From Pseudomonadota bacterium (GTDB lineage Bacteria > Pseudomonadota > Gammaproteobacteria > Acidiferrobacterales > UBA6901): 32,886 nt of DNA. The stretch is from NCBI GenBank assembly GCA_021785515.1, contig JAJYEX010000006.1:1-32886 (forward strand), in the 5' to 3' direction. The position numbers and the translations under genes are program-made. Below are positions 1-32,886 of the stretch, piece after piece. Under the pieces are notes generated by a model. That model was not told the origin of the DNA, did not search any database, and saw only the letters and a list, made by a program, of their open reading frames with translations. The stretch's first letter is position 1; every line of letters starts with the position of its first letter.

Positions 1-168
1 TCTTCACCGAAGGCTTCAGCCGCTTCGTTGCCTCCACGACTGCTCCGATTGCTACCGGCTGGAGCGACAGTTGCCGGACGGGTCTTCCACCCGCAGGGAG
101 TGCGCGCGTTTGCACGGCGCACATGGCGCTTACTTAACGTCCATTAACATCGAGATAGGATGCCCAGG

Positions 169-226
169 TGTTGTCGTTCATCCAGAACTGACCCCCAGGG
201 GGGTCAGTTTTAGGTGAACAGCAACA
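169..226. repeat. 28-bp imperfect inverted repeat, IS-end-like, tips abutted
   Basis: The left arm (169-196) and the reverse complement of the right arm (199-226) match at 23 of 28 positions and are separated by only two bases (197-198). The inner 10 to 11 bp, reading ACTGACCCCC, are perfect. Arms of this length running inward from a GGGGTCAG tip resemble terminal repeats of insertion sequences (IS21-type ends come to mind, from memory only). Here two such ends meet tip to tip, as at an element-element junction. The central stem followed by TTTT could also act as a plus-strand terminator. Confidence 0.55.
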
Positions 227-308
227 CTCCGAAGCGCTCGCACACAAGAGACGCCGCCAGCTGCGGTGGGGGTTTCTGGAAGCCGCACTGCGGGCAGGTC
301 CGAGTCAT
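210..308 (-). CDS. Short ORF with CxxC zinc-ribbon start, probably truncated
   Basis: A 32-codon frame starts at an ATG (308-306) preceded by a good ribosome site (GGAGGG, about five bases upstream). The peptide begins MTRTCPQCGFQ, which looks like the first half of a zinc ribbon (CPxCG). It then continues about 20 residues and stops inside the inverted repeat at 169-226. The strong ribosome site and the stop within the repeat suggest the N-terminus of a former gene cut off by an insertion. The original function cannot be told. It may simply be a chance ORF. Confidence 0.3.
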   Translation of the reverse strand: MTRTCPQCGFQKPPPQLAASLVCERFGVLLFT

Positions 309-715
309 AGATCCCTCCAGGATGTCTTAACTGAGTATAGTGCGACCCTGAAGTGGCGAGGCGGAGTATCCCAAAGAGTTGAGAGAAGGGTTGTGAGTAT
401 GTGGGTTGGGGAGGACAAACCGCGGCGTTCTTGTCTGGCGACGGGCGGATGTCCGGTCCGCAGATCAGCGCAGACTTCCCGCATTCAGTGCGCCACCATC
501 TGCAATGGCCGAGGACTTGCCGGCGAATGATGGCATGAAACAGCAGCTTCTTCTTTACCTGTCCCTCAGCACGTGAAAGAGTGAAGACGACATGTGGGGT
601 TGGTACTGTCTGTCGATTTTCGTGAAATCGGCCTCAATTCCATCAGCCTATTGTCTGGGCTGCGGAAAAGTGAACAGCCGGAGGAAGGGCCCGGACGTCG
701 ATAAGCTATTGACTC

Positions 716-757
716 TGGTGGACCGCGCAAGATTCGAACTTGCGATCAACTGACTAG
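716..757 (-). pseudogene. tRNA 3' fragment (T arm, acceptor strand, CCA)
   Basis: On the minus strand the T arm is perfect: a 5-bp stem (GCAAG/CTTGC) with the universal TTCGAAT loop (743-727). It is followed by a 7-base acceptor strand GCGGTCC (726-720), discriminator A and encoded CCA (718-716). Upstream lie a 5-base variable region (748-744) and an apparent anticodon 3' stem strand TCAGT (753-749). The matching 5' strand, D arm and acceptor 5' strand (GGACCGC) are absent. A 3' tRNA half of this kind is the usual product of integration at a tRNA gene. It is not a functional tRNA. Confidence 0.7.
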
Positions 758-971
758 TTGAAAAGAGCCGGCATCCCGAATATCCCAGGGACTAGAGCGG
801 ATATAAGAAGAAGCGGGCAAGAACGATTCAAGCCGGGAGCGAGAGAGTGGTCCAACCTGGCCATCTGGTGGCCGGCCCAAGCACCCATATATATTAAGGT
901 CGGATCGGTCCCGATAGATGGCTCGTGCTGATAGCGATGACTAACTTTGATGAATACCCAGATAAGATTTC

Positions 972-1001
972 TTGACATACACAATTTAATGGGTCTACAT
1001 T
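972..1001 (+). promoter_or_regulatory. Sigma-70-type promoter of nrdJab
   Basis: A perfect -35 box TTGACA (972-977) is followed after 18 bases by TACATT (996-1001; four of six consensus bases). The predicted transcription start is near 1008. Both NrdR-type boxes lie on this promoter: one between -35 and -10, the other over the start site. Confidence 0.55.
979..994. promoter_or_regulatory. NrdR box 1
   Basis: ACACAATTTAATGGGT matches the NrdR consensus (ACACWATATATWGTGT) at about 13 of 16 positions, with the left half perfect. It lies between the -35 and -10 elements. NrdR is the ATP/dATP-sensing repressor of ribonucleotide reductase genes in bacteria, and its boxes normally come in helically phased pairs, as seen here with the box at 1011. 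Confidence 0.6.
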
Positions 1002-1010
1002 CGCCGCCTG

Positions 1011-1026
1011 ACACAATATGTTGTAT
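1011..1026. promoter_or_regulatory. NrdR box 2
   Basis: ACACAATATGTTGTAT matches the NrdR consensus at about 14 of 16 positions and is itself close to palindromic. It begins exactly 32 bp after box 1, i.e. three helical turns, the spacing known for NrdR box pairs. It covers the predicted start of transcription of nrdJab. Confidence 0.7.
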
Positions 1027-1094
1027 TACGTGTCCCACATTAAAACAAGCATGTGTGTTTCTGCCAACACAAGCGCGAAGGAGGCAGCAATCCA

Positions 1095-4000
1095 ATGAAG
1101 GTGGTAAAGATACAGGAACAGCAGACAGAGATCTTTGAAATTCCCCTCCAGCCAGCTTCCTATGATATTTGGGACAAGAAGTACCGACTTAAATCCAAGG
1201 CCGGAGAGCCTGTGGATCAGGATATTCTGGGCACATTCACCCGCATAGCGCGTGCCCTTGCCGAAGTTGAGGATACCCCTGAAAAACGTACGGAATGGTT
1301 CGACCAGTTTCTCTGGGCCCTGCTAAATGGTGCTATCCCAGCTGGCCGCGTAACGTCCAATGCCGGCGCTCAAGATCACAAACCCGCCACCAGTACGATC
1401 AACTGCACCGTGTCTGGCACCGTTCAGGATTCGATGGACGGAATTTTAAGCGCAGTTCACGAGGCCGGACTGACGTTGAAGGCAGGTTGCGGCATCGGCT
1501 ATGAATTTTCCACCCTGCGTCCCAGGGGGGCGTTCGTGAACGGGGCCGGCGCCTACACATCCGGGCCTCTGTCCTTCATGGACATCTTCAACGCCATGTG
1601 TTTCACCGTTTCTTCTGCCGGCGGGCGACGTGGCGCACAGATGGGGACTTTTGACATCTCGCACCCGGACGCGGCCGCCTTTATCCGGGCCAAGCGCGAA
1701 GACGGGCGCCTGCGCCAATTCAATTTGTCGTGTCTTATATCGGATGAATTCATGCAGGCTGTCAAAAATGACGGCACCTGGGATCTGGCGTTCCCGGCCA
1801 ACCAGTTCGAGTACGATCAACCCGCAACACGCATCGTATGGCGTCACTGGCCATCGGCCCAGGGCTACATTACGAACGAACTGGGTCAGGTCGCCTGCAA
1901 GGTATACAAGAGCTTGCCGGCGCGCCGTCTTTGGGACCTGATCATGGCATCGACCTACGATTATGCCGAACCGGGGTTCATCTTGATTGACCGGATCAAC
2001 GAGATGAACAACAACTGGTTTTGCGAGAATATTCGCGCCACGAACCCGTGTGTAACTGCCGAAACCTGGGTGCATACGGCCAGCGGTCCGCGTCAGGTGC
2101 ACGAACTGATTGGCCGCGGTTTCATTGCACGCCTCAGTGGGGAAAACCATGCCAGCGGCGCTGAGGGATTCTTTCTCACCGCAGTGAAACCTGTGGTGCG
2201 CTTAAGCACCACTGAAGGATACAGCCTGCGGCTTACCCCGGATCATCGCGTACGGCGGATCATCCGTTTCGGTCACGACACCATCGAAACTGAATGGTGT
2301 GCAGCGGGAGATCTGCGTCCGGGCGACCGCGTGGCACTCAATGATCACCGGGCCCTTCCCGAATGGGATGGCAACAATACCCGCGAGCAGGGCTATCTTG
2401 CAGGGCTGCTGGTGGCAGCCGGAAGCTTGGAAGGCAATGCAGCCGCGCTCACGATCCAGACCGTTGCCGTGGCCGCAAATGGAGAGAGAACCGGCATTCC
2501 GGCGAGCATCGAGGCAATCATGGACGGGGCACTGGATGCAGCCAGGGCCTTGTCTCCGGATATGAGCCCCGAATGGTGCAACTTGGGAAGTTCTGGCGAA
2601 TACCGGCTGGAACTTGCCGCGCTGTACGGCCTGGCAACGGATCTCGGCATGAGCTTCAGTTTCGGTGGTAGCGGCCTTAGCCCGGCCGTTGAACGCGCCT
2701 CCAGCGCCTTCTACCGGGGTTTTCTGCGCGGGCTTTTTGACATGGATGGATCCATAGACGGCAAACCGGGCAGAAAGGCGGGCGTACGCCTGATACAACC
2801 TGGACTGGATCAGGCCCAAGCGGTGCAACGCATGCTGCTGCGTCTTGGAATTGGCAGCACAATTCGCAGGTTCCGTGGAATGGGCAATCCGCTCCGTACC
2901 GCAGGCCGGCGGGGCGGCCACAGTGATGGTCACTACCAAATTCTGATCGGCGACCAGCATCTTGTTCGCTTCCGCGATATCGTGGGCTTCAGTGATCATG
3001 CCAGGACGCAAAGGCTGGACGCACTGCTTGCCCACTGCGGTCATAGGCCGAGCGACAGACACTTCACGGCATGTATTCGTGCCATTACCCCTGACGGCAT
3101 TGAGGAGGTTTATGACGTGCAAGTACCCGGCGTCAATGCGTTCGATGCCAACGGTCTGCATGCCCATAACTGCGGCGAGCAGCCGCTGCCACCCTACGGC
3201 TCATGTCTTCTGGGATCGATCAACCTGACCAAGTTCGTCGAGAATCCGTTTACTGCGGAAGCGCGGTTCGACTGGGACCGGTATCGGCGGGTAATTGCGA
3301 TTTTCACGCGTATGCTGGACAACGTGGTGGAAATCAATGGCCTGCCCCTGGCAAAACAGCGTGACGAAATTACCCGCAAACGCCGGCATGGCATGGGCTT
3401 TCTGGGCCTGGGGTCGGCCATGACAATGCTTAGAATGAAGTATGGCGACCCGGACTCCCTGGCATTTACGGAGCGGGTGGCAAGAGAAATGGCCGAAGTC
3501 GGCTGGGAGACAGGGGTCACTCTGGCAGAAGAGAAGGGGCCGGCACCCATTCTGCTTGAGGACTTCACCGTTACCGCGGAAATGCTGGGCAAACGCCCAG
3601 AGATGAAACGCGACGGCTACAAGGTAGGGGACAGGGTGTCCGGGAAAGTGCTCCTGGCGAAATACAGTCGCTACATGCAGAAATTAAGCAAAGCCCTTAC
3701 CGACCGCATAGCCGAGACCGGGGTACGCTTCACCCACCATACGTCGATCGCGCCGACTGGCACAATATCGCTTTCTCTGGCTAACAACGCGAGCAACGGT
3801 ATCGAACCGTCCTTCGCGCACCAGTACAGCCGTAACGTGATCCGAGAAGGGCGCAAGACCAAAGAGAAGGTGGACGTGTACTCCTATGAGCTCCTCGCCT
3901 ACCGCACCCTGGTGAACCCGGATGCCGACCCCAACTCCCAGAACCCGGAATCGGCCCTGCCAGACTATTTTGTCAGCGCCGATACCATCACTCCCCGGCA

Positions 4001-4343
4001 ACATGTAGATGTTCAGGCTGCAGCTCAGAAGTGGGTCGACTCCTCCATTTCCAAGACCGCCAACGTCCCTACGGATTTCCCATACGAGGAATTCAAGGAT
4101 ATCTACATGTACGCCTATGACCAGGGACTAAAGGGTTGCACCACGTTTCGGTTTAACCCCCAGGCCTTCCAGGGAGTCCTGGTCAAGGAAAAAGACCTGG
4201 AAAAGACCATCTATCGTTTCCAGCTGGAAAGTGGGGAGGTCATTGAAGCGAAAGGCAACGACGAGATCGAATATGACGGCGAGACTCACACCGCCGCGAA
4301 CCTCTATGACGCCCTTAAGGAGGGCTATTACGGGAAGTTCTGA
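1095..4343 (+). CDS. nrdJa: Class II (AdoCbl-dependent) ribonucleotide reductase large component, intein-containing
   Basis: Reduces ribonucleotides to deoxyribonucleotides using adenosylcobalamin, without oxygen. The precursor is 1082 residues; removal of the intein (residues 319-692) leaves 708, normal for a class II enzyme lacking its C-terminal part. Visible motifs are one active-site cysteine in NCTVSG (C104), the split catalytic motif N-P-C-G-E rejoined across the intein, the PPYGSCLLGSINL block, an APTGTISL block, and the partner cysteine in GLKGCTTFR (C1015 of the precursor). I chose ATG 1095 because AAGGAGG (1078-1084) precedes it; the in-frame ATG at 1053 has no ribosome site. nrdJb follows after 62 bases, giving the split NrdJa/NrdJb type known from Pseudomonas. 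NrdR boxes upstream imply dATP-responsive repression. Confidence 0.95.
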   Translation: MKVVKIQEQQTEIFEIPLQPASYDIWDKKYRLKSKAGEPVDQDILGTFTRIARALAEVEDTPEKRTEWFDQFLWALLNGAIPAGRVTSNAGAQDHKPATSTINCTVSGTVQDSMDGILSAVHEAGLTLKAGCGIGYEFSTLRPRGAFVNGAGAYTSGPLSFMDIFNAMCFTVSSAGGRRGAQMGTFDISHPDAAAFIRAKREDGRLRQFNLSCLISDEFMQAVKNDGTWDLAFPANQFEYDQPATRIVWRHWPSAQGYITNELGQVACKVYKSLPARRLWDLIMASTYDYAEPGFILIDRINEMNNNWFCENIRATNPCVTAETWVHTASGPRQVHELIGRGFIARLSGENHASGAEGFFLTAVKPVVRLSTTEGYSLRLTPDHRVRRIIRFGHDTIETEWCAAGDLRPGDRVALNDHRALPEWDGNNTREQGYLAGLLVAAGSLEGNAAALTIQTVAVAANGERTGIPASIEAIMDGALDAARALSPDMSPEWCNLGSSGEYRLELAALYGLATDLGMSFSFGGSGLSPAVERASSAFYRGFLRGLFDMDGSIDGKPGRKAGVRLIQPGLDQAQAVQRMLLRLGIGSTIRRFRGMGNPLRTAGRRGGHSDGHYQILIGDQHLVRFRDIVGFSDHARTQRLDALLAHCGHRPSDRHFTACIRAITPDGIEEVYDVQVPGVNAFDANGLHAHNCGEQPLPPYGSCLLGSINLTKFVENPFTAEARFDWDRYRRVIAIFTRMLDNVVEINGLPLAKQRDEITRKRRHGMGFLGLGSAMTMLRMKYGDPDSLAFTERVAREMAEVGWETGVTLAEEKGPAPILLEDFTVTAEMLGKRPEMKRDGYKVGDRVSGKVLLAKYSRYMQKLSKALTDRIAETGVRFTHHTSIAPTGTISLSLANNASNGIEPSFAHQYSRNVIREGRKTKEKVDVYSYELLAYRTLVNPDADPNSQNPESALPDYFVSADTITPRQHVDVQAAAQKWVDSSISKTANVPTDFPYEEFKDIYMYAYDQGLKGCTTFRFNPQAFQGVLVKEKDLEKTIYRFQLESGEVIEAKGNDEIEYDGETHTAANLYDALKEGYYGKF
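2049..3170 (+). other. Intein with LAGLIDADG endonuclease domain, inserted at the catalytic Cys of NrdJa
   Basis: The 374-residue insert begins with Cys (block A, CVTAETWVH), has the block B motif TPDH near residue 65, and ends with NGLHAHN followed by the extein Cys. These are all residues needed for standard splicing: Cys1, TxxH, penultimate His, terminal Asn and Cys+1. The central part resembles a two-motif LAGLIDADG homing endonuclease. Motif 2 is intact (LRGLFDMDGS), but motif 1 reads LAGLLVAAGS and lacks both acidic residues, including the metal-binding Asp. Splicing should be possible; DNA cleavage probably is not. The site, N-P-(intein)-C-G-E, is the thiyl-radical cysteine of the reductase. 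Confidence 0.93.
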
Positions 4344-4405
4344 CCGCCAGCCAGGCAGCCGGTTGCCCCATGGCACCGGTCACTGGCTGTCAAGGAGATT
4401 CTGAT

Positions 4406-5086
4406 ATGGCAATCAAAATTGACAAGAAAATCACGGGATACGAGGTCTCTAAGGAAGAGGCAAGCGCACAAAAGGCTGACGCTGGCGATTCCAATGTCGT
4501 GCACATGCATGAAAAGCTCGAGCGCCCTGAAACGCTGATAGGGAACACCTACAAGATAAAAACCCCTCTAACCGAACATGCGCTCTATGTCACCATCAAC
4601 GACATAATTCTGAATCCGGGCACACCCCACGAGAAACGCCGTCCTTTCGAGATCTTCATAAATTCGAAGAGCATGGATCACTTCCAGTGGATCGTGGCCC
4701 TGACCCGTATTATCTCGGCCGTGTTCCGCAAGGGCGGAGACGCAACGTTTCTCGTCGAAGAGCTGCGAAGCGTCTTTGACCCCCGTGGCGGATACTTTAA
4801 AAGGGGCAAGTACACCCCGTCTCTGGTCGCCGAGATCGGGGATGCCATAGAGTGCCACATGAAAATGATCGGCATGATCCGCACCGACGAATTAGACGAG
4901 GACAGGCGGAAATTCATCGCCGAGAAACGTGCTGCCCACCACGAGCGATGCGGTGACTCTGAGACTGCAGAAGGTGGCAGCTTTCCCGCTGAGGCCCAGT
5001 TGTGTGCAAAATGTTCCACCAAAGCAGTGATCAAGATGGATGGGTGCATGACCTGTCTCAATTGCGGCGACTCCAAGTGCGGATAA
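4406..5086 (+). CDS. nrdJb: Class II ribonucleotide reductase small component, TSCPD-type with C-terminal cysteines
   Basis: Second half of a split class II ribonucleotide reductase (226 residues; Pseudomonas NrdJb is of similar size). The middle matches the TSCPD-type domain that in unsplit enzymes follows the barrel. The last 30 residues carry six cysteines in CxxC-like spacing (LCAKC, CMTCLNC, SKC). They probably act as the swinging redox arm that re-reduces the active-site disulfide in NrdJa. The start at ATG 4406 follows AAGGAG (4392-4397); an upstream in-frame ATG at 4370 lacks a ribosome site. It is co-transcribed with nrdJa; no clear terminator is seen directly after it. Confidence 0.88.
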   Translation: MAIKIDKKITGYEVSKEEASAQKADAGDSNVVHMHEKLERPETLIGNTYKIKTPLTEHALYVTINDIILNPGTPHEKRRPFEIFINSKSMDHFQWIVALTRIISAVFRKGGDATFLVEELRSVFDPRGGYFKRGKYTPSLVAEIGDAIECHMKMIGMIRTDELDEDRRKFIAEKRAAHHERCGDSETAEGGSFPAEAQLCAKCSTKAVIKMDGCMTCLNCGDSKCG

Positions 5087-5171
5087 GCTGTCGACCTGTG
5101 GTCCATGCTGTGCGCTTGTGATCGAGCGCCTCACCAAAAACGTCGTCGAAATTTTTTCGGAGCCAAAAAGT

Positions 5172-5190
5172 GTTTGCAATTTTTGCAAAC
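5172..5190. repeat. Perfect palindrome, candidate operator
   Basis: GTTTGCAA and TTGCAAAC are exact inverted copies separated by three T. The palindrome lies 17 bp upstream of the candidate -35 box at 5208, so it could be a regulator site for the downstream transcript. No known regulator is recognised. The tail after it is not T-rich, so a terminator role for nrdJb is less likely. Confidence 0.45.
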
Positions 5191-5207
5191 GCTCATTAAA
5201 GTACGAC

Positions 5208-5235
5208 TTGACGTGTGGTGAACGCGTGCTACACC
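5208..5235 (+). promoter_or_regulatory. Candidate promoter for histone-like gene or small RNA
   Basis: TTGACG (5208-5213; five of six consensus bases) is followed after 16 bases by TACACC (5230-5235; weak -10). It is the best promoter-like pair between nrdJb and the lysine-rich peptide and implies a leader of roughly 340 bases. The weak -10 keeps confidence low. Confidence 0.35.
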
Positions 5236-5478
5236 TGAAACTAACGGATTGCAACAAGCATCAGTTTCGGCGAAACGATTCGAAGGTGATGTTCAGTTCT
5301 CTGTGCAGAACAGAACAACCGAAAAGAGCAATGCTCAGGTGTGACACAAACGGGGTTACTGGATACATTGGCTCGATTGCGAAGTCTGACAACCGTGATC
5401 CCTGCCGACAACCGATGGCTGTCGGTGCCGCGTAATTCCTCATTTGATAAGTGTTTCCCGCTGACCGAAGTTGTGGAG

Positions 5479-5506
5479 AGACAGCCATTGGCTGTCTTTT
5501 CTTTTT
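5479..5506 (+). terminator. Rho-independent terminator upstream of the histone-like gene
   Basis: Stem AGACAGCC/GGCTGTCT (8 bp, loop ATT) is followed by a T-rich tail (TTTCTTTTT). It could end the nrdJab transcript, end a small RNA started near 5240, or act as an attenuator for the peptide gene 80 bases downstream. Confidence 0.6.
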
Positions 5507-5519
5507 GCAGAGCAGCACC

Positions 5520-5539
5520 AAAAAGGGACCGTAGGTCCC
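5520..5539 (-). terminator. Minus-strand hairpin with T-run
   Basis: GGGACC/GGTCCC with a three-base loop; read leftward it is followed by TTTTT (5524-5520). It would serve transcripts arriving from the leftward amgK-murU operon, after crossing the histone-like gene antisense. On the plus strand the hairpin lies in the leader 47 bases before the start codon. Confidence 0.4.
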
Positions 5540-5585
5540 GTTTCTCGTGTTAGTCCCCTAACCACACAAACCGAAGGAGTAAACC

Positions 5586-5666
5586 ATGGCAACGAAGAAG
5601 AAAGCTGCGAAGAAGAAAGCTGCGAAGAAGGCCACCAAGAAAAAGGCCGCCAAGAAGAAGAAGTAA
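5586..5666 (+). CDS. Lysine/alanine-rich histone-like peptide (26 aa)
   Basis: A tiny gene whose product is almost only Lys and Ala (about 15 Lys of 26), built from KKKAA-type units; the codons form an imperfect tandem repeat of AAGAAGAAAGCTGCG. The ribosome site GAAGGAG ends five to six bases before the ATG. A terminator at 5812-5868 follows. Such repeats resemble the C-terminal tails of histone H1 and bacterial H1-like (HC1/AlgP-type) proteins, so DNA or RNA binding by charge is likely; this is inference. It stands alone rather than as the tail of a larger protein. An antisense-rich or glutamate-rich reading in other frames is a shadow of these repeats. Confidence 0.7.
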   Translation: MATKKKAAKKKAAKKATKKKAAKKKK

Positions 5667-5811
5667 CTGATCGGCCAGCAGGATGGCCCGAGTGGTCGCC
5701 AAGGCTGTCACGACGACCATCCGCAGGTCCAGTACGGTTCGCGAACGGGAGCTTTACATACCTGGAAGTGGAGATATCCATGGCGAACCATTACCCTGCT
5801 TCGACAGCACC

Positions 5812-5868
5812 AAACCGGCAGCCCCGCTGCAGATACTCTCGAGTCAAGCGCGGCGCTGCCGGTTTTTT
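5812..5868 (+). terminator. Rho-independent terminator after histone-like gene
   Basis: AAACCGGCAGC (5812-5822) pairs with GCTGCCGGTTT and the tail is six T (5863-5868). The loop is long (32 bases) but can form an inner CCGC/GCGG pairing. It lies 146 bases after the peptide stop codon and just before the end of the convergent gene at 5899. Confidence 0.7.
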
Positions 5869-5898
5869 ACCGCCCACATCCACTGATATCTGCCACCG

Positions 5899-6339
5899 CT
5901 AGCCGACCCCGTCGTCGCGATTGAGGCGGTCGAGCGCGGTCGCGACGCGGTTTTCGCGGTCCCGCAGCGGCCCGGTCACCATCTGGCTGAGCTCGGTCAG
6001 AATTTGGCTAAATTCGGCGTAGTCACTGCCGCCATCAATGTCCTTTGCGGCCTCTTCGAGTGACAGGAGACTGTCACGCAGGCTCAAGGCTGAACCCAGA
6101 AAGTTCTTGGCACGCTCCCGCACCAGCGGAATCCACGTCCTGTCGTTGGAAACTGAGCGCCATTTCTCGCCCAGATCGAGCAGCCGTCGCCGAACACGAC
6201 CGGCTGAGGCCGGTATACGGCCCTTCAGGTCTCCCCAGACCGCGATTTCAACCAGACGGCACCACTGTCTTCTGGCATGCGCGACCCACTCCGGATCAAG
6301 GCCGGTAAGCACATCGATTTCATGGCGGTCTGCGGCCAT
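5899..6339 (-). CDS. Conserved-looking hypothetical protein, last gene of amgK-murU operon
   Basis: A 146-residue protein of unknown function. It has no signal peptide or membrane segment. It is rich in Arg, Leu and charged residues with heptad-like helical stretches (around residues 70-135), so an all-helical fold is likely. A Trp-rich N-terminal half (WVAHARRQW, AVWGDLKG) might aid database detection. It starts seven bases after murU ends, and so is probably translated from the same message as amgK and murU. Whether it has a role in muramic acid recycling is only suggested by position. Confidence 0.65.
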   Translation of the reverse strand: MAADRHEIDVLTGLDPEWVAHARRQWCRLVEIAVWGDLKGRIPASAGRVRRRLLDLGEKWRSVSNDRTWIPLVRERAKNFLGSALSLRDSLLSLEEAAKDIDGGSDYAEFSQILTELSQMVTGPLRDRENRVATALDRLNRDDGVG

Positions 6340-6346
6340 CAGGACT

Positions 6347-8040
<1,694 letters not shown>

Positions 8041-8161
8041 GCCTCACCTGTGTAGGACGCCAGTTGCGTCCGGTGTCTCGCTTTGTTTAAAGATGTCGCG
8101 CTTCTTGATGGGTCATCGATTCTATGCGATTTTATGCTGATTCAAAAATTACCCGCAGATA

Positions 8162-10354
8162 ATGCCCCGTACCCCCCTGAAGTGGTGCATGGTGTGCGTG
8201 GCTCTGTTGGCTGCGGGTCCGATCTTCGGCGCCCAGGTCGCAGAGCCCCTTACCAGCTGCCCCCCGCCCCCCACGGGGGCGGCTGCGTCGAGCCCACTGA
8301 TCTACGTCGACTCCGACCACGCAGTTGCCACGCCCGACAGAACCAGCACTTTCACAGGCAACGTCACGCTGCGCCGCGGCAATCTATGCATAGGGGCCGA
8401 CAAGCTCACATACGACCGGCAAAACAACCGGGTACACGCAGAAGGCCACATCACCCTGAGAAATGACAGCGGCGATATCATCAACACCCCGATACTGAAC
8501 TACAACCTGGCCAAAGAGTCCGGCTATACCACTGCCGCGCGCTTCCATCTTGCCCAAAACGGCGCCCGCGGCTCGGCCAAAGACATCCGGATAGCGAGCA
8601 ACAGTCAACTGCAGCTGGAGGATGTTCACTACACCACCTGTCCGCCTGGCAATGAGGACTGGGTGCTCAGTGGCAGCAATTTGGATCTCAACAAGGCCAC
8701 CAGCGTCGGCACAGCCCACAACGTGGTCCTGCGGTTTATGCACGTGCCGATCCTTTATGTGCCGTACTTCAGCTTCCCGCTTACGGATAAACGTAAATCC
8801 GGATTCTTGGTGCCCAGTTTCGGGAATTCGACCACGCTGGGAACCTTTGTATCAGTCCCCTACTACCTCAACCTTGCGCCCAATTACGACCTGACGATAA
8901 CACCCGAATTTATGAGCAAGCGCGGCGTCCAGCTTCGGAACCAGTTTCGTTATCTCGGACAGGGCTACTCCGGTGCTGCCGAGCTCGAGTACCTTCCCCA
9001 CGACCAAACGACCGGAACGGATCGTGCGGCTGCCTTTTTGAACCACTATCAAACGTTTTCCCCGTACTGGAGCGCATCGGCTAATCTCGGCTGGGTGTCA
9101 GATCAATCGTACTTCACTGATCTCGACCAAGGCACTACCTATGCCACTCAGACGTACCTGCCACGCCAGCTGCAGCTCACTTACGGTGGTCCAATCTGGC
9201 AGTTCGGCGGGATGTTGTCCGGCTACCAGAATTTAGACCCGACCATTCCCACTGTTGACCAGCCCTACAAGCAATTGCCGGAGTTGTGGCTTTCGGCCGC
9301 ATCGCCCAGCCCCTCTAATTCGCTGCGCCTGCAGCTGCGTGGCGAGTGGGATTACTTCCAGCGCAGCGACAGCATTATTGGCCAGCGGCTGGACATACGG
9401 CCAGGCATCAGCCTGCCGTTGCGCAATTCATACGCGTACTTCATTCCGAAAGCGGAAATGCGCTACACCGGATATGAATTGAGCGGAAACGGTGTTGCGC
9501 CACCCGCAGATCCGACACCCCAACGCACCCTGCCAACATACAGTCTGGATACTGGACTGGAATTCGATCGCCGGCTATCAATCGATCACACGTCCTACAC
9601 TCAAACGCTGGAACCGCGTCTTTTCTACCTCTACGTTCCGTATCGCAACCAAAACGCACTGCCGTTGTTCGACACTGGCACGCCCGATTTCAGCTTTGAC
9701 AATCTGTTTCGCAGTAACCGTTTCGTCGGGGCAGACCGCGTCGGGGACGCCGATCGTTTTATCCTGGCGGTAACCAGCAGATTTCTCGAGACTGATACCG
9801 GAATCCAGCGTCTACGGGTTAGCGTCGGGCGAATTGTGAATATACGCCAACCGCTGATAGTGCTTCCGCCACCCTTTGCATCCAGCTCGGCGGCGGCGTC
9901 CGCCAACAGCGTCGCGGTGGTTCGCGCGCGTCTCACCCAGGATTGGTACCTGCGCACCGGACTGCAGTGGGACAGCCATGGCGCCACCAACCAGCAGGGC
10001 GACTTTCTCGTTCAATACCACCCCAATTCGGACAGCATCTTGAACGTCGGCTATCGCTACTCTCGGGGACAAGAACTGCAGAGTGACATTTCGGCCCAAT
10101 GGCCGCTCTCGTCTCACTGGACCGGGTTAGCCCGTTGGAATTATTCCCAGTTTGACCACCGCACACTGCAGGGCTATTTCGGGCTGCAGTACCGCAGCTG
10201 CTGCTGGGCAATCCGTATCGTCAAGCAACATCTGATCCTAGCAACCGGAATTTCCGACAACGCCGTCGTGTTCGAATTGCAACTTACCGGGCTGGGTAAA
10301 CTAGGCACACCCGTGCAAAGCCCCCTTCAACAGGGCCAGTTCATCTTCCAGTAG
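8162..10354 (+). CDS. lptD: LPS-assembly outer-membrane protein LptD
   Basis: An outer-membrane beta-barrel that inserts lipopolysaccharide into the outer leaflet, together with lipoprotein LptE. The 730 residues begin with a signal peptide (cleavage probably after ...GPIFGA). An OstA/LptA-like periplasmic jellyroll follows (about 45-190), then the barrel, ending in aromatic FIFQ. Cysteines fit the LptD disulfide scheme: C33 near the N-terminus, C160 (YTTCPPGNEDW) and the adjacent C680-C681 (YRSCCWAI). The chaperone gene surA follows, matching the usual lptD-surA-pdxA-ksgA order. An alternative start is Met10. Confidence 0.95.
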   Translation: MPRTPLKWCMVCVALLAAGPIFGAQVAEPLTSCPPPPTGAAASSPLIYVDSDHAVATPDRTSTFTGNVTLRRGNLCIGADKLTYDRQNNRVHAEGHITLRNDSGDIINTPILNYNLAKESGYTTAARFHLAQNGARGSAKDIRIASNSQLQLEDVHYTTCPPGNEDWVLSGSNLDLNKATSVGTAHNVVLRFMHVPILYVPYFSFPLTDKRKSGFLVPSFGNSTTLGTFVSVPYYLNLAPNYDLTITPEFMSKRGVQLRNQFRYLGQGYSGAAELEYLPHDQTTGTDRAAAFLNHYQTFSPYWSASANLGWVSDQSYFTDLDQGTTYATQTYLPRQLQLTYGGPIWQFGGMLSGYQNLDPTIPTVDQPYKQLPELWLSAASPSPSNSLRLQLRGEWDYFQRSDSIIGQRLDIRPGISLPLRNSYAYFIPKAEMRYTGYELSGNGVAPPADPTPQRTLPTYSLDTGLEFDRRLSIDHTSYTQTLEPRLFYLYVPYRNQNALPLFDTGTPDFSFDNLFRSNRFVGADRVGDADRFILAVTSRFLETDTGIQRLRVSVGRIVNIRQPLIVLPPPFASSSAAASANSVAVVRARLTQDWYLRTGLQWDSHGATNQQGDFLVQYHPNSDSILNVGYRYSRGQELQSDISAQWPLSSHWTGLARWNYSQFDHRTLQGYFGLQYRSCCWAIRIVKQHLILATGISDNAVVFELQLTGLGKLGTPVQSPLQQGQFIFQ

Positions 10355-10531
10355 TCTGCCCCCGGTTCCGTCCTGTCGGGTCGGTCATTATGATCCCGCA
10401 AAGCGGCCAAGGAACCAATGGCCCCCCGCATACGCCCAGCAGGGCGGATCGTGATATCCTAGCCAGTAATTGCCCAGTCCGCTTGACCAGGAAGCCCTGC
10501 CGGCCGCAGCCGCCGGGCCGTAACCATAGAT

Positions 10532-11908
10532 ATGCACAGACAGCCGCAACAATCCTTCGGAAATCACGTTTTCCGGGTACCCCTCCCGCTTGCCAGATTC
10601 AGCGCCGTGTTGCTGACACTGGCGCTGGTCGTGCTGCCCGCAATAAGCCGCGGCAGCCTGCCACCGAGCGCAACTCCGGCGCTGAAGATGGTCGATCGCA
10701 TACTCGTGATCGTCAACAACGACGTGATCACCCAAAGCGAGCTCGACAGCCGCATGAAGGATGTCGAACGCCGGATTGCGGCACAGCACATCCAGGCGCC
10801 CCCTGAAAGCACGCTGCGCAAACAGGTGCTGAATCAGCTGATCCTCCAGCGGCTGCAGCTGCAGCTCGCCAAGCGCGCCGGAATCAAGGTCAGCTCAACA
10901 CAGGTCGGCACCGCCCTCCAGACGATTGCCGCCCGGAATAAGCTGACCCTTCCGGCCCTGTACAAGGCCCTAGATGGCGAGGGAATCACGCCCGCACAGT
11001 TTCGCCGACAGATCCATAACCAGATGATCATCCAGAAGCTGATAGATCGCGAAATCAAGGATCAAGTGACGGTTTCGCAGACCGAGATCAGGAATTTTCT
11101 GGCGAGTGAGGCCAGGCACAACGACATGGTCGAATACAACGTTTCACATATTCTGATCCCGATTCCCGAAAAGGCTACGCCCGCGCAGATCCAGCAGGCC
11201 GAGCGCAAGGCAGACGACCTCGTCAAGGAGCTGCGGGCCGGCGGTAACTTCGAACAGATGGCTGTTGCCAACTCGCAGGGACAAAGTGCGCTGGAAGGTG
11301 GAAAGCTGGGATGGAAACAACCCGGGCAACTGCCCCAACTGTTCCTGAACGCACTTCGAAAAATGAAACCAGGCGATATCAGCGGTGTGTTGCGGAGCGC
11401 CAACGGGTTTCACATTTTGAAACTCAATGCGGTTCGTGGCGGAAAACAGATCCACACGATTGTCCAGACCCGGGTACGGCAGATTCTGATCCGGACCAAT
11501 GCGCTTGTCACACCGCAACAGGCGCAAACGCAATTGGAAGATTTGCGCGCCCGAATCGAGGGCGGTGAACCATTTGGCGTCCTGGCGCGAGCAGACTCCC
11601 AGGACCCGGTATCTGCACCGAGCGGGGGCGATCTGGGCTGGGTCAGCCCTGGACAGCTGGAACGACAAGCCGAACAGGCCATGAATGCCCTGGCGGTGCG
11701 CCAGATCAGCCAGCCAGTGCGCGTCTCGGGTGGCTACGTTCTGATTCAGGTGCTCGGGCGCCGGGTTAAGGATGTGACCAACGAGCTGAACGAAGCAAAC
11801 GCGCGCCAGCAAATCCAGGCACGCAAAGCAGCTGAACGTTATGCACAATGGTTACGGCAACTGCGCGCAGAAGCCTATGTGGTATATTTCGACAAAAGCC
11901 TCGACTGA
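10532..11908 (+). CDS. surA: Periplasmic chaperone and peptidyl-prolyl isomerase SurA
   Basis: Escorts unfolded outer-membrane proteins such as LptD across the periplasm. The 458 residues contain a hydrophobic signal segment (about 24-40), the SurA N-terminal domain starting MVDRILVIVNNDVIT, and two parvulin domains (about 204-305 and 315-412), each with the GGxLGW signature. The N-terminal region before the signal is longer than usual, so the true start may lie downstream. Gene order lptD-surA-pdxA-ksgA is conserved in gammaproteobacteria. Confidence 0.94.
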   Translation: MHRQPQQSFGNHVFRVPLPLARFSAVLLTLALVVLPAISRGSLPPSATPALKMVDRILVIVNNDVITQSELDSRMKDVERRIAAQHIQAPPESTLRKQVLNQLILQRLQLQLAKRAGIKVSSTQVGTALQTIAARNKLTLPALYKALDGEGITPAQFRRQIHNQMIIQKLIDREIKDQVTVSQTEIRNFLASEARHNDMVEYNVSHILIPIPEKATPAQIQQAERKADDLVKELRAGGNFEQMAVANSQGQSALEGGKLGWKQPGQLPQLFLNALRKMKPGDISGVLRSANGFHILKLNAVRGGKQIHTIVQTRVRQILIRTNALVTPQQAQTQLEDLRARIEGGEPFGVLARADSQDPVSAPSGGDLGWVSPGQLERQAEQAMNALAVRQISQPVRVSGGYVLIQVLGRRVKDVTNELNEANARQQIQARKAAERYAQWLRQLRAEAYVVYFDKSLD

Positions 11909-11952
11909 ACAGGCATCGACAGCGACGCATTCCGGCGCCAACCGGACGACCC

Positions 11953-12933
11953 ATGTCTAGGCTGCCGGTACTGGTAGTCACCCCCGGGGAACCAGCGGGA
12001 GTTGGTTTGGATCTTTGCGTGATGTTGGCGCAGACGAGGCCCAAGAGCCACGAGATAATCGTCTGTGACCCGCAAGTCCTCGCGCAGCGGGCTGAACGCT
12101 TGGGACTGAACCTGCAACTCAACCTTTGGGACGGAGACCGTACCGGGGAACCTGGGCGGTTCGTTTTGCCTGTGCCCATCGCACACCCGGTCGAACCGGG
12201 CCGACTGGACCGTGGCAATGCGGGGTATGTGCTGAAAACACTGGAAGTGGCAACCGATGGTTGTCTGCGCGGTGAATTCGATGCCATGGTAACGGGTCCG
12301 GTTCACAAAGGCATCATCAATGATGCCGGAATTCCGTTTACCGGACACACCGAGTTCATAGCCCAGCGCAGCGGTGCCCCGACCCCGGTCATGATGCTCG
12401 CCTGCCCTGACCTGCGTGTGGCCCTGGTCACTATTCACGTCCCGCTTTCCCACGTGAGCGCGCTAATCACCCGGCAGCGGGTGTCTGACATGCTAAAAGT
12501 CCTGCACCGGGATCTTCGCGTGCGCTTCGGAATACCGAATCCCAGAATCCTGGTGTGCGGTCTGAATCCGCACGCCGGTGAATCCGGGCATCTTGGCAAC
12601 GAGGAAATCGAGGTTATCGGCCCGGTTGTGCGCGAACTTTCTGGCCTCGGCATGCGTCTGCTGGGTCCGGTACCCGCAGATACCGCCTTTATTCCCTCCC
12701 AACTACGCGACGTGGACGCGGTGCTGGCAATGTATCACGATCAAGGCCTGACGGTGGTGAAACACCACGATTTTGAAAATACCGTCAACATCACCCTGGG
12801 ATTGCCTTTTTTGCGCACCTCGGTGGATCACGGCACGGCGCTCGAGCTGGCGGCCAGCGGGCGCGCAAACCCATCGAGCATGGGTGCTGCACTGGCCCTT
12901 GCCCGGGACCATGCTGTACCGGCGGGCAGCTGA
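11953..12933 (+). CDS. pdxA: 4-hydroxythreonine-4-phosphate dehydrogenase PdxA
   Basis: Oxidises 4-phosphohydroxy-threonine in the DXP-dependent pathway to pyridoxal phosphate. The 326 residues show the family's TPGEPAGVGLDL start, VTGPVHKGIINDAG, GHTEFIA, NPHAGE and YHDQG blocks, with histidines available for the divalent metal. I chose ATG 11953 because the conserved sequence begins there, 44 bases after surA; an open frame further upstream overlaps surA and carries no family similarity. ksgA begins 37 bases later. Confidence 0.93.
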   Translation: MSRLPVLVVTPGEPAGVGLDLCVMLAQTRPKSHEIIVCDPQVLAQRAERLGLNLQLNLWDGDRTGEPGRFVLPVPIAHPVEPGRLDRGNAGYVLKTLEVATDGCLRGEFDAMVTGPVHKGIINDAGIPFTGHTEFIAQRSGAPTPVMMLACPDLRVALVTIHVPLSHVSALITRQRVSDMLKVLHRDLRVRFGIPNPRILVCGLNPHAGESGHLGNEEIEVIGPVVRELSGLGMRLLGPVPADTAFIPSQLRDVDAVLAMYHDQGLTVVKHHDFENTVNITLGLPFLRTSVDHGTALELAASGRANPSSMGAALALARDHAVPAGS

Positions 12934-12970
12934 GTCAGATGCCTGTTCCGACATCCAACGACCCAGGCCA

Positions 12971-13810
12971 ATGAGGTCCGACCACCGCCCCCGCAAGCGG
13001 TTCGGACAGCATTTCCTGCAGGACCAGGACATCATAGCGCGCATCATCGCGGCTTTCAGACCGGATCCTGGGGAACGGATAGTCGAGATCGGTCCTGGAC
13101 GGGGAGCGCTGACGCGGGTTTTGTTGGACCACACCGCCTTCATGGACGTAGTCGAGATTGACCGGGACCTGGCATCCGACCTTGCCGAGGTCTACGGGGA
13201 GCGCCTGCACATTCACCAATTCGACGCCCTGAAATTCGACTTCTGCCACCTCGCCGGGCCAGGGTTGCCGTTGCGCATCATAGGCAATCTGCCCTACAAC
13301 ATCTCCACTCCGTTGCTTTTTCATCTGCTCGCCGCCAGCGACTGTGTGCTGGACATGCTGTTCATGCTCCAGAAAGAGGTTGTGGACCGGATGGCGGCCG
13401 GACCCGGCAGCGATGACTACGGACGGTTGAGCGTGATGGTGCAGTGGCGCTGCCGGGTAGAACGCCTGTTTGCAGTACCCGCAAGCGCCTTCTCGCCCCC
13501 ACCACAGGTTGAATCGGCCGTGGTGAGACTCAGTCCCTACCGGCAAAGACCGGTGGCAGTTGACAATCCGGACCGCTTCGAACAGATAGTCCGAGCAGCG
13601 TTTTCCCAGCGCCGCAAGGTCGTGCGCAACAGCATAGGCCGGCTGATCGGGCCTGAGCTTATTGCACGGGCGGGGATCGATCCGAACCGGCGCGCCCAGA
13701 CACTGTCGGTCGCTGATTTTGCCGCCCTTGCAAACCTATCGGTCCACACAGAACGCCAGACAGGAAACAGTGTGCAGCGATCTACAGATACCGGAGAGAA
13801 CCGCAGCTAA
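12971..13810 (+). CDS. rsmA: 16S rRNA dimethyladenosine transferase RsmA/KsgA
   Basis: Dimethylates two adjacent adenosines near the 3' end of 16S rRNA using S-adenosylmethionine, a late 30S assembly check. The 279 residues start RKRFGQHFLQD, followed by the SAM-binding motif EIGPGRGALT and the catalytic NLPYNIS motif. The start at ATG 12971 matches the family; earlier in-frame Mets lie inside pdxA. Its stop codon overlaps the stop of the convergent plsC gene by four bases, leaving no room for a terminator between them. Confidence 0.95.
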   Translation: MRSDHRPRKRFGQHFLQDQDIIARIIAAFRPDPGERIVEIGPGRGALTRVLLDHTAFMDVVEIDRDLASDLAEVYGERLHIHQFDALKFDFCHLAGPGLPLRIIGNLPYNISTPLLFHLLAASDCVLDMLFMLQKEVVDRMAAGPGSDDYGRLSVMVQWRCRVERLFAVPASAFSPPPQVESAVVRLSPYRQRPVAVDNPDRFEQIVRAAFSQRRKVVRNSIGRLIGPELIARAGIDPNRRAQTLSVADFAALANLSVHTERQTGNSVQRSTDTGENRS

Positions 13811-14556
13811 GCAACGTCTTTGCGCAGATCGGGGCCACTGACGTACGGATGCCGCTCCAGCCGGTCCATGGCGTCCCGCATCCACTGCTCGGCAACATCG
13901 CGGATCTGCTGCGCCGTTCGGCTGCGGCTGTCTATGACCGGTCCAATAACCACGGTCACGGTACCGGGCCGCTTCATGAAGCCGTGCCGTGGCCAGAACG
14001 ATCCGGCATTATGGGCAACAGGCACGACCGGATACCCCGTTTCAGCCGCAAGCACCGCGCCCCCGATGCCATGACGCTTGGTCTCCCCCGGTGAAACACG
14101 CGTTCCTTCCGGGAACACCACCACCCAGCGACCGCTGTCCAGCCGATTGCGGCCCTGCTTGGTGATTTGTTCGAGCGCACGGACCCCGCTGCGTCGATCA
14201 ATAGCGATCGGCTGGGTTAACCCAAGCCCCCAGCCGAAAAATGGGATCAGCAGCAGTTCACGTTTGAGAACCCAGACTTGCGGAGGAAAAATAACCTGAA
14301 AAGCGAGCGTTTCCCAGGCAGACTGGTGTTTCGACAGGATTACCGCGGGGCCTCCAGGCAGGTTCTCTGCGCCCTCGACCCGATAAGTGAGATTGCATAT
14401 CGTCTTGAGCAACCAGATTTGCAGACGCGCCCAGTGACTGATGAACCGGTATCGTGTCAGCCCTGAAAACGGGAACGTAAACAGACTGAGCAGGGAAAAA
14501 ATGACCGCCGTGACCAGCATCAGGATGTTGAACAGCAGCGAGCGCAGCGCCTGCAT
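13807..14556 (-). CDS. plsC: 1-acyl-sn-glycerol-3-phosphate acyltransferase PlsC
   Basis: Acylates lysophosphatidic acid to phosphatidic acid at the inner membrane. The 249 residues have N-terminal membrane segments (about 8-32 and 44-58), the catalytic HxxxxE in SKHQSAWET (H77, E82), a GxxxIDR-type block and the FPEGTR substrate motif. It ends the leftward mtgA-glyQ-glyS-MazG-like-gmhB-plsC series. Its start is one base beyond the gmhB stop. It overlaps the 3' end of rsmA on the opposite strand by four bases. Confidence 0.92.
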   Translation of the reverse strand: MQALRSLLFNILMLVTAVIFSLLSLFTFPFSGLTRYRFISHWARLQIWLLKTICNLTYRVEGAENLPGGPAVILSKHQSAWETLAFQVIFPPQVWVLKRELLLIPFFGWGLGLTQPIAIDRRSGVRALEQITKQGRNRLDSGRWVVVFPEGTRVSPGETKRHGIGGAVLAAETGYPVVPVAHNAGSFWPRHGFMKRPGTVTVVIGPVIDSRSRTAQQIRDVAEQWMRDAMDRLERHPYVSGPDLRKDVA

Positions 14557-14557
14557 C

Positions 14558-15085
14558 TCAGCTCTCGAGCTTACCCGCTATCAGGGCATCGATAAAAACA
14601 TCGAGACTACCATAACGGGCCGCTGTCCCAGATGCCCCGCGATCGTCATCACCGAGAATTACTGGTTGCGCCCCCGCGGCTCTGGCCGCATCTGCTTCGT
14701 CTCCGTTGGCACACACCGCATGCACCGACGACAGGTTGATCTTGAACCGGTCTGCAATCTCCGCATACAAGCCAGGCCGAGGTGGCCGGCAGCTGCAGCC
14801 GGCATCAGCCGAGTGCGGGCAGACGAACACTGCATCGAGCTGCCCGCCCTTGTTGCGCACGGACTCCAACATGCGCACATGAATCCGGTTGAGCATTTCC
14901 ATCCTCGGGGCGCCCTTCGCCACACCCGGCTGCGCAGTGGCTACCACCACGCGGTAGCCTTCGCGCTGCAAACGCGCCAGCGCCTCCAGGCTGCCCGGTA
15001 ACGGCGCCCATTCGTCAGGCTTACGGACACCCTCGACACGCGTCATGTTTATGACGCCATCTCGGCTAAGGATAAGGAACTTCAT
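14558..15085 (-). CDS. gmhB: GmhB-type HAD protein, probably catalytically dead
   Basis: By length (175 residues from Met 15085), zinc-loop cysteines (C89, H91, C97, C99) and position between glyS and plsC this is a D,D-heptose 1,7-bisphosphate phosphatase relative. The active site is badly altered. The nucleophile Asp of the LDRDGVIN motif is Ser7 (LSRDGVIN). TNQSG is TAQPG (50-54). The Lys of CRKP is Pro101, and the VGDK motif reads NGDE (Glu130). Phosphatase chemistry through an aspartyl-phosphate should not work. It may have a new or structural role, or be decaying; the frame itself is intact. The frame extends upstream to an ATG at 15115, less like the family. Confidence 0.8.
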   Translation of the reverse strand: MKFLILSRDGVINMTRVEGVRKPDEWAPLPGSLEALARLQREGYRVVVATAQPGVAKGAPRMEMLNRIHVRMLESVRNKGGQLDAVFVCPHSADAGCSCRPPRPGLYAEIADRFKINLSSVHAVCANGDEADAARAAGAQPVILGDDDRGASGTAARYGSLDVFIDALIAGKLES

Positions 15086-15189
15086 GAAATCATATCGGGG
15101 CGATACTCCCCACACCCTGGAATACCGTCATTCCGCACAAGCGGACGCCCATGCCGAAGGCGCCAGCAACTGGGGCCCTGACAACAGGT

Positions 15190-15543
15190 CTAGTCACGGA
15201 ATTCGGAAACGCGGACCCGACCGTTAACCATGCGGCCCTGTCGGGACTGAAGTTTATGCATCTTGTCCCAGAACGCCTGGCGCAAGTCGAATCCGCTGCT
15301 AATGGCCGTCCCGAGCACCAGAATAAACAGATCTGCGACCTCTTCCGCAAGCGCCTCGCGACTCTTGCCCTTGGTAACACAGGCAGAGATCTCGCCGAGC
15401 TCTTCAGTCATAAGTGCCACGCGATACACAAGCTCCTCTCCTCCGCATTCGCGGAACCTGTGTTTATCATGAAAAGCCTGGACTGCGGCCAGCATGTCCT
15501 GATATGAATCCGGGTTCACCACAACCTCCTGTGCTACCGTCAT
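15190..15543 (-). CDS. MazG-like nucleotide pyrophosphohydrolase
   Basis: A 117-residue all-alpha NTP pyrophosphohydrolase of the MazG-like/dUTPase superfamily. The metal-binding signature is clear: EELGE near residue 48, followed by EEVADLFI about 20 residues later. These proteins hydrolyse nucleoside triphosphates, often non-canonical ones; the exact substrate cannot be read here. Its ATG overlaps the glyS stop codon (ATGA), so it is translationally coupled to glycyl-tRNA synthetase. Confidence 0.8.
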   Translation of the reverse strand: MTVAQEVVVNPDSYQDMLAAVQAFHDKHRFRECGGEELVYRVALMTEELGEISACVTKGKSREALAEEVADLFILVLGTAISSGFDLRQAFWDKMHKLQSRQGRMVNGRVRVSEFRD

Positions 15544-17753
15544 TCCTGCCGGATCTGCAACTTCGAGATATCGGCAACGCCCAGAAACAGGCCGCTGAGT
15601 TCTCCCAGCAGCGCCAGGCGGTTGTCACGTACGCGCATATCGTCGGCCATGACCATCACCTTGTCGAAAAACTGGTCGACAGCGCCGCGCAGTCCGGCAA
15701 GCCGCTTCAGTGCTTCAGAAAAGTCGCCACGCACGATCATCTCCTCAACCTGCCGGCGCAGCGCACCAAGCTGCTGGGCCAAGCACTGCTCGGCATCTTC
15801 TATCAGCAGGCCGGCTTCCACGCCGTTGGTGCGAACAGCACCCGCCTGACGGAGGATATTGCGGATACGCTTGTTTGCCCCTGCCAGCGCTTCCGCCTCC
15901 GGCATCTGCCGGAACCCCTGCAGGGCCTCCAGACGCGGCAGCAGCTGATCCAATCGTGTCGACCCGAGACTCAACACCGCATCAATCTCGTCCGGCAGGA
16001 ACCCTCTGTCGCGCAGGTAGGGCTTGAGCCGTTCTAACATGAAACCGCTCAGGTCCTGAACTACATCCTCGTAAAGGACATCCGGCGCGAAACCGCTACG
16101 TGCGAGCTGCAGCAGCTCTTTCATGTCCAGCGCGAGCGAGCGCTCCACCAAGATGCGTACGGCACCCAGCGCCTGCCTCCGCAGCCCGAAGGGATCCTTG
16201 TCGCCGGTCGGAACTAGGCCGACGCCATAGATTCCTACCAGCGTATCAAGTTTATCGGCCAGCGCAAGGCACGCGCCCGTCTGCGTCGGCGGTAGCCCGT
16301 CCCCGGAAAAGCGCGGCGAGTAGTGTCCGCGGATCGCATGCTCGACGCTGCTCGACTCGCCGTCATGCCGGGCATAATCGGCACCCATGAAGCCCTGCAG
16401 TTCGGGAAATTCCCCAACCATTTCGGTAAGCAGATCCGCCTTGCACAGATGGGCCGCCCGCTCAACATCACGCCTGTCGACATCCCCCATTCCGGTCAGC
16501 ACGGCAATCTCGCCGGCAAGCTTCTCCAGACGGCGTACCCGGTCGAGCTGGCTGCCGAGCTTGTTCTGATACACCACGTTCGCGAGTCTCGGTACCCGAG
16601 CCGCCAGCGTCGTTTTGCGATCCTGCTCATAGAAAAACCTGGCATCACTGAGACGCGCCCTCAGGACACGCTCATTGCCGTGCACAATGTGTTGCGGCGA
16701 GCGGGTCTCCAGATTGCTCACTACCAGAAACCGCGGCAACATGCCTTCCGCCGCCTTGTCATGGATCAGCGGAAAGTATCTCTGATGCTGTTGCATGCTC
16801 AGGGCAAGGCAGGGGGTCGGGACGCTGAGAAATTCCGGATCAAACTTGCCCGCGTAGACCACCGGCCATTCCACCAAGGCCGTCACTTCGTCCAAAAGCC
16901 CGGCGTTGTTCCGAACTACCTCCGCTGCGGCCGGCTGCTCGGCAAAGCAATTCGCGTTTTCCGATTCCAGTACACGAGCCCCTTTTTTAACCCTGCCGGC
17001 GGCAGCCAGCAGCTGCCGCTCGATCTCGCCGCGGCGCTCAGCAAAACTGGCGATTACCCGGCCACTGCGGCGCAACACCTCGGCATAACGTGCTGCGTGA
17101 GGAATAACCAGCCTGTCACGACCGATAAAACGATGTCCCTGGGTGGCATTGCCGCTCTGCAAGCCGAGGACTTTCCCCGCCACGACGCGCGCACCATGCA
17201 TCATTACCAGACCGTGTACCGGCCGTACAAACTCATCTTCACGGTCACCCCATCGCATGAGCTTGGCTACCGGGAGCTTGCCAAGGCTGGCCGCCACAAT
17301 CGAACCCAGATGGTGCGCGAGCGGTTCTCCTTTTTGCTTCGAACGGTATACGAAATATTCGCCCTTCTCGCCTGCGCACGTCTCCAGCCGGTCGGGCTCC
17401 ACGCCGCACGACCGGGAAAATCCCGCCAGTGCGGCGGTAGGCTTGCCATGAGAATCGTAGCCGGCGCTGACCTGCGGCCCCCGACGCTCGACAATACGGT
17501 CTGGTTGCCGCGCCAGCACACCGGAGCAAAGCAGTGCCAGGCGCCGCGGAGTTGCGAACACCTCATGCCCGCTATCGGCCTGCAGCAGACCATTCCGCCC
17601 CAACCCGTCGACCACGCCCGCCGCGAATGCTTCGGCGAGACGCCGCAGTGATTTGGGCGGTAGCTCCTCGGTAAGGAGCTCAACGAGCAGGAAATCACTG
17701 CCGCGCCCCCGACGCGCGGTATCGGCTTTCGCCTTCGTGGACCTCGCGCGCAT
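15540..17753 (-). CDS. glyS: Glycyl-tRNA synthetase beta subunit
   Basis: The beta subunit of the bacterial alpha2beta2 glycyl-tRNA synthetase, handling tRNA binding and recognition. It is 737 residues, slightly longer than the E. coli protein (689). The extra is a basic N-terminal stretch of about 20 residues (RARSTKAKADTARR) before the conserved FLLVELLTEELPPKSL block. An HD-like segment and C-terminal anticodon-binding region follow as expected. It begins three bases after glyQ and overlaps the MazG-like gene. Confidence 0.95.
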   Translation of the reverse strand: MRARSTKAKADTARRGRGSDFLLVELLTEELPPKSLRRLAEAFAAGVVDGLGRNGLLQADSGHEVFATPRRLALLCSGVLARQPDRIVERRGPQVSAGYDSHGKPTAALAGFSRSCGVEPDRLETCAGEKGEYFVYRSKQKGEPLAHHLGSIVAASLGKLPVAKLMRWGDREDEFVRPVHGLVMMHGARVVAGKVLGLQSGNATQGHRFIGRDRLVIPHAARYAEVLRRSGRVIASFAERRGEIERQLLAAAGRVKKGARVLESENANCFAEQPAAAEVVRNNAGLLDEVTALVEWPVVYAGKFDPEFLSVPTPCLALSMQQHQRYFPLIHDKAAEGMLPRFLVVSNLETRSPQHIVHGNERVLRARLSDARFFYEQDRKTTLAARVPRLANVVYQNKLGSQLDRVRRLEKLAGEIAVLTGMGDVDRRDVERAAHLCKADLLTEMVGEFPELQGFMGADYARHDGESSSVEHAIRGHYSPRFSGDGLPPTQTGACLALADKLDTLVGIYGVGLVPTGDKDPFGLRRQALGAVRILVERSLALDMKELLQLARSGFAPDVLYEDVVQDLSGFMLERLKPYLRDRGFLPDEIDAVLSLGSTRLDQLLPRLEALQGFRQMPEAEALAGANKRIRNILRQAGAVRTNGVEAGLLIEDAEQCLAQQLGALRRQVEEMIVRGDFSEALKRLAGLRGAVDQFFDKVMVMADDMRVRDNRLALLGELSGLFLGVADISKLQIRQE

Positions 17754-17756
17754 CTG

Positions 17757-18638
17757 CTACTTGCGCCGCCGCTGCTGCAGCAGGGGGAACCCCAGCGCCT
17801 CACGCGACTCGAAATAGCTTTGTGCCACAAGACGTGCCAAGGCACGCACCCGCCCGATATACGCCGCACGCTCGGTCGTAGAGATAGCGCCACGCGCATC
17901 CAGCAGATTGAAGGTGTGTGAGCACTTCATGACCATTTCGAATCCGGGTAGAGGAAGCCTTTCCGCCATGAGGCGTTTCGCCTCACTCTCGAAATCATTG
18001 AACTGCTGAAACAGCCAGTTGACGTTGCTGTGTTCGAAATTGTAGCGCGACTGTTCGACTTCATTCTGGTGATACACATCGCCATAGCTGACGTCCTTGG
18101 TCCAGCGGATATCGAAGATGTTGTCGACTCCCTGGAGATACATGGCAAGACGCTCGAGCCCGTAGGTAATCTCGCCGAGCACCGGCTTGCAGGCGAGGCT
18201 TCCGACTTCCTGGAAATAGGTGAATTGCGTCACCTCCATACCGTCGAGCCACACTTCCCAACCAAGCCCCCAGGCCCCCAAGGTGGGCGATTCCCAGTCA
18301 TCTTCTACGAACCGCACGTCGTGTAGGCTGGTATCGATGCCAAGCTTGCCCAACGACCCGAGATACAGATCCTGAATATTGTCCGGTGATGGCTTGAGCA
18401 CCACCTGGAACTGATAGTAGTGCTGCAGCCGATTGGGATTATCGCCATAGCGACCATCTTTGGGACGTCGCGACGGCTGCACGTAAGCCGCCCGCCACGG
18501 CTCCGGACCGAGCGCCCGCAAAAAGGTGGCGGTATGGAACGTTCCGGCCCCCATCTCCATGTCGTATGGCTGGAGGATGACACAACCCTGGTCGGCCCAG
18601 TATCGCTGCAGAGAAAGTATGAGGTCCTGAAAGTTCAG
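17757..18638 (-). CDS. glyQ: Glycyl-tRNA synthetase alpha subunit, apparent CTG start
   Basis: The catalytic alpha subunit that activates glycine and charges tRNA-Gly. Family blocks [23 protein letters not shown] and [14 protein letters not shown] are present. The conserved N-terminus ([18 protein letters not shown]) lies upstream of the first ATG (18560) and must be translated. Reading back in frame to a TAA stop, no ATG, GTG or TTG occurs. The codon exactly where the family starts is CTG (18638-18636), overlapping the mtgA stop as CTGA, with AAAAAGG about eight bases upstream. That gives 293 residues (E. coli 303). The ATG at 18560 would remove 26 core residues. A sequencing error is the alternative. 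Confidence 0.88.
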
Positions 18639-19564
18639 ATAATGGCCTTTTTGTGCCGATTGTAAGTGACAACCTGATCCGCAGGATTATAACCTGCCGA
18701 TCCCTGCCCGTGCACGGAAGAGCCTGCACCGACCGGAGCAGAACCTGCGTGCGGTTGCGGCTGCCCCGACATTCCGGGAGCCGCCCCAACGGCGCCACCT
18801 GAATTGCCGGCTTTCTCAGTTGAATCCGGCGCTTTCATCTGGTCCCCGTAAAGGCGGACCATCTCACCCAGAATCTTCCGTGAATGCCGCATGAAGAACG
18901 GGCCACGATGGGCAGGATTGTTTCGGACTGGGCTTGGCAGGGTCGCTGCGAGATCCACGGCCTGAACCAAGGAGAGATCCGATGCGGGAATTCCCCAGTA
19001 GGCCTCGGAGGCAGCCTCAATACCGTAAATCCCGCGCCCGAACTGGGCAGTATTGAGGTAAATCTCCAATATGCGGCGCTTGCTCAAATGATGCGTCAGG
19101 CCCCAGGTAAGCAGGGTCTCATTCAGTTTCCGCAGAAAGCTGCGCGAGGGCGTCAAAAATAGATTCTTCGCGGTCTGCTGTGAAATTGTGCTGGCGCCAT
19201 AGACAATGCGCCGCCTCTCAACGTCATACAGAAATGCGTCGCGGATCGCTGTTGGATCAAAGCCGTCCCTTTCCTGATAGAAACGGCTATCCTCCGCTAC
19301 GATTACCGCGCGCTGCGCATAGCCGGGGATCTGCTCCAGCGGTACCGGGTCCCAGCGCAGCGCCGGCCAATGCTTGGCCGCCCGCGTGAACTGGTAATGA
19401 CGGATGAACCGCGTTTCGGGAACTGGGCCACGCTCCAGCCGCTTCCAGTTAGGCCAGATACTGGCAACATAGGCCATGTCGGCAACAGCAAGAAGCAGAA
19501 CGACCCGCAAAGTCCAGCGGGACATCCACCTCAACCAGCCGGATCGACGTCTTGTCCTGCCCAT
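18635..19564 (-). CDS. mtgA: Monofunctional peptidoglycan glycosyltransferase MtgA
   Basis: A membrane-anchored GT51 enzyme that polymerises lipid II into glycan strands. The 309 residues hold a transmembrane anchor (about 18-37), the first catalytic Glu in VAEDSRF (E91), the [15 protein letters not shown] block, and the second Glu in RRILEIYLN. Motif I normally reads EDxxFxxHxG; here it is [11 protein letters not shown], one residue longer and without the His. The last 65 residues are a Gly/Ala/Pro/Ser-rich tail absent from most MtgA proteins. The stop overlaps the presumed CTG start of glyQ. Confidence 0.9.
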
Positions 19565-20129
19565 TTTCCGTCACTCACATCCGGATGTGTCCGGACGCCC
19601 CACGCAAACAGGGCCGCCCTGCCGGCACCCTGACACCGTACTTTAAGCCGGAAGGGATTATACCAGCGGGTTGCCGCAGTCCATCCGGCTTTCCGTCGCA
19701 ATTACCCTGCCTGCCACTTAACTGACGCGGGGAATGGACAGGTACGGCAAATTGGCTTAAGGTGCACGTCGAGGCGCAAAGACGCACGTGCTGTCATACC
19801 CGAACCACCGGGGAGGATTGGGCCAGCAGGCAGCCGGCATCCAGAGACGTACGGAATGCGGGCTGCCTGCAGGACCATGAGCCGTATCCCCAGCCACACG
19901 CTTGAACTCGCTACGCTCTGTTCCTTTATTTTTATAAATCATTGATTTAACGTATAAGATTATTGCGGCTGTCTGGCGCCCGTGCTGATGCAGCAATCTC
20001 GCCGGCCGCATAAATAGTTTAGAATTCTTCACGGTCCGGACGGATGGTGCCCGCGGGACGGACCAAGCACCCGGCACCGTCCGGTCCTGTCCTAAAAGAC
20101 TTGCGCAAATACTGGCCTGAAGATACGAG
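19565..20129. other. Intergenic region between divergent mtgA and PP-loop operons
   Basis: These 565 bases show no gene I can support; open frames on the minus strand lack ribosome sites and family features. An A/T-rich stretch at 19920-19970 is the likeliest promoter area. A long perfect hairpin lies at 19826-19870. No riboswitch class or tRNA is recognised. Confidence 0.5.
19826..19870. repeat. Strong 14-bp hairpin, no T-run
   Basis: GCAGGCAGCC pairs exactly with GGCTGCCTGC (19861-19870). After one G-G mismatch GCAT pairs with ATGC (19856-19859), leaving a 15-base loop. No T-run follows on either strand, so it is not a standard terminator. It could be a REP-type palindromic element or an RNA structure of a leader. 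Confidence 0.6.
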
Positions 20130-21182
20130 ATGACGGTGACAACTCAGACGCGCAGAGCGGTGGCGCTAATATCCGGCGGGCTCGATTCCCTGCTCGCTGC
20201 GCGCCTGATGCTCGACCAAGGCATCCATGTCGAAGGGCTCAATTTCTACACCGGTTTCTGCGTCGAAGGCCACACTCACGCGATACGTGAGCGCCGCCGG
20301 ACCAAGCCGCAACGCAACAACGCGTTGTGGGTGGCCGAGCAACTCGGAATCCGGCTGCACCTGGTTGAGGTCGTCGAGGAATACAAGACAATAGTGATAA
20401 ATCCAAAGCACGGATACGGGGCACACCTAAACCCCTGCCTCGACTGCAAGGGCTTCATGGTCGGCAAGGCGCGCGCCTGGATGGAAGCACACGGATTCGA
20501 TTTCATTGTTACGGGAGAGGTGATCGGGCAGCGCCCCAATTCGCAGCGCCGTGACGCCTTGCCAGTAGTCGCGCGCGAATCCGGAGCTCTCGACCGGTTG
20601 CTGCGGCCATTGTGCGCAAAGCTTTTGGCGCCAACCCTGCCCGAGCGCGAGGGCTGGGTCGACCGTGAGAGGTTGCTGGCGCTGAATGGCCGGAACCGTA
20701 AGCCGCAGATCGCCTTGGCCGAAAGCTACGGGTTCCGGGACTACGCACAGCCCGCGGGCGGTTGCTGTTTTCTCACGGATGCCAACTATTCCAGCCGGCT
20801 GTCGGACCTTTGGGCAACACGCGGGGAAAAACAGTATGACCTTGACGACATCATGCTGCTCAAGGTCGGCCGTCATTTGCGTCCGCGGCCTAATTTCAAG
20901 CTTATCGTCGGCAGGGAGGAAGGCGAGAACCGGTATCTGAGCGGGTACCGTCGCCAGTTTGTGCACATGGAGGCCACGAGCCATCACGGCCCTCTTGCGT
21001 TGATAGACGGCGATGCGGCAGATGACGATATTGAACTTGCGGCGCGCCTTACTGCGCGGTTTGGACAAGGACGTAACGCCGACAAGGTAACCATCCAGGT
21101 AACTGACCCGCAGCGCGGAACCAGGCAGATAGAAGTTACGCCGATTCCGGCTGATGAAATTCCCTTGAATTGGTATCTGTAA
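20130..21182 (+). CDS. PP-loop thiouridylase-like ATPase with NFACT-R-like C-terminal domain
   Basis: A 350-residue protein. The N-terminal half is an adenine-nucleotide alpha hydrolase with the PP-loop SGGLDS (15-20), as in tRNA sulfur-transfer enzymes MnmA and ThiI. It carries CLDC (C103, C106) and a GGCC pair (C212, C213) where such enzymes keep catalytic cysteines. The C-terminal 130 residues (KVGRHLRPRPNFKLIVGREEGENRYL) look like the NFACT-R/DUF814 domain found in RNA-binding factors. ATP-dependent thiolation of a tRNA or other RNA is likely, with TusA next door as sulfur donor. The true substrate is unknown; a canonical mnmA gene would be longer and lack this C-terminal domain. Confidence 0.8.
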   Translation: MTVTTQTRRAVALISGGLDSLLAARLMLDQGIHVEGLNFYTGFCVEGHTHAIRERRRTKPQRNNALWVAEQLGIRLHLVEVVEEYKTIVINPKHGYGAHLNPCLDCKGFMVGKARAWMEAHGFDFIVTGEVIGQRPNSQRRDALPVVARESGALDRLLRPLCAKLLAPTLPEREGWVDRERLLALNGRNRKPQIALAESYGFRDYAQPAGGCCFLTDANYSSRLSDLWATRGEKQYDLDDIMLLKVGRHLRPRPNFKLIVGREEGENRYLSGYRRQFVHMEATSHHGPLALIDGDAADDDIELAARLTARFGQGRNADKVTIQVTDPQRGTRQIEVTPIPADEIPLNWYL

Positions 21183-21425
21183 ATGGGCTGCTATTCGCTT
21201 GACGTTCGCAATTTGCTCTGTCCGATGCCGGTCATACGAACCCAGAACCGGATAGTTGAGCTCAATGCCGGCGACATTCTGGAAGTACGCTGCACGGACC
21301 CGGGGGCGCTCCAGGATATCCCGGCGTGGTGTCGCATCAATGGACACGAAGTGCTCCGCAATGACATTGAGAACGGCGAGGTCGTTGTGATTGTCCGGGT
21401 CGGTTCCGCAGAGAGCGCGCGGTGA
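21183..21425 (+). CDS. tusA: TusA-family sulfur carrier
   Basis: A small (80 residues) sulfur-transfer protein with the LCPMP signature, whose Cys13 would carry persulfide sulfur. The two-layer alpha/beta pattern and the closing VVVIVRV strand are typical. Its ATG follows the PP-loop gene stop with no gap, and its own stop overlaps the GTG start of the next gene, so the three genes are one translation-coupled unit. It probably hands sulfur to the neighbouring PP-loop protein; roles in sulfur oxidation known for some TusA proteins cannot be excluded. Confidence 0.88.
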   Translation: MGCYSLDVRNLLCPMPVIRTQNRIVELNAGDILEVRCTDPGALQDIPAWCRINGHEVLRNDIENGEVVVIVRVGSAESAR

Positions 21426-22591
21426 GCGAAGGAGGCGAGCCGAAGCTTTTGGACCGCACGGACCCCGTGCGTTACCGGGCAAGCCGGCGCGTTACGTTTG
21501 TAAGTCTGGGGACGAATACCTTTCTGGCATTGGCCCAAGTAGTCGCCGGTTTCATTGGCCGCTCGCAGGGCCTGGTCGCGGATGGCTTCCATACGCTTTC
21601 GGACCTCACAACCGACTCGCTGGTGCTGTTTGCACTATCACATAGCACCAAGGCCGCTGACGAAGAACACCCGTACGGCCACGCCCGCATCGAAACCGCC
21701 GCGACCGTCGCCCTGGGAGCAGTGCTGTTGCTGGTGGCCATCAGCATTGCGGTACGCGCCGGACTTCACCTTCTGGCCGCAGCCGCGCTGCCCGCACCTT
21801 CACCGCTTACCCTGTGGGTATCGGGCCTGACCATACTGTCGAAGGAGGGGCTATACCGCTATACGGAGCGCACTGCGCGACGCTATTCGTCAGAGCTTTT
21901 GCATGCAAACGCCTGGCATCATCGCAGCGACGCGATTTCTTCAATAATCGTGTTTGTCGGCATTGCAGGCTCCCTTGCGGGAGTTCATTACATGGATTCG
22001 CTGGCGGCGCTGGCCGTGGCGCTGTTCGTGGGAAAAGTCGGCATTAGTCTCGGGTGGCCAGCGATCAATGAGCTGATTGATACCGGGCTTGATCCCGACC
22101 AGTTGCGCCAAATACGCGAGGCAATCCTCGGGGTAAGCGGAGTCAAGACGCTGCACCTGCTGCGCACACGGCGTCTTGGTGGTCGTGGCCTGATAGACGT
22201 TCATCTGCTGGTCGATGAAACCATAAGTGTGTCTGAGGGTCATCAGATCAGCGAAGCGGTGCGCATGAAGCTGATCACGGAAATCGATGGAATTGCGGAC
22301 GTGATGGTCCACATCGACCCCGAGGACGACACGGCGCGGTCGCCATCGCTCGCTCTACCGCTGCGCGATCAGGTTCTGCAGCGGCTGGAGGGGTATTTCG
22401 GGAATATCCACGAAAGGTCCCTTATAGAGCGTGTCACCCTGCATTACCTGGACGGACAGATCTGCGTGGAGATCGTGATCCCGTTCAGCGCGGCTCCCGA
22501 TCGCGCCTCTGCCGCACGACTCACGAGGCAACTCCAAGATGCGGTGAAACCGGATCCTGATATCGCTACAATATCCGTCTATTTTCATTGA
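21422..22591 (+). CDS. Cation diffusion facilitator (FieF-like metal efflux transporter)
   Basis: An inner-membrane divalent metal/proton antiporter of 389 residues. Metal-site motifs are HTLSD (H57, D61) on the second helix and HHRSD on the fifth, with HPYGHARIE in the loop between helices 2 and 3. Beyond the usual C-terminal cytoplasmic domain (about 205-295) an extra 90 residues resemble a second such domain. The total exceeds the ~300 of E. coli FieF. It starts at GTG, overlapping the tusA stop by four bases. Metal specificity (Fe, Zn, Mn) cannot be told. Its end abuts the first NtrC site of glnA. Confidence 0.85.
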   Translation: MSEGGEPKLLDRTDPVRYRASRRVTFVSLGTNTFLALAQVVAGFIGRSQGLVADGFHTLSDLTTDSLVLFALSHSTKAADEEHPYGHARIETAATVALGAVLLLVAISIAVRAGLHLLAAAALPAPSPLTLWVSGLTILSKEGLYRYTERTARRYSSELLHANAWHHRSDAISSIIVFVGIAGSLAGVHYMDSLAALAVALFVGKVGISLGWPAINELIDTGLDPDQLRQIREAILGVSGVKTLHLLRTRRLGGRGLIDVHLLVDETISVSEGHQISEAVRMKLITEIDGIADVMVHIDPEDDTARSPSLALPLRDQVLQRLEGYFGNIHERSLIERVTLHYLDGQICVEIVIPFSAAPDRASAARLTRQLQDAVKPDPDIATISVYFH

Positions 22592-22608
22592 TGCACTATT
22601 AATGTGCA
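22592..22608. promoter_or_regulatory. NtrC-binding site 1 upstream of glnA
   Basis: TGCAC-N7-GTGCA is a perfect dyad matching the NtrC consensus (GCAC-N7-GTGC core). It is centred at 22600, about 128 bp before the predicted start of transcription and 30 bp from site 2, and begins at the first base after the preceding gene's stop codon. Confidence 0.8.
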
Positions 22609-22620
22609 TATGGCATTATT

Positions 22621-22638
22621 GCGCACCATTACCGTGCG
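22621..22638. promoter_or_regulatory. NtrC-binding site 2 upstream of glnA
   Basis: The core GCAC-N7-GTGC (22623-22637) with flanking symmetric bases GC/GC gives a second NtrC dyad, centred at 22630. The 30-bp distance from site 1 places both on one DNA face, as in the glnA enhancer of enteric bacteria. Confidence 0.78.
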
Positions 22639-22701
22639 TAACCACAAAGTAAGCGATCTTGAAACCTGCGCAAAAACAGCGAACTAACGTCATTCCGGTC
22701 A

Positions 22702-22717
22702 TGGCATATTTCATGCA
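22702..22717 (+). promoter_or_regulatory. Sigma-54 promoter of glnA
   Basis: TGGCATATTTCATGCA contains the obligatory GG (22703-22704), ten bases, then GC (22715-22716), close to the TGGCAC-N5-TTGCA consensus. The start is predicted near 22728, giving an ~85-base leader. Together with the two NtrC sites this predicts induction under nitrogen limitation. Confidence 0.8.
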
Positions 22718-22812
22718 AAATGTCGAACTCGAGCCCGTTCGGTTGCGTGCCTAGCGACAGGTCCTATTTCAAACCAGTTTTGTAATTTAATTTCCCTTTA
22801 GGAGGAAACCCG

Positions 22813-24222
22813 ATGTCTGGCGCTGACGTACTTAAGATGATCAAGGAAAATGAAGCGAAATTTGTGGACTTTCGCTTTACCGACACCAAGGGCAAGGAAC
22901 AGCACGTGTCGGTACCCGCGAGCACTGTCGATGCATCCTTATTTGAGGAAGGCAAGATGTTTGATGGTTCCTCGATCGCGGGCTGGAAGGGCATCCATGA
23001 ATCGGACATGATTCTGATGCCGGATTCGTCCACGGCGGTAATGGATCCGTTCATGGAAGAGAAGACACTTATCCTGCGGTGCGATGTCATTGAACCGAAC
23101 ACCATGCAGGGCTATGAACGTGATCCCAGGTCGCTTGCAAAGCGCGCTGAGGCCTACCTGAAGAGCACGGGCATAGCCGACACGGCGTACTTCGGGCCAG
23201 AGGCCGAGTTTTTTATCTTTGACGACGTCCGTTGGGGTTCTGACATCAGCGGATCCTTCGTCAAGGTGGATTCGGAGGAAGCGTCCTGGAACACCGAGAA
23301 GGTGTACGAAGGCGGCAACATGGGTCACCGACCCGGCATTAAGGGCGGATATTTCCCGGTGCCGCCAGTCGATTCGCAACAGGATATCCGTTCTGCCATG
23401 TGCCTCGCGATGGAGGAGATGGGACTCAGCATCGAGACCCACCATCACGAGGTAGCGACTGCCGGTCAGAATGAGATTGGCATGAAGTTCAACACCTTGG
23501 TCAAGAAGGCCGATGAACTGCAGATCTACAAGTATTGCGTACTGAATGTCGCGCATGCCTATGGAAAAACAGCGACTTTCATGCCGAAACCGCTGGTTGG
23601 CGACAACGGCTCCGGAATGCACGTCCATCAGTCGCTGGCAAAGGGCGGCAAGAACCTGTTCACCGGAAATGGCTATGGTGGCCTGAGTGACACTGCGCTT
23701 TACTACATCGGCGGCATCATCAAACATGCCCGCGCGGTTAATGCGTTCACCAATTCGCTGACAAACAGCTACAAGCGGCTGGTTCCAGGCTTCGAGGCAC
23801 CCGTCATGCTGGCCTATTCGGCCCGCAATCGTTCAGCGTCGATCCGCATTCCGTACGTGTCCAATCCCAAAGCGCGTCGCATCGAGGTTCGTTTCCCCGA
23901 CGCCGGCAGCAACCCATACTTCGCCTTCGCTGCCATGATGATGGCTGGTCTCGATGGTATACAGAACAAGATCCATCCGGGTGAAGCCATGGACAAGGAC
24001 CTGTATGACCTTCCTCCGGAAGAGGAGAAGAAAATCCCGACAGTGTGCCATGCGCTCGATCAGGCCCTCGATGCCCTGGACAAGGACCGCAAGTTCCTCA
24101 CCGCCGGCGGTGTCTTCACTGACGACCTCATCGATGCCTACATCAGCCTCAAGATGAACGACGTTACGCGCATGCGGATGACCACCCATCCGGTGGAGTT
24201 CGATATGTATTACAGCGTCTAA
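22813..24222 (+). CDS. glnA: Glutamine synthetase type I (GlnA)
   Basis: Makes glutamine from glutamate, ammonia and ATP; it forms a dodecamer. The 469 residues match the bacterial type I-beta enzyme, with DGSSIAGW, the GPEAEFF and [10 protein letters not shown] blocks, and Tyr398 in [10 protein letters not shown], the residue adenylylated by GlnE in the family. A strong ribosome site (AGGAGG, 22800-22805) precedes the ATG. Control is by the sigma-54 promoter and NtrC sites upstream. A strong terminator follows, and ntrB-ntrC come next. Confidence 0.97.
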
Positions 24223-24247
24223 GTCACGCGATCACAGCAGTACCCTG

Positions 24248-24276
24248 AAACGCCCCCGTTATGGGGGCGTTTTTTT
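24248..24276 (+). terminator. Rho-independent terminator of glnA
   Basis: ACGCCCCC pairs with GGGGGCGT across a five-base loop and is followed by seven T. It lies about 25 bases after the glnA stop codon, separating glnA from ntrBC. Confidence 0.92.
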
Positions 24277-24306
24277 GTGCCAGTTCAGCAGTTAGGGAAT
24301 TTTAAG

Positions 24307-24323
24307 TGCACTATGTTGGTGCA
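24307..24323. promoter_or_regulatory. NtrC-binding site upstream of ntrB
   Basis: TGCAC-N7-GTGCA again gives a perfect NtrC dyad, about 115 bp before the ntrB start. In enteric bacteria a similar site near the ntrB promoter lets NtrC repress its own operon; that role is probable here. Only a single full site is visible. Confidence 0.75.
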
Positions 24324-24348
24324 TTTTAGATCGTGCTAAAATAAGGCT

Positions 24349-24378
24349 TTGATATAAGTTACTTATTTTTAACATAAA
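24349..24378 (+). promoter_or_regulatory. Candidate promoter of ntrBC
   Basis: TTGATA (24349-24354) and CATAAA (24373-24378), 18 bases apart in a very A/T-rich stretch, are the best sigma-70-like pair after the glnA terminator. The NtrC site lies about 25 bp upstream. Weak evidence. Confidence 0.3.
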
Positions 24379-24421
24379 TTCGTTATGGTGCGTTTATTGC
24401 TTTTGCTGAGATAGTGACATT

Positions 24422-25489
24422 TTGCGATGCAAGCCCGTGAATGACTGCCAACACATACTGGAAAATCTGAGCGCTACCGTGATCGTGCTTGATCCAAATC
24501 TGCGCGTCCGCTCAGTCAACCCGGCCGGTGAAATGCTTTTCCAGATCAGCGCCCGCCAGATTCTGGGTCAGCTTGCGGCAGACCTGCTCCCGCACAACGC
24601 ATCATTAATCCGTCAATTTGGCGAGGCGCTCCAAAGCGGCCATCCATTCACCGAGCACGGGCTGCGTGTCACCCTTGCCGATGGCCGCGACATCACCGTG
24701 GACTGCGCCGTCACGCCGGTCGCAGTTAATGCGGATAGCGAACTGCTCGTGGAATGGACGCCGGTAGACCGGTTGCTCCGTATCGCACGTGAGGAAAAGA
24801 TGCTGGATCAGCACGCTACCAGCCGGGCGCTGATCCGTGGTCTCGCGCACGAGATCAAGAACCCCCTGGGGGGCTTGCGCGGTGCAGCGCAGCTGCTGGA
24901 ACGCAGACTGCCCGATGCGGAGCTCGCCGAATACACCCGCATCATCATACGCGAGGCTGACCGTCTGCGCGGACTTGTGGATCGCATGATCGGCCCCAAC
25001 GTGCCGCTCAACAAGCGCCCCACGAACATACACCAGATATTCGAGCACGTCCGCAGCTTGGTGCTGGCGGAAATCCCGGAAGGCATCAGTGTGCGTCGCG
25101 ATTACGATCCCAGCCTTCCGGAGTTCCCGGCTGATCTGGATCAGCTCATCCAGGCCATTCTCAACATAACACGCAATGCGACGCAGGCGCTGGACGGGAA
25201 AGGTGCGGTCTGGCTGCGATCGCGCGTGGAACGTCAGGTCACCATAGGGCAAAAACACCATCGCCTGGCTGTGCGCGCCGAAATCGAAGACAACGGCCCT
25301 GGTGTTCCGGATGAAATCCGCGAACACATTTTCTATCCGATGATCACCGGGCGCGCAGACGGTACTGGCCTGGGTCTGTCGATCGCGCAGGACATCATCC
25401 ATCAGCATGGAGGCATGATCGAGTGCGTCAGCCGGCCATTGCAGACAATTTTCCGCATTTATTTGCCGATGGAGGACGGAAATGGGTAA
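24422..25489 (+). CDS. ntrB: Nitrogen regulation sensor kinase NtrB (GlnL)
   Basis: A soluble histidine kinase that phosphorylates NtrC when nitrogen is short, under PII control. It has an N-terminal PAS domain (about 8-115), the H box with phospho-acceptor H143 in GLAHEIKNPLGG, the N box (ITRNATQAL) and G boxes (DNGPGVP, GTGLGLSIA). The start is uncertain: TTG 24422 gives 355 residues and GTG 24437 five fewer; neither has a good ribosome site. It overlaps ntrC by eight bases. Confidence 0.93.
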   Translation: MRCKPVNDCQHILENLSATVIVLDPNLRVRSVNPAGEMLFQISARQILGQLAADLLPHNASLIRQFGEALQSGHPFTEHGLRVTLADGRDITVDCAVTPVAVNADSELLVEWTPVDRLLRIAREEKMLDQHATSRALIRGLAHEIKNPLGGLRGAAQLLERRLPDAELAEYTRIIIREADRLRGLVDRMIGPNVPLNKRPTNIHQIFEHVRSLVLAEIPEGISVRRDYDPSLPEFPADLDQLIQAILNITRNATQALDGKGAVWLRSRVERQVTIGQKHHRLAVRAEIEDNGPGVPDEIREHIFYPMITGRADGTGLGLSIAQDIIHQHGGMIECVSRPLQTIFRIYLPMEDGNG

Positions 25490-26876
25490 GCAGGAAGCGG
25501 CGTGGGTGATTGATGATGACCAATCCATCCGTTGGGTGCTCGAGCGGGCGCTGCAACAGGAGGGCATCGCGGTCAGGACATTTGAATCTGCCGAGACCAT
25601 TCTCGCTAACCTTGGCCGTCAGCAGCCAGACGCGATCATTACGGACATCCGCATGCCGGGCATTGACGGACTGGATCTTCTCGAATCCATCCGGGCCCGT
25701 TTTCCGGAATTGCCAATCATCATAATGACCGCCCATTCAGACCTGGAAAGCGCCGTGGCCGCCTATCGCGGCGGGGCATTCGAATATCTGCCCAAGCCGT
25801 TTGACGTCGACGATGCCGTCAGGCTCACGCGACGCGCCATCGAGCACCACCGGAGGCATCGCAACGGTCCCGCGGTGGAACACAATGCGGCTCCTGAAAT
25901 CCTCGGCGAGGCGCCTGCGATGCAGGAGGTGTTTCGCGCGATAGGCCGACTGTCACGCTCGCACCTGAGCGTGCTTATCAACGGCGAGTCTGGCACTGGC
26001 AAGGAACTTGTCGCCCGGGCGCTGCATCGCCACAGCCCGCGCGCTGATCGGCCATTTATCGCCATAAACATTGCCGCCATCCCCGGCGAACTTCTCGAAT
26101 CAGAACTGTTCGGACACGAGCGGGGCGCGTTCACGGGGGCGCTGTCGCAACGCAAGGGCCGCTTTGAACAAGCCCACGGCGGTACGCTGTTTCTTGATGA
26201 AATTGGCGACATGCCTTCGGAACTCCAGACACGGCTGCTGCGCGTGCTATCGGACGGGCGGTTTTACCGGGTCGGGGGTCACGAACAAATCGAAACAGAC
26301 GTGCGTATTGTCGCGGCAACCAATCAGGATCTCGAATCCCGTGTCAGCGACGGCCGCTTCCGCGAAGACCTGTTTCATCGCCTGAATGTGATTCGCGTGC
26401 ACATCCCGCCGCTGCGGGCGCGGCGTGAGGACATCCCGCTGCTGGCACGTCATTTTCTTGAATTGTCCGCCAAGGAACTTGCAACGGAAACCAAGCAACT
26501 ACTTCCAGAGACCCAGTCCTGCATGAGCGGCCTGTCGTGGCCAGGAAACGTCCGCCAACTCGAAAACACCTGCCGCTGGCTAACTGTCATGGCGCCAGGG
26601 CAGAGTATACGCATCGAGGATCTGCCCCAGGAACTGCGGGAGACAAATTTAGGCCCGCAACGACAGTCGGACTGGGAGGCGGGACTGCGCCTGCTAATTG
26701 ATCAGAGTCTCACTCGCGGCGAGACCAATATTCTGGAGCAGCTCAATCCTGCGTTCGAGCGCATCCTGATAGAGGCAGCGCTCGCACATACCGGTGGGAG
26801 AAAGCGTGAAGCCGCCCGCAGGCTCGGCTGGGGCCGCAATACCCTGACGCGAAAGCTCAAAGAGCTCGGATTCTGA
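25482..26876 (+). CDS. ntrC: Nitrogen regulation response regulator NtrC (GlnG)
   Basis: A sigma-54-dependent activator acting at the glnA-type sites in this window. The 464 residues comprise a receiver domain with Asp55 (ITDIRMPG), an AAA+ domain with Walker A GESGTGKE (168-175) and the sigma-54 contact loop GAFTGA (215-220), and a C-terminal Fis-type helix-turn-helix (AARRLGWGRNTLTRKLKELG). It overlaps ntrB by eight bases, so the kinase and regulator are coupled. It ends 26 bases from the convergent ubiI gene. Confidence 0.96.
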   Translation: MGKQEAAWVIDDDQSIRWVLERALQQEGIAVRTFESAETILANLGRQQPDAIITDIRMPGIDGLDLLESIRARFPELPIIIMTAHSDLESAVAAYRGGAFEYLPKPFDVDDAVRLTRRAIEHHRRHRNGPAVEHNAAPEILGEAPAMQEVFRAIGRLSRSHLSVLINGESGTGKELVARALHRHSPRADRPFIAINIAAIPGELLESELFGHERGAFTGALSQRKGRFEQAHGGTLFLDEIGDMPSELQTRLLRVLSDGRFYRVGGHEQIETDVRIVAATNQDLESRVSDGRFREDLFHRLNVIRVHIPPLRARREDIPLLARHFLELSAKELATETKQLLPETQSCMSGLSWPGNVRQLENTCRWLTVMAPGQSIRIEDLPQELRETNLGPQRQSDWEAGLRLLIDQSLTRGETNILEQLNPAFERILIEAALAHTGGRKREAARRLGWGRNTLTRKLKELGF

Positions 26877-26902
26877 CGCTGAACTAGACATCCCGCACCC
26901 AG

Positions 26903-28183
26903 TCAGCCCTGGGCGCCCCTGCCCCTGGCCAGAGGCGGCAGATCGCCCTCCAGACCGACGGCTCGTCGCATGACGAGACGCCTGAGCGGACCCAGCACAT
27001 CGGCTGCCAGCAGGCCGATGTTGCGGGCAACACGGAGCGGCCCGTAATCGACACCGAACGCACGTTTGAAGGTGTCGGTCACCCCCAACATCATCAGATT
27101 GTCCCCTCTGCGCCACCGCTCATAACGACGCAATACCGCATATGATCCGATATCCAGGCCAGACCGGAATGCGGTCGCAACTACGTCCGCGAGCGCTGCC
27201 GCATCGAGCAGGCCGAGATTGACGCCCTGCCCAGCCAGCGGATGCACGCAGTGCGCCGCGTCCCCAATCAGCGCCAGGCGCGGATCCACATACCGCTCGG
27301 CATGCGCGAACGTCAGTGGAAATGCGGCGCGCGCGCCGACTAGCCTGGTCTCGCCGAGCCGGCCGTCAAACCTCTTTTGGAGTTCGCTGCAAAAGGCCGC
27401 TTCCTCCAGGCCCATCAGATCGTTCCCGTAACCGGAATCACACGACCAGACGATCGAGGACAGCCGCGGATCGCACAGCGGCAGAATCGCGAGTGGACCG
27501 CTCGCAAGAAATGCCTGCCGCGCAGTTTCGCCGTGGGGCACAGACGTCCGGACGGTGGCAACGATGGCTATCTGGTCATAGCTGCCGCCCCGACTTTGTA
27601 TGCCCGCCAATTCACGCACGCGTGACCGGGCACCGTCCGCCCCCACCACGAGGCTGGCCGTTAATACCTCACCGGTGGAAACCGTCGCCGCGACCCCGGT
27701 ATGGTCAAACGCGACCGCAGAAAGTTCGGCAGGACACACGAACCTGACTGAAGGGAACCCCGTCAGGCGCGTCTGCGCGGCATGGACGATTGCACGGTTC
27801 TCGATAATATATCCGAGCTCGGCCTCGCCGATCTCGGCGGCGTCAAAATGAACGGTCCCAAAACCGCGCGGATCCCACACATCCATTTCCCGAAACGGGC
27901 AGACACGGCGGCGCTCCAGATTGCCCCACATGCCCAGATTGCGGAAGATCGCCCGTGAAGCCAGGGTGATGGCACTCACACGCAGATCGTACCCGTCTGG
28001 AAGTTCCGCCTCCGCGACCTGGCTGTCGATGATCACGACCTTCAGCCCAACCAGCGCGCAGGCGAGCGCAAACGTCACTCCCACCATGCCCGCGCCTGCT
28101 ATGATGAGGTCGTAGCGGGTGGGGTCTCGATGCGGCATGTGACGGCTTTCTGCGCTGTTCATTTCCGTGACCAGGAACCGCAT
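26903..28183 (-). CDS. ubiI: UbiI/VisC-type FAD monooxygenase of ubiquinone synthesis
   Basis: A flavin hydroxylase (426 residues) thought to add a ring hydroxyl during ubiquinone synthesis. The FAD motifs are AGAGMVG near residue 31, GADGARSR, and LIGDAAHCVHPLAGQGVNLG. It is third in pepP-ubiH-ubiI, the E. coli gene order, and carries the GD version of the last motif, unlike its ubiH neighbour. Three candidate Met starts lie in the first 16 residues; none has a clear ribosome site. Which ring position it hydroxylates (C5 as UbiI, C6 as UbiF-like) cannot be settled from sequence alone. Confidence 0.85.
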   Translation of the reverse strand: MRFLVTEMNSAESRHMPHRDPTRYDLIIAGAGMVGVTFALACALVGLKVVIIDSQVAEAELPDGYDLRVSAITLASRAIFRNLGMWGNLERRRVCPFREMDVWDPRGFGTVHFDAAEIGEAELGYIIENRAIVHAAQTRLTGFPSVRFVCPAELSAVAFDHTGVAATVSTGEVLTASLVVGADGARSRVRELAGIQSRGGSYDQIAIVATVRTSVPHGETARQAFLASGPLAILPLCDPRLSSIVWSCDSGYGNDLMGLEEAAFCSELQKRFDGRLGETRLVGARAAFPLTFAHAERYVDPRLALIGDAAHCVHPLAGQGVNLGLLDAAALADVVATAFRSGLDIGSYAVLRRYERWRRGDNLMMLGVTDTFKRAFGVDYGPLRVARNIGLLAADVLGPLRRLVMRRAVGLEGDLPPLARGRGAQG

Positions 28184-28230
28184 GAATCCGGAACTCGTCG
28201 GCGCCGGATAGGAGTGACCAACATTAGGCG

Positions 28231-29463
28231 CTACAGCAGGGGCAGCCCGAGCGCAAGCCGCGGAAGCCGCCCAGCAAGCCCCATGGTTCGATGGAGCAGG
28301 GCGCGCTTGATACCGGGAACGAGGTCCACGGCAATCAACCCCAAGTTGCGCACGGTCACCAGCGGAGCAAAATTGTTCGAAAACAGCCGCACGAGGCCGT
28401 CAGTGAACATGCTGACCGCAAGGTTATCGCGCCGCCGCCAGTCCGCGTAGGAGCGCAGAACACCGACGCTGCCGGGATCATCACCCCGACGCCATGCCTC
28501 CGCCAGCACCTGGGCCAACACCGCCACATCCCGCAGGCCCAGGTTGAATCCCTGCCCCGCCACGGGATGCAAGGTGTGGGCTGCATTTCCGACGAGGACA
28601 AGACGCGGACGTACGTGCTCCGCCACTTTAGTCAACGCCAGCCCATAACTGCGACGCAAGCCGACCTTAGTAAAGCGGCCAAGCCGGGGACCAAATGCCT
28701 GCTGCAGACGTTCGAGAAATACCCCGTCCGACAGCTCCAGAACCGATTGCGCCTGAGCGGCCGGCTGGCTCCATACGACGCTGCAGCGATTCTCGGACAT
28801 TGGCAACAATGCAAGCGGGCCGTGCTCAGTAAACCGCTCAAACGCGGTAGCGTTGTGCGGATGCTCAGCTGAGACGTTGGCTACTACAGCGGTCTGGCCA
28901 TAATCCACCCGCCGAATGGCAATCCCTGCCATGGATCGCACCACGGAATCACCACCGTCCGCGGCCACAACCAGCCGGGCGGTAAGCCTGCGCGCCACAC
29001 CTGCGTGATCAAGCCCTATGGACGCACAATCGCCGGTCAACTCGGCCGTTGTCACAGTGGCCGGCTGCAGCAAGTCGACACTGGATGCCCCCCCTTGCAG
29101 CCGCGCGTTCAGTGCCGCACCCAAAACCCGATTCTCCGCCACATATCCAAGCGCCTCGACACCGGCTTCAGCAGCATCGAGATGGGTGAACCCAAACCGT
29201 CCCCGGTCCGAGACATGGATCCGCTTGATGGGCGTGATCCCGCCGACAGATTGCAGTCCGCCCCATACGCCGAGCGTCTCGAAGATACGCCGGGACCCGT
29301 ACGCAAGCGCAACCGTACGGTCGTCGTAGCTCGGCTGGCCTGTCTCTCCATACGGCACAGACTCTATCACCGCCACGCGCATGCCACTGCCGCCCATGGC
29401 AATACCCAGACTCGCCCCGACCATGCCACCGCCGACAATCAGGACGTCATAGTCCGGCTGCAT
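28231..29463 (-). CDS. ubiH: 2-octaprenyl-6-methoxyphenol hydroxylase UbiH
   Basis: A flavin monooxygenase (410 residues) of ubiquinone ring hydroxylation. The motifs are VGGGMVGASLG at the N-terminus, AADGGDSVVR, and LVGNAAHTLHPVAGQGFNLG. The Asn in GNAA, where relatives have Asp, is the form seen in E. coli UbiH and supports the assignment. I chose ATG 29463, five bases after GGGAG; an ATG five codons upstream is less well placed. It lies between pepP and ubiI in one leftward operon. Confidence 0.9.
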   Translation of the reverse strand: MQPDYDVLIVGGGMVGASLGIAMGGSGMRVAVIESVPYGETGQPSYDDRTVALAYGSRRIFETLGVWGGLQSVGGITPIKRIHVSDRGRFGFTHLDAAEAGVEALGYVAENRVLGAALNARLQGGASSVDLLQPATVTTAELTGDCASIGLDHAGVARRLTARLVVAADGGDSVVRSMAGIAIRRVDYGQTAVVANVSAEHPHNATAFERFTEHGPLALLPMSENRCSVVWSQPAAQAQSVLELSDGVFLERLQQAFGPRLGRFTKVGLRRSYGLALTKVAEHVRPRLVLVGNAAHTLHPVAGQGFNLGLRDVAVLAQVLAEAWRRGDDPGSVGVLRSYADWRRRDNLAVSMFTDGLVRLFSNNFAPLVTVRNLGLIAVDLVPGIKRALLHRTMGLAGRLPRLALGLPLL

Positions 29464-29525
29464 ACGAACTCCCGGCATCGGAACAAGTCATGCCGGCCAT
29501 GGGATCCACGCCAAGACAACGCGCA

Positions 29526-30830
29526 TCATGCATGCATCAGCGTCTCGATTTCGGCCACTGTTTTGGGCGCCTCGTGGCTAAGCACCTCGCAGCCATCTTT
29601 GGTAACCAGCACATCATCTTCTATCCGTACACCGATACCCCAGAACTCGCTCGGAACATCTTTGGTTCCACCAGGGATATAAAGACCAGGCTCCACCGTC
29701 AGGACCATTCCGGGCTCGAGCATCCGCCATGCGTCGCTCACTTTGTAGTCACCGACGTCATGCACATCCATGCCCAGCCAATGGCCGGTGCGGTGCATGT
29801 AAAAGCGTTTGTAATCCGCGTTTTCGATAATTCCGTCAATATCCCCCTTCAACAGCCCCAGATCCAGCAATCCCTGTGCGAGTATGCGGACAGCAGTGTC
29901 ATGCGGCTCGTTCCAGTGACTGCCGGCCCGGACTCGGCCGATCGCCGCAAGTTGTGCTTCCAGCACGATTTCGTAAACCGCCTTCTGTGGCCCGCTGAAG
30001 GTTCCATTCACAGGAAATGTGCGGGTGATATCCGCCGCGTACCCATCGATCTCGGCACCGGCGTCGATGAGCAGCATGTCACCGTCTTTGAGCTCGTCAC
30101 CGTTTTCGGTGTAATGCAGGATACAGCTGTTGGATCCGCCGCCAACGATCGGAGGATAGGCCGGGAAGCGGCTGCCACCCTTAATGAATTCGTACAGAAG
30201 CTCGGCCTCGACCTGATATTCCATCGCCCCCGGCCGGCACGAAATCATGGCCTGCCGGTGGGCGCGAGCCGATACCCTGGCCGCCTTTCGCATCAGGCGC
30301 AATTCCTCAGGCCACTTGAACAGACGCATCTCATGCAGAATATGATCAAGATCGACAAACTCTCCAGGAGCGTGCACACCATTGCGCGCCTTGGCCCGCA
30401 CCTCGTTGACCCAACTCATAAGGCGGTGATCAAAATCGGGATTACGCCCCATGCCGCAAAAAACCTTTTCACGGTTTTCCAAAAGGCCGGGCAGAATATC
30501 GTCGATATCATCGATCGGGAAAGCGTCATCAGCGCCATACTGTTCCTGGGCACCCTCCACACCGGCACGCCTTCCCTCCCAGATTTCCTTTTCCGGATTC
30601 TTGTCTCGACAAAACAGAATGAATTCACCGTGAGGGCGCCCCGGCACCAGCACGGCGACGGCCTCCGGCTCGGGGAAATGGGTCAGATAGTAGAAGTCGC
30701 TATCGGGCCGGAAGGGAAAATCCACATCACTGTTACGGGTGCGTACCGGCGATGTCGGCAGTATGGCGACCCCGCCACCCATCTGGTCCATCAATTCGCG
30801 TCGGCGTTTGCTGAAAGGAGTCGTATCCAT
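29526..30830 (-). CDS. pepP: Xaa-Pro aminopeptidase PepP
   Basis: A cytoplasmic dimetal peptidase that removes N-terminal residues preceding proline. The 434 residues match aminopeptidase P, with metal ligands in LLIDAGAE, the ADITRTFP segment, the HRTGHWLG histidine, TVEPGLYIP and GVRIEDD. It heads the pepP-ubiH-ubiI operon. The UPF0149 (ygfB) gene that precedes pepP in many relatives is not seen here. Confidence 0.94.
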   Translation of the reverse strand: MDTTPFSKRRRELMDQMGGGVAILPTSPVRTRNSDVDFPFRPDSDFYYLTHFPEPEAVAVLVPGRPHGEFILFCRDKNPEKEIWEGRRAGVEGAQEQYGADDAFPIDDIDDILPGLLENREKVFCGMGRNPDFDHRLMSWVNEVRAKARNGVHAPGEFVDLDHILHEMRLFKWPEELRLMRKAARVSARAHRQAMISCRPGAMEYQVEAELLYEFIKGGSRFPAYPPIVGGGSNSCILHYTENGDELKDGDMLLIDAGAEIDGYAADITRTFPVNGTFSGPQKAVYEIVLEAQLAAIGRVRAGSHWNEPHDTAVRILAQGLLDLGLLKGDIDGIIENADYKRFYMHRTGHWLGMDVHDVGDYKVSDAWRMLEPGMVLTVEPGLYIPGGTKDVPSEFWGIGVRIEDDVLVTKDGCEVLSHEAPKTVAEIETLMHA

Positions 30831-31067
30831 GGCGCCATTATGCCCTATCGCTGGCGTCTGTTAAAAATGGATCTAAAATGTCCACAGCGGAACCCGTTTC
30901 CTCCTCCAGTTGCACTATTTAGAGGTCAGGTCCACCTGTTTGACCCCTGCGCCAGTATTCTGGCATCGGCGCGGACCGATCGCGCAGGTTGTGCTGCTAC
31001 ACGGACCGTCAGGTCCCGAAAAGACCCGGGGCAGGGATCAGCCCTGGCGGCATAGGGCCCGATGCAG

Positions 31068-31099
31068 CGGCCTCATCCCGAAACCGGGATTATGGGCCG
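31068..31099. repeat. Hairpin just beyond the unknown gene
   Basis: CGGCC and ATCCCG pair with CGGGAT and GGCCG around an AAAC loop. It directly follows (in the leftward sense) the stop of the unknown gene at 31101. No T-run follows leftward, so a terminator role is weak. The rest of 30831-31067 shows no gene or known RNA; it is the upstream region of pepP. Confidence 0.45.
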
Positions 31100-31100
31100 T

Positions 31101-31541
31101 TTAAAACCGCTCGATTCGTGCCTCGTAGGGAAATACGAGCAGGCGATAAAGAACGTCCCGAACCTGGATATGCCCGCACTGCGGGGCTCCGATCATGAGG
31201 GTGTTGTCGCCCGCTGCTGAAAACCCGGTTCCACCGAAACGCCTCTCGCGAATGAGTTGCTCGAGCAGTTCACGCAGCACGTCCGGATCATTTTCGCCCG
31301 TATTATCGATCAGCCGGCAGGCACGACCATTTTTCATCTGGCCGGTTACGATCACCGCATTGGGCCCAATGGGATTCTGCTGCTCAAACCTGCGCGTCGG
31401 ATCAATAATGTCCGGCATATGCGACGTCACCATCCGCTCTGTATTGTCACCGGAATCCGCAGCCCCGCCTGCTGCGCGAAGTCCGCGCTCATCTGCTGGC
31501 TCGCAGAAATCGGCGCCAGGCGGCCGGCACGTCATAACCAT
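31101..31541 (-). CDS. Hypothetical protein downstream of tamB
   Basis: An up to 146-residue protein of unknown function. The first 36 residues are Ala/Gly/Asp-rich and unlike a structured domain; translation may begin at Met37 (31433) or Met42 (31418), giving a compact ~105-110-residue protein. That core has beta-rich stretches (AVIVTGQM, RACRLID, NTLMIGA, YRLLVFPY). It has no signal peptide or membrane segment. It lies 73 bases after tamB on the same strand. I do not recognise the family. Confidence 0.55.
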   Translation of the reverse strand: MVMTCRPPGADFCEPADERGLRAAGGAADSGDNTERMVTSHMPDIIDPTRRFEQQNPIGPNAVIVTGQMKNGRACRLIDNTGENDPDVLRELLEQLIRERRFGGTGFSAAGDNTLMIGAPQCGHIQVRDVLYRLLVFPYEARIERF

Positions 31542-31614
31542 CCCTGAACAATCGGAGCATTCCCGACCGCGCCCGCTGCATCACCTCACCGGCGCTCCAG
31601 ACCGGGAGGACAGG

Positions 31615-32886
31615 TTACGGCAAGTCGATCCGGTAATATACGCTGATACCGCTGCCGGTCGTACCTCCCTCCGTTTGCACCTCCACTGAGCGGCTGAGAC
31701 GGTAGCGCAACCGCGCGACGGTGCCAGTGCCTGTCAGCGATCGACCGATGCTGACATAGAGATAGGGCGTAAGTTGTCTTCCCAGGGTGACTATCGTCCC
31801 CGCGAGGCTGCTGGCCCCCGAACCGGTAGTAGTTCCGGTCGCAGCAGTGGTGGTGCTGGAGCTGACCGAAAGGCTGCTCAGACCCACACCGCCAAGGAGT
31901 CGCTGCCGGAACAAGGCAGCCTGGGTAGCCGTGAACAGCTGACTTGCCGCTGCAGCCAAAAGGGTGTTCTGGCTTTGCAGGCCGCTGGCAGGATAACCCA
32001 GGATCATGTAAGAGAGCACATCCGTGTCGGACATCACCGGCACCGAATAGAGCTGCACCTGGGGGGCACTCAGGGTACCGGTAATCTCAACCCCAACCTG
32101 TACATTCTGGAGGTTTATCCCGGAACCGGAGGAAGGAATCCGACGCACGGCCCGGGCGTCCAACACCCCCTGATCGGGAGAACCGTCAAACCGGACCAGA
32201 CCGCGGGTAAACTTGAGGGTCTTGCCATAGATCACGTAGCTGCCGTTCACCATCCGCAGCACCCCTTCCAGCCGGAGTGGGCGCCCTTCCTGCAACACAA
32301 GCTGCAGCGTTCCCTGCAGGCCGGACTGCAGACCTCCTACGATCACTCTGGAGTCAGCGCCTAAAACGATCTTCAGTCTGACGCCCAGCCGCGGACCGAC
32401 CGCAGACTGTGTCCTGGCCTTTACAAACACCACATCCGCACTCGGACGCACGCCGCCGAACTGACTCCCCAGGATGCGCAGCCGGTCAGCCGTCACTTTA
32501 CCGCCGACGCGGACATGCTGTCTGTCACCCGCTATGGTGACGTCCGGGGCGATCGTGGCGACAACCTCAGGCAGATCCAGGATGGAAAACTCCTTTCCGG
32601 TCAGCTGTAACCGGTAACGGGACGGGACGAAACCGGAAAACATGACGGTTCCGTGCCCACGAACGCTGCCCTTTCCCGAATCCGCCTGAAAGCCACTGAC
32701 GACCAGGGTTTCGCCTTCGGCCTGCAGGTCCGCGCGGATTCCGGTGACAGAAATTCCCGTCTGAGGGATGAAGACGGCGCCATCCCGCAATTGGGCCGTG
32801 CCGCTCCATTTCGGATGGGCCCAGGTTCCTGCAAGCTGCAGCCTTCCGGCAAATCGCCAGCCTGGCTCGACGGTTATCTTTTGAAC
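31615..32886 (-). CDS. tamB: TamB/DUF490 family envelope protein, C-terminal part only
   Basis: The last 423 residues of a large AsmA/TamB-type protein; the frame is open to the window edge, so the N-terminus is missing. These proteins form a periplasm-spanning beta-taco groove, thought to move phospholipids between membranes, and pair with the barrel protein TamA. The conserved C-terminal DUF490 signature is present (IYGKTLKFTRGLVRFDG, PQVQLYSVPVMSDTDVLSYMILG), ending in a Thr/Ser/Gly-rich linker and beta strands up to YYRIDLP. tamA would be expected beyond the right edge. Confidence 0.9.
   Translation of the reverse strand, partial: VQKITVEPGWRFAGRLQLAGTWAHPKWSGTAQLRDGAVFIPQTGISVTGIRADLQAEGETLVVSGFQADSGKGSVRGHGTVMFSGFVPSRYRLQLTGKEFSILDLPEVVATIAPDVTIAGDRQHVRVGGKVTADRLRILGSQFGGVRPSADVVFVKARTQSAVGPRLGVRLKIVLGADSRVIVGGLQSGLQGTLQLVLQEGRPLRLEGVLRMVNGSYVIYGKTLKFTRGLVRFDGSPDQGVLDARAVRRIPSSGSGINLQNVQVGVEITGTLSAPQVQLYSVPVMSDTDVLSYMILGYPASGLQSQNTLLAAAASQLFTATQAALFRQRLLGGVGLSSLSVSSSTTTAATGTTTGSGASSLAGTIVTLGRQLTPYLYVSIGRSLTGTGTVARLRYRLSRSVEVQTEGGTTGSGISVYYRIDLP

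Follow-up and report, generated by a model that had tools for sequence, protein, structure and literature searches.

An intein with a decayed homing endonuclease, probably still able to splice, at the radical cysteine of the class II ribonucleotide reductase NrdJ

The intein and its host gene

The window, by which we mean the whole stretch of 32,886 nucleotides that was analysed, contains a gene whose product is the class II (vitamin-B12-dependent) ribonucleotide reductase NrdJ, interrupted in frame by an intein (Table 1). The intein occupies residues 319-692 of the precursor, with junctions ATNP/C and HN/CGEQ, the slash marking the point of insertion. The original prediction had placed it at 2049-3170, and these borders are exact: they coincide with the codons of Cys1 (TGT, 2049-2051) and Asn374 (AAC, 3168-3170), and the codon of the +1 cysteine (TGC, 3171-3173) follows in the same frame. 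Inside the intein, the borders of the endonuclease domain were placed by eye.

Table 1. Features of the nrdJ locus, in coordinates of the window
Feature	Coordinates	Strand	Evidence
NrdJ precursor gene	1095-4343	+	TIGR02504 NrdJ_Z 546.7 bits, cut-off 399.95; Pfam PF02867, PF00317
N-extein of NrdJ, residues 1-318, C-terminal end IRATNP	1095-2048	+	TIGR02504 (whole precursor), PF02867, PF00317
Intein, 374 aa, class 1 (Cys1 ... His373-Asn374), in frame	2049-3170	+	PF14528 above cut-off; PF14890 below cut-off; AlphaFold
Splicing domain, N-terminal part, residues 1-105, with Cys1 and T63-P-D-H66	2049-2363	+	102-intein alignment; model strands between residues 7 and 97
LAGLIDADG endonuclease domain (HEN), residues 106-335, decayed	2364-3053	+	28/72 conserved positions lost; highest mean HEN dN of 72
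First LAGLIDADG motif GYLAGLLVAAGSL, residues 115-127	2391-2429	+	column = PI-SceI 218; D in 98/102
Second LAGLIDADG motif GFLRGLFDMDGSI, residues 224-236	2718-2756	+	column = PI-SceI 326; D in 101/102
Splicing domain, C-terminal part, residues 336-374, with D356, H373, N374	3054-3170	+	102-intein alignment
C-extein of NrdJ, first residue +1 Cys, up to stop codon	3171-4343	+	alignment with 1xje position 322
NrdJb-like gene downstream	4406-5086 (listed ORF from 4370)	+	NF006417 match

The +1 cysteine, residue 693 of the precursor, lies in the motif N-P-C-G-E and aligns with position 322 of the Thermotoga maritima NrdJ chain 1xje, which we take to be the thiyl-radical cysteine. On this alignment the intein is inserted directly before the radical cysteine, and the predicted nucleophile of splicing is the radical cysteine itself, as had been proposed. 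It had also been proposed that the enzyme is abolished whenever splicing fails. This holds for NrdJ itself; the cost to the cell is softer than claimed, because the same genome also encodes L131, another class II reductase (574.7 bits for TIGR02504, cut-off 399.95), which has no intein and whose own site, ATNP/CGEIPLPPYGAC, is empty. In this genome, rated 99.92% complete, neither the class I small subunit (PF00268) nor the class III enzyme (PF13597) gave a match; the two profiles matched 7 and 6, respectively, of 14 control genomes. Two other genomes, G048 and G053, carry a paralogous class II reductase with an intein of the same family at its own NP/CGE site (L129, L130).

The gene downstream of nrdJ has its likely start at 4406, preceded by AAGGAGA, which resembles a ribosome-binding site. 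Its product scores 51.1 bits, far under the cut-off of 961, against positions 579-759 of model NF006417, which has 759 residues in all, and is probably the NrdJb partner, or second part, of a split NrdJa-NrdJb class II reductase comparable to that of Pseudomonas aeruginosa. The available text of PMC4520616 describes the split enzyme of that species, reports a unique class II subtype in almost all sequenced class II-bearing gammaproteobacteria, and gives NrdJb a role in thiol-disulfide exchange. At 5586-5666 of the window there is also a very short reading frame rich in lysine and alanine (MATKKKAAKKKAAKK...), similar to a histone tail, with AAGGAG upstream.

The claim that all splicing residues are intact is borne out: Cys1, T63 and H66 of block B (T-x-x-H), D356, H373-N374 and Cys+1 are all present. 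With Cys1, block B, the C-terminal His-Asn, Cys+1 and a splicing domain of the Hedgehog/intein fold, the intein has the characters of class 1. Residues C1, T63, H66 and D356 are invariant among 102 non-redundant same-site inteins, the window's included; H373 and N374 occur together in 98 of them, and the remaining four end in GQ. From these residues and from the predicted fold we infer that the precursor splices: an N-S shift at Cys1, transesterification to the +1 cysteine and cyclisation of Asn374 would yield an intact NrdJ. The loss of cleavage discussed below is deduced on the same grounds. Six loci of other genomes (L009, L010, L160-L163) hold a divergent intein at NP/CGE that ends in Gly-Gln, not His-Asn.

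The intein call is not due to chance, since AlphaFold yields a complete fold of intein plus endonuclease, with a mean pLDDT of 88.5 and values below 50 noted only for residues 141-146 and 281-291. The best solved structural match is the TliVMA intein (7qsu, Z 27.4), and other matches are PI-PfuI (1dq3, Z 26.3), PhoVMA (7qst, Z 23.0) and PI-SceI (1lws, Z 21.9). PI-SceI, TliVMA and PI-PfuI have the same two-domain fold as the window's intein, in other host genes. PI-SceI and PI-PfuI are active endonucleases; so is that of TliVMA, unlike our reading of the window, according to the available text of PMC8966425.

The family of inteins at the same site

In species genomes one scan turned up 378 pattern matches, 228 of which encode relatives. 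We took the best 80 of these 228 relatives, and in all 80 the insertion is at NP/CGE (78 by script, 2 by eye); the highest identity to the window's intein among these best 80 is 56%. The window's intein is a class 1 member of a same-site NrdJ family found mostly in Gammaproteobacteria. The copies of Arhodomonas aquaeolei (L036) and of Rhodanobacter, at the same ATNP/CGEQ site, are 374-377 amino acids long and 47-53% identical to that of the window; unlike it, they keep both catalytic acids. A published relative is the nrdJa intein of Azotobacter chroococcum NCIMB 8003, given in the available text of PMC4465626 as lying in a class II gene, at residues 321-690, with 370 amino acids and an endonuclease of LAGLIDADG_3 type; from these coordinates its site would be that of the window. 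The available part of PMC3653736 contains nothing on the NrdJ NP/CGE site.

When an even sample of the class, 369 genomes, was searched with a profile at E 1e-30 or better, 36 genomes gave matches. All 27 of the strongest matches, found in 26 genomes at E 1e-140 or better, are 1122-1140 bp long; among the 11 weaker ones, two span only about the last 270 positions of the model. The site is empty at 22 loci from 22 genomes of the order. A survey of close relatives for empty sites found three in the genus itself, in G003, G004 and G005; G002, of the same genus, carries the intein.

Phages and plasmids hold no close copy: 8 of 50,697 phage records match, in each case with 28% identity across 39% of the query, and 1 of 72,556 plasmid records matches, 26% identical over 87%. 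In viral contigs a first scan found no relative, and a profile scan found 10, the best of them 46% identical. One of these, L115, 46% identical to the window's intein, is intact and lies at the equivalent site of a reductase; it is possibly a carrier between hosts. Two others, at the same NP/CGE position, are shortened: L120, of 303 amino acids, has both motifs, and L124, of 268 amino acids and 33% identical, is without the first.

The same gene also receives a different intein, of 440 amino acids, at KAGC/GIGYEF (L125:2070-3389, L126:3020-4339, L127:2894-4213 and L134:1722-3041). Its carriers are congeners without the window's intein, plus G055 of the same order, which apparently has both inteins, on two contigs. 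In the G003 copy the acid of the second motif is gone (LIDAGG, against LIDADG in G004). That the KAGC/GIGYEF site might be a redox cysteine was considered and rejected, as it aligns with a glycine in T. maritima NrdJ. Neighbouring inteins are reported, in the available text of PMC10643990, to interfere with each other's homing. Elsewhere in the window's genome (G000), contig C18 holds a dnaB-like gene with an intein (L001) in which the acids of both motifs are recognised by eye (LLGYLIGDGG, LFATDGWA).

Catalytic acids and erosion of the endonuclease domain

A profile alignment places the acid columns of the two motifs on residues 218 and 326 of PI-SceI, presumably its two catalytic aspartates, and is gapless across the motif at 218. 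In the window the acid of the first motif is replaced by Ala124 (codon GCC, 2418-2420), the glycine ahead of it is replaced too (Ala123), and Asp233 of the second motif is retained (codon 2745-2747). Among the 102 non-redundant same-site inteins, position 8 of the first motif is D in 98, N in two (L100 and L110), A in the window and C in G002; position 8 of the second motif is D in 101 and N in one (L084). The first motif had been said to have lost both of its acidic residues. The loss at the column of Ala124 is confirmed; the second is not, because position 6 is never acidic in the sampled family (V 67, I 13, L 10, M 5, T 5, A 2; acidic in 0 of 102), and thus one acid was lost, not two. The second motif had been called intact, and its Asp233, aligned with PI-SceI 326, agrees with this. 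An active LAGLIDADG endonuclease has two acids, one per motif; here the two positions are occupied by Ala124 and Asp233. Of the copies with asparagine, L110 is from Methylobacter marinus, and L100, from the Arenicellales, is heavily decayed.

The endonuclease might still be active if another residue replaced Asp124, or if the true first motif lay elsewhere. There is indeed a new acid nearby: position 128, which is Lys in 90 of the 95 copies that serve as reference, is Glu in the window. However, G002 has Gly at this position, and many further conserved residues are gone. A search for a first motif elsewhere found none better, and the column itself is unambiguous, falling at the end of a predicted helix, 112-124, with the motif aligned to PI-SceI 218 without gaps. 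We consider either possibility extremely improbable.

The extent of the decay was measured at positions with a conservation of 95% or more in the 95 reference copies, 72 in the endonuclease and 47 in the splicing domain. The window has lost 28 of the 72 against 2 of the 47 (Fisher p 9e-6), G002 has lost 19 against 0, and L100 has lost 15 against 1; the reference copies' own losses average 0.73 in the endonuclease (maximum 4) and 0.47 in the splicing domain. Counted separately by halves, the endonuclease of the window has lost 9 of 24 conserved positions in the first and 15 of 38 in the second. The description of this endonuclease as half-decayed is therefore wrong in detail, because the second half, in which Asp233 persists, is eroded as well.

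This erosion bears on another way of reading the retained acid, namely that the endonuclease persists as a strand-specific nicking enzyme, working through its second active site only. In PI-SceI each strand is cut by an active site of its own. Asp231 and Asp233 are retained in the window, G002 and L100, and where an acid is changed, in five non-redundant sequences (the first motif in the window, G002, L100 and L110, the second in L084), the other is always kept. However, a nicking enzyme would have to work with a damaged second half: G002 has lost 10 of the same 38 positions, the window's losses include G243, S251, L284, P285, G287, H296 and E297, and Q250 is also missing in G002. With 39% of the conserved endonuclease positions lost, Asp233 has likely been retained by chance, and we regard the nicking enzyme as very improbable.

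Substitution rates also set the endonuclease domain apart. Its mean dN to other sequences is 0.625 in the window, the highest of 72, and 0.495 in G002, the second highest, with the next at 0.399; the corresponding values for the splicing domain (0.315 and 0.274) and for the exteins (0.227 and 0.228) lie inside the range of the other sequences. For the pair formed by the window and G002, the ratio of endonuclease to splicing-domain dN is 2.74, where 2,392 other pairs have a 95% point of 1.82 and a maximum of 3.14. The catalytic residue is thus lost, the splicing residues are kept, and the relaxed constraint is confined to the endonuclease domain.

Two other measures were tried and set aside. 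The dN/dS of the same pair is about 0.32 in the endonuclease and 0.09 in the splicing domain, a comparison weakened by near-saturated synonymous sites; as sole proof of relaxation it is not decisive and cannot single out the window, because the endonucleases of some pairs that retain both acids equal or exceed it (L079-L114, 0.384; L069-L087, 0.406). Net charge gives no support for a loss of DNA binding, the endonuclease of the window having +2 where the mean is 4.15 (SD 3.37). Individual basic residues have nevertheless disappeared, in keeping with decay: of 14 positions with Lys or Arg in 90% or more of the 95 references, 6 are no longer basic in the window, 8 in G002 and 7 in L100.

The losses tend to fall on the same positions. 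The window and L100 have 12 of the 72 in common, where 5.8 are expected (p 4e-4), including D124, R182, K208, R277, L284, P285 and R332; the window and G002 have 14 in common (7.4 expected), and G002 and L100 have 9 (4.0 expected). Because L100 sits elsewhere in the intein tree, the excess probably reflects not only common descent but functional positions (R182, K208, R277, L284, P285 and R332 among them) that were freed after catalysis was lost. The tips of this tree, in changes per column, measure 1.47 for the window, 1.22 for L100, 0.67 for G002 and 0.087 for L110, with a median of 0.36 over 42 rows. With Asn124 and a short tip, L110 seems to have been affected recently or mildly.

The window and G002 may share an ancestral loss, as they group together in the intein tree with an SH-aLRT of 96 (from a quick search that carries a long-branch warning). 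However, the same replacement is found in only one of their 14 common losses, and the excess between the window and L100 is equally great. In the extein tree, the window, G002 and the clade of G003-G005 are unresolved inside the genus. A synonymous clock was rejected as a demonstration of vertical inheritance: the proportions of synonymous difference between the window and G002 (0.65 in the endonuclease, 0.69 in the splicing domain and 0.63 in the exteins) stand beside medians of 0.68-0.71, 0.67-0.73 and 0.65-0.67 for these two against the other 70 sequences. Since the sites are close to saturated, the clock carries no information on age, or on whether the loss was shared or independent.

The probable stage of the homing cycle and the alternatives

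Judging from sequence comparison and the predicted fold, we think it very probable that this intein can splice but no longer home, and so has reached the decay phase of its homing cycle. The degeneration stage named in the original prediction is thus supported by the alanine in a column of aspartates, by the unequal losses in the two domains, and by congeners with empty sites. The endonuclease would no longer make a double-strand break at intein-free nrdJ, and the intein would therefore now be inherited vertically while its endonuclease drifts. Such a degeneration phase is described in the available texts of PMC1654191, PMC3229294 and PMC8966425. The counterpoints are that the endonuclease fold is confidently predicted and has suffered no large deletion, that Asp233 is kept, that the net charge of the domain is ordinary, that the ratio of endonuclease to splicing-domain dN between the window and G002 stays under the highest value of the other pairs, and that the dN/dS of the endonuclease between these two is well below 1.

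The closest precedent is PhoVMA, of Pyrococcus horikoshii (7qst), whose LAGLIDADG domain is retained in its architecture and catalytically dead, as that of the window probably is. According to the available text of PMC8966425, PhoVMA has lost active-site residues of both motifs, together with a turn of the second helix, where the window has lost one acid; cleavage tests are reported there for PhoVMA, and the window is known from its sequence and a predicted fold. The same text presents domain mutualism for other inteins.

Domain mutualism offers the main alternative to the decay phase: the endonuclease domain would be retained as structural support of splicing, its catalysis lost and its fold kept. 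The fold predicted intact and a dN/dS below 1 are consistent with this, as is the absence of shortened copies among close cellular relatives, that is, among the 27 strongest matches in 26 of the 369 class genomes. Yet the shortened relatives L124 and L120, at the same site in viral contigs, argue against a general rule, and so may the two weaker class matches that cover only the end of the model. Moreover, searches favour full-length copies, and splicing requires an open reading frame in any case. Retention as a support is, in our estimation, unlikely. The stronger claim, that the decayed endonuclease is an obligatory scaffold for splicing at a site preceded by proline and followed by the radical cysteine, is quite unlikely; if true, it would explain why the decayed cellular copies are full-length instead of mini-inteins.

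An intein in the decay phase fits the homing-cycle model and leaves it unchanged, this stage of the intein life cycle being already known. The interest of the NP/CGE site is that it presents a graded series at one position of one gene: many intact copies, copies with a single changed acid (L110, L084), heavily decayed full-length copies (the window, G002, L100), shortened copies on viral contigs (L120, L124), and empty sites within the genus. With this series one can follow which parts of an intein endonuclease break down first, and test whether splicing at an active-site cysteine needs the endonuclease domain as a scaffold.
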